Notes under the pieces: model-generated | The model's database searches: none | Told to the model about the DNA's origin: nothing | Seen by the model: only the letters and a program-made list of their open reading frames with translations | Translations under genes and position numbers: made by a program | Origin: an uncultured Eubacteriales bacterium | Lineage (GTDB): Bacteria; Bacillota; Clostridia; Oscillospirales; Oscillospiraceae | DNA: 64,000 nt | Assembly: GCA_900317905.1 (NCBI GenBank) | Contig: ONIN01000009.1 | Coordinates: 1-64,000 of the forward strand | Direction: 5' to 3' | Shown: one piece after another, positions 1-64,000 of the stretch | How positions within the stretch are numbered: position 1 is the first letter of the stretch | Layout of the letters: every line of letters begins with the position of its first letter

Positions 1-3000
1 GGAGTTTTTCCAGCCGGAGGAGCCGGGCTTCAGGTACTGCCACTGATACTCCAGTGCGCCGCCGGTGGCGACGACGGTGAACTGCGCGGTTTCACCGCTG
101 GACAGCTTCACGCTCTCCGGCTGCCGGGTGATCACCGGGCTGGTGGCGAAATAGAGGGTCGCAGCGTCGGTGGTGATCCGGTTGCCCAGGGCATCCGTCA
201 GTACGCAGCGATACTGGTAACCCTCGCGGAGAGAGCTCGCCAGCACATTGAGGGTGTCGGTCTTCGCTCCGGGATTCAGAGAGCTCAGCCAGATCTTCGA
301 GGAGGGAGCGCGATACTGCCACTGATACTTCAGGCCGTTGCCGGTGGCCTCCACCTTGAACTGCACATAGTCGCCGCGTTTTGCGTAGACGTCCTGCGGC
401 TGCTGCACGATGAAGATCTTCTGAGAGGCCTGTGTGCTGGCCTCATTGGTGGCGTAGTCCATGGCGGCGACGTAGAAGGTGTTCTGCTCGCCCACGTTCA
501 TGGTGACGGTGTGGCTCTGGCCGGGCTCGGTGTCCGCGAAGGTCACAGGCTCGCAGAGCTCGTTGCCCTCTTCATCCACGGCATAGATCGCCGCCAGATA
601 CTGGTTGTCCTTCACGGTCACGGTGACCTCGCCGGTCTGGCGATTATAGTCACAGCTCTCGATCACAGGGGCGGCACTGTCCACCACACAGGGGATGGAG
701 TAGCCCAGGTACGCGGCACCGTCGGAGACGATCTGCTCCGGGGTCATGCTGCCGAGAACGTCCTCGCCCCAGGGCAGGTTGGCGTAGAAGTCCAGAACGA
801 CCTTGGTGTCGTCGGGAATGGCCACGGGCTTCTTGCCGGAGGCGTCCATACCTTCAAAGAGGAACCATGCAGAGAGACTCCAGCCGTAGGTGGGATCATA
901 GACGATCTTGCGGCAGAAGGGCTCATCATCCACACCGTAGATCTTGCCGGTCTCGGCATCGCGGGCGATCATGATGATGTGCTGCGCGTTGCGAACATTG
1001 ACAGGCGCCGCCAGCAGATCGGTGCTGTAGGCCTGATCGGCATTGGTGGAAACAGCGATGCGCGCATCACTGAAGGTGCCGTCCTCGGGATAGCCGAAGG
1101 GGTTATCGCCGGCGTAGAACATCGGCTCGTTCTCTTCGTTGACCAGATAGGCCTCGCTGGGAACGGTGTCGATCTCCCAATCCACGTAGTACTGCCACTC
1201 CTCCATCTCCTCTTCGCTGAGGTTCAGACTGAGGATCTCGCGCCAGTCGTGGGTCTCGAAGATCGGGGCTGCGGCCCAGTCGCCATAGTACGTGAGGAAG
1301 GTGACGTGCTGGCTCTCGGAAACATCCTCGTCCAGACTGTCGAAATAGACGTAGCCGTCCAGGAAGGCGCCGTTTTCAAAGTAGGCGTCCAGGAACTCCT
1401 TCATGTCAGCCGTGAGGGTGATGGTCACGGTGACGGTCTGGTGCTCGCCGGGAGCCAGGGTGATGCTCTCCGGCGCGCTCAAGGTGTAGTCCACCCCAGC
1501 TTCCAGAGCCGCAGGCGCCATGACGTTGTAAATATGGAAGTCCGGTTCCTCGTCAGTGCCGAAATTGTCACCGGCAACCGCGTCCATCAGAACGTCCACA
1601 TTCACTGCATAGGAGCGCGTGACATAGGTGGTGTTCACCACATCCGCAGTGATGGTGTAGACGCCGTCTCTCGCGGGATCGTCTCCCAGCTCAGCGAAGG
1701 GATCCTCAACGACAAGGGTGGTGTGATAGGCCGCCTCCAGATCCAGGCAGCCGGCGCCCTGCTGGCGGGGACTGTAGGGCACGGCCACTCCGTTGTCATC
1801 ATAGTAGGCGATCAGCGTGTTGGCGCTGGATGCCGTGCGGTTCCGGGCCTGATCGGCAGCGTCCTTCTTGGAGAGAGCGGGGTTGCTCGCCTGGATCGCA
1901 TCCAGCAGAGACGCAAAACCGCCCGCCGCGTTGGGGGAAGACATGGACGTACCGGACATGACTTCGTAGCCGTTCGTGGTACCGGCGGAGACGGAGTTCA
2001 CGTTGCCGCCGATGGCCGTGATGACCGGCTTGATCTGCAGATCGTTGGTGGGACCCCAGCTGCTGAAGCTGGAGACGTCCCAAGCCTCGGGATTGTCCAC
2101 GATTGTGGCCTCGGAGTCCACATGGAACACCAGTTCCTCCTGGGCAGCGAGGGCCGCGCCCGCCTCCTGAGAGACGAAGACCGCGGGAATGGTCTTGGTT
2201 TCAATGGCCATGGAGATCAGAGAACCGGGCTGATTATCATAGACCACCAGTGCGGATGCACCGGCGTTGGCGGCATTTGCGGCCTTCTCCTCAAAGGTGA
2301 TCTCACCGCGGGAAACCACAGCGACCTTGCCCTGGACGTCGATCCCCTCATAGTCCTCGGCGGCGCCGAGATTGGGGATCAGCACATAAGACAGATCCTG
2401 GCCGGAGAAGGCGTCCAGGAAGGTGGTACCGTCGCTGTCGCGATAGGAATACTTCTCCCCGCCGACGCTGATCTGATAGGCGGGATACATCACGTTTTCA
2501 GCCGAAGCCACGGCGATGTTGCCGTTGTAGGAAGCGGGAGAGCCCAGCGTGCCGTAGTCGGTGTAGCCGGTGGTCAGATAGCCGGGGCCGGCGAAGTTCT
2601 GGGCGTTGTCCGCCATGCTGCCCTCGTTGCCGGCGGAGACGCAGCAGACGATGCCCGCGTTCTCCAGACGCTCATAGATCCGGTCGTTGAGGACGGACTC
2701 ATCATCCTCCACAAAACCGCTGGTGGCGCCGATGGACATGTTGATCACGTCCGCGCCAAGCTTGTAGGCATCCTCCAGCGCGGCCATGTAAATGTCAGAG
2801 CTGGTGGTCTCCTCCGTGGAAGAGAAGATCTTCATGGCAAGGATCTGGGCGTCGGGAGCGCTGCCGCGGAAGGTGACCTCCCCTTCCGGAGTGACCGCAT
2901 AGCCCGCGGCAATGCCGGCAACGTGGGAGCCGTGACCGGAATTGTCGTCCGCTGCGTTCAGATCCTTGTCGGCATAGTCATACTGATAGGGGATCTTCTG

Positions 3001-3681
3001 GGAATAATAGCTGCCGTGGCCCAGGCGCAGGATCGCCTTGACCATGTCAGACCTGGTATAGGCCGGGGTCTGCAGCATGCCATCATACACACCGAAAGCC
3101 TCGTGGTCGGCGGTGATGCCGGTATCCAGAACGGCGATGACCTTGCCGGAGCCGTCGGCGGAAATGGTATCATTCAGCCAGCTGGCGTTGATCATTTCCG
3201 ACGCGCTGACGGAGCTGGGCTGCTCCACCGGCAGGCGGTACTCTCTTGCAACGATGACGTCAGAGACGCCCGGGATCGACGCAACGGCGTCCAGATCCGC
3301 GAAATCCAGCGTCAGAGACAGGCCGTTGAGCAGGTCGGTATACTCAAAGTTCACCGTGAAGGCGATGGCCAGCTGCTGCAGCTTTTCCATAAAGGCCTTG
3401 TGTTCTGCCAGAAGCTTCTCATAGGCGCTGGCAGACTGCTGCAGGAAGCTGCTCAAGTCTGCAATGGGGTTGCTCTTCATCAGGACGATCGCTCGCACCT
3501 GATCACCGGGCTTGTACTGAGTGCTCAGCTGGGAGGCGAGCGTCTCCGGGCGCCGGTTTTCCAGACCGTTCAAAAGCAGCTTGCTGCCGCTCGCCCGGTC
3601 AGAACCCGCCGCAAACGCGGAGGTGCAGAGCGAGAGCACAAGCGCCAGAACGAGGGCCAGTGATAACCATCTTTTTTTCAT
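1..3681 (-). CDS. Secreted S8 (subtilisin-family) serine peptidase, C-terminus cut by window edge
   Basis: The first 1227 codons are present with no stop before position 1, so the C-terminus lies outside the window. A classical signal peptide opens the protein (MKKR, a hydrophobic stretch, then a cleavable SAFA-A). The S8 triad is visible: Asp186 in DTGI, His250 in HGSHVAGI and Ser579 in GTSMSSP. A protease-associated insert lies between His and Ser. After the catalytic domain come Fn3/C5a-peptidase-like beta domains and, near the edge, Ig-like repeats (QPQDVYAKRGDYVQF, then a second copy near RQPESVKLSSGE). The architecture resembles lactocepin or C5a-peptidase-type cell-envelope proteases, so an extracellular protein-degrading role is inferred. 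The ATG has a good AGGAGG-type site just upstream. A cell-wall anchor cannot be judged. Confidence 0.93.
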   Translation of the reverse strand, partial: MKKRWLSLALVLALVLSLCTSAFAAGSDRASGSKLLLNGLENRRPETLASQLSTQYKPGDQVRAIVLMKSNPIADLSSFLQQSASAYEKLLAEHKAFMEKLQQLAIAFTVNFEYTDLLNGLSLTLDFADLDAVASIPGVSDVIVAREYRLPVEQPSSVSASEMINASWLNDTISADGSGKVIAVLDTGITADHEAFGVYDGMLQTPAYTRSDMVKAILRLGHGSYYSQKIPYQYDYADKDLNAADDNSGHGSHVAGIAAGYAVTPEGEVTFRGSAPDAQILAMKIFSSTEETTSSDIYMAALEDAYKLGADVINMSIGATSGFVEDDESVLNDRIYERLENAGIVCCVSAGNEGSMADNAQNFAGPGYLTTGYTDYGTLGSPASYNGNIAVASAENVMYPAYQISVGGEKYSYRDSDGTTFLDAFSGQDLSYVLIPNLGAAEDYEGIDVQGKVAVVSRGEITFEEKAANAANAGASALVVYDNQPGSLISMAIETKTIPAVFVSQEAGAALAAQEELVFHVDSEATIVDNPEAWDVSSFSSWGPTNDLQIKPVITAIGGNVNSVSAGTTNGYEVMSGTSMSSPNAAGGFASLLDAIQASNPALSKKDAADQARNRTASSANTLIAYYDDNGVAVPYSPRQQGAGCLDLEAAYHTTLVVEDPFAELGDDPARDGVYTITADVVNTTYVTRSYAVNVDVLMDAVAGDNFGTDEEPDFHIYNVMAPAALEAGVDYTLSAPESITLAPGEHQTVTVTITLTADMKEFLDAYFENGAFLDGYVYFDSLDEDVSESQHVTFLTYYGDWAAAPIFETHDWREILSLNLSEEEMEEWQYYVDWEIDTVPSEAYLVNEENEPMFYAGDNPFGYPEDGTFSDARIAVSTNADQAYSTDLLAAPVNVRNAQHIIMIARDAETGKIYGVDDEPFCRKIVYDPTYGWSLSAWFLFEGMDASGKKPVAIPDDTKVVLDFYANLPWGEDVLGSMTPEQIVSDGAAYLGYSIPCVVDSAAPVIESCDYNRQTGEVTVTVKDNQYLAAIYAVDEEGNELCEPVTFADTEPGQSHTVTMNVGEQNTFYVAAMDYATNEASTQASQKIFIVQQPQDVYAKRGDYVQFKVEATGNGLKYQWQYRAPSSKIWLSSLNPGAKTDTLNVLASSLREGYQYRCVLTDALGNRITTDAATLYFATSPVITRQPESVKLSSGETAQFTVVATGGALEYQWQYLKPGSSGWKNS

Positions 3682-3732
3682 CTTTTGCGTTCCCTCCTGT
3701 CATTTCCGAAAAAATGAAAAAATAACGGTGTC

Positions 3733-3761
3733 ATTATAGCATTTTATGAACAGATTGCAAA
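3733..3761 (-). promoter_or_regulatory. Sigma-A-type promoter of the S8 peptidase gene
   Basis: On the minus strand a perfect TATAAT (3733-3738) lies 17 bp from TTTGCA (3756-3761). The -35 is weak, the -10 is consensus, and the start codon follows about 50 nt downstream. Confidence 0.55.
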
Positions 3762-3814
3762 GGTAAAAACAGGAATTTTGCTTTAGAAATTTACCGATTC
3801 AAAGAAAAAAACAG

Positions 3815-3845
3815 AAAAAACCCTGTATCCGTCAAAGATACAGGG
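3815..3845 (-). terminator. Intrinsic terminator after tRNA-Gly
   Basis: A perfect 9-bp stem (CCCTGTATC/GATACAGGG) with a 7-nt loop is followed on the minus strand by six T. It sits directly downstream of the tRNA. Confidence 0.85.
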
Positions 3846-3854
3846 CTTTCATTC

Positions 3855-3928
<74 letters not shown>

Positions 3929-3975
3929 AGGCACAAATATTATAACACAGCGGAAGATTCATTGCAAGAAGATTT

Positions 3976-4008
3976 TTCACCGCCTGTTCGACAGAAACAG
4001 GCGGTGAA
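3976..4008 (-). terminator. Hairpin after the zinc-ribbon gene (probable terminator)
   Basis: A 13-bp perfect stem (TTCACCGCCTGTT and its complement) begins 8 nt after the stop codon of the next minus-strand gene. The tail is A-rich then T-containing rather than a clean T-run, so termination efficiency is uncertain. Confidence 0.55.
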
Positions 4009-4016
4009 GATCAGAT

Positions 4017-4679
4017 TCAGTTGACGTAGACGGTGCACTTGGCAGTGACGTCGCCGCACTTGGCGGTGACCGTGGTCATGCCGGGGCCGATGCCGGTGAC
4101 CTGGCCGTTCTTGACCATGCAGACAGACTCGTTATCGCTGGTCCACTCTACCTCCAGGTCGGCGGGATAGGTGGTGGCCTCCAGAGGAACCGTCTCACCG
4201 ACGGACTCGGTGAACTCGGAAATCTCAGAGCCATAGTAGGTCAGCTTGATGCTGCCGGCACTGGTGATGGGCGTTCCTGTAGGCTCCGGCGCCTGGGTAG
4301 GCTCGGCGCTGGCCTCAGGATCCGCAGTCTCTTCGGGTGCTTCGGTCTCTTCCGGTACGTCCGTGACTTCCGCAGTCTCCTGGGTAGGCAGGTTCTGGGA
4401 AGAAGGCGCGACGTTTTTCGCGTCGTTAAGGCTCACGGTGATCAGAATGATGACCGCCAGCACCACAGCCGCCAGAAGCAGAAGGCCGAAGATCATCTGC
4501 CAGCGGGTATTCAGGGCAGCGCGGGCAGCGGCGGGGGTGCCGTCATTCTCGCTGGAGGTCACCGGCGGCACACGGTCGCCGGCCTTGACGCGGGTGGTAC
4601 CGCAATATGGGCAGCGGCTGCGCAGTCCGGAAAAGGTCCGGCCGCAGCGCCTACATTCAATTTTGGGAATTACGCTCAT
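4017..4679 (-). CDS. Zinc-ribbon membrane protein with C-terminal bacterial Ig-like domain
   Basis: 220 aa from the ATG at 4679, chosen because GGAGG lies 8 nt upstream; an in-frame ATG five codons earlier has no such site. The N-terminus is a zinc ribbon of two CxxC pairs (CRRC, CPYC) in cytosolic position. A single membrane segment follows (FGLLLLAAVVLAVIILI). Next comes a low-complexity Thr/Glu/Pro linker typical of wall-spanning stalks, and then about 75 residues resembling a BIG2 domain (TTYPADLEVEWTSDN, TTVTAKCGDVTA). The layout suggests one pass with the Ig domain outside. Function is unknown. A near-consensus promoter precedes it and a hairpin follows, so it appears monocistronic. Confidence 0.85.
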   Translation of the reverse strand: MSVIPKIECRRCGRTFSGLRSRCPYCGTTRVKAGDRVPPVTSSENDGTPAAARAALNTRWQMIFGLLLLAAVVLAVIILITVSLNDAKNVAPSSQNLPTQETAEVTDVPEETEAPEETADPEASAEPTQAPEPTGTPITSAGSIKLTYYGSEISEFTESVGETVPLEATTYPADLEVEWTSDNESVCMVKNGQVTGIGPGMTTVTAKCGDVTAKCTVYVN

Positions 4680-4730
4680 GGCGTTGTCCTCCATTCCATG
4701 CTTCGACAGGAAGCGGATTTAAACACTATA

Positions 4731-4759
4731 ATAATACACGGTAACCCAAAATTCGTCAA
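4731..4759 (-). promoter_or_regulatory. Sigma-A promoter of the zinc-ribbon gene
   Basis: Minus strand TTGACG (4754-4759), a 17-bp spacer and TATTAT (4731-4736). Confidence 0.65.
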
Positions 4760-4780
4760 GCTTTTTCGGCTGAATGTCCA

Positions 4781-4809
4781 TTGACAATTCTTTACGCATG
4801 CAATAGAAT
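4781..4809 (+). promoter_or_regulatory. Sigma-A promoter of the patatin gene
   Basis: TTGACA (4781-4786), a 17-bp spacer and TAGAAT (4804-4809), with the start codon 35 nt downstream. It is nearly back to back with the divergent promoter at 4731-4759. Confidence 0.75.
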
Positions 4810-4844
4810 CATGAAATACAAACGATCAAAACGGAGTGACTAAT

Positions 4845-6068
4845 ATGAAACTCGGAATTGCGCTGGCCGGCGGCGGTTCGAAGGGCTCTTATGAAATTGG
4901 CGTATGGAAGGCGCTGCGGGAGCTGGGCGTCGGGTATGACATCGTCACCGGCACCTCCATCGGCGCGGTGAACGGTGCGCTGATGGTCATGGGCGACTAT
5001 GAGCGGGCGGAAAACCTGTGGAACACCATTACGGCGCAGGACATCATGCGCGACGGCATGGATCTGAAGCATGACATGGATTATTACTTTGAAAACCGCG
5101 ACCAGCTGCTGAACGTGGCAAAGAACTTTGCCGCCTCCAGAGGCGCGGACATCACACCCTACAAGGAGCGGATCGCCAGGGAGCTGGATGAGGAGGCCTT
5201 CTTCGCCTCCCCTGTGGACTACGCGGCGGTGACCGCCAGATTCCCGACCCTGCAGGGCGTCGAGGCAAGAAAGTCTGACATGGAGCCCGGCACCGTTGCC
5301 CAGTGGATCCTGGCCTCCAGCTCCTGCTTTCCGGTGTTCCCCATGTGCGAAATCGACGGCCAGAACTACATCGACGGCGGCTATGCCGACAATCTGCCGG
5401 TGACCACCGCTTTCCGTCTGGGAGCGGAGCAGGTCATCGCCGTGGCGCTGAAGCCGGAGGCAGAGGAAAAGTACTTCCCCTATCATCCGCTGGTGACCCA
5501 CATCACCCCATCCCGTCCCCTGGGGCCCTTTCTGGATTTCAGCCGGGACATCCTGGACAACAATTTCCGTCTGGGCTACACCGACGCCATGCGGGTGCTG
5601 GGACCCTACTTCGGAGAACATTACGCCTTCCGGCCAGCTGGAAAAGAAAAGCTGCTGGATGCGGCCAGAGGATACCTGCTGTTCCTGCTTCGCAGGGAGC
5701 TGAGTCACAATGAATCCGCGGTTCAGGCCATGTTGGACAGAGTCAAGGGTGACGCGCCGCTGACGGACAAGCTCTTCAGCGAAGACCGCGGGGATCTGCT
5801 CTCCGTTGCCTGCAAGGGTGTCGATGTGCTCCTGTCCACGCTGGACTATCCCCATGAGGACGCCTATGATCTCAATCAGCTGCTGCCGGAGCTGCGGGAA
5901 AAGCTGCTGGATGACGAGATCCCGGAACTGAAGGGCGCCCGCGACCGCTGCGCCGCACTGCAGAACGAGGGACTTCGCGGACAGCTTGCCCAGTTCCGCC
6001 CCGGCAAGGACGCCAACGAACTGCTGCTGGCCACCTGGCGGCTATATCTCAAGGAGCGTGACGCATGA
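4845..6068 (+). CDS. Patatin-like phospholipase / acyl hydrolase
   Basis: 407 aa. The ATG at 4845 is preferred over an in-frame GTG at 4836 because GGAG lies 8 nt before it. The patatin Ser-Asp dyad is present: the oxyanion loop GGGSKGSY near residue 11, nucleophile Ser38 in GTSIG, and Asp177 in DGG. There is no signal peptide or membrane segment, so it should be cytosolic. The family hydrolyses phospholipid or acyl esters. The extra C-terminal ~150 residues are helical and of unknown role. The gene overlaps the next one by 4 nt (ATGA), so the two are translationally coupled, although a functional link between a lipase and an alkyltransferase-like protein is not obvious. Confidence 0.9.
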   Translation: MKLGIALAGGGSKGSYEIGVWKALRELGVGYDIVTGTSIGAVNGALMVMGDYERAENLWNTITAQDIMRDGMDLKHDMDYYFENRDQLLNVAKNFAASRGADITPYKERIARELDEEAFFASPVDYAAVTARFPTLQGVEARKSDMEPGTVAQWILASSSCFPVFPMCEIDGQNYIDGGYADNLPVTTAFRLGAEQVIAVALKPEAEEKYFPYHPLVTHITPSRPLGPFLDFSRDILDNNFRLGYTDAMRVLGPYFGEHYAFRPAGKEKLLDAARGYLLFLLRRELSHNESAVQAMLDRVKGDAPLTDKLFSEDRGDLLSVACKGVDVLLSTLDYPHEDAYDLNQLLPELREKLLDDEIPELKGARDRCAALQNEGLRGQLAQFRPGKDANELLLATWRLYLKERDA

Positions 6069-6370
6069 ACACCGGACTGTTCGAGGCCATCTGGGATCTG
6101 GTGCGCAGGGTTCCCATGGGAAAAGTCACGACCTATGGAGACGTAGCCAAAGCGCTCGGAAATCCCAAGCTTTCCCGAACGGTGGGCTTTGCAATGCACG
6201 ACGCCCCGGAAGACGTACCCTGCCAGCGGGTAGTAAACCGCTTCGGCGGATTGTCCGATGCCTTTTCTCCTCTGGGGAAAGACAGCCACCGGCTTCTTTT
6301 GGAGTTGGAGGGTATTCCCTTCTGCATGGATGGCACAGTGGATCTGGATCGGTGCCGGTATCAATTCTGA
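6065..6370 (+). CDS. MGMT / alkyltransferase-like DNA-binding domain protein
   Basis: 101 aa, matching only the C-terminal DNA-binding/active-site domain of O6-alkylguanine-DNA methyltransferases (MGKVTTYGDVAKALG helix-turn-helix region). The active-site motif reads PCQRVV where methyltransferases have PCHRV and alkyltransferase-like (ATL) proteins usually have PWHRV. The Cys acceptor is kept but the His of its activation network is Gln. Either weak repair activity or an ATL-style lesion-flagging role is possible. It overlaps the patatin stop by 4 nt. Confidence 0.8.
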   Translation: MNTGLFEAIWDLVRRVPMGKVTTYGDVAKALGNPKLSRTVGFAMHDAPEDVPCQRVVNRFGGLSDAFSPLGKDSHRLLLELEGIPFCMDGTVDLDRCRYQF

Positions 6371-6371
6371 C

Positions 6372-6407
6372 AAAAACAGCGTATGCCGAAAAGCATACGC
6401 TGTTTTG
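6372..6407. terminator. Bidirectional terminator between convergent genes
   Basis: AAAACAGCGTATGC and its perfect complement around a short loop give A- and T-runs on both sides. It serves the MGMT-like gene on + and the dehydrogenase on -. Confidence 0.85.
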
Positions 6408-6409
6408 GT

Positions 6410-7366
6410 TTATTTGCAGTAGCCGGTGTGCCAATCCAGCACCCGCTCCAGCGGCTCCCCATTCAGGAAGGCCTTCAGGTTTTTGGCACAGAGCTCCAGG
6501 ATATTCTTCCGGGTGATGTCCAGATGCCAGCCACCGGTGATGTGGGGCGTGATGATGAGGTTCTCCGCCGAGAAAAGCGGGTCCTCGTCCTCCAGAGGCT
6601 CGTGCTCCAGCACATCCACCCAGACGCCGCCAAAGCGGTTCATCAGCTTGCTGTTGAGGAAGACTTCCTCCGGGATCACGGTGCCGCGGCCCACGTTCAT
6701 CAGATAGGCCCCCGCTTTGCAGAGGGAGAGCATCTTTTCATCGAAGAGGTGGTAGGTCTCCTCCGTACCCGGCAGGCACAGCGCCACGATGTCCGCCTTG
6801 GGAAGCTCGTTGGTCAGCTCGTCCATCAGGCACATCTGGTCGTATTCCTCCGGGAAGGTGACGACACGCCGACGGACGCCGATGATTTTGCAGCCGAAGG
6901 GCCGCATCCGTTTGGCAAACTCCGTGCCCAAGTTGCCGGTGCCGACGATCAGCACCCGTTTTCCCATGGGAGATACAACATGCCCGGCGTCCCGCCAGAC
7001 CTGCTGTTTCTGGTACTCCAGATAGGTGGGGATCTTCTTCATCATCAGAAGCAGCATGCCCACCATATATTCCGCGATGCCGGTGCCGTAGCAGCCGGTG
7101 GCGGTGGTAGTGAGGAACTTGTCCCGGAGAGCAGCGCGCTTTGTGTAGTAGTCGGCGCCGGAGCTTACCAGCTGCATCCAGTCCAGATGCTCGGTCTGCT
7201 CCAGCAGATTCGCGTCAACATTACCGATCAGGATGTTCGCCTGCTGCAGCTGCTCCAGGGTCACGTCCTGGGTCTGGGCAAAGACAAAGGTCTCATTGGG
7301 GGCAGCAGCCGTCAGCTGCTCCTGCTCTTCCAGAGTAAGTTCTTCCGCAACGAGGATGGTTTTCAT
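6410..7366 (-). CDS. D-2-hydroxyacid dehydrogenase (phosphoglycerate dehydrogenase-like)
   Basis: 318 aa, the usual length. The Rossmann NAD(H) motif GTGNLGTEFAKRM follows the split substrate domain. The downstream catalytic elements are recognisable (NVGRGTVIPEE, then DVLEHEPLEDEDPL, then TPHITGG with the catalytic His). It would interconvert a 2-ketoacid and a D-2-hydroxyacid; the substrate cannot be read from sequence. Only 6 nt separate it from the upstream alanine/sodium symporter, so co-transcription from the promoter at 8815-8843 is likely. A linked amino-acid uptake and keto-acid reduction role is an inference. Confidence 0.88.
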   Translation of the reverse strand: MKTILVAEELTLEEQEQLTAAAPNETFVFAQTQDVTLEQLQQANILIGNVDANLLEQTEHLDWMQLVSSGADYYTKRAALRDKFLTTTATGCYGTGIAEYMVGMLLLMMKKIPTYLEYQKQQVWRDAGHVVSPMGKRVLIVGTGNLGTEFAKRMRPFGCKIIGVRRRVVTFPEEYDQMCLMDELTNELPKADIVALCLPGTEETYHLFDEKMLSLCKAGAYLMNVGRGTVIPEEVFLNSKLMNRFGGVWVDVLEHEPLEDEDPLFSAENLIITPHITGGWHLDITRKNILELCAKNLKAFLNGEPLERVLDWHTGYCK

Positions 7367-7372
7367 GAAAGA

Positions 7373-8785
7373 TCAGCCCTTCCAGCATTCGGTATTGGTC
7401 AGCCCGATGTCACTCTCGTGGAAGTGATCGTCGACACCGGCCTTTTTCTTCTTCTGATAATCCTTCAGCGCGTCATAGGCGGGCTTGCCGAGGAGAATGA
7501 TGACAGGGACGTTGATGATGACCATGATACCCTGGGTCAGATCCGCGCCGTCCCAGGCGAGACCGGCGGAGATGATGGCGCCGAGAAACACCAGAACCGA
7601 GCAGAACAGACGCCAGCAGGTCATGAAGCCCTTACCGGGATCCTTCTTCAGAAGGAAGCGCCAGCAGCCCTCGGTGTAGTAGTAGTTGCCGATCAGCGTG
7701 GTGAAGGCGAACAGGCACACCGCGACCGCCATGAAAATGGGGCCGAAGCCGCCCAGCGCAGCCCGCATGGAGGCGGAGACATAGGCAGCGCCTGCCAGTT
7801 CCTCCTCCGGAACCACGCCGGAGAACAGGCACATGAAGGCGGTGGCGGAGCAGATCAGCAGGGTGTCAATAAAGACGGACAGCATCTGCACCAGACCCTG
7901 CTTGGCCGGGTGGGAGACGTCAGCCGCAGCAGCCGCATTGGGCGCAGAGCCCATGCCGGCCTCGTTGGAGTACAGGCCGCGCTTGATGCCCCACATGATG
8001 GCACTGCCGGTGAAGCCGCCGAAGATGGCCTTGAAATCAAAGGCAGAGCCGAAGATCATGCCCAGCACCTTGCCGATGCTGCCGATGTTCATGATGATGA
8101 CCACGATGGAGACCACCACATACAGCACGCCCATGATGGGAACCAGCACCTCGGTCACCTTGGTGAGTCTGCCGGCGCCGCCCATGATGCTCAGAGCGAA
8201 GAGCACGGCGAGGATCACGCCGATGACAATGGAGGTGGTTCTGCTGTAGAAGCTGAAGGAGGAGAAGGTGTCCTGGGTGTTGTAGGCAGCCAGCATGTTG
8301 TAGCCAACCGCATAGGTCAGCAGCAGGGCGATGGCGAAGATGACGCCCAGCCAGCGCTGCTTGAGTGCGTGCTCCATGTAATAAGAGGGGCCTCCATAGA
8401 AGGTGCCGTCGGGGTTCTTTTTCTTGTAGATCTGCGCGAGCGTAGACTCCACGAAGGCAGAGGCGCCGCCCAGCAGCGCGGTGATCCACATCCAGAAGAT
8501 GGCGCCGGGGCCGCCGAAGCAGATGGCCGTGGAGACGCCCATGATGTTGCCGGTGCCCACGCGTGAGGCCGTAGAGACCATCAATGCGCCGAAGGAAGAG
8601 GTGGAGCCCATGTTGACGGGCTTTTCCTTGACCACGCGGATGGACTCGCCGAACAGACGAAACTGCGGCAGTCCCAGCCGAATAGTGAAGTAAATACCAG
8701 CCAGAACCAGAAGCAGCGGAATGATATACGGTTTATACAAAATGCCGCTGATGGCGTTGACTACGTTGTCGATTGCGTTAATCAT
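7373..8785 (-). CDS. Sodium:alanine (glycine) symporter, AGCS family
   Basis: 470 aa, typical for AGCS carriers, with about 11 hydrophobic segments. Family signatures include the N-terminal region KPVNMGSTSSFGALMVSTAS, GTGNIMGVSTAI, and YSNEAGMGSAPNAAAAA. It is predicted to import alanine or glycine with Na+ across the cytoplasmic membrane. It is the first gene of a two-gene unit with the D-2-hydroxyacid dehydrogenase. The ATG is preceded by AAAGGAG. Confidence 0.93.
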   Translation of the reverse strand: MINAIDNVVNAISGILYKPYIIPLLLVLAGIYFTIRLGLPQFRLFGESIRVVKEKPVNMGSTSSFGALMVSTASRVGTGNIMGVSTAICFGGPGAIFWMWITALLGGASAFVESTLAQIYKKKNPDGTFYGGPSYYMEHALKQRWLGVIFAIALLLTYAVGYNMLAAYNTQDTFSSFSFYSRTTSIVIGVILAVLFALSIMGGAGRLTKVTEVLVPIMGVLYVVVSIVVIIMNIGSIGKVLGMIFGSAFDFKAIFGGFTGSAIMWGIKRGLYSNEAGMGSAPNAAAAADVSHPAKQGLVQMLSVFIDTLLICSATAFMCLFSGVVPEEELAGAAYVSASMRAALGGFGPIFMAVAVCLFAFTTLIGNYYYTEGCWRFLLKKDPGKGFMTCWRLFCSVLVFLGAIISAGLAWDGADLTQGIMVIINVPVIILLGKPAYDALKDYQKKKKAGVDDHFHESDIGLTNTECWKG

Positions 8786-8814
8786 GTGTTTTCTCCTTTA
8801 CAAATGATGCGTAT

Positions 8815-8843
8815 ATTATACAGAAGATTGGTTAGAGATGCAA
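8815..8843 (-). promoter_or_regulatory. Sigma-A promoter of the symporter operon
   Basis: Minus strand TTGCAT (8838-8843), a 17-bp spacer and TATAAT (8815-8820), with the start codon 30 nt downstream. Confidence 0.65.
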
Positions 8844-8983
8844 TCATTTTGTTCATAATTTGGACAAATTTTCTTTTTTATCCCCGGAATTCGAAAAATC
8901 CATCTTTTTTCCTCTCCTCCGCCTTGCAGAAAAAGCACATTTCAGGTAAAATATATTCAATCAGGACAAAGGAGCATCAAGGT

Positions 8984-9652
8984 ATGCAATTCGACGGTTT
9001 CCCCGCAGGGGCGGGGGAATTTCTATGGGAACTTCGGTTCAACAACGAGCGGCCCTGGTTTCAGGCCCACAAGGAGGAATTTCTCAATCTGGTGGATCGG
9101 CCCTTCAAAGCACTGGGTCAGGAGGTCCTGGAGCGGCTGCAGAATACCTATCCCAAACGGAATTGGGATCTGCACGTCTCCCGCATCTATCGGGACGCCA
9201 GAAGACTGTACGGCCGCGGGCCCATGAAGGATCATCTCTGGATGACAATCCGCTGCTCCGGGGACAAGAAGGACGAAGGCTCTGTCTTTTACTTCTCCTT
9301 TGAGCCCGAGGGATACAGTTTCGGCTTTGGCAGCTACAGCGAGCGTGCGGCTTATATGGATCGGTTCCGCCGCGTCGCCATGGCAGATCCGAAGAAGCTG
9401 GAGTCTCTCGCAAGGAAGCTGAAGAAAGAGCCGAAGTATCGAATCATCGGAAAAGAATACGCAAGAAAAAAGGTGGATTGTGCTCCCCTGCTGGATCCCT
9501 GGCTGAACCGCAGATGGGTGTCCATTGACGTGTCACGTCCCCACGATCCGGTTTCTCAGAGTCATGATCTGGCAGACGAGCTGGTAGAAAGCTTTCAGTT
9601 TCTGATGCCCTATTACGACTATTTCGAGTGGGTGCGCGGACTTTCGGACTGA
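8984..9652 (+). CDS. DUF2461 (TIGR02453-like) family protein
   Basis: 222 aa from the ATG at 8984, preceded by AAAGGAG. The reading frame runs further upstream but crosses A+T-rich intergenic DNA. The sequence matches the uncharacterised TIGR02453/DUF2461 family (early FLWELRFNNERPWFQ, then HVSRIYRDARR, then the FSFEPEGYSFGFG region). The protein is soluble with no signal peptide. The biochemical role of the family is unknown. A small membrane-protein gene follows 44 nt later on the same strand and may be co-transcribed. Confidence 0.82.
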   Translation: MQFDGFPAGAGEFLWELRFNNERPWFQAHKEEFLNLVDRPFKALGQEVLERLQNTYPKRNWDLHVSRIYRDARRLYGRGPMKDHLWMTIRCSGDKKDEGSVFYFSFEPEGYSFGFGSYSERAAYMDRFRRVAMADPKKLESLARKLKKEPKYRIIGKEYARKKVDCAPLLDPWLNRRWVSIDVSRPHDPVSQSHDLADELVESFQFLMPYYDYFEWVRGLSD

Positions 9653-9696
9653 CGTCCCATCCAACGATAGTGCAATCAAAAGAGGTGAGACAGAAG

Positions 9697-10077
9697 ATGC
9701 AAAAATGGCTGAAAAAGCCCTGGGCGCCGGTGGTTTTGCTGGTCATCATCTGTACCGTCATCCCGCTGCTGCTCCATCCCACCATGGGGAGCCATGTGCT
9801 GGTGGCGCTGGATTCGCCATACGCCATTTACTGCTGCTTCCTCATGCCGGTGCTGGCAGCTGCCGTCTGTGTCGTACACATGAGCGCCGCAAAGAAACCG
9901 GCCCTCTGGCTGCCGCTGGTGGTAGAGGTGCTGATGGTAGGATACTCGCTTGCGGTGCGCGGCACACTGTTTTACGCATACGACGCGCCGTTTCTCTACT
10001 ATCTCATCTTCTACAGTATCCCGGCGATCATGGTGTTTTTCATCCAGCTGGTGGTCTGGATCCTTATAAGAGAATAA
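9697..10077 (+). CDS. Small membrane protein, four predicted TM segments
   Basis: 126 aa from the ATG at 9697, with AGAGGTGA 8 nt upstream. Four hydrophobic segments are separated by short loops (PVVLLVIICTVIPLL, a segment around YAIYCCFLMPVLAAAVCVV, LWLPLVVEVLMVGYS, and FLYYLIFYSIPAIMVFFIQLVV). No domain is recognised. It ends at a bidirectional terminator. Confidence 0.72.
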   Translation: MQKWLKKPWAPVVLLVIICTVIPLLLHPTMGSHVLVALDSPYAIYCCFLMPVLAAAVCVVHMSAAKKPALWLPLVVEVLMVGYSLAVRGTLFYAYDAPFLYYLIFYSIPAIMVFFIQLVVWILIRE

Positions 10078-10113
10078 AAGAACTTCCGCAGAAAAAACTG
10101 CGGAAGTTCTTTT
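10077..10113. terminator. Bidirectional terminator
   Basis: A 16-bp perfect inverted repeat (AAAAGAACTTCCGCAG and complement) around a 5-nt loop. It ends the small membrane-protein unit on + and the long rimP-ribF operon on -. Confidence 0.88.
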
Positions 10114-11011
10114 ATTGGTTGGAAAAGTAATTACGGGTGGTTTCGGCATCGGCAAGGATCTGATCGCGGAGTGCGTCCACGCTCTCGAACTTCTTCTCCG
10201 GGCGGAGGAATTTATAAAACTCCACCCGCACCTCCCGATCGTAGAGGTTGCCGGAGTAGTCCAGAATGAAGCTCTCCACACTGACCCGGTTTTCACCGCT
10301 GACCGTGGGCCGGACGCCTACATTGGTGACCGCCATGTGGCTGCTGCCGTCCTCGAGAATCGCCTTTGCGGCATAAACGCCGTGGCGCGGGACAATGACG
10401 CCCTCCGGAAACCGCATGTTGATGGTGGGAGTGCCCATTTTGGTGCCCAGCCGGAACCCGTAGTGCACAGTGTCCACCAGTGTATGAGGATGTCCCAAAT
10501 AGGCATTGGCCCGCTCCATGTCACCGTCCTCAATCAGCGTGCGGATGTAGGTAGAGCTGACCACACGGCCCTCCAGAGTAACGGCGGGGATCACATCGCA
10601 GCCGATGCCCTGCTCAGCACAGTAGTCTTTGAGCTTCTCGGCAGTGCCCTCACCCTTCCAGCCAAAGCGGAAGTCATGGCCGACCACCACCCAGGCGGCG
10701 TTCATGTCCCGGATCAGGGTCTGGACGAATTCCTGCCACGGCATCTGCATGACTGTCCGGTCGAAGTGAATAAAAATTACATTTTCGATGCCGTAGAGTC
10801 GGCGGATCAGATCCGCTCTCCCGGCGGAGGAATTGATCAGCGGCACCGGCTTTCCGAACACCAGCGTGTCCGGGTGCACGTCAAAGCTCAGTGCCGAGGG
10901 CATGGCGCCGATCTCCTTAGCTCGCTGGACAGTTCGCTCCAGCAGCGCCCCGTGCCCAATGTGGATGCCGTCGAAAAATCCCAGGGCAATGACCCGTTTC
11001 TGTTCTGCCAT
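10112..11011 (-). CDS. ribF: Bifunctional riboflavin kinase / FMN adenylyltransferase RibF
   Basis: 299 aa, the usual length. The start is set at the ATG at 11011 with AAGGAACG upstream; the frame extends back into truB. The N-terminal nucleotidyltransferase domain carries GFFDGIHIGHGALL (FAD synthetase HxGH motif). The C-terminal riboflavin-kinase domain carries GTPTINMRF and NVGVRPT with the family's acidic C-terminal helix. It converts riboflavin to FMN and then FAD. Here it closes the translation-factor operon, the position it occupies in many Firmicutes after truB. FAD supply would matter for the many flavoenzymes nearby, though that is not a regulatory claim. Confidence 0.95.
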   Translation of the reverse strand: MAEQKRVIALGFFDGIHIGHGALLERTVQRAKEIGAMPSALSFDVHPDTLVFGKPVPLINSSAGRADLIRRLYGIENVIFIHFDRTVMQMPWQEFVQTLIRDMNAAWVVVGHDFRFGWKGEGTAEKLKDYCAEQGIGCDVIPAVTLEGRVVSSTYIRTLIEDGDMERANAYLGHPHTLVDTVHYGFRLGTKMGTPTINMRFPEGVIVPRHGVYAAKAILEDGSSHMAVTNVGVRPTVSGENRVSVESFILDYSGNLYDREVRVEFYKFLRPEKKFESVDALRDQILADAETTRNYFSNQ

Positions 11012-11027
11012 AGTTACAATCGTTCCT

Positions 11028-11888
11028 TTAGAAAAAGCGTTTGATGGCGCGGCTCCGACGGTTTTCCACCGCGCCAAGCATGAGAAATTCGCCGTTATTG
11101 GCGTAGAAGCGATAAGTGCCGTCCTCTGCATTGATCTGATAATCTACACCGTTACGACACAGACGCTCCTGTTGGTCGTTCAATGTGACTGTGGGGTGGT
11201 CGGAAAAGAGACTGTCCAAAGGAAGGAGCAGTCCTTCCGCCTGTTCCCTGCTGATACTCAGCATCTCCTCCATGGTGTGAGCCTCCTCGACAGTATAGGT
11301 ACCCACCCGGGTTCTGCGAAGTGAAGTCAGCGTTCCGCCACAGCCCAATGTCTGGCCGATATCATGACAGAGGGTGCGGATGTAGGTTCCCTTGGAGCAG
11401 GTGACCTCCAGAATGTAGTCCTCCCCTGCCATGCCGGTGCATTCTAATTGATGAATGGTGATGCTTCGCGCTTCGCGCTCCACCTCGCCGCCTCTCCTGG
11501 CCACATCGTAGAGCTTTTTCCCGCCGATCTTGATGGCGGAATACATGGGCGGAAGCTGTTGGATCTCACCGCGAAATCCTTCGAGGGCAGCTTCCAGCTC
11601 CGGCTGAGTGACCATAACCGGGTACGTCTCCAGAACCGTTCCGGTGATATCCTGGGTGTCCGTCACGACACCCAGACGAAGGTGGGCGGTGTAGTGCTTC
11701 TCATGAGCTTCGGAAAAGCTCACCGCCTTGGTGGCCCGGCCCACGAAGACCACCAGAAGACCAGTAGCCATGGGATCCAGCGTACCGGAGTGGCCGATCC
11801 GCCGCTCCCCCAGAATGCCCCGCAGCTTGGCCACCACATCGTGGCTGGTCCAGCCTGCGGGCTTGTCCATCAGGAGGATGCCGTTCAT
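11028..11888 (-). CDS. truB: tRNA pseudouridine(55) synthase TruB
   Basis: 286 aa from the ATG at 11888, which overlaps the nrnA stop as ATGA; an ATG three codons earlier is an alternative. Signatures are LLMDKPAGWTSHDVV, the catalytic-Asp motif GHSGTLDPMATGLL, and the Tyr-containing YSAIKIGGKKLYDVAR. It makes pseudouridine 55 in the T-loop of tRNAs. It lies between nrnA and ribF in the canonical order. Confidence 0.95.
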   Translation of the reverse strand: MNGILLMDKPAGWTSHDVVAKLRGILGERRIGHSGTLDPMATGLLVVFVGRATKAVSFSEAHEKHYTAHLRLGVVTDTQDITGTVLETYPVMVTQPELEAALEGFRGEIQQLPPMYSAIKIGGKKLYDVARRGGEVEREARSITIHQLECTGMAGEDYILEVTCSKGTYIRTLCHDIGQTLGCGGTLTSLRRTRVGTYTVEEAHTMEEMLSISREQAEGLLLPLDSLFSDHPTVTLNDQQERLCRNGVDYQINAEDGTYRFYANNGEFLMLGAVENRRSRAIKRFF

Positions 11889-12823
11889 GCCGGCCATACC
11901 TGATCCACCGCTTTCAGAAGCTGACGCTCCGCCTCGTAGGGATCACAGTTCAGCGTGCAGCCGGAGGCCATAGCATGTCCACCGCCGCCGAACTGGGAGC
12001 AGATGGCGCAGGAATCCACCTCCGGGGTGCTGCGAACGGAGACCTTGCTGGTTCCGTTCTCCTGCTCCTTGATCAGAATGCTCAGCATGTTGCCGGCGAT
12101 CCGTCCCGGGAGCCCCGCAAGATCGTCCAGATCGTTTTCCGTGGTGCCGGCATCCTGCAGCATCTTTCGAGTGACAAAGGCCACCGTGATTTTTCCGTCC
12201 CGATAAAACCGCATGCCGGAATAGATCATTCCCTCCAGCATAACCCGCGCCTTGGAGACACGACGGAAATAATCGTGCACCACTTTGTGATGATCCGCGC
12301 CGAGAGCAATGAGTCTGGCAGCGCAGTTCATGGTGTCGGCATTGGTGTTCATGTACTGGAAGCAGCCGGTGTCCGTGGTGAGGGCGATGTAGAGAAGGGT
12401 CGCCTCCTCCGGATCCACGTCGTTGCAAAGAGCTTCAATGATCTCCAGAATAATTTCACCGCAAGCGGATTTCTCCGAAGCCACCAGCGTCTCGTCCGCG
12501 TAAAAGCTGTTGGAGGGATGGTGATCCACACAGAGATCCACATGGCCCTCAAAGCCTTTCGGAAAGAGGCCGGGCGTGGCGATATCCACCGCAACGATGG
12601 TCTCCGGCCGAAAATCCTCCGGGGCGTAGAAAGTATGAATATAGGCGTCGGTGCGCTCGGTGATCTGCGGGTTATGGTAGATAAAAGCCCTCTTACCCAC
12701 CCGTCTCAGGGCATGGCAAAGGGCGGCGCCGCTGCCGAGGGTGTCGCCGTCGGGATTTCTGTGGTTCAGGATCAGAATGCCGTCCCGCTGCTTCAGCAGT
12801 TCGGCAAATTCCGCGGGGCTCAT
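11885..12823 (-). CDS. nrnA: Bifunctional oligoribonuclease / pAp phosphatase NrnA (DHH/DHHA1)
   Basis: 312 aa. The DHH phosphoesterase motifs are present (NHRNPDGDTLGS, an Asp before IATPG, then CVDHHPSN). The C-terminal DHHA1 motif is GGGGHAMASGC. NrnA degrades nano-RNAs and 3'-phosphoadenosine-5'-phosphate with Mn2+. It is coupled on both sides by 4-nt overlaps (rbfA upstream, truB downstream), matching its usual place in Firmicutes translation operons. Confidence 0.94.
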   Translation of the reverse strand: MSPAEFAELLKQRDGILILNHRNPDGDTLGSGAALCHALRRVGKRAFIYHNPQITERTDAYIHTFYAPEDFRPETIVAVDIATPGLFPKGFEGHVDLCVDHHPSNSFYADETLVASEKSACGEIILEIIEALCNDVDPEEATLLYIALTTDTGCFQYMNTNADTMNCAARLIALGADHHKVVHDYFRRVSKARVMLEGMIYSGMRFYRDGKITVAFVTRKMLQDAGTTENDLDDLAGLPGRIAGNMLSILIKEQENGTSKVSVRSTPEVDSCAICSQFGGGGHAMASGCTLNCDPYEAERQLLKAVDQVWPA

Positions 12824-13182
12824 GCCTCGTCCTCCCCGCTGCCGGTGTCCAGCTTCTCAATCAGGCCGCTGATGTAAGCGCCCTGCTCGATGCTGTGGTC
12901 GATCTCAAAGACCAGCTCCGGCGTGTAGCGCAGGTTCAAGGTGCTGCCCAGCTCATGTCGCAGCCAGCCGGAGGCGGATTTCAGGCCGCGCTTAAATTCC
13001 TTTTCGTTTTCCATTCCGTAGACGGACAGCCAGATCTTCGAGTAGCGCAGGTCGCCGGTGGTCTCCACTCTGGTGACGCTGATCATCCCCTGCTGCACCC
13101 GAGGATCCTTCACCTGGGTCAGAAGGTTCGACAGTACGCGCTGAATGTCGTCGTTGGTTCTGGCGAGTTTATTCGATGCCAT
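12820..13182 (-). CDS. rbfA: Ribosome-binding factor A
   Basis: 120 aa. The KH-like fold signature RTNDDIQRVLSNLL is at the N-terminus and ASGWLRHELG plus LRYTPELVFEID follow. It assists 30S maturation and 16S 5'-end processing. It sits between infB and nrnA, but a strong terminator-like hairpin separates it from infB. It overlaps nrnA by 4 nt. Confidence 0.95.
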   Translation of the reverse strand: MASNKLARTNDDIQRVLSNLLTQVKDPRVQQGMISVTRVETTGDLRYSKIWLSVYGMENEKEFKRGLKSASGWLRHELGSTLNLRYTPELVFEIDHSIEQGAYISGLIEKLDTGSGEDEA

Positions 13183-13198
13183 AATGGTTCCTTTCTGT

Positions 13199-13235
13199 AA
13201 AAAAACGCTGCCGCTCTCAGGTGGGAACGGCAGCG
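13199..13235 (-). terminator. Terminator-like hairpin between infB and rbfA
   Basis: Minus strand stem CGCTGCCG/CGGCAGCG with a 14-nt loop followed by seven T. It starts 12 nt after the infB stop and would reduce read-through into rbfA-nrnA-truB-ribF. Confidence 0.75.
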
Positions 13236-13247
13236 AACGATTTTGGT

Positions 13248-15590
13248 TTACTGCTGAATCTGCTCCATGACGAAGACTTCCACCACGTCATCGACCTTGA
13301 TATCGTTGAATTTTTCAACCTGCAGGCCGCATTCGTAGCCGGAGGCAACTTCCTTCACGTCGTCCTTGAAGCGGCGCAGGGAGGCCAGGTCGCCCTCGAA
13401 GAGCACCACGTTGTCGCGCAGGACGCGAACCTTGCTGTTGCGGACGATCTTGCCGTCGGTGACGTAACCGCCGCAGACGGTGCCCACCTTGGAGACCTTG
13501 AAGGTCTGGCGGATCTCCACGTGGCCGATGACCTTCTCTTCAAACTTCGGCGCCAGCATGCCCTTCATGGCAGCCTCCACCTCGTTGATGCAGTCATAGA
13601 TGACGCGGTACATGCGCACCTCGACGCCGGAGCGCTGGGCGCTGTCTCTGGCAGCGGCATCCGGGCGGACGTTGAAGCCCACGACCAGCGCGCCGCTGGT
13701 AGCGGCCAGCATGACGTCGGACTCGTTCACGGCGCCGACGCCGGAGTGGATCACGCGGACGCGAACCTCATCGTTGGAGAGCTTCTCCAGAGAGGATTTG
13801 ACCGCCTCGGCGCTGCCCTGGACGTCAGCCTTGACGATGATGTTGAAGTCCTTGATCTCACCCTGCTGGATGCGGGCGAAGAGATCATCCAGAGAGACCT
13901 TCTTGTTGCCGGCGTTGGCGGCATCCTTCTTCTGCTGCTTGCGCTCGGCAACCAGCTCGCGGGCCATGCGCTCATCGGCAACGGCGTTGAACACGTCGCC
14001 GGCGCTGGGCACCTCGGACATACCGGAGATCTCCACCGGGATGGAGGGACCGGCCTCGGTGACCCGCTTGCCCTGATCGTTGACCATGGTACGGGCGCGA
14101 CCGACGGCGGTGCCGGCGATGATGATATCGCCCTGATGGAGGGTACCGTTCTGCACCAGAACGGTCATGATCGGACCGCGGCCCTTGTCCAGGCGCGCCT
14201 CGATGACGGTGCCCTTGGCGGCACGGTTGGGGTTGGCCTTCAGCTCCTGCACCTCGGCCAGGATGACCAGGTTCTCCAGGAGGTTGTCGATGCCCTCGCC
14301 GGTCTTGGCGGAGATCGGGCAGATGATGGTGTCGCCGCCCCACTCTTCCGGAACCAGCTCGTACTCGGTCAGCTGCTGCTTGATCCGGTCGGGGTTGGCA
14401 CCGTGGACGTCCATCTTGTTGATGGCCACCACCAGCGGGATGCCGGCGGCCTTGGCGTGGTTGATGGACTCCACCGTCTGCGGCATGATGCCGTCGTCAG
14501 CAGCCACCACCAGGATCGCGATATCGGTAACCATGGCGCCGCGGGCACGCATGGAGGTGAATGCCTCGTGGCCCGGGGTATCCAGGAAGGTGACGGGGTG
14601 ATCGCCCACCATGACGCGGTAGGCGCCGATGTGCTGAGTGATGCCGCCGGCCTCACCGGAGGCAACATGGGTATTGCGGATATAGTCCAGGAGGCTGGTC
14701 TTGCCATGGTCGACGTGGCCCATGACCACGACAACGGGGGCGCGCAGCTCCAGATCTTCTTCCTTATCCTCGTGATCGTCGATGAGGCGCTCCTCCACCG
14801 TGACGATGACCTCGCGCTCGACCTTGCAGCCCAGCTCCATGGCCACCAATGCGGCGGTGTCGTAGTCGATGACGTCGGACAGGGACGCCATGACGCCCAT
14901 CTTGATCAGACGGCGCACCACTTCGGCGCCGGTCTTCTTCATGCGGCTGGCCAGCTCGCCCACGGCGATCTCATCGGGGATCTGCACCTTCAGCTGCTGC
15001 TTGCGGGCGATCTCCAGCTGGAGACGCTGCATCTTCTCCCGCTCCTCCTGCTTCCGCTTGGAGCTGGAGGCCTGCTGGGCGTTCTGACGACGCTGACGAT
15101 CGCGGTTCTGGATCTTCTGCTTGCCGCTGCCGCCGGACTTCTTCTGCAGATTCTTGGCTCTCTGATCGTCGGCCAGATCGTCCAGATGCTGGTCGTACTT
15201 GGAGAGGTTGGTGGTGGCGCCGCGGGTGTCGACCACGCGCTTCTCCGCCACCTGGCGCGGCACATGGGGTTTCTGCTCCTTCTCCTTTTTCGGAGTGGGC
15301 TGAGCCGCCTCGCCGGATCCAGTCGCAGCCTTTTCCTCTTTCTTGGGCGCGTCCGCCGGGGACTCTTTGACCTCCGGCTTATAGACGTCCTTGAAGACCT
15401 CCTCCAGACTCTCGATCTGGTTGTGCTGCGTCAAATATTCGAAAATAACGCTTAGCTCCTCGTCCTCCAGAACCTGCATATGGTTCTTCGGGGTGGTGCA
15501 GTAATCGGTGAGGATCTGGGTGATCTCCTTGGAGCTCTTCCCGAAATCCTTGCCCACCTCATGGACTCTGTACTTAACCATTCCGCTCAT
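13248..15590 (-). CDS. infB: Translation initiation factor IF-2
   Basis: 780 aa. The ATG overlaps the ylxQ stop (ATGA) and has GGAGGAA 7-8 nt upstream. The N-terminus has the IF2N helix ([11 protein letters not shown]) and a long Lys/Gln/Arg-rich charged linker. The G domain has P-loop [21 protein letters not shown] and SAK. Domains II to IV follow, ending in the fMet-tRNA-binding C2 domain ([15 protein letters not shown]). It is a cytosolic GTPase recruiting initiator tRNA to the 30S subunit. Confidence 0.97.
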
Positions 15591-16000
15591 ACGTTATTCC
15601 TCCTCTTGCCATTTCTCGCGCTGCTCTGCCGCGCCTTCGCCCCATCGGTTTGTTCTTTGAGCCGCTGGGCGACGGCGGCATACTGTTCGGCGTCTGCATC
15701 TGCCAGCGCCGACACGAACGCCGACGCAAATCCCGTATCCAGCAGGCTGATCATAGAGCAGCCCCGCTTGCCCAGCAGATGCGCGATCGTCTCCTTTTCA
15801 TAGGGAAGACGGATCAGCGGCGTGTTTCTCTGATATACAAATCCCTCTGCGCGGTGCAGTGCGTTGTCCGAGGCGTCTGACGCCAGACAAAGCAGCACGG
15901 CCTTCCCGCTTTTCACAGCGGCACCGGACTCCACCTCACCGATGGCGAGGGCGCCGGCCTTGCGCATGATCCCCAGGTAATTGGAAGCTTTATCCGTCAC
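15587..16000 (-). CDS. L7Ae-family RNA-binding protein (YlxQ-like)
   Basis: 137 aa. The N-terminal L7Ae/L30e fold is recognisable (YLGIMRKAGALAIGE, then AVLLCLASDASDN), followed by a ~40-residue basic tail (RQSSARNGKRRNN). Such proteins bind kink-turn RNAs. The exact role of the YlxQ homologue is not settled. It overlaps ylxR upstream by 11 nt and infB downstream by 4 nt, as in the Bacillus operon. Confidence 0.88.
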   Translation of the reverse strand: MTDKASNYLGIMRKAGALAIGEVESGAAVKSGKAVLLCLASDASDNALHRAEGFVYQRNTPLIRLPYEKETIAHLLGKRGCSMISLLDTGFASAFVSALADADAEQYAAVAQRLKEQTDGAKARQSSARNGKRRNNV

Positions 16001-16262
16001 CGGCGATCATCTCCTCCTGCAGGCGGTCGTAGATCTCCTGCGGGATGGGGGCGGAAAACGCGCGTTCCAGTGCTCTGGAGCGGATCGCCTTTTTCAGACA
16101 ATCCGGATCCGGGCAGAGATACGCACCGCGCCCCGGCGCTTTGCCCTTGAAATCCAGTGTGATTTCCGCTCCGTCAGGAGAACGGACCACACGGATCAGG
16201 TCCATTTTCGGTTTCATTTCCCGGCAGCCGAGACACTGCCGCATAGGGATCTTCTTTGGCAA
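15990..16262 (-). CDS. ylxR: YlxR (DUF448) family protein
   Basis: 90 aa. Family hallmarks are RQCLGCREMKPKMDLIRVVR and GRGAYLCPDPDCL (the GRGAY motif). YlxR is a small nucleic-acid-binding protein encoded next to nusA; RNA binding is inferred from the family. It overlaps the next gene by 11 nt. Confidence 0.93.
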   Translation of the reverse strand: MPKKIPMRQCLGCREMKPKMDLIRVVRSPDGAEITLDFKGKAPGRGAYLCPDPDCLKKAIRSRALERAFSAPIPQEIYDRLQEEMIAGDG

Positions 16263-16282
16263 ATGAATGCCTCCTTAATCGC

Positions 16283-17341
16283 TTATACCGCGCTTTCGGG
16301 CTTGATGTCGATCTTATAGCCCGTGAGCTTCGCGGCCAGACGGGCGTTCTGGCCCTCCTTGCCGATGGCCAGGCTCAGCTGGGAGTCCGGCACGACCACC
16401 TGACAGCTGCGGCCGTCCTCCTGGAAGGTGACGCTGATGACCTCGGAGGGAGCCAGGGCGGCGGCCACGAATTCCTCGGGCACCTCGCTGAACTTCACGA
16501 TGTCGATCTTCTCGCCGTCCAGCTCTTCCACGATGCTGGCCACACGGCCGCCCTTGGGGCCGACGCAGGCGCCGATGGGATCCATCTGGGGATCTTCAGC
16601 CCACACAGCAACCTTGGTGCGGCTGCCAGCCTCGCGGGCGATGGACTTGATCTCCACGGTGCCGTCGAAGATCTCCGGAACCTCCAGCTCGAACAGGCGC
16701 TTGACCAGACCCGGGTGGGTGCGGCTGATGAGCACCTGGGGGCCGCGGGTGGACTTGCGAACCTCAATGACGTAGACCTTGATGTGGTCGCCCTCGTTGA
16801 TGGTCTCGCCCCGGATGCACTCGCCGGGCGCCAGCATGGCGTCGGTGTAGTCGGAGTTGGAGCTGACCTTGATATAGATATTGCCGGTGCGGTCGTCGAT
16901 CTTGCTGACCACGCCGGTGAGGATCTCGTGCTCCTTGGAGGTGAACTCGTCATAGATCATGCCGCGCTCCGCCTCACGGATGCCCTGGATGATGACCTGC
17001 TTGGCGCTCTGCGCAGCGATGCGGCCAAAATCACGTGTCTCCACGGGGACGTTGATCTCGTCGCCCAGCTTCGCCTTCTTGACGATCTTCTTGGCGGCGT
17101 CCAGGCTGATTTCCACATAGGGATCGCGGGCCCGCTCCACCACGGTCTTGATGACCACCAGCTCGATCTTGCCGGCGTCCTCGTCCAGAATGACGTCAAG
17201 GTTATCGCCGCAATCGGGCGTATCTTTCTTATAAGCGGCGATCAGCGCCTGACGGATCTTGCCGTACATATAGTCACGGGGAATGCCCTTCTCCCGCTCG
17301 ATGTCGATAATCGCCTTGAAAAACTCCGTATTTGCCTTCAT
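16283..17341 (-). CDS. nusA: Transcription termination/antitermination factor NusA
   Basis: 352 aa, the short Gram-positive form without C-terminal acidic repeats. In order come the N-terminal RNAP-binding domain, an S1 domain (VSKIDDRTGNIYIKV), KH1 (VGPKGGRVASIVEEL) and KH2 (IGKEGQNARLAAKL). It modulates pausing, termination and antitermination. It follows rimP by 18 nt. Confidence 0.96.
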   Translation of the reverse strand: MKANTEFFKAIIDIEREKGIPRDYMYGKIRQALIAAYKKDTPDCGDNLDVILDEDAGKIELVVIKTVVERARDPYVEISLDAAKKIVKKAKLGDEINVPVETRDFGRIAAQSAKQVIIQGIREAERGMIYDEFTSKEHEILTGVVSKIDDRTGNIYIKVSSNSDYTDAMLAPGECIRGETINEGDHIKVYVIEVRKSTRGPQVLISRTHPGLVKRLFELEVPEIFDGTVEIKSIAREAGSRTKVAVWAEDPQMDPIGACVGPKGGRVASIVEELDGEKIDIVKFSEVPEEFVAAALAPSEVISVTFQEDGRSCQVVVPDSQLSLAIGKEGQNARLAAKLTGYKIDIKPESAV

Positions 17342-17359
17342 TTCTATCCCTCGATTTTC

Positions 17360-17815
17360 TTAAAAGGTGACGTGCAGGTGCACCTGCGCGACAGCAGATT
17401 TTTCGAATTTCAGTTCCTTGCCGTTCTGCTCGATGGTCACGGCGCCGTCCTCATAGCTTTTGAGCACGCCCACGTAGGTCTTGCTGCCATTCAAAGGGCT
17501 GTACAGCTTGACCTCCACGTCGCTTCCCATAAAACGCTCGAAGTCGCTCGGCCGCTTGAGCACCCGCTCAGCACCGGCAGAAGAGACCTCAAAGGTATAG
17601 CTGTCGGGAATGGGGTCGGCCTCGTCCAGAATCGGATCCAGCGCGCGGCTGAAGGCCTCGCAGTCCTGGATGGAAACGCCGTCGGCCTTGTCGATATAGA
17701 CTCTGAGGAACCGGGTGCCCGCCTCTTTGACGTATTCGATGTCCCAGATTTCCAAGCCCAGCTCCGCCGCAACCGGCTCTGCCAGCTTCAGAACACTGTC
17801 AGTGATTTTACTCAT
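17360..17815 (-). CDS. rimP: Ribosome maturation factor RimP
   Basis: 151 aa. Signatures are LGLEIWDIEYVKEAGTRFLR and the SRALDPILDEADPIPDSYTFE region, which give the two-domain alpha/beta plus SH3-like fold. It is needed for 30S maturation. It is the first gene of the rimP-nusA-ylxR-ylxQ-infB-rbfA-nrnA-truB-ribF series. I could not identify its promoter with confidence in the 45 nt between it and the upstream terminator. Confidence 0.95.
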   Translation of the reverse strand: MSKITDSVLKLAEPVAAELGLEIWDIEYVKEAGTRFLRVYIDKADGVSIQDCEAFSRALDPILDEADPIPDSYTFEVSSAGAERVLKRPSDFERFMGSDVEVKLYSPLNGSKTYVGVLKSYEDGAVTIEQNGKELKFEKSAVAQVHLHVTF

Positions 17816-17860
17816 GATTCACCTGAATTTCCAGAAAATTGAAATGGTCGAAGTATCATG

Positions 17861-17886
17861 AAAAAGACTGGGCGAAACGCCCAGTC
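17861..17886 (-). terminator. Intrinsic terminator after the VanY-type gene
   Basis: Minus strand GACTGGGCG/CGCCCAGTC stem with an AAA/TTT loop, then five T. It insulates rimP from the upstream gene. Confidence 0.85.
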
Positions 17887-17970
17887 TGTCAAATACCTCA
17901 TTACAACGAATGCATTATAGCACAGTGCAAGTGGGAATGCAAGTGTTTTTTATAAAGTAATGGAGCGGAA

Positions 17971-18732
17971 TCAATAGAGATTCACAAATTCCTCCAGGCA
18001 CAGGTCGTGGAGCTTCATAAATTCCGCCGCGGCAGTGCCCACATAGCGGATGTGCCAGGGCTCATAACGGCCGGTGATGGAGATTTTATTCTCCGGGTAA
18101 CGCTTGATGAAGCCGTATTCCGTGCAGTGCTCGTCCAGCCAGGCCAGGAAGTTTTCGTCCATCTCGTAGTTGGAGAGGCTCTCCGCGTAGCGATCCAGCA
18201 GATCCAGACCCAGGCCGGTCTGATGCTCGCTGGTGCCGGGTGCGGCGGAGACCTCAGCGGCGGCCTTCTCCGCGTCCAGGGTGGTGTATCCCTGAGCCTC
18301 GAAGTCCGAGACCACGCTGTTGTACTGGGAGCTCTGCATGATGTAGGAGCGATAGCCCACATAGACGTGGGGCGCAAATCCGGCGGCGCGGGCTCCCTGC
18401 AAAAGATTCAGCAGCGGCTCCAGAACACGGGTGTCGATGTAAGAGGTGCTGCTCTCAACCTGCACCACCTCCGGCGCGTACTGGCCGATGTTGTGGGCAG
18501 GGTTGCAGAGCAGATACTCCCAAGAGGTGATGTCGATGTCCGGCAGATCCGCATAGACCTGCTTCTCCACAGTATCCGCCACATGGGGCGGCAGGATCAT
18601 GTCCACATCTGCGGTCTGGCGGGAGATGGTCTGCTGCACTTCGTTTCTTCTGGACAGCACGATCACGGTCAGCACCGCCAGCGCCAGCAGCAGGGTCAGA
18701 AGCTGCGTCCAGTTCACTTTGCTCCGGGACAT
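17971..18732 (-). CDS. D-alanyl-D-alanine carboxypeptidase, M15B (VanY) family
   Basis: 253 aa with an uncleaved N-terminal signal anchor (WTQLLTLLLALAVLTVIVL), so the enzyme faces outward. The M15 zinc site is visible: SEHQTGLGLDLLD gives His and Asp, and EPWHIRYVG gives the second His with its catalytic acid. It is expected to trim terminal D-Ala from peptidoglycan stem peptides. No van resistance genes are nearby, so a housekeeping role is more likely than glycopeptide resistance. GGGAGG precedes the ATG. Confidence 0.92.
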   Translation of the reverse strand: MSRSKVNWTQLLTLLLALAVLTVIVLSRRNEVQQTISRQTADVDMILPPHVADTVEKQVYADLPDIDITSWEYLLCNPAHNIGQYAPEVVQVESSTSYIDTRVLEPLLNLLQGARAAGFAPHVYVGYRSYIMQSSQYNSVVSDFEAQGYTTLDAEKAAAEVSAAPGTSEHQTGLGLDLLDRYAESLSNYEMDENFLAWLDEHCTEYGFIKRYPENKISITGRYEPWHIRYVGTAAAEFMKLHDLCLEEFVNLY

Positions 18733-18804
18733 AACGGCACCTCCCTTCCCGGTTAATCATACTTCGCTATCTTAACACACTTGCACCCGGTCGGCAAGCT
18801 TTTT

Positions 18805-19083
18805 TCACACACCGAAGAAAAAGCACCAGGTCAGCACACCCATAAGCACCGTCAGCAGCAGAAGCATCAGCGCCGGCAGGATCCCGAGAAAACGCGGCGT
18901 ATTCTCTTCCTCCTCCACCGTTTGATAGAGCTCCTCCTCCGCCTGACGGAGGATTGCTTCCGCACTTACGGTCTCGGCATCCTCCTTCACGATGCAGATC
19001 ACCTCTTCAAAGACGCTCTCCTCGTCGGTTGGGACGATCACCACCCTGCGGGAGACGCCCTTCACCTGGATCTCCTGCTTCAT
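18805..19083 (-). CDS. Small acidic tail-anchored membrane protein coupled to spoIIE
   Basis: 92 aa. The N-terminal ~70 residues are acidic and predicted cytosolic (ESVFEEVICIVKEDAETVS). One C-terminal membrane segment closes the protein (LPALMLLLLTVLMGVLTW). Its ATG overlaps the spoIIE stop by 4 nt, so it is translated by coupling and should be made at the same sporulation stage. No family is recognised. A SpoIIE partner or an anchor in the developing spore septum is conceivable, but only position supports that. Confidence 0.7.
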   Translation of the reverse strand: MKQEIQVKGVSRRVVIVPTDEESVFEEVICIVKEDAETVSAEAILRQAEEELYQTVEEEENTPRFLGILPALMLLLLTVLMGVLTWCFFFGV

Positions 19084-21413
19084 GTGCGCACCTCCACCTT
19101 GATGGCCAGGGCCGTCATGTCGTCGTTCCTTCCGTAGGACTGAATAGCAGTCTGCACCACACTCCCGGCCAGTGCCTTCATATCCGTGCCGTCGGTCTCC
19201 TCGATCAGCTTTCGCAGCCAGAGATCCTCCCCATCGGAGACCACGCCGTCACTGGCGATCACCGCCACGCTGCCGGGCTTCAGCCGCATCCGCATGGTGT
19301 CCGGGCTGCGGCCGGCTTCGAATTTCAGACCGGCGGCATAGGAAGCGCTGCGGATCTTACGGATGACGCCGCCGGTTTTCACGTAGGAAGGCGCGGCACC
19401 ATATTTGTAGAAACAGGCGTCACCGGTAAAGAGGTCAATGCACATGAGATCCACCGTGGCGTAACCCCAGCTTTCCTCCGAGCGTACCAGTGCAGCCGAG
19501 TTTAAGAGCTTCATGGCGCTGGAGGGGTCCACGCCGGAACGGAGAAAGCTCTCCAGGATCCGGATGGTTCCAATGCTGTCCTCCGCCGCCGCGTCCCCGG
19601 TGCCCATACCGTCAGAGAGGATCACGCAGAGCTCCCCGGCGTCGGTTTTGAAATAGGTTCCCCGGTCGCCTGAGACCCGCTCTCCCTGCTTCCGCACCGC
19701 GGCAACGCCCACGCTGGCGCAGAGGGGTTCCGCCTCCAGCAGGATGATGCTGTCCTCACGCATCTGGTGCTCCGGCATACACAGCCGCACCCCCAGAACC
19801 GCCGAAAGCGCGTCCAGATAGTCAGGCGTATTCAGCAATGGTTCCAGATACCGGCTTTCGATGGCGGCGTGGAGTCTCCCTCTGCTATCTCGAAATACAG
19901 AGGCATCCGCTTCCACCCCCAGGGTGCGGAGATAGCGGATCAGCCGCCGCTCTGCCGTGGGATCGCCGCCGTAGACGCTGCCCAGGGCTCTGGCGGAGGC
20001 GCCCAGCACCTCGGAGAAATCCTTGTACTGCTCCCACAGGAGGGAACGTTCCTCCTCCAGCTGCCCCTGCATCTGCTTACGGAAGGCACGGAGCCGCAGC
20101 TCCCCGTTTGCCACTTCGGAAAACTCATGGAGCTTTTGACACCGCTGCTGAAAATACTGCGGGAAGTCCGATTCCTCCAGTCGGCCTCGGGAGCAGATGG
20201 TCTTTTCCGCCTCCTGCATGGCCGAAAGGGTTTCCGCCGACTGTTTTCCCCAGCACAGGTCTTGTTCCGGGCAGGACACGCAGACCCGATCCGCCGTCCG
20301 GTCGAAGATTTTCGCGGGATCCTCATCGTTCACTGCTCGATCCGTTGCCTGACGCGCCACATCGTATAAAGCCCGGTAGGCGTTGGACATGCTTCCAATC
20401 TGCCCGGCGGTATAGCGGCGGAGGCCGGACTCTCCCCTGCCGGAGCGCTGGGGCTGGACGAAGGAGCCAAGCGAGATCACAAACTTCTGCGGAATAAGCA
20501 GGTAGATCAACGTCCCGGCGGAGGCCTCGATCAGTGACGGAAGGCGCAGCGCACCCGCCGGGAGACAGAAAACCACCAGCGCCTGGGTCAGCAGATATAC
20601 GCAGAGGAAAATCACCCGCTTGTGTTTGTTCAGAAGGCCAGCCGGGAGTGATGTGATTGCATAGACCGCCGTGAAGTAGGCGCTGCCTCCGGCGCTGACG
20701 TCCATGCTGACGCCCATAACCACACCGGCCGCTGCGCCGCAGAGCGGGCCGCCGGTGGCGCAGAGCATCAGAAGGATCACTTGGGCCAGAATCCGCCCCA
20801 AAGAGATTTCCTGAAAAATCAAAAACCGGCTGATGCCCATGAGCAGCGTCGCCAGCACAAACACTGTGGAAACACTTCGGCCGATCTCCGCCGTGGGGGT
20901 ATGGACCTCTCTCTGATCCAGCACATCCAGATCACACAATGCGGCGGAAGCGCAAAGCAGCAGATAGAAGCTTGTCCGCACCAGCACCGGTACGGAAATG
21001 CCGCCGGTGAGCAGGTACAGCGACAGTCTGGTGGTTCCGTAGGCCAGCGTTGCCAGCAGTGCCGGGAACCAGCGGGTTTTCATGAGCCAGTTTTCTCGAA
21101 GGAAATAGCTGATCAAAAACACCAGCACACAGCCGCAGGCCATCTGAGTGCCGGCCAGAAATCCGAAGGCTGCGAAATACCCCACCGTGCAGCCCAAAAG
21201 ACAGAGAAACCCGCCTGCGCCGTAGCCCAGTGCGGTCACCATAGCGGTTCCAAAGGGCGACGGCGCCTTCACCACGCTGGCCCCCGAAAGCACCAGTCCC
21301 ATCACAAAGCAGAGCAGTAGCTCCGCCCAATGGGGCGCATGCAGCATCCGCATCCATCTGGCCGTGCCCCGTAATTCCTCCTGCGCCGGCCGTATTGCCT
21401 CCTGAACCGCCAA
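19080..21413 (-). CDS. spoIIE: Stage II sporulation protein E (PP2C phosphatase)
   Basis: 777 aa from a TTG start at 21413. I chose this because GGGAGGG lies 7 nt upstream and because a TATAAT box overlaps the next upstream candidate ATG at 21449. The N-terminal half has about ten membrane segments (LLCFVMGLVLSGASVV onward), then a regulatory region with a cluster of Cys (CVSCPEQDLCWG). The C-terminal PP2C domain has metal-binding Asp motifs SDGMGTGDAA and ASDGVVSDG. SpoIIE dephosphorylates SpoIIAA to activate sigma-F in the forespore and works at the asymmetric septum. Its presence implies that the organism can sporulate. Confidence 0.95.
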   Translation of the reverse strand: MAVQEAIRPAQEELRGTARWMRMLHAPHWAELLLCFVMGLVLSGASVVKAPSPFGTAMVTALGYGAGGFLCLLGCTVGYFAAFGFLAGTQMACGCVLVFLISYFLRENWLMKTRWFPALLATLAYGTTRLSLYLLTGGISVPVLVRTSFYLLLCASAALCDLDVLDQREVHTPTAEIGRSVSTVFVLATLLMGISRFLIFQEISLGRILAQVILLMLCATGGPLCGAAAGVVMGVSMDVSAGGSAYFTAVYAITSLPAGLLNKHKRVIFLCVYLLTQALVVFCLPAGALRLPSLIEASAGTLIYLLIPQKFVISLGSFVQPQRSGRGESGLRRYTAGQIGSMSNAYRALYDVARQATDRAVNDEDPAKIFDRTADRVCVSCPEQDLCWGKQSAETLSAMQEAEKTICSRGRLEESDFPQYFQQRCQKLHEFSEVANGELRLRAFRKQMQGQLEEERSLLWEQYKDFSEVLGASARALGSVYGGDPTAERRLIRYLRTLGVEADASVFRDSRGRLHAAIESRYLEPLLNTPDYLDALSAVLGVRLCMPEHQMREDSIILLEAEPLCASVGVAAVRKQGERVSGDRGTYFKTDAGELCVILSDGMGTGDAAAEDSIGTIRILESFLRSGVDPSSAMKLLNSAALVRSEESWGYATVDLMCIDLFTGDACFYKYGAAPSYVKTGGVIRKIRSASYAAGLKFEAGRSPDTMRMRLKPGSVAVIASDGVVSDGEDLWLRKLIEETDGTDMKALAGSVVQTAIQSYGRNDDMTALAIKVEVRT

Positions 21414-21447
21414 TGTCGTTCCCTCCCGAATGGTTTTTGTGCTTCTC

Positions 21448-21480
21448 ATTATAGATATTATGGAAACCAAAACCTGTCAT
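21448..21480 (-). promoter_or_regulatory. Candidate Spo0A-dependent sigma-A promoter of spoIIE (21-bp spacer)
   Basis: Minus strand ATGACA (21475-21480) and TATAAT (21448-21453) are 21 bp apart. The abnormally long spacer is the hallmark of Spo0A-activated sigma-A promoters such as B. subtilis spoIIE and spoIIG. A 6/7 match to the 0A box (TGTCGCA on the + strand, 21488-21494) lies just upstream. Confidence 0.55.
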
Positions 21481-21511
21481 TCCCTGCTGTCGCAGATTGG
21501 GAGTTTTAAGG

Positions 21512-21545
21512 AAAAAGACTCCGCAGAAATCCGATCTGCAGAGTC
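21512..21545 (-). terminator. Intrinsic terminator of the nitrogenase-like/hyp/hyd operon
   Basis: An 11-bp stem (GACTCTGCAGA with TCTGCGGAGTC, one G-U pair) and a 7-nt loop are followed on the minus strand by five T. It begins 6 nt after the hydE stop. Confidence 0.85.
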
Positions 21546-21551
21546 CATGGT

Positions 21552-22592
21552 TTATTCGATTTTCGCGTCGCCTCTGGAGGTGACCACCTGATAGCCGATG
21601 CGCTCCATGCGTTTTTCCATGCAGCCGTGGCACTCCGCCGCCTCGTCCCCGGTGCAGATCTTGCCGTCGTACAGCAAATACTTTCCCCGCACGTTGGTGG
21701 GCGAGAGATTCGGCATGACCACGTTGGCCCCGGCGAGGATGCCTTTTTCCCTCCCGAGGGGATGGATGGTGCCCAGCGCCGTGGTGGCCGGCAGCAGAAC
21801 CTTTGGGAACATCAACCGCAGGATGCTCAAAAGCCGCAGTGTTAAATGGTAGCTGCCCTGCGGTTCCTCCCGGAAGGGTGTGTCCTTGTGGGGCAGGAAG
21901 GGTCCGATGCCGATCATGTGGGGTTTGAGTTCCTGTAAAAACCGCAGATCTTCGATCAGGTATTCCTTGGTCTGCCCCGGCGCACCCACCATCATCCCAG
22001 CGCCAATCTGATAGCCGATTTCTCTTAATGCGAAAAGGCAATCCTTCCGGTTTTGGATGGAAAGCTCCTTCGGGTGGAGCATGGCGTAATGCTCTGCATT
22101 GGCGGTCTCGTGCCGCAAAAGGTAGCGATCCGCCCCAGCGTCGAAGAGGGCCTGATAGCTCTCTCGGCTCCGCTCCCCGATGGAAAGGGTGATGGCGCAG
22201 TCCGGGAACCGCTTTCGGATCTCCGCCACCAGCGGCACCATGCGGTCGTCGGTATAGTAGGGGTCTTCCCCGCCCTGCAGGACGAAGGTGCGGAACCCCA
22301 GATCGTAGCCCTGCTCGCAGCAGCTGAGGATCTGCTCTTCGCTAAGCCGATAGCGCTGGGCATTCTGGTTCCCGCAGCGGATGCCGCAGTAGTAGCAGTT
22401 GTTTTTACAGTAGTTGGTGAACTCGATGAGTCCCCGAAGATAGACGTCCTTGCCGTATTCCCGCTCCCGGATGACTCTTGCAGCGGCATAGAGATATTCA
22501 GTATCCTCCTTGGACAGGTCTCCCAGCAAGCGGACAAATTCCTCGTCACTGAGGTCGCTGGTCTGTGCGAGCTTATCAATGATGGATCTCAT
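21552..22592 (-). CDS. hydE: [FeFe]-hydrogenase maturation radical SAM enzyme HydE
   Basis: 346 aa, a normal HydE length. The radical-SAM cluster motif CKNNCYYC gives Cys62, Cys66 and Cys69 in CX3CX2C spacing. The BioB/HydE barrel follows (FVLQGGEDPYY, then GAPGQTKEYLIEDL, then MIGIGPFLPHKDTPF). HydE acts on the Fe(CO)2(CN)-cysteine synthon on the way to the [2Fe] H-cluster unit. It is the last gene of the 13-gene operon and overlaps hydF by 4 nt. HydG, the tyrosine lyase that normally makes CO and CN, is not encoded in this window. BioB and PylB are less likely given the coupling to HydF. Confidence 0.92.
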   Translation of the reverse strand: MRSIIDKLAQTSDLSDEEFVRLLGDLSKEDTEYLYAAARVIREREYGKDVYLRGLIEFTNYCKNNCYYCGIRCGNQNAQRYRLSEEQILSCCEQGYDLGFRTFVLQGGEDPYYTDDRMVPLVAEIRKRFPDCAITLSIGERSRESYQALFDAGADRYLLRHETANAEHYAMLHPKELSIQNRKDCLFALREIGYQIGAGMMVGAPGQTKEYLIEDLRFLQELKPHMIGIGPFLPHKDTPFREEPQGSYHLTLRLLSILRLMFPKVLLPATTALGTIHPLGREKGILAGANVVMPNLSPTNVRGKYLLYDGKICTGDEAAECHGCMEKRMERIGYQVVTSRGDAKIE

Positions 22593-23791
22593 GCTTTCTC
22601 GTCCTCATAACCCGGCAGCATGGCAATACTCCGATCCAGAATGCCGCGGAAGTACGCAATGAAAATGCCGTAGTTCGTTATCGGGATGTTCTGGTCGGCG
22701 GCGGATTTCATCCGATATTGGACTTCTTTGGCGTTGAGCATGCATCCGCCGCAGTGGATCACCATTTTGTAAGCAGACAGGTCCTCCGGGAAATCTCTGC
22801 CGGAGCTGGTGGCGATATGTAGTTCCTTCCCGGTGCACTGCTTCAGCCACCGCGGCAGCTTCACCGTGCCGATGTCATCGCACTGACGGTGGTGAGTGCA
22901 GCCCTCGGAGATCAGCACCGTGTCGCCGTTTTCCAGCATCGGGATCGCCCGGACGCCCTTCACCGCCGCGTCCAGCAGGCCCTTATACCGAGCCATAAGA
23001 ATGGAGAAGCTGGTGAGCGGAATGTCAGCGGGCAGGATGGCGTCCACTTTTTCGAACACCTGACTGTCGGTTATGACCATGGCAGGCTTTTGGGAAAGCT
23101 GCTTCAACGTGTCTGCGAGCTCCGTCTCCCGGGTGCAGACCGGAATGGCGCCGCAGTCGAGGATGTCCCGCATCACCTGCTGCTGCGGCAGGATCAGGCG
23201 GCCCTTGGGCGCGGCCTTGTCGATAGGAATCACCAGTACCACCAGATCCAGCGGATTCAGAAGATCGGATACCAGCGGCTGCTCGGTCAATACGCCCTCG
23301 CCCAGCTTCGCCAGCAGCTCCTTGCATTCCCGGATGTTCGTCTGCTCCGTAGCGCTGACGTAGATCTCGTGCTCAGCGACAGCAGGAATGGTTTCCAGCA
23401 GGTCCGCCTTGTTCCACACGATCAGGTAGGGCAAATTCTTCTCTTTGAAAAGTGCGAGAAGTTCTTCATCACACTGCTGCATGCCCTCCATCGCGTCCAC
23501 CACAAGTACGGCGACGTCGGCGCGGTTGAGCTCCTGTCTGGTCTTTTTGACGCGCAGCTCGCCCAGAGCGCCCACATCGTCGAAGCCGGGGGTGTCCACG
23601 ATCAGCACAGGGCCGATGGGCAGCAGTTCCATGGCCTTGCGCACCGGATCAGTAGTGGTACCGCGGGTCTCACTGACCACAGCCAGTTCCTGCCCGGTGA
23701 TGGCATTCACCAGGCTGGATTTTCCCGCATTGCGGCGGCCGAAAAAAGCAATATGCACCCGCTCGCCGGAGGGGGTATCGTTCAAACTCAT
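22589..23791 (-). CDS. hydF: [FeFe]-hydrogenase H-cluster maturation GTPase HydF
   Basis: 400 aa. The N-terminal GTPase domain has P-loop GRRNAGKSS (residues 18-26), DTPGFDDVG (G3) and NKAD (G4). A dimerisation domain follows. The C-terminal [4Fe-4S] site has the HydF pattern CxH (GCTHH) then HCGGC about 50 residues later. HydF is the scaffold that carries the assembled [2Fe] unit to apo-HydA. All catalytic and cluster residues look intact. It overlaps hydE downstream and a nitrogenase-like subunit upstream, each by 4 nt, so HydF is co-translated with nitrogenase-like proteins. Confidence 0.95.
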   Translation of the reverse strand: MSLNDTPSGERVHIAFFGRRNAGKSSLVNAITGQELAVVSETRGTTTDPVRKAMELLPIGPVLIVDTPGFDDVGALGELRVKKTRQELNRADVAVLVVDAMEGMQQCDEELLALFKEKNLPYLIVWNKADLLETIPAVAEHEIYVSATEQTNIRECKELLAKLGEGVLTEQPLVSDLLNPLDLVVLVIPIDKAAPKGRLILPQQQVMRDILDCGAIPVCTRETELADTLKQLSQKPAMVITDSQVFEKVDAILPADIPLTSFSILMARYKGLLDAAVKGVRAIPMLENGDTVLISEGCTHHRQCDDIGTVKLPRWLKQCTGKELHIATSSGRDFPEDLSAYKMVIHCGGCMLNAKEVQYRMKSAADQNIPITNYGIFIAYFRGILDRSIAMLPGYEDEKA

Positions 23792-24927
23792 AGGCTTGCT
23801 TCCTTTCGCAGAGCGTCGTAGTCGATGGTAAACAGGTTTTTCATGGTCTTCCGGAAGCAGCGTCCGGAGAAGGCCTCGTGGGGCAGTTCGATCAGCATTG
23901 CCCCTTTTGGGAGAATTGGCCGATATAACGGGTCCGCGATCACCACTTTGGCATCCTTCAGCGCAGTTTCCGCTTCCTCCTCCCCCACAACCGGTATTGT
24001 GTTGAGGCTCAGAAACGCTTCACAATCCTCCAGAGGGCAAAGCACCGTGCCGGGAAGTTCCAGCGCTGCCAGAACGGAGCCCATGGTCACCGGCTCCCCG
24101 ATGGCAAAAATGCCGGAGTCATTTTGATACAGCCGCTCCAAAAGCGGAAACTGATTCTCACCGGTCTTAATCGCTGTTCGGATGGCCGCAAAGACGGTTT
24201 CGGAGTAGCTGCCCAGAGGCGTCCCCACCACATAGGGGGTGCCGAAGCGCTCCCGCAGCACTTGAGCTGCCTTGAGACCGATTGCGGAAACCACCAGATT
24301 CACCGCTGCCTCACCAGAATGGGAGAGGGTCTCCAGCGTATCCCCCATGGCCCAGCAGGTATGTACAGAAAAGCCAGCGCGTTCCACGTTATCTCTGAGA
24401 GAGCCCGCAGAGCCGTCAGCCGCGAAATCCAACGGCGTGACACCGAGGAGATTCACGGTATTCGGCTTTTTCCCTTCTGGTTCCGACATAAACCGCTTCG
24501 CGATCTCCGCCAAGGCCATGCCGGCGCCGGGGACGTAGTCGTGCATTCCGTTGGTGGGAATGTAGAAGGTCGGGATTCCGGTGCGGTTTTCGATGATCCG
24601 GCTAATGGCCTCGAAGTCCGTGCCGTTCAGATACGGGATCGGTGAGTTCACCAGGGTGATGAATTTCGGATGCAGGTTCATGGCAGCGTCCACGGTGTCA
24701 TCGATCAGCTTCTGGTCGTTGCCGAAAACCGCATCGATCTCCGCCAGCCCGGAGATAAAAATGAGACTGTCGTGGTCGTACCAGCGGGTTTCGTCGTGGG
24801 TGTTGTAAGTGGAGTTGCAGCCGGAGGGGTCGTGGATGACCACCATGCCGCCCAGCTCAAACAGCGCCGAGCAGACGCCGGAGACGTCCCCGGTGTAGCA
24901 GGGAATGATGCGATAGCTCGTATTCAT
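23788..24927 (-). CDS. Nitrogenase component 1-like subunit, triad B, short form
   Basis: 379 aa from the ATG at 24927, overlapping the upstream stop by 4 nt. It belongs to the nitrogenase component 1 fold (NifD/NifK/BchN/CfbD superfamily). Candidate cluster Cys are at 10 (IIPCYTGD), 19 and 37 (DPSGCNSTY), in the place of the first P-cluster ligands. The middle LVNSPIPYLNGTDF region occupies the position of the component 1 loop that usually carries another Cys, but here Cys is absent. It is shorter than true NifK (~520 aa). It most resembles the other short subunit at 31831-32865. It probably pairs with the longer subunit at 24924-26231. The substrate is unknown. Confidence 0.82.
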   Translation of the reverse strand: MNTSYRIIPCYTGDVSGVCSALFELGGMVVIHDPSGCNSTYNTHDETRWYDHDSLIFISGLAEIDAVFGNDQKLIDDTVDAAMNLHPKFITLVNSPIPYLNGTDFEAISRIIENRTGIPTFYIPTNGMHDYVPGAGMALAEIAKRFMSEPEGKKPNTVNLLGVTPLDFAADGSAGSLRDNVERAGFSVHTCWAMGDTLETLSHSGEAAVNLVVSAIGLKAAQVLRERFGTPYVVGTPLGSYSETVFAAIRTAIKTGENQFPLLERLYQNDSGIFAIGEPVTMGSVLAALELPGTVLCPLEDCEAFLSLNTIPVVGEEEAETALKDAKVVIADPLYRPILPKGAMLIELPHEAFSGRCFRKTMKNLFTIDYDALRKEASL

Positions 24928-26231
24928 AGGCAGCTGACACACCCCAATCCCTTTCGCGGAACGATGTCCCGCGTGTCTTTTTCGTTCTGGAAAGCATCAA
25001 TCATAAGATCACACAATCTACGGATGCCCGCATAGCCCCAGAGGCCGCCGCCCTGAACCACATTCACAAAGTAGGGCGTGGAGGTGAACCATGCCGCCTT
25101 CGGGCCGATGGCGAGGGTCTTTTCCGCTCTGGTACGGTCCGCAATACGCTGCTCCGGCAGGATGATGGAACGCAGCTCCAAATCCGGGGCGTTTGCTTTC
25201 AGCCAGTCCAGTGCCGACCGCTCCGCCTCGTCCACGGCGTCCAGATAGACCTCCGTGACCCGGAAGCCGTGACGCAGCAGCAGCTTCGTCAACTCCAGCG
25301 GTCGCGGATGAAACAGCATATCAATGACAATGGGGGTGTCTCCCATCACCTTACAAGCTTTCTCCAATGCTGCATCACACTGCCGCTGTTCTTCCAGAAT
25401 ATCCAGCGGTTCCAAGTGGAGCGCATCGGTAAGTTCCTTTAAGGATGCAACGATGCTGTCATAATCAAAACTCATAGGGAGAAAATGGCAGGGTCTTCCC
25501 AGACGTTTTGCGGTCTGGGTGATGCCGAATTTTCCTCCCGGATAGGTGACGAGGAAGGTCTCCCCTTCCGCCAGACGCAGGTAATCGGTATAGGTTTTGC
25601 AGTCCTGCAATTCTCGAAGCGCATAACCGTTCTTCGATAAGATCCTTCGAATATCGGAATCCGGCTCCAGGGCAAATTCTGCCCCCAAAAGGGTGACAGT
25701 CTTTTCCTTCACCGGAAGCGGCTGCAGCGGATCGTACATGACCTTTCGAAGTCTCTGATCCGGCGGCAGACCGTGCTTCTGCATGATGGGGTCCATCCAG
25801 GCTCGGATAAAGTCGATCTCCGGGAACTCCTGCTCCAGAAAGCGGTAGATACTCTCCATGTCCACACCCATAAAATGATGCGTGCAGACCGGGAATACCG
25901 CAACGCAAGGAGGGAGCGACGGCAGCTTTCTGAGCACGTCGGCAATGCCGTCCCGGGTAGCCTCCCAGATGGTGCCGTCCACCACGTCCTCCTCTCTGAG
26001 CAGGACATAGGAAAACCGGTCCGAGGCCGCCATCTCCGCTGCCGTCAGCACCACGCCGCGCATGCAGTTGACACCGCAGATGTAGATCTGGTGCAATTCC
26101 GGGATCTGCATGGCGATATGGACGATGTTCCAGTTTTCGTGCACCGGCGGGTTGAATTCCAGCTTCTGGGGAAAGAGCGGATCTCCTGCGGTCTCCGGGG
26201 TGCGCACCGTGGGACCGAGACGTCTCAGCAT
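24924..26231 (-). CDS. Nitrogenase component 1-like subunit, triad B, long form
   Basis: 435 aa. GGGGGAGG lies 7 nt before the ATG, and the start overlaps the NifH-like stop by 7 nt. Candidate metal ligands are Cys52 and Cys56 (ICGVNC), Cys109, and Cys116 in the motif PVCTHHFMGVD. That motif is the counterpart of the STCPxGLIGDD loop that carries a P-cluster Cys in NifD. The FeMo-cofactor Cys and His of NifD could not be placed. It ends in a CVSCL tail, and those two Cys might be additional ligands. It would form an alpha-beta type heterodimer with the short subunit and receive electrons from the adjacent NifH-like ATPase. Confidence 0.82.
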   Translation of the reverse strand: MLRRLGPTVRTPETAGDPLFPQKLEFNPPVHENWNIVHIAMQIPELHQIYICGVNCMRGVVLTAAEMAASDRFSYVLLREEDVVDGTIWEATRDGIADVLRKLPSLPPCVAVFPVCTHHFMGVDMESIYRFLEQEFPEIDFIRAWMDPIMQKHGLPPDQRLRKVMYDPLQPLPVKEKTVTLLGAEFALEPDSDIRRILSKNGYALRELQDCKTYTDYLRLAEGETFLVTYPGGKFGITQTAKRLGRPCHFLPMSFDYDSIVASLKELTDALHLEPLDILEEQRQCDAALEKACKVMGDTPIVIDMLFHPRPLELTKLLLRHGFRVTEVYLDAVDEAERSALDWLKANAPDLELRSIILPEQRIADRTRAEKTLAIGPKAAWFTSTPYFVNVVQGGGLWGYAGIRRLCDLMIDAFQNEKDTRDIVPRKGLGCVSCL

Positions 26232-26980
26232 ATGGCATCCTCCCCCAATACAGCAGCAGCCAGCTTCCTATAAGCCTCCGCCATGTCGCTCTCCGGAAAG
26301 GCCTCCAGCACCGTCTTGCCCAGTTCCTCGGCGTCGGTAACCAGTTCCGAATGGGGCAGAGACGCAATGACTTGACTTTTAAAATCCTCGCTGAGCTCCC
26401 GAACCTTGGCATCCTCGTTTTTCACATTTCTGCGATTCAGGATGAAGCCGCCCAGTTTGGCGTAGCCGCGGTCCTTAAAGTTCTCCAGAGCCATGGCGAT
26501 GTTGGCCGCCGCGTGGATGGCCATGTTCTCCCCGGAAGTGAGGATGTAGACCTCGTCGGCATAGCCCCCGCGCATGGGCATGGAAAACCCGCCGCAAACC
26601 ACGTCGCCCAGCACATCATAGAGGACCACGTCCGGCTGATAGGTCTCGTTAGCGCCGTAATCCCGCAGCTTGTCCAGAGCGGTGATGATGCCGCGCCCGG
26701 CGCAGCCGCTCCCCGGCGTGGGGCCGCCGGCTTCCACGCAGACGATGCCCTTGTAGCCGATCCGCAACATATCTTCCAGTTCGAAGGGCTGCTTCGCTCT
26801 CACCAGATCCAGCACGGAGGTCAGGGGCGCGCCGCCTCGAAGAGCAAGCGTAGAGTCCGCCTTGGGGTCGCAGCCGATCTGCATGACCTTCAGACCGCGC
26901 TCGGCGAAAGCCACCGCCAGATTGGAGACCGTGGTGGATTTTCCGATGCCGCCCTTTCCGTAAAACGCAAGCTTTTTCAT
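26225..26980 (-). CDS. NifH-like iron protein (ATP-dependent reductase), triad B
   Basis: 251 aa, shorter than NifH (~275-290 aa) and close to BchL/CfbC-type iron proteins. The deviant Walker [10 protein letters not shown] is at residues 9-17. The switch and cluster motifs are intact: Cys93 in GCAGRG and Cys129 in DVVCGGF, which would bridge a [4Fe-4S] cluster between two monomers. CDPKADST and a switch II YDVLGD are present. It should act as ATP-driven one-electron donor to the two component 1-like proteins encoded immediately downstream. The ATG is preceded by GGAG. Confidence 0.93.
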   Translation of the reverse strand: MKKLAFYGKGGIGKSTTVSNLAVAFAERGLKVMQIGCDPKADSTLALRGGAPLTSVLDLVRAKQPFELEDMLRIGYKGIVCVEAGGPTPGSGCAGRGIITALDKLRDYGANETYQPDVVLYDVLGDVVCGGFSMPMRGGYADEVYILTSGENMAIHAAANIAMALENFKDRGYAKLGGFILNRRNVKNEDAKVRELSEDFKSQVIASLPHSELVTDAEELGKTVLEAFPESDMAEAYRKLAAAVLGEDAIC

Positions 26981-26983
26981 AGG

Positions 26984-27253
26984 TCACTCCAACTTCGTGA
27001 CCACGTTGGAATACGCGGTCTTGGTCATGACCCCGGGCAGATTCCCCAGCTTCCCCGACAGGGCGCTGATGATGTCCTGGGGTGCGTCGATGGCGACAGA
27101 AATGATGTTGATGCCCTTCTCCCGGTAAGGGATACCCATGCGGCCGATGATGTATTCGCCGGCGTCGCTCAAGAGGGCGTTCAGAGTATCGGTATTGGTT
27201 TTCGCGTCCACGATGATGGAGATCACCGCCACGCGGGTTTGGGTCATATCCAT
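26984..27253 (-). CDS. TM1266-type putative iron-only hydrogenase system regulator (ACT-like)
   Basis: 89 aa. It matches the TM1266/TIGR03959 family, a small ACT/NikR-C-like ferredoxin-fold protein found with [FeFe]-hydrogenase maturation genes (TRVAVISIIVD, then GRMGIPYREKGINIIS, then LPGVMTKTAYS). It has no DNA-binding domain, so it may bind a small molecule or modulate another protein; the regulator name rests on genomic association. It lies between hypE (11 nt gap) and the second NifH-like gene (3 nt gap). This independently ties the operon to [FeFe]-hydrogenase biology. Confidence 0.88.
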   Translation of the reverse strand: MDMTQTRVAVISIIVDAKTNTDTLNALLSDAGEYIIGRMGIPYREKGINIISVAIDAPQDIISALSGKLGNLPGVMTKTAYSNVVTKLE

Positions 27254-27264
27254 GTTCTCGCTCC

Positions 27265-28269
27265 TCAGCAGATGCGCGGCAGCAGCTCACCGCCGGGCTG
27301 CGGCAGCAGGGTCTCCGCGCCGATCTCGGTTTTCATGACCACCCAGCCGGGCTGCTCCGCCGTGATCTCTCCGATGATGGCGGCGCCCTGGGAATAGGGC
27401 TGGGTCTTGAGGGCTTCCACAAGAGCGGGAGCGACCTCTTTCGGTGCAATGACTACGAGTCTGCCCTCGCAGGCCAGATACAGCGGCTCCAGGCCCAGCA
27501 TCCGACACACACCGCCCACCGCCGGATCTACCGGGACGGAGGCCGCGTCGATCTTCACGCCCACATTGCTCTGGTGGGCGATCTCATACAAAACCGTGCC
27601 CACGCCGCCGCGGGTGGCGTCACGGATCACATGGACGTCCTTCGTGGTGTTCAGCATGGCTTCCACCGCGCCCCAGAGCGGCGCACAGTCGCTGGTGACT
27701 TCCGCTTCGATGCCGAAATCGTCTCTCGCCAGCAGGATCGTGCAGCCGTGGCGGCCCACATCGCCGGTGACGATCACCGCGTCGCCGGGCTTTGCCAGCG
27801 CGCCGGAGGTCTGCACCTCCGGTAGGATCTCTCCCACGCCGGTGGTGGTGATGAACACGCCGTCCACCTGGCCCTTGCCGGCCACCTTGGTGTCGCCGGA
27901 GACGATCTGCACGCCGGCCTCTGCTGCGGTTTTCGCCATGGCGTCTGCGATCTGCTCCAGCTTCTCCATGGGATACCCCTCTTCGATCACAAAGGCGCAG
28001 GAGAGGTACTTCGGCTTCGCCCCCATACAGGCGAGGTCGTTCACTGTGCCGCAGATGGAAAGCTTGCCCACGTTGCCGCCGGGGAAGAAAGCCGGGGAGA
28101 CGATGAAGCCGTCCGTGGTCATGGCCATCTTCCCCACCGGCGGGGTCAGGACGGCCGCGTCATCCGCGGTGAGGTTGGGGTTCTTGAATTTGGCCGCGAA
28201 GACGCGGTCGATGAGCTCGCTGGTCTGTTTGCCGCCCGCGCCGTGGGCCAATGTTACCTGATCGTTCAT
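27265..28269 (-). CDS. hypE: Carbamoyl-dehydratase HypE
   Basis: 334 aa from the ATG at 28269, overlapping the hypD stop by 4 nt with GGAGG upstream. PurM-like domains carry AHGAGG at the N-terminus, then DDAAV and GDTKV. The C-terminus ends LLPRIC, so the terminal Cys that HypF carbamoylates and HypE dehydrates to thiocyanate is intact. With HypF, HypC and HypD it makes Fe(CN)2CO from carbamoyl phosphate for [NiFe] hydrogenases. Neither hypA/hypB nor a [NiFe] hydrogenase gene is present in the window. Confidence 0.95.
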   Translation of the reverse strand: MNDQVTLAHGAGGKQTSELIDRVFAAKFKNPNLTADDAAVLTPPVGKMAMTTDGFIVSPAFFPGGNVGKLSICGTVNDLACMGAKPKYLSCAFVIEEGYPMEKLEQIADAMAKTAAEAGVQIVSGDTKVAGKGQVDGVFITTTGVGEILPEVQTSGALAKPGDAVIVTGDVGRHGCTILLARDDFGIEAEVTSDCAPLWGAVEAMLNTTKDVHVIRDATRGGVGTVLYEIAHQSNVGVKIDAASVPVDPAVGGVCRMLGLEPLYLACEGRLVVIAPKEVAPALVEALKTQPYSQGAAIIGEITAEQPGWVVMKTEIGAETLLPQPGGELLPRIC

Positions 28270-29315
28270 AAAAGGCTGCCTCCATACTGATAAAATGCCG
28301 AGCATGCGCCCTCGCCGGAGACCATGCAGGCTCCCACCGGGTGCTGCGGGTTGCAGGCCTTGCCGAAGACCGGGCAGTCCGAGGGCTTGCATTTGCCCTG
28401 GAGCACCTCGCCGCAGCGGCAGGCCGGGTTGGGATGCCCCTCGATGTGGGGCATATCGAATTTCTTTCTGGCGTCGAAATCGGCGTACGCCGCTCTGAGT
28501 CTGACGCCGGAGCCGGGGATCACGCCGAGACCGCGCCACTCGTTGTCACAGGGCTCCATGAGCTTTTCCGTCAGCGCCACGGCGTCGGGGGTGCCCTCCG
28601 GCTTTACCACTCTGGGGTAGGCGTTGACGAAGAAACTCTCGCCTCTTTCAAATCTGGTGACTGCCACGGCCAGGGCCGTGACCAGCTCCTTTGCCGTGAA
28701 GCCCGCCAGCACGCCGCTGACGCCCTCCTTCGCCATCCGCTCCAGCATGGCGGTGCCAGTGATGGCGTGAACGTGACCGGGATAAAGGAACACATCCGCG
28801 CTCCCCTTCAATGCCTTGTAGGCGTTGGGCATGGTCTTGTTGGCGGTCAGGAGGGAGAAATTATGCAGTCCCCGCTTCTGCGCCTGCTCGACGGCGAGGC
28901 AGCTTGCGGGGGTGGTGGTCTCGAAACCCACGGAGAGGAAGGTCACCTGCTCCTCCGGGTGTTTTTCTGCGTAATCCACCGCGTCCAGCGGAGAATAGAC
29001 CACCTGGATCTTGCCGCCCTCGGCTCTTGCGGCGGCGAGGCTCTGTTTTGTTCCCGGCACCCGCACCAGATCGCCGAAGGTGGTGATAGTAACGCCCTTT
29101 TCCAGTGCCAGCCACACGGCCTCATCGATGAAGCCCACCGGCGTCACACAGACCGGACATCCGGGGCCGGAAATCAGATCCACCTGCTTCGGAAGCAGCT
29201 TTCGGATGCCGAGACGAAAGATCTCGTGGGTGTGAGTGCCGCAGACCTCCATGATCCGCACCGGCGGCCCGGCATAGCTTTGCAGCAGTTCGGCTGCGGT
29301 TTTCTGTTCACTCAT
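28266..29315 (-). CDS. hypD: Fe(CN)2CO assembly scaffold HypD
   Basis: 349 aa, close to the family length. The conserved motifs are VCGTHTHEI (Cys25), SGPGCPVCVTP (Cys53 and Cys56), FETTTPA, and a C-terminal Cys-rich segment (ACRCGEVL, CKPSDCPVF, CNPQHPVGAC) that holds the [4Fe-4S] cluster. HypD with HypC carries the Fe(CN)2CO group and is the site of cyanide transfer from HypE. The ATG overlaps the hypC stop by 4 nt. Confidence 0.95.
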   Translation of the reverse strand: MSEQKTAAELLQSYAGPPVRIMEVCGTHTHEIFRLGIRKLLPKQVDLISGPGCPVCVTPVGFIDEAVWLALEKGVTITTFGDLVRVPGTKQSLAAARAEGGKIQVVYSPLDAVDYAEKHPEEQVTFLSVGFETTTPASCLAVEQAQKRGLHNFSLLTANKTMPNAYKALKGSADVFLYPGHVHAITGTAMLERMAKEGVSGVLAGFTAKELVTALAVAVTRFERGESFFVNAYPRVVKPEGTPDAVALTEKLMEPCDNEWRGLGVIPGSGVRLRAAYADFDARKKFDMPHIEGHPNPACRCGEVLQGKCKPSDCPVFGKACNPQHPVGACMVSGEGACSAFYQYGGSLL

Positions 29316-29524
29316 TGCAGCAGCGCCTCCATGACCGCGTCGGTCTCCGGCTCGTCGTCATCGGTGATTTTAGCAATGGCGACGCCGGCATGGACCATGA
29401 CGTAGTCGCCCGGCTCCAGATCCCGAAGCAGCTGTACGGAGACCTCACGCTTGGCGCCGGAGGCATCCACAACGGCGGTGCCGTCCGAAATCTTAACCAC
29501 TTTCGCAGAAAGTCCAACACACAT
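29312..29524 (-). CDS. hypC: HypC/HybG/HupF family chaperone
   Basis: 70 aa. The N-terminal Met-Cys essential for iron binding and HypD contact is intact (MCVGLSAKV), and LEPGDYVMVHAGVAI follows. With HypD it carries the Fe(CN)2CO moiety and in [NiFe] systems hands it to the large subunit. With no HypA/B nearby, the recipient here may be something else. Only 3 nt separate it from the hypF stop. Confidence 0.93.
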   Translation of the reverse strand: MCVGLSAKVVKISDGTAVVDASGAKREVSVQLLRDLEPGDYVMVHAGVAIAKITDDDEPETDAVMEALLQ

Positions 29525-29527
29525 GAT

Positions 29528-31831
29528 TTAGTCCTCCTCAGTATGATCGTTCAAATATTGCATGGCATAGACCGCCTGCCCCAGGCAGACGCCGCCGTCG
29601 TTGGGCGGGATGAGGCTGTGCAGCAGCACACGGAAGTCCCGTTTTCGGAGTTCCTCCACACACAGCCGCAGCAGCAGCAGGTTCTGGAAGGTACCGCCAG
29701 TGAGTGCTACGGTGCTCACGCCGGTGTCGGCTCTCACCTTCTCGCAGGCGGCGACGATGCAGTCTGCAAGGCCTTTGTGGAAAGCGAAGGCAAGCTCCTC
29801 CGGGTCTTCCCCGTTCAGCCGCCGCTGCAGCAGATGCTGAAACAGCGTATCGGTGGCAAGCGCAAATGGTTCACCGTCTCGTATCAACTCCGAAAGCGGC
29901 GCGCAGTCGTGCTCTCCGCGCTCAGCAGCAAACTGCAGGCTCATGGCCGCCTCCCCCTCGAAGGTGGAGTTCAGCCGGATACCCAGCATGGCGCTGACCG
30001 CATCATAGAGGCGGCCCGCGCTGGTGGAGCGGACGGTGTTCAGATTCCGCGCGCGCATCATTCGGATGGTTTTTGCCTCCTGCTCGGTGCAGAGATTCAG
30101 GCTTTGAATGGTATTCAACGCTTCGACCGGATCTTCATAGCAGTCAAAGATCATGGATGCCGCGTCTCGCCAGCCCTCCTTGGCCGACAGGTCGCCGCCG
30201 GGCTGCAGGAAGGACGCAATGTGGCCCCGTCGCTGGAAGCCCCGATAATCCGAGAGCAGGATCTCGCCGCCCCAGATGGTGCCGTCAGTGCCATAACCGG
30301 TGCCGTCGAAGCTGACGCCGATGGTCTTTTCGGCGTAGTCGTTTTCCGCCATGCAGCTGAGCACATGGGCGTAGTGATGCTGCACCCGCACCAGCGGCAG
30401 GTGGTAGCTCTCCGCCACCACGGTGGAATTGTACTTCGGGTGGAGATCACAGGCCACCAGCTGGGGCTGGATCTCCAGCAGGGTCTGGAACCGCTCCACC
30501 GTCTCCCGCAGGGCCCGGACGGTACGGATGTCCTCCAGATCGCCCACGTAGGGGGATGGGTAGAACAGACCCGAAGAGCCGATGCAGAAGCTGTTTTTCA
30601 GTTCGCCGCCGATGGCGAGGATCTGGCCCTCATAGTCCTGACTCAGCAGGTACGGCAGCGGCGCGTAGCCTCTGGAGCGCCGGATCATATAGGGCTTCCC
30701 CTCGAACAGATCCATGACCGTATCGTCGGCACGGATGCGGATCATCCGGTCGTGGGACAGGATGGCATCGCAGAGGTGGCCCAATTCCCTCGCGGCCTCC
30801 TCGTCGTCTCTGCAGATGGGCGCGCCGGAGATGTTGCCGCTGGTCATCACCAGGCAATCCGGCATGATTACATCGTCATCATAGTCGAACAGCAAGAGCT
30901 GAATCGGCGCGTAGGGCAGCATGACGCCCAGCTTCGGATTGCCCGGGGCCACGGCCTCACAGATGCTGCCGGTTTCTTTCCGTTTCAGCAGCAGGATCGG
31001 CTTCTGGTGGCCGGTGAGGATTTCTTCAGCAACGGGGATGGTATCACACTCCCGCTGCACCGTCTCCAGATCCCGCATCATCACGGCAAAGGGTTTTGCC
31101 GGACGGCGCTTACGCGCTCTTAATAGCGTCACCGCTTTTTGATTGGTGGCGTCGCAGCAGAGATGGAACCCGCCGATACCTTTTACCGCGATGACGCCGC
31201 CCTCTGCCACGATGCGTCTGGCTTTTGTGATGGCTTCTCTCCCCCGCTCGCCGGTGCCCAGCAGATACATTTCCGGGCCGCAGTCGTTGCAGCAGACCGG
31301 TTGTGCGTCGTAGCGGCGGGTGGCGGGGTCGTAGTACTCCGCGGCACACTGGGGGCACATGGGAAAGGCCTTCATGCTGGTACGCTCCCGGTCGTAGGGC
31401 AGCGCGTCCAGAATCGTCAGTCTGGGGCCGCAGCAGGTGCAGTTGATGAAGGGGTGGAGATACCGCCGATCCTTCGGGTCGTAGAGCTCCTTTTTGCAGT
31501 CCTCGCAGATGGCAATGTCCGGGGAGATGAAGATCTCGCCCTTGGTCTTCGCGCTCTCGATGATGTCAAAATCCGAATACTCCGGCGCTTCCGGGGCGGG
31601 CTTGGCGTCGATTTTCAAAATGGCGGCCCGACGAGGCGGTCGGGTCTCCAGTGCCGTCTGGAAGGCCTGCACCTGTTCCGGTGTTCCCTGAACAAAGATC
31701 TCCACATAGGGGCCTTTGTTGCAGACGGTGCCGGTGACGCCGGTCTCCATGGCGTGACGGCTCACCGTGGGACGGAAGCCCACGCCCTGGACGATGCCAT
31801 AGACTCTCAGGCGTTTCGTGATCCGTTCCAT
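29528..31831 (-). CDS. hypF: Carbamoyltransferase HypF
   Basis: 767 aa from the ATG at 31831. The frame runs back into the upstream gene, but homology begins at MERITKRLRVYG, and GGGAGG precedes. The start overlaps the upstream stop (TGATG). Domains in order are acylphosphatase (VQGVGFRPT), two Cys4 zinc fingers (CEDCKKEL, CTCCGPRL, CPQCAAEY, CNDCGPEM), a YrdC-like domain and a Kae1-like domain with metal-binding HHYAH. It transfers a carbamoyl group from carbamoyl phosphate via carbamoyl-AMP to the HypE C-terminal Cys. The first nitrogenase-like triad lies immediately upstream. Confidence 0.95.
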   Translation of the reverse strand: MERITKRLRVYGIVQGVGFRPTVSRHAMETGVTGTVCNKGPYVEIFVQGTPEQVQAFQTALETRPPRRAAILKIDAKPAPEAPEYSDFDIIESAKTKGEIFISPDIAICEDCKKELYDPKDRRYLHPFINCTCCGPRLTILDALPYDRERTSMKAFPMCPQCAAEYYDPATRRYDAQPVCCNDCGPEMYLLGTGERGREAITKARRIVAEGGVIAVKGIGGFHLCCDATNQKAVTLLRARKRRPAKPFAVMMRDLETVQRECDTIPVAEEILTGHQKPILLLKRKETGSICEAVAPGNPKLGVMLPYAPIQLLLFDYDDDVIMPDCLVMTSGNISGAPICRDDEEAARELGHLCDAILSHDRMIRIRADDTVMDLFEGKPYMIRRSRGYAPLPYLLSQDYEGQILAIGGELKNSFCIGSSGLFYPSPYVGDLEDIRTVRALRETVERFQTLLEIQPQLVACDLHPKYNSTVVAESYHLPLVRVQHHYAHVLSCMAENDYAEKTIGVSFDGTGYGTDGTIWGGEILLSDYRGFQRRGHIASFLQPGGDLSAKEGWRDAASMIFDCYEDPVEALNTIQSLNLCTEQEAKTIRMMRARNLNTVRSTSAGRLYDAVSAMLGIRLNSTFEGEAAMSLQFAAERGEHDCAPLSELIRDGEPFALATDTLFQHLLQRRLNGEDPEELAFAFHKGLADCIVAACEKVRADTGVSTVALTGGTFQNLLLLRLCVEELRKRDFRVLLHSLIPPNDGGVCLGQAVYAMQYLNDHTEED

Positions 31832-32865
31832 CACTTGCCATCGCCTCCCAGATCGCCGGAGACCGGGAACTGCGGCACGCTGATGGTCTCGCCGGCAAAC
31901 TCCGGAACAATACGCCAGAGGGTGCCGTCGCCGATCAGCAGATCGAAGTTTCCCCGCATCACCAGCTCCTCGAAGTCGTCCTCTTCTTTCAATCGGACAT
32001 CCCCCGCCTGCGCCAGCTCTATCAGTTGCAAAAACCACGTTGCGCAAGTGACTGATGCCGCGCCTCGCTCCAAAAGAATCTCCCGCATGGTGTTGGCGCG
32101 CACCTGCTGGTCGATAATCAGGATCCGCTTTCCGGTGTAATCCCGCTCGGGCAGCAGAGACGCCGCCAGCGGGTCGAAAACCTCATAAGGGGTGCCGAAT
32201 TTTTCCTTTAGATACTTTGCCGCCTTCAGTCCGTCCGGGGCAACGACGATGTTCTTCTCCGCAGCGGAGGCGGAGATCACATCCTCCAACGTGCTGCCCA
32301 TGCCATAGCAGATCGCGCCGGGGATCTTTTCTTTGATTTTCTCAGCCGCTCTCAAATCGCTCATGTCCAAAGGATTCACGCCAAGGACGCCGACTCTGCC
32401 CGGTTCCACCGGCAGCTGCTCTTTGGCAAATCGCCGCATCAGCTCCAGATAGGCTTTTTCCGCGCCGATGTCATAAAGCTCCATGCCCGTGGTGTCCACG
32501 GTGAGGATGGGGAAATCCAGCTGCTTTTCCGCCATTCTCCGAAGGGCCCGGTAGTCGGTGCCGATGACCGAAGGTACCGGCGTACCGACGATGCAGGCGA
32601 ATTTGGTGTCCAGCTTCTTGCCGGCGTCCACCAGCTCCGCCACCAGCTTGTCGTCGCGTCCAAGGATCGCATCCATGTCCCGGAGCCCGGCGCTGAACAC
32701 CGCGCTGCGGCAGGTGTGCCATCGAGGCTCGTCAAAGCCGCAGATGTTGCCGGTGCAGCCGCCGGCGTCGCAGATGACCAGGATGCCGCCCAACTCATAC
32801 AGGACACTCACAGCCCCGGACTGGTCGGGGGCAAAGGGCGTCAAATATTTCCGAAGTCCTCTCAT
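31831..32865 (-). CDS. Nitrogenase component 1-like subunit, triad A, short form
   Basis: 344 aa, overlapping the long subunit by 4 nt upstream and hypF by 1 nt downstream. Near the N-terminus three Cys lie in a component 1 setting: Cys32, Cys37 and Cys42 in ICDAGGCTGNICGF. The region CIVGTPVPSVIGTDYRAL is the counterpart of the loop that in NifD/NifK carries another cluster Cys before a conserved IGxD. The C-terminal half has a Rossmann-like part (KRILIIDQQVRANTM). It is much shorter than NifK and most like the short subunit of triad B, arguing for duplication of a whole triad. Its substrate and cofactor are unknown. Confidence 0.82.
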   Translation of the reverse strand: MRGLRKYLTPFAPDQSGAVSVLYELGGILVICDAGGCTGNICGFDEPRWHTCRSAVFSAGLRDMDAILGRDDKLVAELVDAGKKLDTKFACIVGTPVPSVIGTDYRALRRMAEKQLDFPILTVDTTGMELYDIGAEKAYLELMRRFAKEQLPVEPGRVGVLGVNPLDMSDLRAAEKIKEKIPGAICYGMGSTLEDVISASAAEKNIVVAPDGLKAAKYLKEKFGTPYEVFDPLAASLLPERDYTGKRILIIDQQVRANTMREILLERGAASVTCATWFLQLIELAQAGDVRLKEEDDFEELVMRGNFDLLIGDGTLWRIVPEFAGETISVPQFPVSGDLGGDGK

Positions 32866-34145
32866 TTGAGCACCTCCGTCAATGCCTCCATCAGCCGCCG
32901 CAGACCGGCGTAGCCGTAGGGCTGAACGTCACTGTTCCACTGGAGATTCGGACATTCGGGGTGGTAATACCCTGCGTCCTTGCCGATGGTCAGTTCCGCC
33001 GGACAATCGGCAGCGTCATAATAGAGCATGGTGGGTTCCATGTTGGAATAGATCCGGGTCTCCGGGCTGAGGACGGACAGCCGCTCCAGATAGCCGAAGT
33101 TCTCCCCGGAGATGGTGCCGAAGATCTCGGTCACCTTGAGTCCGTATTGGGTCAGCGCCAGCGCCAGCTCGAAGGGGTCGCCGTTCATGCACTCGCCGAT
33201 GGCGACACGGAGTCCCTGATGGTCTCCGGCAAAGGCGTCCACCGCATGTTTTGCGCTTTCATAATCTTCCGCGTCATCGAACGACGCACCCAGCACGCGC
33301 CCCAGGGCCTGATACTGGTTTCGGATCTTGTCGATCTGATACAGCCGCGTCAGCTCGATGGAGGGGATCTTTAATCGCTCTTCAAAGTCCGAGGCCGCCA
33401 TCCGTGCCTCCGGGTGGAGCACCAGATTGAAATTGGCCTCCGCCATGTGCTGAAACTCCTCATAGTCTTCGCAGGTGGAGATCTCCCGGATGGCCTTCAC
33501 GCCGATGCCGCGGAGATATCGGAACAATTCAAAATCATCCGCCACCGGGGCGAAGAAGCCCAGCAGATTCACAGAGGTGCCCCGCTTCTTTCTCGGCTCC
33601 AGCAACGAATAGAGGCTCTGCCGCACGTGGACCATGGGTGGCTTGCGCCCCTCGCGGGTGAGGGCGTACATATAGCAGGGTTTGACCGGGAGGCCGACAC
33701 GCTCCTCTGCTTTTCGGCAGACCCGCTCCATGTCGGTACCAAGAAGGGCATCCACGCAGGTGATGCAGATCATCACCAGTGAGGGCTTTTTCTCCAGGCA
33801 TTTCACAACTTCTTCTACCGCCTGGGGGATCTTTTTCAGGTGCCGCCCGGTGACCACGTCGGTCTCGTCCATATTCAGATAGAAGAACCGATCTTTATAA
33901 GCTGGCATGGCGCTGACCAGAGAGGTGTTCCGCCCGCAGCAGCCCGGCGCCACCAGAAGCATCACAGAGCCCGGGATCGCGAGGCCCGCACGCTTGACGC
34001 CGAAGCCCTCGGCGCCGGGCGAGTTGAAGGCCAACGTCGCCGGGGAGCTGTAGATCAGATGGCGGCTGGAGACCAGCTCGTCCGGCAGATCCTCCAAGCC
34101 CCGATTAGCCAGCTCGGCGGCGGTGTAAAACTTTGCGTCTGTCAT
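32862..34145 (-). CDS. Nitrogenase component 1-like subunit, triad A, long form
   Basis: 427 aa. Candidate cluster ligands are Cys69/Cys70 ([10 protein letters not shown], at the first P-cluster ligand position) and Cys127/Cys130 in [14 protein letters not shown], the equivalent of the NifD STCPxGLIGDD loop. Late in the protein [14 protein letters not shown] contributes a His-Pro-Glu-Cys that might be a cofactor site, but I cannot align it to the NifD cofactor Cys or His with confidence. NifD/NifK are about 100 residues longer. It should pair with the short subunit downstream and take electrons from the NifH-like protein upstream. Both junctions are 4-nt overlaps. Confidence 0.83.
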
Positions 34146-34897
34146 GGCTGTTCCTCCAGCAGGCTCCTTGCCAGATTCAGAAATCTCTGACTCACCGGCA
34201 GGGTCGGGTCACCCTCGATGACGGTCTTGCCCTGGTCCTCAAATCGAATGATGTCATCGCTTCTGGGGATCTCCGCCACGATTCTAAGATCGTTCCTGTC
34301 GCAAAATTCCTGCACCTTCTCCGTCTCCCGTTCCACGTTCCGGTGGTTCAGGATGACGCCCTCCACGCGGGCGTAGCTCCGGTCGGCGAAGTTCTTCACG
34401 GCGCTGTTGATGTTATTGGCGGCGTAAAGGGCCATTTTCTCACCGGAGGTGACGATCAGCACCTTCTCCGCGTAGCCCTCCCGGATGGGGGCAGCAAAGC
34501 CGCCGCAGACCACGTCGCCAAGGACGTCATAGAGCACCACGTCCGGCTTGTGGGTCTCGAAGAGCTTCAGATCCTCCAGCAGCTGGAAGGTGGCAATGAT
34601 GCCTCTCCCCGCGCAGCCGAGGCCGGGGGTGGGGCCGCCGGTCTCGATGCAGAGGACGCCGCCGAATCCCACCTTGGAGATTTCCTCCAGAGTATCGGGA
34701 TCCTCGTCCTTCTCTCTTAAATAATTCATCACCGGCAGCAGCGGTTCGCCCCCCAGCAGGTTGATGGTGCTGTCTGCCTTGGGGTCGCAGCCGATCTGGA
34801 TGACCCGCTTTCCCAGGCTGGCGAAGGCCGCCGCCAGATTGCTGGTGACGGTGGACTTGCCGATGCCGCCTTTTCCGTAGATTGCAAGTTTTAACAT
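34142..34897 (-). CDS. NifH-like iron protein (ATP-dependent reductase), triad A
   Basis: 251 aa from the ATG at 34897, with GAGG 8 nt upstream; another ATG two codons earlier is too close to it. Deviant Walker A is GKGGIGKST (residues 9-17), followed by CDPKADST. The [4Fe-4S] ligands are Cys95 in GCAGRG and Cys131 in DVVCGGF. It is a clear paralogue of the triad B protein of identical length. It is the first gene of the operon behind a leader with a conditional terminator. A dedicated electron donor to the two downstream subunits is inferred. Confidence 0.94.
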
Positions 34898-34903
34898 AGT
34901 CAT

Positions 34904-35083
34904 TTCCTCAACGCGAAATTCGATTCAGAGGACGCAAAAAGCTCCCCTGCCGATGGCAAGGGAGCCTGAAAATGTTATAGTTACCCCATGGTGAACATTT
35001 CCCGCTCGGATCGCTCCTTGCCGTCAAGTTTCCATTGATGCGTCCCGAAGGGCTTTCGGTGGTGAGCCGTCAGTCCTTTCGGT
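34904..35083 (-). promoter_or_regulatory. Structured 5' leader, candidate riboswitch or attenuator
   Basis: This is the predicted transcript leader, about 180 nt. GGCAAGGAGC (35013-35022) is complementary to the 5' arm of the terminator (34955-34965), enclosing a smaller helix AAATGTT/AACATTT (34994-35000 with 34970-34976). This antiterminator helix and the terminator cannot form together. Upstream are short hairpins: CCGAA/TTCGG around AGCCC, and CTTG/CAAG. No short leader-peptide gene or tRNA-like T-box was evident. I could not assign a known riboswitch class by eye. Confidence 0.7.
34936..34965 (-). terminator. Conditional terminator in the leader of the nitrogenase-like/hyp/hyd operon
   Basis: A perfect 11-bp stem (GCTCCCTTGCC with GGCAGGGGAGC, one G-U) and an ATC loop are followed on the minus strand by five T. 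It sits inside the 5' leader, about 40 nt before the first start codon, so it must be bypassed for expression. Confidence 0.88.
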
Positions 35084-35089
35084 ACAATT

Positions 35090-35118
35090 ATTATACCATG
35101 GTATGGCTTTTCCGTCAA
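35090..35118 (-). promoter_or_regulatory. Sigma-A promoter of the nitrogenase-like/hyp/hyd operon
   Basis: Minus strand TTGACG (35113-35118), exactly 17 bp, then TATAAT (35090-35095); transcription should begin near 35083. Two dyads overlap it: the 12-bp palindrome ATACCATGGTAT at 35093-35104, and GCTTTTCC/GGAAAAGC at 35106-35113 and 35121-35128 around the -35. Confidence 0.85.
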
Positions 35119-35157
35119 CTGGAAAAGCTTCGAAACTGTGTTGTCATCACAATAGAA

Positions 35158-36144
35158 TCAGAAGTTTGTCGAATAAATGTGCTCCGCCAGCGGCGCCGAG
35201 GCAAAATCCACCACGATCCAGCCGGTATGATCAGGAAGGATCATTTTCATGAGCCAGGGATTCAGCTTCTTTGCAAAGAAATAGGGGTGTCCGTAGGCCA
35301 AAGTGCCCTTGGTGCTGAGAAACTGGATGGCCGCGCTGTCGGCGCCAGTCTCAGAGCCCGCGATCCCGTTTTCGAAGGCCGTCCATTTGTCATCCACGCC
35401 GTAGCAGAACCGATCCTGCACCCAGAGGGTGTAAGTGCCCTGCTCCGCGCTGACGGTGTTCAGGCTCACGTCGTCGTGGCCGCCCTGATCCTCCCAGATC
35501 AGCGGCACGCCGAGGCTGCCCTCCCAGCGGCGCAGCAGCACCACCTTGCCGCGGCTCTCGCCCAAGGTGGGGAGATTGGCGGATACGAACCAGCGATTCG
35601 GGTCTGCGTCGATGTATCCTTTCAGCAGAGATTCAAATTCACCAATGCTTTCCTCTCCATGCTCCTGCTTCACAGCAAAGAGGATCGTCTCCGACGGATT
35701 CGCGTCCAGGAAGGCATAACAATCCGCGAGCACATCCTCCAGATACAGAGGCTCCGACCACGGAAGGGCTCCGGTCTTGCAGTTGGTAAAGCCGTGCATG
35801 AGCTTCAACCGATCACCGTCCGCCCCCAGTCGGATGTCCAGATAGCGGTAACCGCTTTGGAGCTGCTCACCGATGGTCTTCGACTGGCACTTGGAGAAAA
35901 AGGCCAGCTGCACGTACTTCGTGGCGCTGTCATGGGTGCCGGGAACGGTGATTTCCGACAAATACAGATCGTCCGACAATCCCGCCATCCAGCTTTCGCT
36001 GCCGGCGACCTCGGCATTGTCTGCGCGTTCCGTCAGCGGAATCACATAAAATGCCGCCGCAAGCAGCAGCAGAATCGCAATCAGCCATAGCAGAACCTTC
36101 AATAAAATCAGGCCGACAGACGGGCGTCCTTTTTTGGTCTCCAC
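35158..36144 (-). CDS. Membrane-anchored PI-PLC X-domain phosphodiesterase-like protein
   Basis: 328 aa from a GTG at 36144, selected because AAAGGAGG lies 7 nt upstream. An N-terminal signal anchor (LLKVLLWLIAILLLLAAAF) places the domain outside. The phosphatidylinositol-specific phospholipase C X-box is recognisable: PGTHDSATK carries the first catalytic His, and LKLMHGFTN carries the second. Like other bacterial PI-PLCs it would be a metal-independent phosphodiesterase acting on glycerophosphoinositol or related lipids; the actual substrate is unknown. No clean terminator separates it from the promoter of the next minus-strand operon, which begins 40 nt downstream of its stop. Confidence 0.87.
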   Translation of the reverse strand: METKKGRPSVGLILLKVLLWLIAILLLLAAAFYVIPLTERADNAEVAGSESWMAGLSDDLYLSEITVPGTHDSATKYVQLAFFSKCQSKTIGEQLQSGYRYLDIRLGADGDRLKLMHGFTNCKTGALPWSEPLYLEDVLADCYAFLDANPSETILFAVKQEHGEESIGEFESLLKGYIDADPNRWFVSANLPTLGESRGKVVLLRRWEGSLGVPLIWEDQGGHDDVSLNTVSAEQGTYTLWVQDRFCYGVDDKWTAFENGIAGSETGADSAAIQFLSTKGTLAYGHPYFFAKKLNPWLMKMILPDHTGWIVVDFASAPLAEHIYSTNF

Positions 36145-36302
36145 AGGAATGCCTCCTTTTGGTTCGGATGGTTCCATTATAGCGAATCGCGGCAAATTGC
36201 GCAACATTCGAATCGGAATCCATTTATTTCCTCAAACGCCGTTGCGTTCCAAAGATTCCTTTGTTATAATGGACAAAAACTATGGAATGTGAGGGGCACT
36301 CC

Positions 36303-37469
36303 ATGAAAAGACACATTCTGACAATGCTTCTGGCGGTTCTGCTGATTCTGACAATGCTCTCCGGCTGTGGGAAGGAAGAGACCAACGCCTCTGCGCCCAT
36401 CGTGTTTGTCCACGGCTACAGCGGCTGGGGCAGCTATGACGCGAAAAACGACCGGACGCCTTACTTCGGACTCACCACCGCCAACATCAGAAACGATCTG
36501 GAGACCAAGGGCTACGCCGCCTACATGGCCTCGGTAGGGCCGGATTCCAGCTGCTGGGACCGCGCCTGTGAGCTCTACGCCCAGATCACCGGCACCCTGA
36601 CGGATTACGGCGCCGCACACAGCGCAGCATGCGGACACGAACGCTATGGCACCGACTATACCGGCAGACAGCTGATCCCGGATTTCACCTGGGACGCGGA
36701 ACATCCGATCCATCTGGTGGGCCACAGCTTCGGCGGCGTCACGATCCGGCTGCTGCTGGATCTGATGATAGACGGCAGCTCTGAGGAAGTCGCCGCCAGT
36801 GGGGAGGATACCAGTCCCCTGTTCACCGGCGGGCACAACGGATATGTGAAGTCCATCTCCATCCTCGCCGCGCCCAGCAATGGCACCACCGCCGTCTATG
36901 TGGGCGGCAGTGACGCCGGCAACGCCATTTCCAACGGAGAATCCGGCACCTTCAACGCCAATGTGGTTCGGCAGTATGACAACGCCCTGAACGACATGAA
37001 TGTGGATCGTGCCTGCGCCATCAACGCACAGCTCCAGCTGCAGCCGGACGTCTATTACTTCTGCTATTACGGCGCTTATCCATCGGACACCATCAGCCCC
37101 ACGCTCAAAAGCCTCGCCAGTTGGATGAGCGGCTATCAGGGCCAGACGCCCGGAAGCTATACCGTAGCCGGTGAGACCTTCTATGTCCCCAGCCAGAATC
37201 TCGGCGTCGAGTGGCAGCCCAACGACGGCATGGTGAACGCGGTCTCTGGCTACTGCCCCTATCATCTGGATGCCAGCGGCGCTTTGATCTATGACGCACA
37301 CCGGGATGTGACGGGCACAGAAACCTATAATCCCGGAGAATGGAACATCTTCCCCCAATACACCTGGAGCCATCTGGATTTCATCGGCGGTATCAATGGG
37401 AGTGTTTCTTCTGATACCCTCAGAAACTTTTACCGGGATTTGGCCCAGAGAATCACAAATGTTGAATAA
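36303..37469 (+). CDS. Lipoprotein lipase (alpha/beta hydrolase, staphylococcal-type)
   Basis: 388 aa from the ATG at 36303. The signal peptide ends in lipobox LSGC with Cys22, so it is a lipoprotein on the outer face of the membrane. IVFVHGYSGWG is the oxyanion region and VGHSFGG holds the nucleophile Ser. Long loops and a late SHLDFIGG with the catalytic His fit the large-lid lipases of the Staphylococcus/Geobacillus family. It is predicted to hydrolyse triacylglycerols or phospholipids. It is monocistronic and divergent from the PI-PLC-like gene, so the two may form an outward-facing lipid-degrading pair. Confidence 0.88.
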   Translation: MKRHILTMLLAVLLILTMLSGCGKEETNASAPIVFVHGYSGWGSYDAKNDRTPYFGLTTANIRNDLETKGYAAYMASVGPDSSCWDRACELYAQITGTLTDYGAAHSAACGHERYGTDYTGRQLIPDFTWDAEHPIHLVGHSFGGVTIRLLLDLMIDGSSEEVAASGEDTSPLFTGGHNGYVKSISILAAPSNGTTAVYVGGSDAGNAISNGESGTFNANVVRQYDNALNDMNVDRACAINAQLQLQPDVYYFCYYGAYPSDTISPTLKSLASWMSGYQGQTPGSYTVAGETFYVPSQNLGVEWQPNDGMVNAVSGYCPYHLDASGALIYDAHRDVTGTETYNPGEWNIFPQYTWSHLDFIGGINGSVSSDTLRNFYRDLAQRITNVE

Positions 37470-37473
37470 AAAG

Positions 37474-37508
37474 AAAAACCAGAGATCCAATCGGATCTCT
37501 GGTTTTTT
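37474..37508. terminator. Bidirectional terminator between lipase and tRNA-Leu
   Basis: AAAACCAGAGATCC and its perfect complement around a 4-nt loop, with A/T runs on both sides. It begins 5 nt after the lipase stop and abuts the tRNA CCA end. Confidence 0.9.
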
Positions 37509-37595
37509 GGTGCGCGAGGCGGGACTTGAACCCGCACGTCCGGAGTGGACACTAGAACCTGAATCTAGCGAGTCTGCCAATTCCACCACTCGCGC
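37508..37595 (-). tRNA. tRNA-Leu (anticodon CAG)
   Basis: 88 nt with the long variable arm of class II tRNAs. Acceptor GCGCGAG pairs with CTCGCGC. Anticodon stem CTAGA/TCTAG encloses TTCAGGT, giving CAG. CCA is encoded at 37508-37510. Confidence 0.94.
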
Positions 37596-37772
37596 GTCTT
37601 GCTCCCTCGCGGAAAGCTTTATTAGAATAGCACCGTAAATACAATTTGTCAAGATGTTTTTTCGAAAAATCTTTCTTTTTTAATTCTGTGCCGAATTAAT
37701 CGAAAATTTTCTTCTAAACACTATGTTGATTCACAAGATTCGCAGGTTTTGAAAAAAAGGTAAAAATAATGC

Positions 37773-37801
37773 TTGACAATTCCGAAAATAAATGCTATAT
37801 T
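37773..37801 (+). promoter_or_regulatory. Promoter of the four-tRNA cluster
   Basis: TTGACA (37773-37778), a 17-bp spacer and TATATT (37796-37801), about 20 bp before tRNA-Asp. The region 37596-37772 is A+T-rich and shows no gene. Confidence 0.82.
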
Positions 37802-37821
37802 AAGCAAGCGCTGAAACGCAA

Positions 37822-37898
37822 GGCCGAGTAGTTCAGTCGGTTAGAACGCTAGCCTGTCACGCTAGAGGTCGAGGGTTCAAGTCCCTTCTCGGTCGCCA
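37822..37898 (+). tRNA. tRNA-Asp (anticodon GTC)
   Basis: 77 nt. Acceptor GGCCGAG/CTCGGTC; anticodon stem CTAGC/GCTAG around CTGTCAC gives GTC. CCA is encoded. Confidence 0.95.
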
Positions 37899-37900
37899 TT

Positions 37901-37924
37901 CCCGCGGAGTTCACGCTCCGCGGG
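37901..37924 (+). other. Hairpin in the tRNA-Asp/tRNA-Thr spacer
   Basis: Perfect 9-bp stem CCCGCGGAG/CTCCGCGGG with a 6-nt loop starting 3 nt after CCA. It has only a weak T-stretch after it. It is probably a processing element or leaky terminator. Confidence 0.6.
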
Positions 37925-37932
37925 ATTCATAT

Positions 37933-38008
<76 letters not shown>

Positions 38009-38015
38009 TGTTGAG

Positions 38016-38040
38016 CCCTTGAACATCAACGGTTCAAGGG
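38016..38040 (+). other. Hairpin in the tRNA-Thr/tRNA-Pro spacer
   Basis: Perfect 9-bp stem CCCTTGAAC/GTTCAAGGG with a 7-nt loop. The T-run after it is weak (TTCTAT). Confidence 0.6.
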
Positions 38041-38052
38041 TTCTATCAAAAT

Positions 38053-38128
38053 CCGGGTGTAGCGCAGTTGGTAGCGTGCTTGAATGGGGTTCAAGAGGCC
38101 CCGAGTTCGAATCTCGGCACTCGGACCA
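38053..38128 (+). tRNA. tRNA-Pro (anticodon GGG)
   Basis: 76 nt. Acceptor CCGGGTG/CACTCGG; anticodon stem CTTGA/TCAAG around ATGGGGT gives GGG. CCA is encoded. Confidence 0.94.
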
Positions 38129-38131
38129 ATG

Positions 38132-38157
38132 TCACCGCGGACTTCGGTTCGCGGTGA
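38132..38157 (+). other. Hairpin in the tRNA-Pro/tRNA-Thr spacer
   Basis: Stem TCACCGCG/CGCGGTGA followed by TATTTTTAG. It looks like a leaky intrinsic terminator inside the cluster. Confidence 0.6.
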
Positions 38158-38171
38158 TATTTTTAGAATAT

Positions 38172-38247
38172 GCTAGTGTAGCTCAGCCGGTAGAGCAGCT
38201 GATTCGTAATCAGCAGGTCGGGTGTTCGAGTCACCTCACTAGCTCCA
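38172..38247 (+). tRNA. tRNA-Thr (anticodon CGT)
   Basis: 76 nt. Acceptor GCTAGTG/CTCACTAGC region pairs fully; anticodon stem GCTGA/TCAGC around TTCGTAA gives CGT. CCA is encoded. It is the last tRNA of the cluster. Confidence 0.94.
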
Positions 38248-38275
38248 TCCCGGAGAAAACTCTCCGGGATTTTAC
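38248..38275 (+). terminator. Terminator of the tRNA cluster
   Basis: Stem CCCGGAGA/TCTCCGGG immediately after the last CCA, followed by ATTTTACTTT. Confidence 0.8.
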
Positions 38276-38293
38276 TTTATCAGGAGGGATTCT

Positions 38294-38617
38294 ATGGCGC
38301 AGGATTGCTGGTATGTCTATATGGTGCGCTGCGCCGACGATTCCATCTACACCGGCATGGCGAGGGACATTCGGAAACGGCTGAAGGAACATCTCGCCAG
38401 GGGGCCGGAGTGCGCGAAATATACCCGCAGCCGACCGGTGACGGCGCTGGAGGCCCTCTGGCAGGTGCCGGACGGTCACGCGGCAAGAAGCCTGGAATGG
38501 CACATCAAACGTCTTACAAGAAAGAAGAAGCTGCATCTGGTTCAAAATCCTGAGACCATCGCTTCGCTCTCCGAAGAAGCGGTGCCCCTCTCCCCTGATA
38601 TGAATCGTTACCTATAA
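38294..38617 (+). CDS. GIY-YIG nuclease superfamily protein (UPF0213)
   Basis: 107 aa, the size of a bare GIY-YIG domain. WYVYMVRCADDSIYTGMA supplies the GIY (here VYM) and YIG (here YTG) strands, RKRLKEH follows with the catalytic Arg region, and RSLEWHIKRL carries the distal Glu. Small UPF0213 members are chromosomal proteins of uncertain role, often suspected of DNA repair. AGGAGGG precedes the ATG. It is unrelated to its tRNA neighbours as far as can be seen. Confidence 0.88.
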   Translation: MAQDCWYVYMVRCADDSIYTGMARDIRKRLKEHLARGPECAKYTRSRPVTALEALWQVPDGHAARSLEWHIKRLTRKKKLHLVQNPETIASLSEEAVPLSPDMNRYL

Positions 38618-38649
38618 AAAATCACACCTCAAACTGAGGTGTGATTTTT
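38616..38649. terminator. Bidirectional terminator between convergent genes
   Basis: AAAAATCACACCTC and its complement around a 5- to 6-nt loop. It serves the GIY-YIG gene on + and the cmk-ispH-rpsA gene on -. Confidence 0.88.
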
Positions 38650-38662
38650 GTTTTTGTATGGA

Positions 38663-41500
38663 TTACTCGTCCTCGCCGGCGTCGGCGGGAATGTTGCCGG
38701 TGGCTTCGCCGGTGGCAGAGACCTCGTAGACCAGAGCGTCCTCTTCGGGAGCGGCAGGCTCATCGTCAAAGACCTCTTCCTCAGCGGGCTGATGACGCTC
38801 GGGAGCCGGCTCGGGCTGGGTCAGAGCGCGGATGGACAGGCTGATCTTGTGCTTCTCCTCGTCCACGGCGGTGATCTTGGCCTCGACCTCGTCGCCCACG
38901 TTCAGAACGTCCTCGGGCTTGCCGATGCGGCGGTTGGCGATCTGGGAGATGTGGATCAGGCCGTCCACACCGGGCAGAACCTCGGCGAAAGCGCCGAAGG
39001 GCATGAGCTTCACGATGTTGACCTTGGCCACGTCACCCACCTGATAGGTGCTGGTGAACTTGGTCCAGGGGTTGCCGTTGGGATCCTTGTAGCCCAGGGA
39101 GATGCGGCGCTTCTCAGCGTCGAAGCTGATGACGTAAACGTCGACCTCGTCGCCCACGGAAAGAACCTCGGCGGGGGACTTGATGCGGCTCCAGCTCAGC
39201 TCGGAGACGTGGGCCATACCGTCGATGCCGCCGATGTCGATAAAGGCACCATAGCTGGTCAGGGACTTCACGACGCCGTGATACTGCTTGCCGACCTCGA
39301 TCTCGCTCCAGACCTTCTCGGCGCGCTCACGGCGCTCCTTCTGCTGGACGGCACGGATGGAGCCAACCACGCGCTTGCGGCCGCGGTTGACCTCGGTGAT
39401 CTTCAGACGGACGGTCTGCTTGACCAGCTCGGTCATGGGACGATCCTTCGGCAGGCCGGACTGGGAAGCGGGCACGAACACGCGGATGCCCTTGACGTTG
39501 ACAACGACGCCGCCCTTGTTCTCCTCAGTGACGACACCCTCGACGACCTCGCCGCTCTCCTGGGCTTCCTCGATGACGGCCCAGTGCTTGACGGCGTCCA
39601 GACGCTTCTTGGACAGCATGGCAGTGCCTTCCACGTCATTGACGCGGACGACCTGGGCTTCGATCTCGTCGCCCACATGGATGACATCCTCAACCTTGAC
39701 ACCGTCGTCGGTGAACTCGGAAGTGGGGATGAATCCGGAATACTTGGCGCCGATGTCGACGCTGATCTCGGTGCCGCTGATGGCGACCACAATACCGGTG
39801 ACCTTGTCACCGTTATGAACAGGCTTCAGAGATGCCTCCAGCAGTGCGTCGAAGGAATCCTCCGCCTCAGCGGCGGGGGCAGCTTCCTCTACAACAGGAG
39901 CAGCCTCAACGGCCTCCTCCACAGGGGCTTCCACGGGAGCCTCGATCGGGGTCTCCATGGTCTCTTCGCTCAGAATTTCGTCAGTCATGGTTTCTTTTAC
40001 CTCCTTAATGATCCATGCGGGAACCGAGGCTCCGGCGGTGAGGCCAACGGTTTTCACATGGTCTAACGCGCTCAGATCAAGCTGCGCTGCATTTTCGATA
40101 AATTGGACATGCTCGCAATGCCCGGTGCAGATCTCGTACAGATGGCGGCTGTTGGCGCTGTGCCGGCCGCCGATGACGACCATGGCATCGCACATGCGGG
40201 CCAGCTGCTCTGCTTCTCCTTGCCTTGTAGATGTCGCACCACATATTGTATCATAGATTTTTGCGTTTGTACACTCTTTTTTTAATAAATTTTTACAGCT
40301 TAACAGCTTTTCTTGCGTCTGTGTGGTCTGTATGACCATGGTGATCGGCCGGTTTCGGTCAATTTCGCCGGATTGTAACTTTAATTCCAGCTCGGAAACG
40401 TCGCTGACCACCACCGGATCGGTGCACCAGCCGCAGATGGCGCGCACCTCCGGATGGTCCTTGGCGCCCACGATCACCGGCAGACGGCCTTCCACAGAAG
40501 CCTCCGTCACCAGCTGGTGGATGCGCTTGACTTTCGGGCAGGTGGCGTCAATGACCCTGGCGCCGGTCTGCACCAGACTGTCATAGACCGCCTTGGTGAT
40601 CCCGTGGGAGCGGACGATCACCGCGTCGTCGGGGCCGAGGTCCGCGGGATCCTCCGTCACCCGAAGGCCGCGCTGCTCCAGGGACTGCACCACGTCGGCA
40701 TTGTGGATCAGCTCGCCGAAGCTCCAGCAGGAGGATTCTTCGTCCAGCATCTGTTCTGCCAGCTTCACGCTGCGGCTGACGCCGAAGCAGAAGCCTGCGC
40801 TTTTGGCGACGTACAGCTTCCCCTTCTCCAGCACGCCGGCGATCTCAGCGCAGAGAGCGTCGATGCTTTCTTCCAATGTCAGGTCACTGGTATCCAGCTC
40901 GATGGCGTCCTCGGCTTTTCTCAAAGGCGCGGCGGCACGGTGGGTGTCGTTGTAGTCCCGCTCCTCGATGTCGCGGAGCACCTGCTGGAAGGACACGTCC
41001 ATGCCCTTCTCCTGCAGTTCTTTCCACCTGCGCTCTGCCCGCTTTTCCGCGCTGGCGGTGAGGAAGATCTTCAATGTAGCGTCCGGCAGCACCACGGTGC
41101 CGATGTCGCGGCCGTCCATAACCACGCTGTTTTCCACGGCGAAGTTTCGCTGGGTGTCCATCAGGAAGGCGCGCACCTCCGGGTGGGCGCTGACTGCCGA
41201 AGCTCTCGCGGAGTTTTCAGGGGTGCGGATGGCTTCGGAGACGTCCTCCCCGCTCAGCAGCATCCGCTGGACGCCGCGGTCGTCGTAGTCCATGTCGATC
41301 TGAATGGTAGGCAGCAGCGGCAGCACCGCAGCCTTGTCGCCGCAGTCCACGCCGGCTCTGTGGACGGCCAGAGCCACCGTGCGGTACATGGCGCCGGTGT
41401 CCACATAGATCAGCCCGAAGCGCTTGGCCGCTGCCCGGGCGATGGTGCTCTTCCCGGCACCGGAGGGTCCGTCGATGGCGACGGAAATGTGTTTTGTCAT
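38663..41500 (-). CDS. Triple fusion: cytidylate kinase - IspH - ribosomal protein S1
   Basis: 945 aa from the ATG at 41500, with AGGAGT upstream. Residues ~1-220 are CMP kinase (P-loop DGPSGAGKST, then DTGAMYRTV, then DGRDIGTVVLPDA). About 225-505 is IspH, 4-hydroxy-3-methylbut-2-enyl diphosphate reductase, with its three [4Fe-4S] Cys (GFCFGVSRSV, DATCPKV, ICGATSTRQ). A Pro/Ala/Glu-rich linker of ~55 residues leads to four S1 domains (for example VDIGAKYSGFIP, LTSYGAFIDIGGIDG, LMPFGAFAEVLPG). It joins pyrimidine nucleotide salvage, the last step of isoprenoid synthesis and mRNA binding by the ribosome in one chain. IspH-S1 fusions are known in Clostridia. The reading frame is continuous. Confidence 0.95.
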   Translation of the reverse strand: MTKHISVAIDGPSGAGKSTIARAAAKRFGLIYVDTGAMYRTVALAVHRAGVDCGDKAAVLPLLPTIQIDMDYDDRGVQRMLLSGEDVSEAIRTPENSARASAVSAHPEVRAFLMDTQRNFAVENSVVMDGRDIGTVVLPDATLKIFLTASAEKRAERRWKELQEKGMDVSFQQVLRDIEERDYNDTHRAAAPLRKAEDAIELDTSDLTLEESIDALCAEIAGVLEKGKLYVAKSAGFCFGVSRSVKLAEQMLDEESSCWSFGELIHNADVVQSLEQRGLRVTEDPADLGPDDAVIVRSHGITKAVYDSLVQTGARVIDATCPKVKRIHQLVTEASVEGRLPVIVGAKDHPEVRAICGWCTDPVVVSDVSELELKLQSGEIDRNRPITMVIQTTQTQEKLLSCKNLLKKECTNAKIYDTICGATSTRQGEAEQLARMCDAMVVIGGRHSANSRHLYEICTGHCEHVQFIENAAQLDLSALDHVKTVGLTAGASVPAWIIKEVKETMTDEILSEETMETPIEAPVEAPVEEAVEAAPVVEEAAPAAEAEDSFDALLEASLKPVHNGDKVTGIVVAISGTEISVDIGAKYSGFIPTSEFTDDGVKVEDVIHVGDEIEAQVVRVNDVEGTAMLSKKRLDAVKHWAVIEEAQESGEVVEGVVTEENKGGVVVNVKGIRVFVPASQSGLPKDRPMTELVKQTVRLKITEVNRGRKRVVGSIRAVQQKERRERAEKVWSEIEVGKQYHGVVKSLTSYGAFIDIGGIDGMAHVSELSWSRIKSPAEVLSVGDEVDVYVISFDAEKRRISLGYKDPNGNPWTKFTSTYQVGDVAKVNIVKLMPFGAFAEVLPGVDGLIHISQIANRRIGKPEDVLNVGDEVEAKITAVDEEKHKISLSIRALTQPEPAPERHQPAEEEVFDDEPAAPEEDALVYEVSATGEATGNIPADAGEDE

Positions 41501-41513
41501 GGTTGGTTGACTC

Positions 41514-42746
41514 CTAGTATTTCTGAAGTGCGAGGCCGGCAGCATAGCCGGTGCTCCAGGCGATCTGCAGATTGAAGCCGCCGGTGTAGGCATCCAGATC
41601 CAGCACCTCGCCCGCGAAGTAGAGTCCCTCCACCAGCTTGGACTGCATGGTGCGTGGGTCGATCTCCTTCAATGAGACGCCGCCGGCGGTGACAATGGCC
41701 TCTTCCATTGGCCTGGGCCCAGAGACGGTCAGTTTAAAATGCTTCAGCAGCTGCACCAGGGCGTGGCGCTGCTCTCTGGTGATGGTATTCACCTTCTGCT
41801 CAGGTGGGATGCCGCTGCGGTCGATCAGCACCGGGATCATGGCCCGGCCCGCCAGATCGAACAGAGCGTTTTTGAATTCCCGGTTGGCGTATTTCTCAAA
41901 ATCCCGCAGCGCCCGGGCGTCCAGCTTCTTTTCGTCCAGTCCCGGCTTCAGGTCGATCTCCAGATGATACCGATGGTTCTGGAAATCCCGAAGATGGGCG
42001 CTGGCGGAGAGCACCAGCGGGCCGGAGATGCCGAAGTGGGTGAAAAGCATCTCGCCCAGTTCGGAGTAGAGCTTCTTCCCCGACTCGTCGAAGGCAGTGA
42101 GCACCACGTTTCTCAGGGAAAAACCCTGCATCTCGCCGCAGCAGGGATCGTCGGATTCCAGCGGAACAAGAGAGGCTCTGGTGGCGGTGACGGTGTGGCC
42201 CAGCTGTTTGGCGAAGCGGTAGCCGTCCCCGGTGGAGCCGGTGGCGGGATAGGAGCGGCCACCGGTGCAGAGCACGGCGGCGTCGCAGTCGATGCGTCCC
42301 ACAGTGGTGGAGACGGCAGTGACTCTCCCCTGCTCGGTGACGATGCCTTTGGCGCTCCCCTGCACCACCCGGACACCGGCGTCCAGAAGGGCGTTCGCAA
42401 GGGCGTCAGCGATGTCATTGGCTTTGTCCGACACCGGGAAGACCCGGTTGCCCCGCTCGGTTTTCAGCGGAACGCCAAGGGACTCAAAGAAGGTCATGGT
42501 GTCCGCCGGGGAAAACTTGCTGAGGGCACTGTACAGGAAGCGCCCGTCCCCGGGGATGTTCTGCAAAATCGTTTTTACGTCACAGTTGTTGGTGACGTTG
42601 CAGCGGCCCTTGCCGGTGATCCGCACCTTTCTGCCCAGCTGGCGGTTCGGCTCCAAGAGGATCACTTCGCTGCCGCCGCAGGCCGCGGTATAGGCGCACA
42701 TCATGCCGGCAGCGCCTCCGCCGATCACAACGACGTCAGCTCTCAT
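41514..42746 (-). CDS. HI0933-family FAD-dependent oxidoreductase
   Basis: 410 aa from the ATG at 42746, which overlaps the rpiR stop by 11 nt; a GTG five codons earlier is possible. The FAD-binding GxGxxG motif is VIGGGAAGMMCAY, and LGRKVRITGKGRCNVTNNC is the family signature. DLDAYTGGFNLQIAWSTG near the C-terminus completes the FAD site. The family includes YhiN and BaiN-type flavoproteins, whose reactions are poorly defined; BaiN has been implicated in bile-acid metabolism, but position here next to cmk-ispH-rpsA suggests a housekeeping role. Only 13 nt separate it from the cmk fusion. Confidence 0.88.
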   Translation of the reverse strand: MRADVVVIGGGAAGMMCAYTAACGGSEVILLEPNRQLGRKVRITGKGRCNVTNNCDVKTILQNIPGDGRFLYSALSKFSPADTMTFFESLGVPLKTERGNRVFPVSDKANDIADALANALLDAGVRVVQGSAKGIVTEQGRVTAVSTTVGRIDCDAAVLCTGGRSYPATGSTGDGYRFAKQLGHTVTATRASLVPLESDDPCCGEMQGFSLRNVVLTAFDESGKKLYSELGEMLFTHFGISGPLVLSASAHLRDFQNHRYHLEIDLKPGLDEKKLDARALRDFEKYANREFKNALFDLAGRAMIPVLIDRSGIPPEQKVNTITREQRHALVQLLKHFKLTVSGPRPMEEAIVTAGGVSLKEIDPRTMQSKLVEGLYFAGEVLDLDAYTGGFNLQIAWSTGYAAGLALQKY

Positions 42747-43611
42747 TGCTCTGATAGACACTGTGGTCAGCCCAGATCTCCTCCAGCATGCGGAAATTCT
42801 GGAAGGTCTGCTCCCGGTTTCGAAGGCCGATGGCCACGATCAACGCGTTCAAAAGTCCCATGGGCGCTACCAGAGAATCCAAAAACGAGACCATCTCACT
42901 CTTGGCGTAGAGGCAGACCCCGGTGAGCTCGCTGAGGGGCGAGGATTTTACGTCCGTGATGCCCAGCGTGGAGGCACCCCGACCGGCGGCAAATTTCACC
43001 GCGTCCACGGTTCGCTGGGAATAGCGCGGGAAGCTGATGCCGATGACCAGATCCCCCTCCTGCACTCTCAGCATCTGCTCGTAGGCCTCGGAGGCAGCGG
43101 TGTCCTGGATCACATAGACATTTTCCCGCAAAAGATTCAGATAGAACCAGAAGAATTTCGCCAGCGTGGTGCTGGTGCGCATGCCGATGATATAGATCTT
43201 GTTGGCAGTGCAGATCTGCTCCACGGCGGCGTTGAAGCCGGTCTGGTCGATCTCGTCCAAGGTAGCCTGGAGGTTGTTCACATCCGCTCTCAGGACAGCC
43301 TTCAGCACATCCTGGGTGTCCACGGTGTTCTCCGCCGCTTCGATCCGCTCCACGGCGGTAAGTCGATTGCGGACGATCTCCTGCAGGGCCTTTTTCATCC
43401 CGGGATAGCCCCGATAGCCCAGCTCCGCCGCGAAACGCACGACTGTGGATTCGCTGACGCCCACGGCCTCGCCCAGTCTCGACGCGGTCATGAAGGCGGC
43501 TTTATCATAATTATCCAGAATATAACGCGCGATCACCCGCTGGCTTTTGGAAAAGCTCGCCAGCCGGTGCTCCAAAACGGACAGAATGTCCTTTTTTTCT
43601 CTCGATTTCAT
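42736..43611 (-). CDS. RpiR/MurR-family transcriptional regulator
   Basis: 291 aa. The N-terminal RpiR helix-turn-helix spans about residues 10-80 (LASFSKSQRVIARYIL, then VSESTVVRFAAELGYRGY). The C-terminal SIS domain (KIYIIGMRTSTTLAKFF, then DLVIGISFPRYSQRTVD) would bind a phosphosugar. Regulators of this type usually control sugar or amino-sugar genes, and none is adjacent. It is the first gene of a three-gene unit with the flavoprotein and the cmk fusion. GGAAGGG precedes the ATG. Confidence 0.92.
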   Translation of the reverse strand: MKSREKKDILSVLEHRLASFSKSQRVIARYILDNYDKAAFMTASRLGEAVGVSESTVVRFAAELGYRGYPGMKKALQEIVRNRLTAVERIEAAENTVDTQDVLKAVLRADVNNLQATLDEIDQTGFNAAVEQICTANKIYIIGMRTSTTLAKFFWFYLNLLRENVYVIQDTAASEAYEQMLRVQEGDLVIGISFPRYSQRTVDAVKFAAGRGASTLGITDVKSSPLSELTGVCLYAKSEMVSFLDSLVAPMGLLNALIVAIGLRNREQTFQNFRMLEEIWADHSVYQSNES

Positions 43612-43770
43612 AGTGTCCCTTCCATATCCAAAGCACGATATACGCGCAAAAAATCACATTTATCATTTTAATCAGTTTCCTGCAATTTTTCAAGGAGAAA
43701 TCCAGAAAAAAATGAATTCCCGCAATTTGCACAGGAATTCATCGTTTCCATCCGTTTGGAATTGATAATG

Positions 43771-43802
43771 ATCGCCCCGATACGAACGCGTACCGGGGCG
43801 AT
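43771..43802 (-). terminator. Hairpin after the OYE-type reductase gene
   Basis: A ~14-bp stem (ATCGCCCCGGTACG with CGTATCGGGGCGAT) starts 12 nt after the stop. The downstream tract (CATTATCAATT) is T-poor, so it may be a weak terminator or an mRNA-stabilising hairpin. The rest of the 43612-43813 gap is A+T-rich with no gene seen. Confidence 0.55.
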
Positions 43803-43813
43803 AAAAGTTGGAT

Positions 43814-45886
43814 TTACAGACTTACGACGGTATCATAAGCGCTGTGGACCGCGTTGGCGATGGTGCCGCTCTTGACCGCGTCACCCACCAGATAGACGGG
43901 CACTTTGCCCACCAGCTCAGACTTGAGCTGCTGATCCGGGCGGACACCCATGCTGAGCACCACATCTTCGGCCGGCAGGAACTCCTGATTGCCGCTCTTG
44001 ACGTCTTCCACGACCACGCCGTCGGGCTTGATCTCCACCAGCTTCGTGCCGGGCATGAACTTCACACCGTGGGGCTTCAGGCGCTCCATTTCGTCGTCCA
44101 CCAGCTGGAACCAGGTGCCGGGGGCGATCTCCGGTGCCATCTCGATGACGGTGACCTGGCAGCCCTGCTGGCAAAGGAACTCGGAAACTTCCAGACCGGT
44201 CATGCCGCTGCCGATGACGACGGCGTTGCCGCCCTTGCTCTTCTTCTGCCCAAGAATGATCTCAGGAGCGGTGCAGACGTTCTCATTGGTGACGCCGGGA
44301 AGCTTGCCGGGAACCAGCGCGTGGCCGCCGGTGGCGCAGATCACCAGATCGGGCTTCATCTCCAGAATGCTCTCAGCGGTGGCCTCCTTACCGAGGCAGA
44401 TGGTGACGCCCATGGCTTCCGCCCGATGCATGTAATCCTCGATGCACCAGTAGAGCTTATCCTTCAAAATGCAGGTGGAGGCGGTGATGACCTGGCCGCC
44501 GGGCTTGAGATCCTTCTCCAAAAGGGTCACGTCGCAGCCACGGCGCTTGAGGGTCATGGCTGCCATGAAGCCCGCGGGGCCGCCGCCCACAACCACGGCG
44601 CGCTTGCCTTCCATGTCTCTGGGCAGGGCGTGATCCTGGGCCTCGATGCCCACAGCGGGGTTCAGGGCGCATTCGCCGGATTTGCCCACCTTGGCGTTGG
44701 TCATGAAGGAAGAGATGCAGTGCAGGCAGCCGATGCAGCGCTGCAGCTCGGGACGTCTCCCCTCTTCCAGCTTCTTGACCCAGTAGGGGTCGCAGATGAA
44801 GCTGCGGGCGGAGCCGATGAAGTCCTGGGTGCCGTTCTGGAGCTGCTCTTCGGCCTGCTCCGGGCTGCGCATGAAGTTGGCGGCACATACCGGAATGTTC
44901 ACCACAGATTTGATCTCTTTTGCGAGATACGCGCGCCAGCCGGGCTCGTAGCTGGTGGGCTCCAGCCACCGGTTGTACACATCGTAGCAGGCGCTGGTGA
45001 CGTTGATGGCGTCCACGCCCAGCTTCTCCAGCTCCATGGCGATCCGCTTGCCGGTGTCCAGATGATAGCCCTTCTCCGGCATGCCGATCTTGTCATACAT
45101 CTCGTCGGCGGTGAGACGCACCATCAGCGGGTAGTCTCTGCCGCAGCGCTCCCGGATGCCCTGAATGATCTCCGAGACGAAGCGCATGCGGTTTTCGAAG
45201 CTGCCGCCGTACTCATCGGTGCGGTGGTTGGTGTTGGGACTCAGGAACTGCTGGATCATGTAGCCGTGGCCGCCGTGGAGCTCCACCAGATCGACGCCAG
45301 CCTTCTGGCAGCGAACTGCCGCCTCAATGAAGTCGTTGATGAGCTTTTTGACTTCCTTGTTGCTCATGGCGTGCATGCGCATGGCACCGTGGTTGGCCAG
45401 CTCCACCTTAGACGGAGCCTGCACCGACCAGATGAGCTTTTTCTCCTCCATCCCCAGCAGCAGCGGCGTGCATTTGAAGATGCCGTCCAGCACCTTCGGG
45501 AACCGCTTGACGATCGGGATCACCAGCGGCAGGCTGTTGGTGGAGCTGGAATAGCCCTGACGGCCGGGGTGATGCAGCTGGATGCCCAGCTTCGCGCCGT
45601 GGCGGTGGATGCGCTTCACGAACTCCCGCATGGGCTCGATCTGATAATCCTGGCTCATGGCCAGCTGGGTATAGGTGGAGGCGGCGCCCATGTCATTGAC
45701 GCGGGTGACGCCCGGAATGATGAGGCCGACGCCGCCCTTGGCGCGCTCCTCATAGTAATCCATGAGCTTTTCCGTGGGGCAGCCGTTGGGCTGGCCGAGG
45801 CTCATCTCGGCGGCGGTCATCACCGTGCGGTTTTTGATCGTCAGGGTGCCGATGTTCATCGGGCTTAAGAGCATATCATAGGCCAT
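43814..45886 (-). CDS. Old yellow enzyme-type NADH:flavin oxidoreductase (2,4-dienoyl-CoA reductase / BaiCD-like)
   Basis: 690 aa. Residues 1-~350 form the FMN TIM barrel (MNIGTLTIKNRTVMTAAEM, IQLHHPGRQG, then DLVELHGGHGYMIQQFLSP). A [4Fe-4S] motif follows (CIGCLHC then a distal CALNP). The FAD domain (VVVGGGPAGFMAAMTL) and NADH-binding half (AVVIGSGMTGLEV) complete the FadH/BaiCD architecture. Such enzymes reduce activated C=C bonds of enoyl-CoA, enoate or steroid-enone substrates in anaerobes. It is third in a unit with an SDR and a 378-aa uncharacterised protein, so the operon may handle a cyclic or lipophilic ketone/enone. The substrate cannot be determined here. Confidence 0.9.
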   Translation of the reverse strand: MAYDMLLSPMNIGTLTIKNRTVMTAAEMSLGQPNGCPTEKLMDYYEERAKGGVGLIIPGVTRVNDMGAASTYTQLAMSQDYQIEPMREFVKRIHRHGAKLGIQLHHPGRQGYSSSTNSLPLVIPIVKRFPKVLDGIFKCTPLLLGMEEKKLIWSVQAPSKVELANHGAMRMHAMSNKEVKKLINDFIEAAVRCQKAGVDLVELHGGHGYMIQQFLSPNTNHRTDEYGGSFENRMRFVSEIIQGIRERCGRDYPLMVRLTADEMYDKIGMPEKGYHLDTGKRIAMELEKLGVDAINVTSACYDVYNRWLEPTSYEPGWRAYLAKEIKSVVNIPVCAANFMRSPEQAEEQLQNGTQDFIGSARSFICDPYWVKKLEEGRRPELQRCIGCLHCISSFMTNAKVGKSGECALNPAVGIEAQDHALPRDMEGKRAVVVGGGPAGFMAAMTLKRRGCDVTLLEKDLKPGGQVITASTCILKDKLYWCIEDYMHRAEAMGVTICLGKEATAESILEMKPDLVICATGGHALVPGKLPGVTNENVCTAPEIILGQKKSKGGNAVVIGSGMTGLEVSEFLCQQGCQVTVIEMAPEIAPGTWFQLVDDEMERLKPHGVKFMPGTKLVEIKPDGVVVEDVKSGNQEFLPAEDVVLSMGVRPDQQLKSELVGKVPVYLVGDAVKSGTIANAVHSAYDTVVSL

Positions 45887-45889
45887 GGC

Positions 45890-46681
45890 TTACTTTCCTT
45901 CCTTTGCAAGGCGCTTTTCCAGACGCAGCAGCTTATCGTACTCCAGCTTCCAGTAGATCGTGCGGACGAAGGGGAAGATGCCCATGAGCACCTTGCTCAC
46001 CGCAAACAGGAAGCAGGGAGAGACGTAATTCTTGCCCCTTTCGATGCCGGCTACCATTTTTCTTGCGACCACGTCCGGCTTCTGCACCGGGAAGGGCTTT
46101 TCGAACTTCACGCCGTCGGCCGCCACCACGAAGAAGTTGGTGTCGGTGGCCACGGGATAGAGGCAGGTCATCTTCAGGTTGTCCGGTTTTTCCGTGCGGA
46201 CTGCCTGCTGGAAGCCCTGGGTGGCGAACTTGCTGGCGCTGTAGACCGCATAGCCCGGCATGGCCATCTGGCCGATGGCGCTGACCGTGATGGCAAGATG
46301 TCCGTCACGGCCGTTCAGGTGCCGCAGATAGCGGGAGTATGTATACATCGGCGCGAAGGTATTGGTGCGGAACATTTTCTCCACGCGCTCCCAGTCGGTG
46401 TAATCGTAGCGCTCGTAGTACGGGAAGCCGGCGTTGGCGTAGAAAATGTCGATCTTATCGAACATGCTCTCCGCCTGGGCGAACAGCTTTTCGATGCCTT
46501 CCGGGCTGCTGATGTCGCAGTCAAAGGGCGTCACGTTGGGGGCAAAGCCGGTGAGCTTTTCCACCGCGTGACGGCTGACCGCCAGGATGCGGTTATCCTG
46601 CCCCTCGGCCAGGAGCTTCAATACCTCAAGACCGATGCCGCTGCTGGCGCCGGTCAGAACGATGGTTTTTCCGTTGATCAT
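45890..46681 (-). CDS. Short-chain dehydrogenase/reductase
   Basis: 263 aa. TGASSGIGLEVLKLL is the NAD(P) motif, YANAG replaces the usual NNAG, and the catalytic tetrad shows Ser in TVSAIGQM, then YSASKFA with Tyr and Lys. A hydrophobic, membrane-associated C-terminus (SPCFLFAVSKVLMGIFPFVRTIYWK) recalls SDRs acting on lipophilic alcohols or ketones such as hydroxysteroids or ketosphinganine. It is separated from the OYE gene by only 3 nt and from the upstream gene by 16 nt. Confidence 0.9.
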   Translation of the reverse strand: MINGKTIVLTGASSGIGLEVLKLLAEGQDNRILAVSRHAVEKLTGFAPNVTPFDCDISSPEGIEKLFAQAESMFDKIDIFYANAGFPYYERYDYTDWERVEKMFRTNTFAPMYTYSRYLRHLNGRDGHLAITVSAIGQMAMPGYAVYSASKFATQGFQQAVRTEKPDNLKMTCLYPVATDTNFFVVAADGVKFEKPFPVQKPDVVARKMVAGIERGKNYVSPCFLFAVSKVLMGIFPFVRTIYWKLEYDKLLRLEKRLAKEGK

Positions 46682-46697
46682 GGACCTGTTTCCTCCC

Positions 46698-47834
46698 TTA
46701 TCTGTCGTATTCGCCGAACTCGCAGCCGATGTTCTTTGCCTCGACCTCGTCGATCAGCACAAACTTCGGTCCGATGCGGCGATAGAGCTTGATGGTACCC
46801 ACGCCGTTGCCGCCGTTCCAGAGGCGGTTGTGGCGCTTGGTGCCGTTGGGCGCCTCGTAGTTGATGTTCAGCATGTCGGCCTTTTTGCAGACGATCTGGC
46901 TGTCCATCTTGGCGGTGAAGGTGGTCTGCACCACGTGCCAGTGGATCTCATCCTCGGTCTCCCAGCAGTCGAACTTCGTCTGGCTGCCGGTCCAGAACTT
47001 GGAGAAATTGAACTCGTAGTTTTTGCCTTCATAGAAGAACTGACCCAGCAGCTTCCGCTCCAAGGCGTAGAAGAAGATCTTCGGGCGGCCGCCGCCGATC
47101 TCAAAAGCGCTGTTTTTCAGCTGCTTGCCGGTCTTTTTGCTGACCAGATTGTTGCTGGAAAGCCAGACCCAGGGGCTGGTGAAATCGCCGCCCCAGTTTT
47201 TGTCAGCGTAGCCGTAGCAGGTCTCCGGCGTGACGATGTATTTGCGGCCGTTGAACTCCACTTCACCGGAGAAGTAGGTCTTCATGCCCTCGGCGTGCCA
47301 GAACATCTCGAAGGAGTTGATATCGCGGAACAGCTTGCTGGCGCCGTAGCCCACGTGGAAGGAGATGTCCTTGTTGATCTTCAGATCCCACTTCACGCTG
47401 CCTGCATCGCACATCCACTCCGGATGGGCCTTGGCCTCCGCCTCGGTGATGGTGATGCTGCCGCGGGTCTCCGTCTCGGAGCAGAAGCAGTCGTCAGCGT
47501 CGATGGAATAGGGCGTCACGGGAGAGATGCGCACATCCTTCCAGGCGAAGAACCGGTGCATCTGGGCCTTTTCCTTGCCCCAGGTGCCCACGTTGACCAT
47601 CAGGTAGGACGGGCGCTCGCCCCGCTTCTGGGCATCGGGACGGTTCCAGACGATGACCGGCTCATCCTTGGCGTGGGCCGGGTTGCAGGTGAAAAATTCC
47701 ACATAAAACGGCTTTTCCTCACCGGTCTCGGCGTCCCGGGCGGTGAAATTGTGCCACCACCAGTCATAGCCTCGTTTCGCAAGCGGTCCTTTGAGCATCC
47801 ACGCATTGCGGGTAATATCGCTGATATTTGCCAT
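46698..47834 (-). CDS. Uncharacterised protein, possibly tocopherol cyclase / lipocalin-like
   Basis: 378 aa from the ATG at 47834 with GGAGGAAAA upstream. No signal peptide or membrane segment. The protein is rich in aromatic residues and beta-prone segments (RGYDWWWHNF, KPFYVEFFTCNP, KNWGGDFTSPWVWLSSNN) and ends LIDEVEAKNIGCEFGEYD. The pattern is reminiscent of tocopherol cyclase or CrtC-like double-lipocalin proteins that hold hydrophobic ligands. This is a weak, shape-level resemblance. It leads the operon with the SDR and OYE reductase, which makes a lipophilic substrate-binding or hydratase/cyclase role reasonable but unproven. Confidence 0.6.
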   Translation of the reverse strand: MANISDITRNAWMLKGPLAKRGYDWWWHNFTARDAETGEEKPFYVEFFTCNPAHAKDEPVIVWNRPDAQKRGERPSYLMVNVGTWGKEKAQMHRFFAWKDVRISPVTPYSIDADDCFCSETETRGSITITEAEAKAHPEWMCDAGSVKWDLKINKDISFHVGYGASKLFRDINSFEMFWHAEGMKTYFSGEVEFNGRKYIVTPETCYGYADKNWGGDFTSPWVWLSSNNLVSKKTGKQLKNSAFEIGGGRPKIFFYALERKLLGQFFYEGKNYEFNFSKFWTGSQTKFDCWETEDEIHWHVVQTTFTAKMDSQIVCKKADMLNINYEAPNGTKRHNRLWNGGNGVGTIKLYRRIGPKFVLIDEVEAKNIGCEFGEYDR

Positions 47835-47929
47835 TAGATTTTCCTCCTTTTTTCTTTTTATTTTCCATTTATATTCTCTCTTGCTTTCTTTATTGTAACA
47901 AATTTCTCTTCGGTTTGCATTCCAGAATT

Positions 47930-47970
47930 TCTGAGCCGTTTTTGTGCATAATGTACAAAAACGGCTCAGA
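47930..47970. repeat. Perfect 16-bp inverted repeat upstream of the OYE operon
   Basis: Arms TCTGAGCCGTTTTTGT (47930-47945) and its exact complement (47955-47970) flank a 9-nt A+T-rich centre. It lies between the end of the yolD-like gene and the OYE operon start. Neither strand has a T-run after it, so an operator or mRNA-end hairpin is as likely as a terminator. Confidence 0.7.
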
Positions 47971-48003
47971 ACGTTGTGTAAATATCTGTAAATTAAAATC
48001 TGT

Positions 48004-48432
48004 TCAGTACAGCTCCAGCGGTGCAAAACAGCCTCCCTGGAGGGAAATGATCTCATCCAAAGGGATCACCTCGCCGCACTGGAGCTCCAGGGTTCTGGCC
48101 TGGAGGCGAAGGTGCTTTGCGTGGCCGGTGACGGTTCGATAGGCGCCGCCGGACTTGCGGGTGTCCGGGATGAAATAGGTCACGGTGATCTCCGGCAGCT
48201 CGATGATGTGATCCCGCAGCAGCTGAAGTCTTTGATCCAGCGCCTCTCTTGCGCTCTCGTCCAGCTCGATCCGACTGTCCGTATAGCGCGCCGCCTCCAG
48301 CACCGCGGCGTCGTAACCCGTCAGCGCCGCGAAGGGGGCGAACTGGGCCGCCCGGTTCTCCATGGCCATGGCCCGATGTCCCGGTGCGATGACCCGGGGC
48401 AGGTCGATGATGTCGTCATAGCAGGTACTCAT
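48004..48432 (-). CDS. YolD-like family protein
   Basis: 142 aa. It matches the YolD-like family, small proteins encoded next to Y-family polymerases in Firmicutes and their phages (ENRAAQFAPFAALTGYD, then LDQRLQLLRDHI, then YRTVTGHAKHL). They are thought to act with the polymerase, analogous to UmuD' with UmuC. It overlaps the stop of the broken polymerase gene by 4 nt, consistent with a former translational pair. Confidence 0.82.
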   Translation of the reverse strand: MSTCYDDIIDLPRVIAPGHRAMAMENRAAQFAPFAALTGYDAAVLEAARYTDSRIELDESAREALDQRLQLLRDHIIELPEITVTYFIPDTRKSGGAYRTVTGHAKHLRLQARTLELQCGEVIPLDEIISLQGGCFAPLELY

Positions 48433-49887
48433 GCCCGGTGTCCTCCGATCTGATTGTTGCGCTCAATGGTGGTGGCGCCCGGCTCGAAATTCTTTCCTTT
48501 TAAGATCGCGTTCTTTCCATAGCGCTCCCGGATGCGCAGGATGGTCTGCTGGCGGCGCTGCTCCCGCTCCAGCAGTTCCTTCTGCCGCTGCTCCGCCGCC
48601 GGGTCGGTGAACAGATCCAACTGCTCACAGGCGGCCGCCTCTTCCCTTTTTGGGACGATGTGATTGGCCACCACGTACATCCGCCGCACCGGCAGCGACC
48701 GATCCACGATCCGGTCGAACAGGCTCAGCATGGCCTCCAGAATCACCGACGCGGAGTTGGTCGCAGTCGGCAGGTTCTGCGAGCTGTGGGCATTTTTCGG
48801 CGCTTTGCGGCCGTAGTAGTCCACCTTCACCGTGCCGGAATAGGACTTGGTCAGGCCGGAGATGTCATAGCCCACGGTCAGCTCCACCTGATCCGTCACA
48901 AGTCCCTTTCGCACCAGATCCAGCGCCAGCAGATCCGTCATCTCCCAGACCACCGTCCGCGCCTCATCAAAGGCATAGGGTCTCGAAAGCACCTGTCCGG
49001 AGCTGAGGGAGTTGGAGCGTGGGCGATAGGCTTTCACATCCTGCATGGTGCAGCTCTCAAAGCCCCAGGCGTGATCGATCAGCAGCTCTGCGTTGATGCC
49101 GAACATCTTATACAGTGCGTCGGCGTGGTCGAGGGAGTACCGGGCCACGTCCCCCATGGTGTAGAGTCCCGCGGCGTTCAGTCTTCTGGCATAGCCGGGC
49201 CCCAGACGCCAGAAATCCGTCAGGGGCTGGTGCTCCCACAGATGCTCCCGGAAGCTGCGCTCGGTGAGCTCCGCCACCCGGACGCCGTCCCTGTCCGCCG
49301 GCTGCCGCTTGGCATAGATGTCCATGGCGATCTTGCAGAGATACAGGTTCGGCCCAATGCCGGCGGTGGCGGTGATGCCCGTGGTTTTCAGCACATCCCA
49401 CACCATGGTCATGGCGAAGTCATGTGCGCTCTGCTTTCTGGCCTCCAGATAGGGCGTAGCGTCGATGAACACCTCATCCACGGAATAGACGAAGATATCC
49501 TCCGGTGCGACGTATTTTAAATAGATCTGGTAGATCCGGGTGCTGACCTCCATATAGTGCCCCATTCTCGGCCAGCGCGTAGCCCGGGTCGGAGCGGAGG
49601 GTGATGGAGTCCGTGGCGCTGCCGGTGAGGACGCCGCCGGGAGCCATTCGCCGCCGCTGGGCGTTCACCTGCTCCACTCGCTCGATCACCTCAAACAGCC
49701 GCGCTCTGCCGGAGATCCCGTGGGCCTTCAGCGCCGGCGTCACCGCCAGACAGATGGTCTTTTCCGTTCGGGAGGCGTCCGCCACCACCAGATGGGTGGT
49801 CAGCGGATCCAGATCCCGATCCACACATTCCACGGAGGCATAGAAGGATTTTAAGTCGATGGCGATATAGGTTCTGTTTGGTTGCAT
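48429..49887 (-). pseudogene. Y-family DNA polymerase (UmuC/DinB type), frameshifted
   Basis: Two frames together make one Y-family polymerase. The 5' part (49887 to about 49572) encodes YIAIDLKSFYASVE with the first catalytic Asp, then the palm up to SDPGYAL. The 3' part, from about 49572 on, carries YSVDEVFIDATPYL with the second catalytic Asp-Glu, the thumb and the little finger. Intact relatives read through this junction with a short DYIVAPPRM-like segment. Here CTGG joins straight to CCGAGAATGGGG, consistent with loss of about 17 nt and a frame change. The first frame then stops within ~35 codons. Unless a recoding event occurs, no active polymerase is made. Confidence 0.82.
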
Positions 49888-49912
49888 GTGCTTCGCCTCC
49901 GTGCCGGCAGGA

Positions 49913-50545
49913 TCAGCGCCTGCGGATCGGGTGCCGGATCACGGTTTTCCAGTTCTCCGGCGGCACCCGGCGGGCGTCTGACAGATAGATTTCATGGTGC
50001 AGGCGACGATCGCCCAGATCGACGCAATAGCCCTGCGCCTCGGCGTACTGCTCCATGTTTGCAACGCTTGCGGGCTCGTCATCAAAGGGCCCTTTGTGCA
50101 GGATCTGGACGCAGAGGCCCTCCTCCACGGTGAGCAGCTCTGCTTTGGAGCAGTCCAGCTTTTTCTTCTTTTGGGCAGTCTCCACCGCCCATTCAAAATC
50201 CGCCTGCTTGATAAAATCCGGCAGCCGGATCACCGAGATCCAGCGGAATTTGTCTTTTCTCCCGTAATCGATGCCGGCGACGCCCTCCTGGTACCAGAAG
50301 CCCTCCAGCGGCGGGACGACATATTCGAAAAAGCCCTCGATCCGATGGTCGGTTTTATAGCTCATTTTCAGGGTGTAGGCCACCGTATAGAGGATCTCGA
50401 TGGCCTTCTGATAGTCTTCCTCCGGCAGGTTCGGGTCGCCTGCACCGCGCACGGCGACATACTGCATCGGCGGCACCTCCACGATGGAGGGCTTGTCCTT
50501 CGGCATGTAGAATTCCTTATATTCCTTTTTGAAGTCAAAGGCCAT
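49913..50545 (-). CDS. GyrI-like small-molecule-binding domain protein
   Basis: 210 aa. It belongs to the GyrI/SbmC-like (Cass2-type) superfamily (PMQYVAVRGAGDPNLPEEDY, then GFFEYVVPPLEGFWYQEG, then CVQILHKGPFDDEPASVANM, then HHEIYLSD). Members bind hydrophobic compounds; some protect gyrase or hydrolyse cyclopropyl compounds. It stands between the S24 repressor and the polymerase remnant, only 17 nt after the repressor stop. It may be part of the same damage-inducible unit. Confidence 0.87.
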   Translation of the reverse strand: MAFDFKKEYKEFYMPKDKPSIVEVPPMQYVAVRGAGDPNLPEEDYQKAIEILYTVAYTLKMSYKTDHRIEGFFEYVVPPLEGFWYQEGVAGIDYGRKDKFRWISVIRLPDFIKQADFEWAVETAQKKKKLDCSKAELLTVEEGLCVQILHKGPFDDEPASVANMEQYAEAQGYCVDLGDRRLHHEIYLSDARRVPPENWKTVIRHPIRRR

Positions 50546-50562
50546 TTTTGCTCTCCCCTGTC

Positions 50563-51339
50563 TCAGTTCAGCACTCTGCCCGCAATGGTGAAGGCCGTGT
50601 CCGGTCGCACCGGTCTCGGCGGGTAGCGGTCGTTGTAGGAGATCAGCACCGGCTGCATGTGCAGTACGCCGCTGCTGTCGATATACCGCTCACGCTCGCT
50701 CTCCGGCGGCAGCTGCTCGCCGTAGACCTTCAGGTAGCCGTCCCCGTCATAGAGGAACACGCCTACCTCCCCCAGCCGCAGCCGGCTGCACCGCTGCACC
50801 CAGACGATCTGGCCGTCCTGATAGACCGGCTCCATACTGTCGCCCTGGACCCGGAGACCGAACTCTGCCCCCGCCGGGATGGTGCCCACCGGAAACGGGA
50901 TCCGCTCGAAGCTGTCCGCCTCCAGAAAGGCGCCGGTGCCCGCGGAGACCGGGATCCGGCTCACCGGCATTTCGATCATGCGGATCTCCGTGAGATTCGG
51001 TCTCGGCCGGTAGCGTCCCGAGGCCACCAGATCCGTCCGGTAGTCCCGGAGCTTCCGAAGGCCCAGAGCATTCAAGTCCCCTTCCGGGGCGGAGTCCGAG
51101 AAATGCCGCAGGCCGTCCTCCAGCTCCAGAACGTGGCACAGCGCCAGCAGCTGATAGGCGTTGGGCACCGCGCTTCCCATCTCCCACTTGCTGATGGCCG
51201 CCGCCGTGACCCGGACGCCGGAGGCCGCGAGCCTCTCCGAAAGTCTGCGAAGACTCAGTCCCCGCTCCCTTCTGGCCTCGGCGATCCGGCTGCCGACGGT
51301 GTTCTCCTCCCGCTCCCGGTCTGCGTGATACATGGTCAT
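50563..51339 (-). CDS. XRE-family transcriptional repressor with S24 (LexA-like) peptidase domain
   Basis: 258 aa from the ATG at 51339, with GGAGGGG 6 nt upstream. The XRE helix-turn-helix spans about residues 17-72 (GSRIAEARRERGLSLRRLSERL, interrupted by VTAAAISKWEMGS). The C-terminal S24 domain has the Ser in GDSMEP and the Lys in GYLKVYG, the dyad for autocleavage. This is the architecture of CI/LexA-like repressors that self-cleave on RecA filaments. It heads the cassette that contains the Y-polymerase remnant. A dyad in its promoter suggests autoregulation. Confidence 0.9.
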   Translation of the reverse strand: MTMYHADREREENTVGSRIAEARRERGLSLRRLSERLAASGVRVTAAAISKWEMGSAVPNAYQLLALCHVLELEDGLRHFSDSAPEGDLNALGLRKLRDYRTDLVASGRYRPRPNLTEIRMIEMPVSRIPVSAGTGAFLEADSFERIPFPVGTIPAGAEFGLRVQGDSMEPVYQDGQIVWVQRCSRLRLGEVGVFLYDGDGYLKVYGEQLPPESERERYIDSSGVLHMQPVLISYNDRYPPRPVRPDTAFTIAGRVLN

Positions 51340-51373
51340 AGTCTTCCCCTCCCAGGGATGATTTTCTACTATG

Positions 51374-51402
51374 ATTATATCGTTTTGTTTCCACATTGTC
51401 AA
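51374..51402 (-). promoter_or_regulatory. Consensus sigma-A promoter of the S24 repressor cassette
   Basis: Minus strand TTGACA (51397-51402), 17 bp, TATAAT (51374-51379), a perfect consensus pair. The -35 is part of an inverted repeat with 51437-51445. Confidence 0.85.
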
Positions 51403-51445
51403 CTATTATTTGATATTTTAAAATATTATATCTTATTAGTTGACA
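51397..51445. promoter_or_regulatory. Candidate operator, 9-bp dyad TGTCAACTA/TAGTTGACA
   Basis: Perfect half-sites at 51397-51405 and 51437-51445 flank an A+T-rich centre that itself contains the palindrome ATATTTTAAAATAT (51413-51426). The inner half overlaps the -35 of the repressor's own promoter. Confidence 0.55.
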
Positions 51446-51455
51446 TTTGGCGCAC

Positions 51456-51482
51456 AAAAAAAGCTGCTCCCGGAGGAGCAGC
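51456..51482 (-). terminator. Intrinsic terminator after the 208-aa envelope protein gene
   Basis: Minus strand stem GCTGCTCC/GGGAGCAGC followed by seven T. Confidence 0.87.
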
Positions 51483-51495
51483 CTTTCAGAATCGA

Positions 51496-52122
51496 TTATT
51501 TCTTGGAAGTAAACTTCATGGAGCCGATGATGTCCGCCACGTCAGGGTGGTCGGCCAGGGTGTAGAAGGGCTCGTCGTAGTCCTTGCTGGCCAGGATGTT
51601 CACCAGAATGTAGCTGGACTGGTCGTCGGTCACCGGGATGCAGAGGCAGACGCTGTCGCCGTCCAGATACTTGACGCCCTTGACGCTGCCGTAGCTGACC
51701 TCGCCGAAGCCCTGGTAGCGCTCCTGGACGGATTTGGCGAGACCATTAAAGTCCTCGCCGCCGTAGTAGCCGGCGTACTCCAGCTGCATGCTGAAGTCCT
51801 CGCCCCGGATGACGGCAACGTGGGAGTCGCTGCTGTAGGTGAGGAATTCCTCGTCGATAATCTCGAAGAAATAGACGTTGCTGTCATACTGCAGGCTCAT
51901 TTCCACCTCGGCGGCATTCTGGAAGCCGGAGATGAAGGTGTAGCTGCCGGACTTCATCGCCTTCGGAGCCGCGGCCTTCTCCTTCTTCCCGCCGGACTTG
52001 GCAGCGGGCGCCGCTTTCTTTTCTTTCGGAGCTGCCTCAGCCTTCGGCTTCTTCATGGCGAAAAACACCGCCGCGCCGGCCGCAGCGGCACATACCGGAA
52101 CCAGAATAAGTGCTTTTTTCAT
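51496..52122 (-). CDS. Uncharacterised single-pass exported protein
   Basis: 208 aa. It opens with a signal anchor (ALILVPVCAAAAGAAVFFAM), then a Lys/Ala/Pro-rich linker of about 35 residues, then a compact ~140-residue domain (SGSYTFISGFQNAAEVEMSL, ending DIIGSMKFTSKK). No family is recognised. The end of the domain is reminiscent of small lipid- or ligand-binding folds that finish with an IxxSxKF-type helix/strand. AAGGAGG precedes the ATG and a strong terminator follows, so it is a single-gene unit. Confidence 0.75.
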   Translation of the reverse strand: MKKALILVPVCAAAAGAAVFFAMKKPKAEAAPKEKKAAPAAKSGGKKEKAAAPKAMKSGSYTFISGFQNAAEVEMSLQYDSNVYFFEIIDEEFLTYSSDSHVAVIRGEDFSMQLEYAGYYGGEDFNGLAKSVQERYQGFGEVSYGSVKGVKYLDGDSVCLCIPVTDDQSSYILVNILASKDYDEPFYTLADHPDVADIIGSMKFTSKK

Positions 52123-52215
52123 ATCGGTAACCTCCTTGTTTCATACACTAAGGTGAATCTGGGTCGATTATATCGTATTTTTCCTTCGGACACAACACTT
52201 TTGAAAAAACTTTAC

Positions 52216-52247
52216 AAAAACACCCGACACGAAATCGTATCGGGTGT
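52216..52247 (-). terminator. Intrinsic terminator after the PASTA protein gene
   Basis: Minus strand stem ACACCCGA-ACG/CGT-TCGGGTGT followed by five T, starting 6 nt after the stop. Confidence 0.8.
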
Positions 52248-52253
52248 GTAGAA

Positions 52254-53096
52254 TCAGGGACGTCTCGACTGGCCGAAGATCTGTTCGATCAGGCCCATTA
52301 CGCCGGTGCTCCGCTCCTTGAAGGTAACGGTGAGAGAATGGTTCTCCTGCAGATCCAGGAAGTGATAGGTTCCCAGGGGATTCACCTGCTCCCCGTCCAC
52401 GATCAGCACGTCGATCTCATAGCCTTCATCCGGCGTGATGGTCAGGGTAACGTCGGAGCCGGCCTCTCTGCTGATGGTATCGCCCTCGGGAGAGACGGAG
52501 CCGCCCTCGCCGCAGACCACAGAGACATTATAATAAACCACGCTGGGGCCGGCGGAGAGTTTGACCTTGACTACGGAGCCTTCCTTCACCATGGTACCCC
52601 CCTCGGGTTCCTGCTCGGCAACAGAGCCGTAAGGAATGTAGTCATCATTCATGGTGCCGTCCTCCACGATCAGGACGCCCAGCTGCTCAGCGGTACTCTC
52701 CGCCAAATCCATGGAGAGGCCCACCAAATTCGGCAGAGTGATCATTCCCTTGGCGGATGGCGGTTCTTCCTCCTCCGGGCCCATGGAGACCACGATGCTG
52801 ACGGTGGAGTTGTGGGTCACGCCGACGCCGGCCTCTGTGCCCTGTGAGATCACAGTGCCCTTGGACGCATCGTCATGCTGGTAGGACACAGATGCCGTGG
52901 CGTCCAGCTTTTCGATTGCCGCCACCGCGTCTTCCTCCGACATTCCGACGACGTTGGGCATGACGTTGCTGCCCTTGTGGAAATTGAACGCACCGGTGAC
53001 CGCGCAGATGATCACCATAATCAGCGCGAGAATGACGAACACCATGGTGATGACCATTCTCCGCCGGAGCTGACGCGCTTTTGCCTGTTCGCTCAT
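52254..53096 (-). CDS. PASTA-domain membrane protein with InlB-type beta repeat
   Basis: 280 aa from the ATG at 53096, with AGGAG 7 nt upstream; an ATG two codons earlier sits on the AGGAG itself. A cytosolic basic N-terminus precedes one membrane segment (VITMVFVILALIMVIICAV). Two PASTA domains follow (VMPNVVGMSEEDAVAAIE and LPNLVGLSMDLAESTAEQ), then a ~75-residue divergent InlB B-repeat (VVCGEGGSVSPEGDTI). PASTA domains bind muropeptides or beta-lactams in PrkC-type kinases and PBPs. Here there is neither a kinase nor a transpeptidase domain, so it may be a stand-alone cell-wall sensor. Confidence 0.86.
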   Translation of the reverse strand: MSEQAKARQLRRRMVITMVFVILALIMVIICAVTGAFNFHKGSNVMPNVVGMSEEDAVAAIEKLDATASVSYQHDDASKGTVISQGTEAGVGVTHNSTVSIVVSMGPEEEEPPSAKGMITLPNLVGLSMDLAESTAEQLGVLIVEDGTMNDDYIPYGSVAEQEPEGGTMVKEGSVVKVKLSAGPSVVYYNVSVVCGEGGSVSPEGDTISREAGSDVTLTITPDEGYEIDVLIVDGEQVNPLGTYHFLDLQENHSLTVTFKERSTGVMGLIEQIFGQSRRP

Positions 53097-53201
53097 ATGC
53101 ATACTCCTATATGGAAAAAAGGGTTGGTATTTTCCTTCAACGGGTATATAATAGCACAGACGAAAGAAAATTACAAATGTTCTGTGTCGGAGGACGAAAA
53201 T

Positions 53202-53909
53202 ATGCAGAAAAACGCATTGGTCACCGGCGGCTCCAGAGGCATCGGCGCTGCCGCCGCGCTGGCGCTGGCTCTGCGGGGCTGGACGGTCCATGTCAATTAC
53301 ATCGAGCAAAAAGAAAAGGCCGAGGCCGTCGCAAAGCGCACCGGCGGACTCGCGGTGCAGGCAGATGTGGCGGATCAGCAGCAGGTGGAACGTATGCGTG
53401 AAATCACCGGGCCGGTTTCCCTGCTGGTGAACAACGCCGGTGTCGCTCGGTCCGGGCTTCTGACCGATATTACGCCGCAGCAGTGGAAGCGGATGTTCGA
53501 CGTGAACATCACCGGCATGTACAACTGCTGCCACACTTATGTACCGGATATGGTTCACGAGAAGGCCGGACAGATCATCAATCTGGCCTCCATCCTCGGC
53601 ACCATGGGCGGTTCCTTCGAGGTCCCCTACAGTGCCACCAAGGGTGCCGTGATTGCCCTGACCAAGGCGCTGGCCAAGGAGCTGGGGCCATCGAATATTC
53701 GCGTAAACGCCGTGGCGCCGGGGTACATCCAGACCGACATGACCGCGCAGTTCAGTGAAGAAGACCGCGCCGCGCTGGCAGACGCCACTGCCATGTGCCG
53801 GATCGGTTTGCCTGAGGACGTGGCCGATGTGATCGCCCTGCTTGCGGAAGCCGGAACCAGATTCGTCACCGGACAGATCATTGGAATCGACGGCGGGCTG
53901 ATTATTTAA
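53202..53909 (+). CDS. SDR-family oxidoreductase, FabG-like
   Basis: 235 aa with GGAGGACG before the ATG. TGGSRGIGAAAALAL binds NADP(H), NNAG is intact, Ser in NLASILG, and YSATKGAV gives Tyr and Lys. The C-terminus has the FabG-like TGQIIGIDGG. It could be a 3-oxoacyl-ACP reductase-type enzyme, though the gene stands alone away from fatty-acid synthesis genes, so the substrate is open. Confidence 0.9.
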   Translation: MQKNALVTGGSRGIGAAAALALALRGWTVHVNYIEQKEKAEAVAKRTGGLAVQADVADQQQVERMREITGPVSLLVNNAGVARSGLLTDITPQQWKRMFDVNITGMYNCCHTYVPDMVHEKAGQIINLASILGTMGGSFEVPYSATKGAVIALTKALAKELGPSNIRVNAVAPGYIQTDMTAQFSEEDRAALADATAMCRIGLPEDVADVIALLAEAGTRFVTGQIIGIDGGLII

Positions 53910-53915
53910 GTAAGC

Positions 53916-53953
53916 AAACGACGTACTGAAAAACACAGTACGTCGTTTGTTTT
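53916..53953. terminator. Bidirectional terminator between convergent genes
   Basis: A 13-bp perfect stem (AAACGACGTACTG and complement) with a 7-nt loop and T-run. It ends the SDR gene on + and abuts the chromate-transporter stop on -. Confidence 0.85.
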
Positions 53954-54517
53954 TTAAAAGGAAAACACGATGCCGGCGACGGCGGAGATGGCGATAAAGG
54001 CCAGAGGATGGAGCTTTTTGGTCTGCTTCACCAGATTGGTGAGAACCCAGATCACCACGGCGAGAACGATGGCCTTCCACTGGAAGACGGCTGCGAGGCT
54101 CCCTGCGCTGAGATTCAGCAGCGAGATCTTCACCACACCCCAGCCTGCCGCGGCGATCAGGGCGGTGGACGCCGGACGCAGACCATAGAACACATCCTGC
54201 ACGGCGCGGCTGTCCCGGAATTTCTGGAGGAATCTCGCGATGATCAGGATCACCACGATGTCCGGGGTGATGATGCCCAGGGTTGCGATCAGAGAGCCGA
54301 CGACGCCCGCGGTGGTGAAGCCCACGTAGGTGGCCATGTTGATGCCGATGGGTCCTGGCGTAGACTCCGCCACGGCGATCATGTCCGCGATCTGCTGGTG
54401 GGTAAACCAGCCGGTCTTGTCGGACATGTTGTAGATAAACGGAAGGGTCGCAAGTCCGCCGCCCACAGAAAACAGGCCGGTCTTGAAAAACTCCCAGAAC
54501 AGACGCAGGAGGATCAT
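53954..54517 (-). CDS. Chromate transporter family protein, second half-subunit
   Basis: 187 aa from the ATG at 54517, overlapping the upstream partner by 4 nt. It is a single CHR domain with about six membrane segments. Signatures are LFSVGGGLATLPFIYN and AVAESTPGPIGINMATYVG (the ESTPGP variant of the CHR motif). Short CHR proteins act as pairs of inverted-topology halves. Most gut Clostridia carry them without known chromate exposure, so the natural anion could be something else. Confidence 0.9.
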   Translation of the reverse strand: MILLRLFWEFFKTGLFSVGGGLATLPFIYNMSDKTGWFTHQQIADMIAVAESTPGPIGINMATYVGFTTAGVVGSLIATLGIITPDIVVILIIARFLQKFRDSRAVQDVFYGLRPASTALIAAAGWGVVKISLLNLSAGSLAAVFQWKAIVLAVVIWVLTNLVKQTKKLHPLAFIAISAVAGIVFSF

Positions 54518-55053
54518 GCCTTCACCTCCAGCCGCTTGATCAGCAGACCCGCAAGGCCGGCGATGATCACATAAATCACCGGCGACAGGTGCAGGAACAC
54601 GGAGCCGAGAAACACCACGGCGAAGATGCCGAAGCATTTATAATCAATGACGGACTTCTTCCACAGCTTCACCACGGCGTTCAAAATCAGGACGCAGACA
54701 CAGGCCCGGATGCCCGCAAAGGCGTGCTGCACCGCGGGATAGTCCGCAAAGCCCTGAATGAAGGCGGCAATGATGGTAATGATCACCAGCGACGGAAACA
54801 CCACGCCTAAAGATGCCGCGATGCCGCCCAGGGTGCCCCCCTGCTTTTCACCGGCGAAGGTGGCAGTGTTCACGGCGATGACGCCCGGCGTGCACTGGCC
54901 GATGGCATACCAGTCCATGAGCTCCTCTTCCGTGGCCCAGTGCCGCTTCTCCACCACCTCGCGCTGCAGAGCAGGCAGCATGGCGTAGCCTCCGCCGAAG
55001 GTGGTGACCCCTACGATGGCAAAGGTGTAAAACAGCTCCCAGAGTTTTTTCAT
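54514..55053 (-). CDS. Chromate transporter family protein, first half-subunit
   Basis: 179 aa from the ATG at 55053. TTFGGGYAMLPALQREVV and AIGQCTPGVIAVNTATFAG are CHR-family motifs (GQxxPGxxxxN). Together with the coupled downstream gene it makes the heterodimeric SCHR transporter. Its ribosome-binding site is weak (GGGAAG). Confidence 0.9.
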   Translation of the reverse strand: MKKLWELFYTFAIVGVTTFGGGYAMLPALQREVVEKRHWATEEELMDWYAIGQCTPGVIAVNTATFAGEKQGGTLGGIAASLGVVFPSLVIITIIAAFIQGFADYPAVQHAFAGIRACVCVLILNAVVKLWKKSVIDYKCFGIFAVVFLGSVFLHLSPVIYVIIAGLAGLLIKRLEVKA

Positions 55054-55076
55054 AGATGCACTTCCCGATTGAATAC

Positions 55077-55102
55077 CCCGGTGCGTTTTTGGACGCACCG
55101 GG
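55077..55102. terminator. Hairpin between the CHR pair and the 265-aa membrane protein gene
   Basis: A 10-bp stem (CCCGGTGCGT/ACGCACCGGG). On the minus strand, where it follows a gene, the T-run is missing; on the + strand TTTTTG lies 10 nt further on. Terminator function is uncertain. Confidence 0.45.
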
Positions 55103-55121
55103 TGCATTGTTTTTGTGTTTA

Positions 55122-55919
55122 TTAATCCGCGCTGCCTGCCTCGGTAATGGCGTCGATCAGCTCATCCACATTGGCGTCATCGGTGACCACACCGGTGATG
55201 TCGTCCCGCTTGGCGCAGAAGGCGCAGAGTCTGGTGCGGTTGGCGGCGATGGCCTGCTCCACGGTTCCGTAGGTCAGTTCCTCGCTCTGGTTCAGCGCCT
55301 GGCAGTCGTCGTGAGTGTGGTAGACGTGACCGAAGCGGGTCCAGTAGACGTCGTCGCTGATGGCCTCCACGGCAGCGTCCAGCTGCTCGGCGGAAACGGG
55401 GTTAAAGTCGTAGCTGGAGACGCCCGCGATCATCAGGGCGATGACAGCCACTACGGTGCCGATGGCCTTGGTTTTCTTATCGGTGTCCTTGCTGGACAGC
55501 AGCACGATCACGAAGGGGATGAACGCCACGGTGCTGACCAGGACGCCCATGTTGTTCCACAGCCAGAACTTGGTGGGATTCTTCTCGGAAGCCGGGTCGA
55601 TGTGGTTGGCCTTTTTCCAAAGCTGGGAGCCAATGACCACGCAGACGAAGTCCAGAACCAGGAACACGATCAGCTGAGCAAGCTCGGACATGAACTTCAG
55701 ATCCACCTTGCCCAGCACCACCAGAAGCGCCAGCACCTCAAACACCAGCGCCAGCACCCACAGGATCACAGCGCCGATGCGCAGACCCTTGGCATTGCCC
55801 ACCGGGGCCGCCTCATGCATGGGCGCGCCGGTGCTGCTCACGGGCTTTTTCTTGGAGCCCGCCTTGACCTCCAAACCGGTGTCGGCGTCAATGATTTTTT
55901 TCTCTTTCTTTTCAGCCAT
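55122..55919 (-). CDS. Membrane protein with C-terminal Cys/His small domain
   Basis: 265 aa. A basic, disordered N-terminus of about 45 residues is followed by four membrane segments (GAVILWVLALVFEVLALLVVL, the segment at LIVFLVLDFVCVVIG, LVSTVAFIPFVIVLL, and GTVVAVIALMIAGV). The C-terminal region has FGHVYHTHDDCQALNQ and then TRLCAFCAK, a Cys/His pattern seen in short zinc-binding modules attached to bacterial surface or DNA-repair proteins. Function unknown. GAGAGGAG precedes the ATG. Confidence 0.8.
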   Translation of the reverse strand: MAEKKEKKIIDADTGLEVKAGSKKKPVSSTGAPMHEAAPVGNAKGLRIGAVILWVLALVFEVLALLVVLGKVDLKFMSELAQLIVFLVLDFVCVVIGSQLWKKANHIDPASEKNPTKFWLWNNMGVLVSTVAFIPFVIVLLSSKDTDKKTKAIGTVVAVIALMIAGVSSYDFNPVSAEQLDAAVEAISDDVYWTRFGHVYHTHDDCQALNQSEELTYGTVEQAIAANRTRLCAFCAKRDDITGVVTDDANVDELIDAITEAGSAD

Positions 55920-56001
55920 AACGCAATCTCCTCTCTTGGATGGGTTATGCAGGATACAAATTCATTATACTGTGTTTTTCCCCGGATTACAAGATGGGAT
56001 T

Positions 56002-56442
56002 TCACTCCGGAAACTGAATCATTTCCGTATAGGGCAAGGTGCCGTAGCCGTTCTTTTCGTAGGTATGAACGGCACGGGCGTTCTCCGGCTCCACCTCCAG
56101 ACGGCAGACCGCCTCCGGGTACTTGTTCCGGACGAACTGCAGGAACGCGCTGCCGAGATGCTGCTCCCGATATTCCGGTTTCAGATAGAGGTCCTCCACC
56201 CAGATACAGGGCTTCCCGAATTCGGTGGAAAAGCTCTTTGCCAGCATTCCGTAACCGGCGAGGACACCCTCCTGTTCCAAAATGTAACCCTCCAGGTAAG
56301 GGCTCTGGCTGAGGCACTGCTCCACGTCAGCGCGGAAGATCTCCTCAGATCCGTCGGTGGAGACCGCCTCCGAGGCGTAGAACACGCGCATCATCTCCAG
56401 CACGTCGGAGATGTCCGCCGGGGTCATCATTCGAATGCTCAC
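56002..56442 (-). CDS. GNAT-family N-acetyltransferase
   Basis: 146 aa from a GTG at 56442, selected because AGGAGG lies 9 nt upstream; longer in-frame starts overlap that site. The acetyl-CoA-binding signature is EYREQHLGSAFLQF, preceded by the EDLYLKP strand and followed by ENARAVHTYEKNGY. The substrate is unknown. It sits 27 nt after the MATE gene on the same strand and could be co-transcribed. Confidence 0.9.
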   Translation of the reverse strand: MSIRMMTPADISDVLEMMRVFYASEAVSTDGSEEIFRADVEQCLSQSPYLEGYILEQEGVLAGYGMLAKSFSTEFGKPCIWVEDLYLKPEYREQHLGSAFLQFVRNKYPEAVCRLEVEPENARAVHTYEKNGYGTLPYTEMIQFPE

Positions 56443-56469
56443 AGGAATGTACCTCCTATTGATCATCAA

Positions 56470-57822
56470 TTATTGTCTGTCCCACAGCGGGCCGCCGCGA
56501 TAGCGCTTCCGGCAGTGGAACAGATACAGGAAGCAGAAAAGAATCTGCAAAAGCGTGGAGCAGGGCGTGGCCAGGCCGATGCGGAAGATGGATACCGGCT
56601 GCATCCGGCTGAAGAGGATCGACAGCGGCACACGAACGCCGAAGGCGCCGGCGATGCCCTGCACCATGACGAAGCCGGTCTGGGAAAAGCCGTTGAAAAA
56701 GCCGATAAAGCAGAACAGGAACGAGGTCAGCAGACAGTCGATGCCGTAGGCCTTCAGATACTCGCCGGAGGCGCGGCAGACCTCCAGATCCGTGGAGAAG
56801 ATCCGGCTGATCTGATCCCCGAAGAAGAAGGCAGCAGATCCCACCACCAGACTGCAGGCAAAGGAGATCCCAATGCCATAGCGCAGCGCCTTCTCCGCAC
56901 GTTTCATCCGTCCGGCGCCGTAATTCTGGGCGGTAAAGGAGCTCATGGCCTGGGAGAAGGCCGCCGGCAGCAGCATGATGAAGCCGCAGAGCTTTTCCGC
57001 CACGCCAATGCCTGCGGAAGCAATAACGCCCAGCTTGTTCACCAGCGCCAGGATGATCAGAAAGCTGATGGACACCAGCAGGTTCTGCACCGCCAGCGGG
57101 ATGCCGAGGCGCAGGATGCTCCCGATCACCGGTCGATGGAAGCCCACATCCCGCCAGCGGAAGGAGAAAGGCATGCCGCGCTTTTTGATGATCAGCACGG
57201 ACAAAACAACGCTGAGGGCCTGGGCCATGATCGTGGCAATGGCGGCTCCGGCGGCGCCCATGTGGAGGCTGGCCACAAAGTAGAGGTCGCCGAATACATT
57301 GAATACCGCTGCGATCAGAACCGTGATCAGCGGCATCTTCGCGTCACCGATGCCCCGGAAGATGCTGCCGAGGATGTTATAGGCGACGATAAACAGCGTG
57401 CCGCCGCAGCAGATCCGGGTATAGGCCACGGTCTGGCTGAACGCCTCCTCCGGCGCGTTCATCAATGCCGTCACCGGGGCGGCCAGCGGCTGCATGACCA
57501 AGGAGATCACAGCACCCAGAATGCCGAAGAAGAAAACCGTGGCGCCTACGGTCTCCCCGCAGGATTTTAAATTCTTCTGGCCGATGAACTGGCCCAGAAG
57601 GATCGCGGTTCCGGCAGCCAGGTCGGTGATCACGAAGGTCAGAGATTGCATGATCTGGGAGCCAATCGCCACGGCGGAGACGTTGGCCGCGTCGGAAAAC
57701 CGCCCCACGATCAGCAGATCCACCGCGCCGTACAGCGACTGGATCAGCATGGCAAACAGGATCGGAAACACGAATCGCACCAGCTTCGGCACGATGCTCC
57801 CTTCGGTAAAATTGCTGTTCAT
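56470..57822 (-). CDS. MATE-family efflux transporter
   Basis: 450 aa, 12 membrane segments, from the ATG at 57822 with AAGGA upstream; the frame extends further but without support. Family hallmarks are YGAVDLLIVGRFSD at the start of helix 1-2 and QALSVVLSVLI / GIGVAEKLCGF in the second half. It exports drugs or metabolites using a Na+ or H+ gradient. The substrate cannot be read. The GNAT gene follows. Confidence 0.94.
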   Translation of the reverse strand: MNSNFTEGSIVPKLVRFVFPILFAMLIQSLYGAVDLLIVGRFSDAANVSAVAIGSQIMQSLTFVITDLAAGTAILLGQFIGQKNLKSCGETVGATVFFFGILGAVISLVMQPLAAPVTALMNAPEEAFSQTVAYTRICCGGTLFIVAYNILGSIFRGIGDAKMPLITVLIAAVFNVFGDLYFVASLHMGAAGAAIATIMAQALSVVLSVLIIKKRGMPFSFRWRDVGFHRPVIGSILRLGIPLAVQNLLVSISFLIILALVNKLGVIASAGIGVAEKLCGFIMLLPAAFSQAMSSFTAQNYGAGRMKRAEKALRYGIGISFACSLVVGSAAFFFGDQISRIFSTDLEVCRASGEYLKAYGIDCLLTSFLFCFIGFFNGFSQTGFVMVQGIAGAFGVRVPLSILFSRMQPVSIFRIGLATPCSTLLQILFCFLYLFHCRKRYRGGPLWDRQ

Positions 57823-57906
57823 GGAAGTTCCTTCATTCAAATGGATAAATGTCATACGGTACCTGATTATAGCGGAATCCGTCTGATTTTTCAACCCGAA
57901 AGAACA

Positions 57907-57939
57907 AGAAATGCCCTCCTTCCAGATCGGAAAGAGGGC
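57907..57939 (-). terminator. Terminator of the TetR-controlled redox operon
   Basis: Minus strand stem GCCCTC-TTCC/GGAA-GAGGGC with a short loop, then ATTTCTT. It lies 12 nt after the flavodoxin stop. Confidence 0.65.
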
Positions 57940-57950
57940 TGATTTTCGGA

Positions 57951-58430
57951 TTACAGAGCGAGGCTCTCGACCCAGGCCTTGAGCTCTTTTTCAGAGGTGC
58001 GGCCGGAAAAGCGTTTGCCATTCAGAACTTTTGCGCCTTTGGCAAGCTTTTCGATTCTTCCCTGACCCTCCCCCAGCGGGCTGCCGCCGGAGGTGAAGAA
58101 GGGCACCACGGTCTTGCCGGAGAGATCATAAGCCTCCAGGAAGGTGTCGATGATGGCAGGCTCCCGGTACCACCAGATGGGGAAACCCAGGAAGATCACA
58201 TCCGCCTCCGCCACCGGGGCGTCGGCTGCGGCCATGGCGGGGCGGCAGTTGGGATCCGCCATCTCCACGGTGCTGCGGGCCTTCTTGTCCATCCAGTTCA
58301 GATCTCCCCGCTGATAGGGCACGGCGGGACGGATCTCGTAAAGATCAGCTTCCGCTGCGGCGGCCAGAGACTGTGACAGTCTGGAGGTGCTGCCGCTGGC
58401 GGAAAAGTATGCAACGAGTTTCTTGCTCAT
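57951..58430 (-). CDS. Flavodoxin-like protein
   Basis: 159 aa. The FMN phosphate loop is FSASGSTSRLSQ and the isoalloxazine loops are IFLGFPIWWYREPA and FFTSGGSPLGEG. It is a long-chain-type flavodoxin of the family often annotated as flavodoxin in anaerobes, a low-potential electron carrier. It is the last gene of the six-gene operon. Confidence 0.92.
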   Translation of the reverse strand: MSKKLVAYFSASGSTSRLSQSLAAAAEADLYEIRPAVPYQRGDLNWMDKKARSTVEMADPNCRPAMAAADAPVAEADVIFLGFPIWWYREPAIIDTFLEAYDLSGKTVVPFFTSGGSPLGEGQGRIEKLAKGAKVLNGKRFSGRTSEKELKAWVESLAL

Positions 58431-58442
58431 GAAAACACTCCT

Positions 58443-59480
58443 TTAGTTGTGCTTGTTGCGGCCCCAGAAGACGTTGTAGCGGTCGGGCTTCCACTCGGGC
58501 TTTACGTCCTTGACGGCCTCGGCGGCGGTGATGACCGCGTCGTCGTTGTCGATGTCGATGAGGGTATAGCAGTCATTGCCCATGCCAAGCTCCTTCATAT
58601 AGCTCAGCTGGCGCAGACCGTGGCGGGTCTCCACGCGCTCGATCAGCGCCTTGCCGCCGCCCTCAGGCAGGTTGTAGATCAGATCCATGCAGGCGTTGTC
58701 CACCGCAAGGATGTCCAGCGAGGCCAGAAGGCCCACGTCCGGCGTGACCACAGGCTCCGCCTCGGGGCCCTCGCAGTCGCAGGAGACGGACATGTTGCGC
58801 ATGGTGTTGATATAGCAGACATGATCCTTGAAGTAGTCGATGGTGGCCTTGGTGCTCTCGGAGATGCGCTCCATCAGCTCCTCCTCCGCAATGCTCCACA
58901 TTCCGGCGCCGGGATAGCTGTGGATGTCCCGCTTGCCGATGCGGCCGTCGGCGCAGCCGATGCCGATGTTCTTGTTGGAGCCGCCGAAGCCGCCCATCAT
59001 GTGGCCCTTGAAGTGGGTCAGCACCAGCAGAGAATCATAGTTCAGCATGCTCTTGCCCACGTGCATCTCGGTGAACCACTTGCCGCCCTCCACCGGCAGC
59101 GCGGCTACGCCGTCGGCGTCGGTGATGTCCACCGGGCAGAAGGTCCAGCCGTTGGTTTTCAGGGTTTCGAGGTGGGCCTCGGTGGTGTAGCGGCTGCCCT
59201 CATAGTAGGTGTTGGTCTCGATGATGGTGGCCTCGGGCAGCCGCTCATCGATCAGAGACTTTACCCAGGGTCTGGGGATGATGTTGGGCCCCTCGGCCTC
59301 GCCGGTATGGAGCTTGATGGCTACCTTGCCGGAGAGAACGGAGGAAACCTTGTCATAGATCTTCTTCAGGCCCGTTTCGGACAGATCACGGGTGAAGAAC
59401 ACTACGGAGCTCTCGCCCGTGCGCTCTTCATAGGGAACGTACTTGTTGCCGTCTTTTCCGGCTACCGGTTTGCTGCTCAT
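58443..59480 (-). CDS. DUF362 domain protein (operon copy)
   Basis: 345 aa from the ATG at 59480 with GGAGGAAC upstream. The DUF362 fold is visible (KVAIKLHTGE, then GHMMGGFGGSNKNIGIG, then ILAVDNACMDLIYNLP). A CxC pair occurs at SCDCEGPE. Other DUF362 members carry a bacterial ferredoxin domain, absent here. DUF362 proteins are uncharacterised and turn up in anaerobes with redox and Fe-S proteins. A second DUF362 protein is encoded divergently at 61954-63033. Confidence 0.88.
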   Translation of the reverse strand: MSSKPVAGKDGNKYVPYEERTGESSVVFFTRDLSETGLKKIYDKVSSVLSGKVAIKLHTGEAEGPNIIPRPWVKSLIDERLPEATIIETNTYYEGSRYTTEAHLETLKTNGWTFCPVDITDADGVAALPVEGGKWFTEMHVGKSMLNYDSLLVLTHFKGHMMGGFGGSNKNIGIGCADGRIGKRDIHSYPGAGMWSIAEEELMERISESTKATIDYFKDHVCYINTMRNMSVSCDCEGPEAEPVVTPDVGLLASLDILAVDNACMDLIYNLPEGGGKALIERVETRHGLRQLSYMKELGMGNDCYTLIDIDNDDAVITAAEAVKDVKPEWKPDRYNVFWGRNKHN

Positions 59481-59503
59481 GAATGTTCCTCCTTCATCGT
59501 ATC

Positions 59504-60256
59504 TCAAAGTTTCTTGTAGTCTTCCTCTGCCACCGGCTCCAGCCACTCGGTGGAACCGTTCTCTCCCTCGACCTCCAGAGCCAGATGGGAAAACCAGCTG
59601 TCAGAGGCCGCTCCATGCCAGTGCTTGACGTTGGCGGGGATGTTGATGACCGTGCCGGGGGTCATCTCCACGGGCGCCTTGCCCCACTCCTGATACCAGC
59701 CGCGGCCGCCCACGCAGATCAGCATCTGGCCGCCGCCTTTGTCGGCGTGGTGGATGTGCCAGTTGTTCCGGCAGCCGGGCTCGAAGGTCACGTTGAACAC
59801 CGGAACCTGCTGGGTAGACAGCGGCGCCAGATAGCTCTGCCCCACGAAGAACTCGCCATAGGGATTCGGCTCCCCGATGGGGAAAAAGATCGTGTTCTGG
59901 TAGGCGTCCTTTTCATTCTCGGCGGGCGCTTCCTCGTTCCAGATCTCCTTGGCCTGACGGAACACCGCCCAGCCCTTGGGCCAGCCCACATACATGGTGG
60001 CGTGGGTAATGATGGCGGCGATCTCCTCCTTGGTCACGCCGTGGTTTTTCGCGTTCTGCAGATGGTAGCCCAGGGACGAATCCGTGATCCCCGAGGCCAT
60101 CAGGGACACCACCGTGATGATGCATTTGGTCTTGACGTCAATGGCTTCCTCGTTCCAGACCTCACCGAACAGCACGTCGTCGTTCAGGTGCGCGAACATG
60201 GGCGCAAATTCGCCAAGCTGCTGCCGTCCGGCGGTCTGGGTGATTTTCTCTTTCAT
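59504..60256 (-). CDS. Carboxymuconolactone decarboxylase-like / cupin fusion protein
   Basis: 250 aa from the ATG at 60256 (GGGAG 8 nt upstream). Residues ~1-110 match the CMD/AhpD-like helical domain (LFGEVWNEEAIDVKTKCIIT, then LGYHLQNAKNHGVTKEEI) but lack the AhpD CxxC pair. Residues ~130-245 are a cupin with the metal-binding pattern NWHIHH then NIPANVKHWHG. Such fusions are common in anaerobes; the substrate is unknown. The second gene pair of the operon, ABM plus TetR, lies upstream. Confidence 0.9.
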   Translation of the reverse strand: MKEKITQTAGRQQLGEFAPMFAHLNDDVLFGEVWNEEAIDVKTKCIITVVSLMASGITDSSLGYHLQNAKNHGVTKEEIAAIITHATMYVGWPKGWAVFRQAKEIWNEEAPAENEKDAYQNTIFFPIGEPNPYGEFFVGQSYLAPLSTQQVPVFNVTFEPGCRNNWHIHHADKGGGQMLICVGGRGWYQEWGKAPVEMTPGTVINIPANVKHWHGAASDSWFSHLALEVEGENGSTEWLEPVAEEDYKKL

Positions 60257-60269
60257 AATCATGACTCCC

Positions 60270-60599
60270 TCATTTCTTAATATACTTCAAATCCTGCTCC
60301 GGCAGACCGGCGTCATCAGAGACGAACCGTTCCACCCTCATGTGCAGGTCGTATTGTTCCCGCAGGGCCGCAATCTTCGCCATCATGGGCGAAGCGTGGT
60401 GGGCGTCGATGGCCGCCTGATCCCTCCACTGATCGATGAGCAGGACGGTCTCCGGATCCTCCATGGGGAAAAAGTACTCATAGCGCAGGTTGCCGTCCTC
60501 GGCGCGGATGGAATCCACGACGCCGCTGCGGAGCATTTCCTCACAAAACGCCCGGGCGGAGCCCTTCTCGCCGGTATAATAGATATTGATGGTGTTCAT
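60270..60599 (-). CDS. Antibiotic biosynthesis monooxygenase (ABM) domain protein
   Basis: 109 aa, a single ABM ferredoxin-like fold (YEYFFPMEDPETVLLIDQWRDQAAIDAHHASPMM). ABM proteins such as YgiN oxidise quinol-type substrates with no cofactor. Its ATG overlaps the TetR stop by 4 nt. An anaerobic quinone or thiol/aldehyde role is possible. Confidence 0.87.
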   Translation of the reverse strand: MNTINIYYTGEKGSARAFCEEMLRSGVVDSIRAEDGNLRYEYFFPMEDPETVLLIDQWRDQAAIDAHHASPMMAKIAALREQYDLHMRVERFVSDDAGLPEQDLKYIKK

Positions 60600-61225
60600 T
60601 GAAGCCCTCCCAGCATGGTGCGGATGAAGGAAAAGGCCATCTCGTAGGGGCTCAGATAGGTGTAGCTGATCCCGGCTTCCGCCATTGCTTCCTTCTGTTT
60701 CTCGGTGACGTAGGTATAGGGATAAAGACCGTAGACGAATGGCAGGAAGGCGTACAGGAAGGTCTGACGGCCTTCTTCCCCCAGCCCGGGGCAGAATTTC
60801 ATCAGGCAGCGATCCAGGGCGTCCTTGGATTTTCCGTAGGCCACCTTGAATTCCACCAGCCGCTCCATTCTGGAGTTGGCCTCCATATCGTAGAGGTTCA
60901 TGCTCAGAAGCTTCAGCATCAGCGGCCTCCGCTCCAGCGCGTGGGCCAGCTCCGAGGAAAGGGCGTCCAGAGAGAGCGTCTCTTCCCGCTCCCAGAGCCC
61001 GTTCAGATCCTCCGCAAACCGGTCATACTCCTGCCCGAAGAGGGCGAGGAAAATCTCTTCCTTCGTCTCAAAGTAATTATAAATGGAGGTGCGGGTGAAG
61101 GATGTCTGCTGGCCGATTTCCTTGAGCGTGATCTCTTTAAAACTCATGGTCTCGTAGAGCTTCCGGCAGGCGGCAATGATCTCATCCTTCCGCGCCTTGG
61201 TCAGTTCCGCAGAGCCTTTCGGCAT
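60596..61225 (-). CDS. TetR/AcrR-family transcriptional regulator
   Basis: 209 aa. The N-terminal HTH is typical (KEITLKEIGQQTSFTRTSIYNYFETKEEIFL). The C-terminal ligand domain is helical, with no identifiable effector. It is the second gene of the operon, so it probably represses its own transcription through the palindromes at 61820-61866. Confidence 0.93.
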   Translation of the reverse strand: MPKGSAELTKARKDEIIAACRKLYETMSFKEITLKEIGQQTSFTRTSIYNYFETKEEIFLALFGQEYDRFAEDLNGLWEREETLSLDALSSELAHALERRPLMLKLLSMNLYDMEANSRMERLVEFKVAYGKSKDALDRCLMKFCPGLGEEGRQTFLYAFLPFVYGLYPYTYVTEKQKEAMAEAGISYTYLSPYEMAFSFIRTMLGGLQ

Positions 61226-61253
61226 TTTTCTCTTCCTCTCTTGTTCTATACAA

Positions 61254-61793
61254 TCAGTTCATCTTCATGCAGGGGCCCAGAATGTCGCCGGTCTCCAGAT
61301 ACTCATAGGTCGGGAACTGGAACAGCGCGGGCTTGAATTTCCGATAGTCCACCTTTCCCTTCTCGGTGAGGATCTCTTCATCCACATAGGTGCCGGTGAT
61401 CCTGCAGATGAAGTTATCAAAGCCCGCCAAATCGAAGATGTCCTCCACTTCGCACTCGATGGAGACCTTGGCGGCGTCGATCATGGGCGCGCCCTTTTCT
61501 CCGATGGTATAGGCAAAGGCTTCGGATTTATCTTCCTTGTTTCCGCTGATACAGCCCATGCGGTCGGCTTCCTTCAGCCAGGAGGCATCCACAATGTTCA
61601 CAGAGACCACCTTGTTTTCCCGGATGCCCTGGTTGGTATAATGCGCCTTGACCATGGAGAGCATCAGATGGCTGTGGGCCATGACGCCCGCATGGGCAAC
61701 CAAAGTCCAATTCGGCTTTCCATTCACCATGGCTCCCACCACGGTCACCGGGGCCGGATACAGCGCCAGCTGCGCACCTGTGTTCTTCTTCAT
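61254..61793 (-). CDS. Flavin reductase-like / flavoredoxin family protein
   Basis: 179 aa from the ATG at 61793, with GGGAG 7 nt upstream. The FMN-binding split barrel is recognisable (LYPAPVTVVGAMVNGKPNWT, then VVSVNIVDASWLKEAD, then ECEVEDIFDLAGFDNF). Relatives transfer electrons between NAD(P)H, flavodoxin and partner enzymes. First gene of the TetR-controlled operon. Confidence 0.88.
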   Translation of the reverse strand: MKKNTGAQLALYPAPVTVVGAMVNGKPNWTLVAHAGVMAHSHLMLSMVKAHYTNQGIRENKVVSVNIVDASWLKEADRMGCISGNKEDKSEAFAYTIGEKGAPMIDAAKVSIECEVEDIFDLAGFDNFICRITGTYVDEEILTEKGKVDYRKFKPALFQFPTYEYLETGDILGPCMKMN

Positions 61794-61818
61794 TGCAACG
61801 CTCCCTTTGAAAAACATA

Positions 61819-61846
61819 TTGACACGATGTCAGAACATAGTATAGC
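61819..61846 (+). promoter_or_regulatory. Promoter of the divergent DUF362-DUF5131 pair
   Basis: TTGACA (61819-61824), 16-bp spacer, TATAGC (61841-61846). It is face to face with the minus-strand promoter, their -10 boxes overlapping. Confidence 0.68.
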
Positions 61847-61866
61847 ATCATTCTGACGCGGTGTCA
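61820..61866. promoter_or_regulatory. Two palindromic candidate TetR operators
   Basis: TGACACGATGTCA (61820-61832, perfect TGACA/TGTCA dyad) and TGACGCGGTGTCA (61854-61866) each cover one -35 element. Together they also form a larger inverted repeat around the shared -10 region. Confidence 0.7.
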
Positions 61867-61867
61867 A
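61839..61867 (-). promoter_or_regulatory. Promoter of the TetR redox operon
   Basis: Minus strand TTGACA (61862-61867), 17-bp spacer, TATACT (61839-61844). It shares sequence with the opposing promoter at 61819-61846. Confidence 0.82.
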
Positions 61868-61953
61868 TACGAATATGTGAAATTTCTATCCATTGACCGG
61901 AACTTGCGGGAAATGCTATACTGGGAACAGAAAAAACGCAAGGAGGAGCAACC

Positions 61954-63033
61954 ATGGCAAAGATTTATGAGATCTACGGCACCGACGCCCACAGCATGAC
62001 CCTTTCTCTGCTCCGGGCGGCCCATATTTCGAGGCTGATCCCCGAAGGCGCCTCCATCGCATTGAAGCCCAATCTGGTGCTCTCCGGAACCCCGGAGACC
62101 GGCGCTACCACGCATCCCGGGGTACTCTCCGGCTGCATCGAATATTTGCAGGAGTCCGGATTTAACGACATCAGCGTGATCGAGAGCTCCTGGATCGGCG
62201 ACCGGACCGAGCGGGCCATGAAGGTCTGCGGCTATGACAAGGTCTGCTCTCGGTACGGTGTCCCCTTTTATGACTTGAAAAAAGACAAGACCCGCACCGT
62301 AGCGACACCCATGCGGGAAATGGAGATCACCTGCAAGGCGCTGGACGCGGACTTCTTGATCGATCTTCCGGTCTTGAAAGGTCATTGCCAAACGGCCATG
62401 ACCTGCGCGCTGAAGAATCTCAAAGGCTGTCTCCCGGATAGAGAAAAACGCCGGTTTCACGCAGACGGCCTGATGGAGCCCATCGCCGCGCTGGGGGCGG
62501 TTCTGAAGCCGTCGCTGATCATCGTGGACAGCATCTGCGGAGATCTCAACTTTGAGGAGGGCGGCAATCCGATCCAGACCAACCGGATGCTGCTTGGCAC
62601 CGACCCGGTGCAGATCGACGCATACGGCTGCAGGCTGATGGGGCTGCAAATCGATGACGTCCCCTACATCCGCATCGCGGAACGCTGGGGTGCCGGGAGC
62701 ACCGAGATCCATGCAGATGACATCATCACCCTGAACGCGCCAACGGATGGCATGGGCTATCCCCCGGCCTCCGGACTGGTGAAGAAGCTCACCCACTCTG
62801 TCCGTTCCGACAGCGCCTGTTCCGCCTGCTACGCTGCGCTGGTGCGGGCGCTGTATCTGGCGCAGAAGGAGGGGCTCACCCTCCCGAAGGAAATCTTCAT
62901 CGGTCAGGGCTGGCACGGAAAAACCATGAACGGTCTCGGTATCGGGAAGTGCTGCACGGGCGCCTCGAACTCCGTGAAGGGCTGTCCCCCGTCCCCCGAT
63001 TCCATACTGGATTGGTTTCGATCCAACGGCTGA
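61954..63033 (+). CDS. DUF362 domain protein (divergent copy)
   Basis: 359 aa with AAGGAGGAG upstream of the ATG. The DUF362 pattern is ALKPNLVLSGTPETGATTHP, then DLPVLKGHCQTAMTCALKNLKGC, then IVDSICGDLNFEEGG. Near the C-terminus a Cys-rich region (SACSACYA, then GKCCTGASNSVKGCPPS) could hold a metal or cluster. It is distantly related to the operon copy at 58443-59480. Role unknown; its control by the shared promoter region ties it to the TetR unit. Confidence 0.87.
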   Translation: MAKIYEIYGTDAHSMTLSLLRAAHISRLIPEGASIALKPNLVLSGTPETGATTHPGVLSGCIEYLQESGFNDISVIESSWIGDRTERAMKVCGYDKVCSRYGVPFYDLKKDKTRTVATPMREMEITCKALDADFLIDLPVLKGHCQTAMTCALKNLKGCLPDREKRRFHADGLMEPIAALGAVLKPSLIIVDSICGDLNFEEGGNPIQTNRMLLGTDPVQIDAYGCRLMGLQIDDVPYIRIAERWGAGSTEIHADDIITLNAPTDGMGYPPASGLVKKLTHSVRSDSACSACYAALVRALYLAQKEGLTLPKEIFIGQGWHGKTMNGLGIGKCCTGASNSVKGCPPSPDSILDWFRSNG

Positions 63034-63048
63034 AAAGAAGGGATCACT

Positions 63049-63939
63049 GTGCATGACATTTGGAACCCCTGGCACGGGTGCAGAAAAATCAGCGAGGGCT
63101 GCGAAAACTGTTATATGTACTTCCTGGACAGCATGCGCGGGAAGCACGGCGGCGACATCTATCGCACCAAGGCCGGTTTCCGCTATCCCCTCTCCAAAGA
63201 CCGGAACGGCAGATACAAGGTCAAGAGCGGTGAGATGATCCGGGTCTGTATGACCTCGGACTTCTTTCTGGAGGAGGCGGATCCCTGGCGGGACGAAGCC
63301 TGGGACATTATCTCCAAGCGGCCGGATGTGAAGTTCTTCCTGCTGACCAAACGGCCGCAGCGGGTGGAGCAATGCCTGCCGAAAGACTGGGGCGACGGCT
63401 GGGAGAATGTGTTTTTCAACGTCACCACGGAAAATCAGCGCCGGGCGGACGAGCGGATCCCGATTCTGCTGTCTCTCCCCTTCAAGCACAAGGGGATCAT
63501 GTGCGCCCCCTTCATCGGCCCGATTACCATTGAAAAATATCTGGAAACCGGCCAGATCGAACAGGTGCTCTGCGACGGGGAAAACTACAACGGCACGCGG
63601 CCCTGCCATTATGAATGGATCAAAAACCTCCGGGAGGAATGTGTCCGGCACGACGTGACCTTCGTATTTTGCGGCACCGGTAGACGATTCGTGAAAGACG
63701 GCAAAACCTATGTGATCGAAGGAAACGGTTTGCAATCACAGCAGGCCTTCCGCTCGGGGCTCAGCTATCAGGGAAAGCCCATGAAATTCCATCTCACGGA
63801 CACCTGGGGCCATCCCATCCCCGAGGAGCTTCTTTATAAACCTTATTTCGGCCCGCGATGCCAGACCTGCGGCATGCAGTATTCCTGCAACGGCTGCAGC
63901 AAATGCGGCAAATGCGAAAAAGATCCTATTTTAAAATGA
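63049..63939 (+). CDS. DUF5131 (phage Gp37/Gp68-like) family protein
   Basis: 296 aa from a GTG at 63049; the ATG four bases on is out of frame. WNPWHGCRKISEGCENCYMY at the N-terminus is the DUF5131/Gp37-68 signature and carries three Cys. FFLLTKRPQRV and PFIGPI are further family elements. The C-terminus is Cys-rich (CQTCGMQYSCNGCSKCGKC). DUF5131 proteins occur in phages and chromosomes; a radical-SAM-like Fe-S fold has been suggested by the Cys pattern, which I treat as inference. It follows the DUF362 gene by 15 nt. The remaining 63940-64000 shows no feature. Confidence 0.85.
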   Translation: MHDIWNPWHGCRKISEGCENCYMYFLDSMRGKHGGDIYRTKAGFRYPLSKDRNGRYKVKSGEMIRVCMTSDFFLEEADPWRDEAWDIISKRPDVKFFLLTKRPQRVEQCLPKDWGDGWENVFFNVTTENQRRADERIPILLSLPFKHKGIMCAPFIGPITIEKYLETGQIEQVLCDGENYNGTRPCHYEWIKNLREECVRHDVTFVFCGTGRRFVKDGKTYVIEGNGLQSQQAFRSGLSYQGKPMKFHLTDTWGHPIPEELLYKPYFGPRCQTCGMQYSCNGCSKCGKCEKDPILK

Positions 63940-64000
63940 TCGATTCCTGCTGGAACAATTTTTCAGCATAAAAAAACGATTGGTGCAAAAAATAGCATCA

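Follow-up and report, generated by a model that had tools for sequence, protein, structure and literature searches.

The window, as the whole analysed stretch of 64,000 nucleotides from an uncultured Eubacteriales bacterium is called here, contains an operon of thirteen genes, which is real and occupies the minus strand from position 34903 to position 21552. Reading frames and curated profiles (HydE, HydF, TM1266, HypCDEF) bear out the gene content and order given in an earlier note on this DNA, namely, in the direction of transcription, H1, D1, K1, hypF, hypC, hypD, hypE, TM1266, H2, D2, K2, hydF and hydE. Triad 1 includes the NifH-like ATP-dependent reductase H1 (34142..34903; Fer4_NifH, 291 bits), the nitrogenase component-1-like protein D1 (32862..34145; Oxidored_nitro, 121 bits) and its component-1-like partner K1 (31831..32865; Oxidored_nitro, 74 bits). 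The Hyp genes encode the carbamoyltransferase HypF of cyanide synthesis (29528..31831; TIGR00143, 743 bits, cut-off 466), the chaperone HypC with Cys2 kept (29312..29524; TIGR00074, 63 bits, cut-off 48), the Fe(CN)2CO scaffold HypD (28266..29315; TIGR00075, 381 bits, cut-off 193) and HypE (27265..28269; TIGR02124, 422 bits, cut-off 252), the last residue of which is the C-terminal Cys334; HypCDEF is complete, and hypA and hypB are not among the thirteen genes. They are followed by a TM1266-type putative regulator (26984..27253; TIGR03959, 110 bits, cut-off 61) and by triad 2, composed of the NifH-like reductase H2 (26225..26980; Fer4_NifH, 284 bits), the divergent component-1-like protein D2 (24924..26231; Oxidored_nitro, 28.8 bits, cut-off 28.6) and its component-1-like partner K2 (23788..24942; Oxidored_nitro, 104 bits). 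The operon ends with genes of the H-cluster maturation GTPase HydF (22589..23791; TIGR03918, 561 bits, cut-off 326) and the H-cluster radical SAM maturase HydE (21552..22592; TIGR03956, 587 bits, cut-off 255), which matches HydE structures at E 5e-90. No candidate apo-enzyme for another cofactor was seen in the operon. All junctions had been described as ATGA overlaps or gaps of at most 11 nt; the largest gap is indeed 11 nt (TM1266/hypE), but K2 and D2 overlap by 19 nt. The H1 start proposed at 34897 suits the ribosome site better than the longest-frame start 34903 and is likely the true one.

The single promoter and single 3′ terminator of the earlier note were both found on the minus strand, as a sigma-70-like promoter (35090..35118, TTGACG and TATAAT, 17 nt apart) and an intrinsic terminator 3′ of hydE (21512..21546), but two minus-strand elements had been missed: a conserved leader RNA, a candidate riboswitch (34977..35038; covariance model R1, E 2e-10, with the window in the seed), and, between this RNA and H1, a terminator-like hairpin with a T run, a candidate attenuator (34936..34966). 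The leader RNA is conserved upstream of many operons. A known riboswitch was rejected as its identity, since no Rfam family matches: the Rfam 15 search of the window leader revealed no family up to E 5, and the search of the loci of 16 relatives gave nothing above the gathering score at the leaders. The predicted secondary structure has only modest support, because RNAalifold on the leader alignment upholds no more than four pairs, none with two-sided changes, and the proposed outer helix (two-sided changes at three pairs; 73.6 percent of cells paired) has a covariation score that five of 500 shuffles reached. Model R1 did not match the leaders of the Clostridium loci L192-L194; a look-alike sequence is visible there.

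Both triads consist of a NifH-like protein and a nitrogenase-fold pair, and both are under every named nitrogenase family cut-off, which distinguishes them from the NifEN scaffold, DPOR (BchNB) and other nitrogenase-like proteins. H1 and H2 scored 308 and 312 bits against TIGR01287 (cut-off 394), 296 and 309 bits against the CfbC profile used as a test for F430 CfbCD (cut-off 402), and 210 and 192 bits against the BchL profile used as a test for DPOR (cut-off 345); the D and K proteins reached at most 76 bits with named nitrogenase families, below the cut-offs. The predicted fold of D2 is that of nitrogenase component 1, the fold expected in the nitrogenase superfamily, despite the borderline Oxidored_nitro score, and the K2 profile retrieves NifD, NifE and BchB among PDB entries. 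Four Cys residues of H1, C97 and C133 among them, are conserved in all 27 sequences. Candidates for the Cys and His ligands of FeMo-cofactor were sought by conservation along the sequences: in D1 and K1, no Cys or His beyond residues 173 and 42 is conserved at 85 percent, and D2 and K2 keep some. D1 and K1 share one frame in 13 loci (two of these loci are cut), and triad 1 is accompanied by hypFCDE at every locus where the fetched sequence extends far enough.

Members of the Lachnospiraceae, Oscillospiraceae and Atopobiaceae, and acetogenic Clostridium, also carry the operon. Of the 102 fetched loci (the best 80 of 582 matches and loci from whole-genome draws, not de-duplicated), 64 have one or more hyp genes adjoining the nitrogenase-like genes, and so the grouping is not due to chance. 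The obligate co-expression claimed earlier proved too strong, as hydE and hydF lie away from the operon in several genomes, those of C. ljungdahlii, Coprococcus comes and Blautia among them; HydE elsewhere in the genome was found in all 20 carriers where it was looked for. In 29 of the same 102 loci, referred to as type B, H2-D2-K2 is accompanied by a binding protein and/or a FecCD-type permease in place of the Hyp genes, the ABC importer being of the iron-chelate type; six of the 29 contain a divergent triad, TM1266 is present in 17, and hydE or hydF in 12. HypD was found in none of the 16 type B genomes examined, which means that Hyp is not a universal ligand source, and HydG was found in two of them.

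Far from the uniform presence of HydG and [NiFe] hydrogenase that the earlier note had named as an argument against its idea, the profile search revealed HydG above the cut-off in four of the 58 carrier genomes (C. drakei G232, Oliverpabstia G206, G184 and G244, which thus have both HydG and K2-type genes) and the [NiFe] hydrogenase large subunit in five. Of these genomes, 56 have HydF and 57 match the [FeFe]-hydrogenase domain PF02906 (56 of them at E<=1e-40), and all three H-cluster Cys motifs were found in 29 of the 30 best HydA loci. The window's genome (completeness 79.6 percent) has two HydA with H-cluster motifs, a best HydG-profile match of 68 bits against the cut-off of 312, and no [NiFe] hydrogenase found. 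Isolates without HydG include C. ljungdahlii, where the only match of the HydG profile (68 bits) is HydE, Coprococcus comes and Blautia luti. A divergent HydG hidden behind mid-score matches was rejected, all eight of those tested scoring over the cut-off as ThiH. HydA matched only at 2e-12 in G148 and not at all in G245. Blautia MSJ-9 (G200) carries the operon without HydF, without a HydE-like match in the HydG-profile search and with a weak HydA match of 156 bits, and hence the module may serve another purpose there or be decaying.

Two even draws, by order (197 genomes searched) and by class (341 genomes searched), were compared among HydF-positive genomes, and genomes with the module mostly lack HydG and vice versa, within two genera too. 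K2 was present in 7/12 HydG-negative versus 1/80 HydG-positive genomes of the order draw (p 7e-7) and in 13/24 versus 4/207 of the class draw (p 8e-12), genomes not being independent samples; with class-draw genomes at least 90% complete, the counts were 12/16 versus 3/174 (p 2e-13, Fisher, with the same non-independence). All 17 draw genomes with K2 beside hyp, hydE, hydF or TM1266, 16 of them assigned by reading the locus (the window included) and G528 from coordinates, are without HydG. The five draw genomes with both K2 and HydG contain a divergent triad, with no hyp, hydE, hydF or TM1266 gene within the fetched stretch. Genus g163 includes six genomes with K2 and no HydG versus three with HydG and no K2, and genus g243 two versus one, all with HydF. 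HydF-positive genomes lacking both HydG and K2 numbered five in the order draw and eleven in the class draw, four of the latter being at least 90% complete (G104, G402, G516 and G518).

HypF and HypE make cyanide from carbamoyl phosphate, and HypC and HypD assemble Fe(CN)2CO, an iron-bound unit; HydE acts on the Fe(CO)2(CN)(cysteine) product of HydG, and HydF delivers the [2Fe] unit to HydA. PMC9431212 restates part of this. The operon shares HydE, HydF, the TM1266 neighbour and the [FeFe] hydrogenase target with the HydEFG system, but has HypCDEF and two nitrogenase-like triads instead of HydG; with HypABCDEF maturation of [NiFe] enzymes it shares the complete HypCDEF, Cys2 of HypC and the C-terminal Cys of HypE, but lacks hypA and hypB, and few carriers have the corresponding hydrogenase. 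The genes of the operon, their wide conservation and the near-exclusion with HydG where HydE, HydF and HydA persist suggest, with a probability of about 0.78, that the Fe-CO-CN unit for HydE and HydF comes from HypCDEF and the nitrogenase-like pairs in place of HydG. A HydG-independent H-cluster route from Hyp-made Fe-CN/CO, one of the possibilities listed earlier, is thus favoured by the genome distribution. We infer the chemistry of the pairs as follows: triad 1 (H1 with D1-K1) would remodel the Hyp-made unit with low-potential electrons driven by ATP, removing a cyanide or adding a CO, for example one formed from CO2, and triad 2 (H2 with D2-K2) would hold or reduce the resulting unit and pass it on to HydE in the manner of NifEN in FeMo-cofactor assembly. 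The order of steps and the task of each pair are a guess, given slightly less than even odds. HydA adjoins the module in just one of the 102 scanned loci, that of G400, where it immediately precedes the operon, and also in Loigolactobacillus rennini (L208/L096), where it heads the module; the adjacency speaks for the H-cluster reading, its rarity against it.

An alternative, which we consider unlikely, is that the component-1-like pairs give only CO (or electrons) and Hyp gives CN-, the ligands reaching HydE and HydF free or loosely bound, with no remodelled Fe synthon. In agreement with this possibility, both nitrogenase and NifH are capable of reducing CO2 to CO. According to PMC9431212 (section 17), HydA reaches an activation of about 1 percent when HydF is expressed with HydE only, and free CO or CN- doubles this value. 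However, 81 HydE columns are invariant over 29 operon and 14 HydG-linked sequences, and operon-specific changes formed no clear active-site signature (29 versus 14 HydE; 33 versus 19 HydF), from which the HydE substrate is read as unchanged; the iron-bound state of the HypCD product and the lack of HypD in type B also argue against free ligands.

It is improbable that the product of the module is another CN/CO-ligated cofactor, or that the module acts on another substrate, and that HydG-less genomes draw their H-cluster ligands from some unrelated route as yet unrecognised. The divergent triads with importers and without hyd genes in HydG-positive genomes, and the operon of G200 without HydF, would fit this explanation, but HydE, HydF, TM1266 and, in two cases, HydA lie within the same module, the module and HydG nearly exclude each other, and the operon offers no apo-enzyme. 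The wholly new cofactor for the component-1-like proteins, also envisaged earlier, is less likely for a similar reason, HydA, HydE and HydF co-occurring and HydE and HydF looking as they do in HydG organisms. It is very improbable that HydG escaped detection because assemblies are incomplete and that the cluster serves ordinary [NiFe]/[FeFe] maturation: the window's genome is incomplete, but the result is unchanged in genomes at least 90 percent complete, the isolates agree, and [NiFe] matches are rare.

The proposed replacement of HydG by the module joins two published loose ends. A 2022 survey of acetogens (PMC9431212) did not find HydG in five of eight Clostridium acetogens and reported HypCDEF without HypAB in five; it offers atypical HydG, free ligands and unidentified mechanisms as tentative scenarios, commits to none, and does not mention nitrogenase-like genes, the word nitrogenase occurring once, in a reference title. 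For C. autoethanogenum the survey names a HydG, and for the other acetogens a candidate atypical HydG, which speaks against the proposed replacement; its Table 4 lists HypCDEF but not HypA or HypB for C. autoethanogenum, the [FeFe] hydrogenase HytA-E of which has been characterised, according to the accessible part of PMC5861303. Our evidence on this species comes from papers; the genome examined was that of C. ljungdahlii. A 2012 survey (PMC3464626), in its accessible part, describes NifHEN-like genes adjoining hydrogenase maturation genes, with a clade in Coprococcus catus and Dorea, and proposes a role in metallocluster assembly without a link to HydG. The opinion that no such system had been described was thus nearly right: the HydG link is missing from that part of the survey, but the gene neighbourhood has been known since 2012. 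The accessible part of PMC10418091 contains nothing on the module.

For type B bacteria, it is conceivable, and rather doubtful, that a ready-made organometallic iron unit or a CN/CO-bearing precursor released by neighbours is imported and completed to the H-cluster by means of HydE, HydF and the nitrogenase-like pair. The leader RNA preceding Hyp-type operons might then be a riboswitch of a new kind that responds to the product or to an intermediate. If this is true, H-cluster parts would be a shared good in gut communities.

To our knowledge, HydG is regarded as the biological source of H-cluster CO and CN- and is thought to be indispensable. It appears that HydG is dispensable in many bacteria of the gut and many gas fermenters, which would make the iron-CO-cyanide catalyst of hydrogenase via a conserved operon of [NiFe]-hydrogenase maturation genes and nitrogenase-like genes. 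Such a second route, if true, would account for both published observations that lack an explanation, assign a role to nitrogenase-like proteins that are so far an orphan group, open H2 metabolism to new genetic and engineering approaches, and change the view of how [FeFe] hydrogenase is made in gut Lachnospiraceae and industrial syngas acetogens.

The K2 family, the second nitrogenase component-1-like K protein and the marker of the module, was searched by an alignment scan of a one-genome-per-species collection, which returned at least 582 relatives; the best 80 of these, together with loci from two whole-genome draws, make up the 102 loci classed, without de-duplication. Loci with at least one hyp gene were assigned to type A (64), and loci with a binding protein and/or permease and no hyp gene to type B (29), nine being left unassigned; hyp genes accompanied a binding protein or permease in none of the 102. 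The operon described in the earlier note is, with 64 of 102 loci being of type A, a conserved module. Its hosts include Lachnospiraceae, Oscillospiraceae, Atopobiaceae (Actinomycetota) and the acetogenic Clostridium ljungdahlii, C. drakei, C. luticellarii and C. muellerianum. The first component-1-like pair, D1/K1, is present in 51 of the 64 type A loci, and we read the other 13 as loci where contig or flank ends cut it off. D1 and K1 are joined in a single frame in 13 loci, and the NifH-like H2 and D2 in four, which argues that the members of a pair act jointly; in many loci of actinobacteria and in those of genus g163, one NifH-like gene is present for both pairs.

In the whole-genome draws, most HydF-positive genomes with the module lack HydG and vice versa. 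The order draw (197 genomes) contained HydF in 92, HydG in 81 and K2 in nine genomes (E ≤ 1e-40), and the class draw (341 genomes) HydF in 231, HydG in 214 and K2 in 19. Among HydF-positive genomes, K2 was present versus absent in 7 versus 5 HydG-negative and 1 versus 79 HydG-positive genomes of the order draw (p 7e-7), in 13 versus 11 and 4 versus 203 of the class draw (p 8e-12), and in 12 versus 4 and 3 versus 171 of class-draw genomes with completeness of 90% or more and contamination of no more than 5%, tallied manually from the listings (p 2e-13), all p values referring to related and hence non-independent genomes. Both solutions occur inside single genera, all genomes being HydF-positive: six with K2 only versus three with HydG only in g163, and two versus one in g243. 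A quick tree of HydF (33 operon and 19 HydG-linked rows) required 3 label changes versus 15.6 after shuffling, which suggests that HydF tends to move together with the rest of the operon; the exchange looks like a swap of the whole module.

The genomes G184, G317, G390, G420 and G505, positive for both HydG and K2, have a triad of divergent type, and the stretch fetched around it shows no hyp, hydE, hydF or TM1266 gene. A divergent triad with a binding protein and/or permease and no hyd or hyp genes was seen at loci L146, L147, L148, L149, L150 and L022, hosted by HydG-positive genomes and by G384, which had no HydF or HydG match; it probably serves another function. Four near-complete HydF-positive genomes had neither HydG nor K2 (G402, locus L153; G518, L155; G104, L152; G516, L154); HydE and TM1266 adjoin HydF in three of them, and a third solution or an assembly gap is possible.

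Carrier genomes were examined for 58 of 89 candidates (50 of 80 named loci and 8 of 9 order-draw genomes, K2 E ≤ 1e-40). HydG scored above the cut-off in four of the 58; mid-score matches proved to be ThiH in all eight tested. A PF02906 domain match was present in 57 and HydF in 56, the exceptions for HydF being G200 and G205, in the latter of which a hydF end lies at a contig edge. A [NiFe] large subunit was found in five of 58, two being N-terminal pieces only. HypD was matched in 40 of 58 and not found in the 16 type B genomes examined, G206 and G218, whose contig ends there. HydE was found in 20 of 20 carriers lacking an operonic copy in view, including the HydG-positive G232. All three H-cluster cysteine motifs were complete in 29 of the 30 best HydA loci, which include three from HydG-positive genomes, and two motifs in the 30th; the genome from which the window comes encodes two complete HydA. 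In 22 of 29 HydA read (L107–L136), two of the 22 from HydG-positive genomes, TSCSP replaces TSCCP in the first motif. HydA adjoins the module in one of 102 loci scanned, as a full gene ending ~320 nt before H1 (L139, genome G400).

Of the 16 type B genomes examined, all had HydF, 15 gave a PF02906 match and two (G184, G244) had HydG. NCBIfam scans of the transporter proteins of two loci, L018 and L020, showed resemblance, under the named cut-offs, of the L020 permease to BtuC/FecCD and of the binding proteins to iron-siderophore or heme binders. An ABC ATPase with a C-terminal TM1266 domain was seen in all three loci read (L016 1693–3072, L018 5358–6413, L021 12726–13784), and long frames bearing TM1266 in 14, a fusion suggesting that TM1266 may sense or control transport. 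The importer may either take up a CN/CO-bearing unit or bring iron while another enzyme supplies the ligands. In the lactic acid bacterium Loigolactobacillus rennini, an [FeFe] hydrogenase heads a type B module: HydA, TM1266, permease, ATPase, hydE and H2 lie at one contig end (L208), and another contig (L096) begins with H2, D2, K2, binding protein and hydF.

A highly conserved element precedes H1 in 26 of the 41 loci whose upstream sequence spans 250 nt or more, some genomes being counted twice. It lies before the operon at 34977–35038 of the window (minus strand) and also occurs in L178, L179, L181–L187, L189, L195, L058, L068, L080 and L138–L140; non-seed matches with E < 0.01 (L137, L069, L052, L055, L105) are all at the H1 leader. 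The best match in 20 HydG-type loci had E 0.17, type B loci searched gave none up to E 1, and Rfam gave no match. A terminator-like hairpin follows the element in the window's leader and in several others (several Clostridia); seven loci of actinobacteria (L042, L049, L052, L055, L068, L069, L080) have the element directly next to the start codon. This leader RNA looks like a new riboswitch candidate. A second copy lies between hypF and hypC of the G400 operon (L139 8889–8953, E 2e-7).

For HydG in acetogens, PMC9431212 tentatively offers as scenarios a candidate HydG of atypical kind, ligands in free form, or mechanisms yet to be identified, and the Hyt [FeFe] hydrogenase of C. autoethanogenum has been characterised (PMC5861303, PMC4022347, PMC9004356). 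No publication tying HydG absence to nitrogenase-like genes was found, bioRxiv and most subscription papers being outside the scope; priority elsewhere is possible. The operon seen in the earlier note is confirmed, and the HydG-independent route proposed there is well supported by the genome distribution; the chemistry set out below is putative. Comparison with HydG-linked sequences revealed no clear operon-specific active-site change in HydE or HydF, and 81 HydE columns are invariant in both sets; hence, we infer that the Fe-CO-CN unit taken by HydE is probably of the kind that HydG delivers. The conserved cysteines of D1 (69, 70, 127, 130), D2 (52, 56, 116), K1 (37, 42) and K2 (42) are compatible with an interface Fe-S cluster. 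HypCDEF make Fe(CN)2CO and would be the obvious maker of the unit; to become the HydE substrate, Fe(CN)2CO would have to lose one cyanide or gain one CO, a conversion that would suit the ATP-driven nitrogenase-like pairs, which together with HypCDEF would replace HydG as the Fe-CO-CN source for HydE/HydF.
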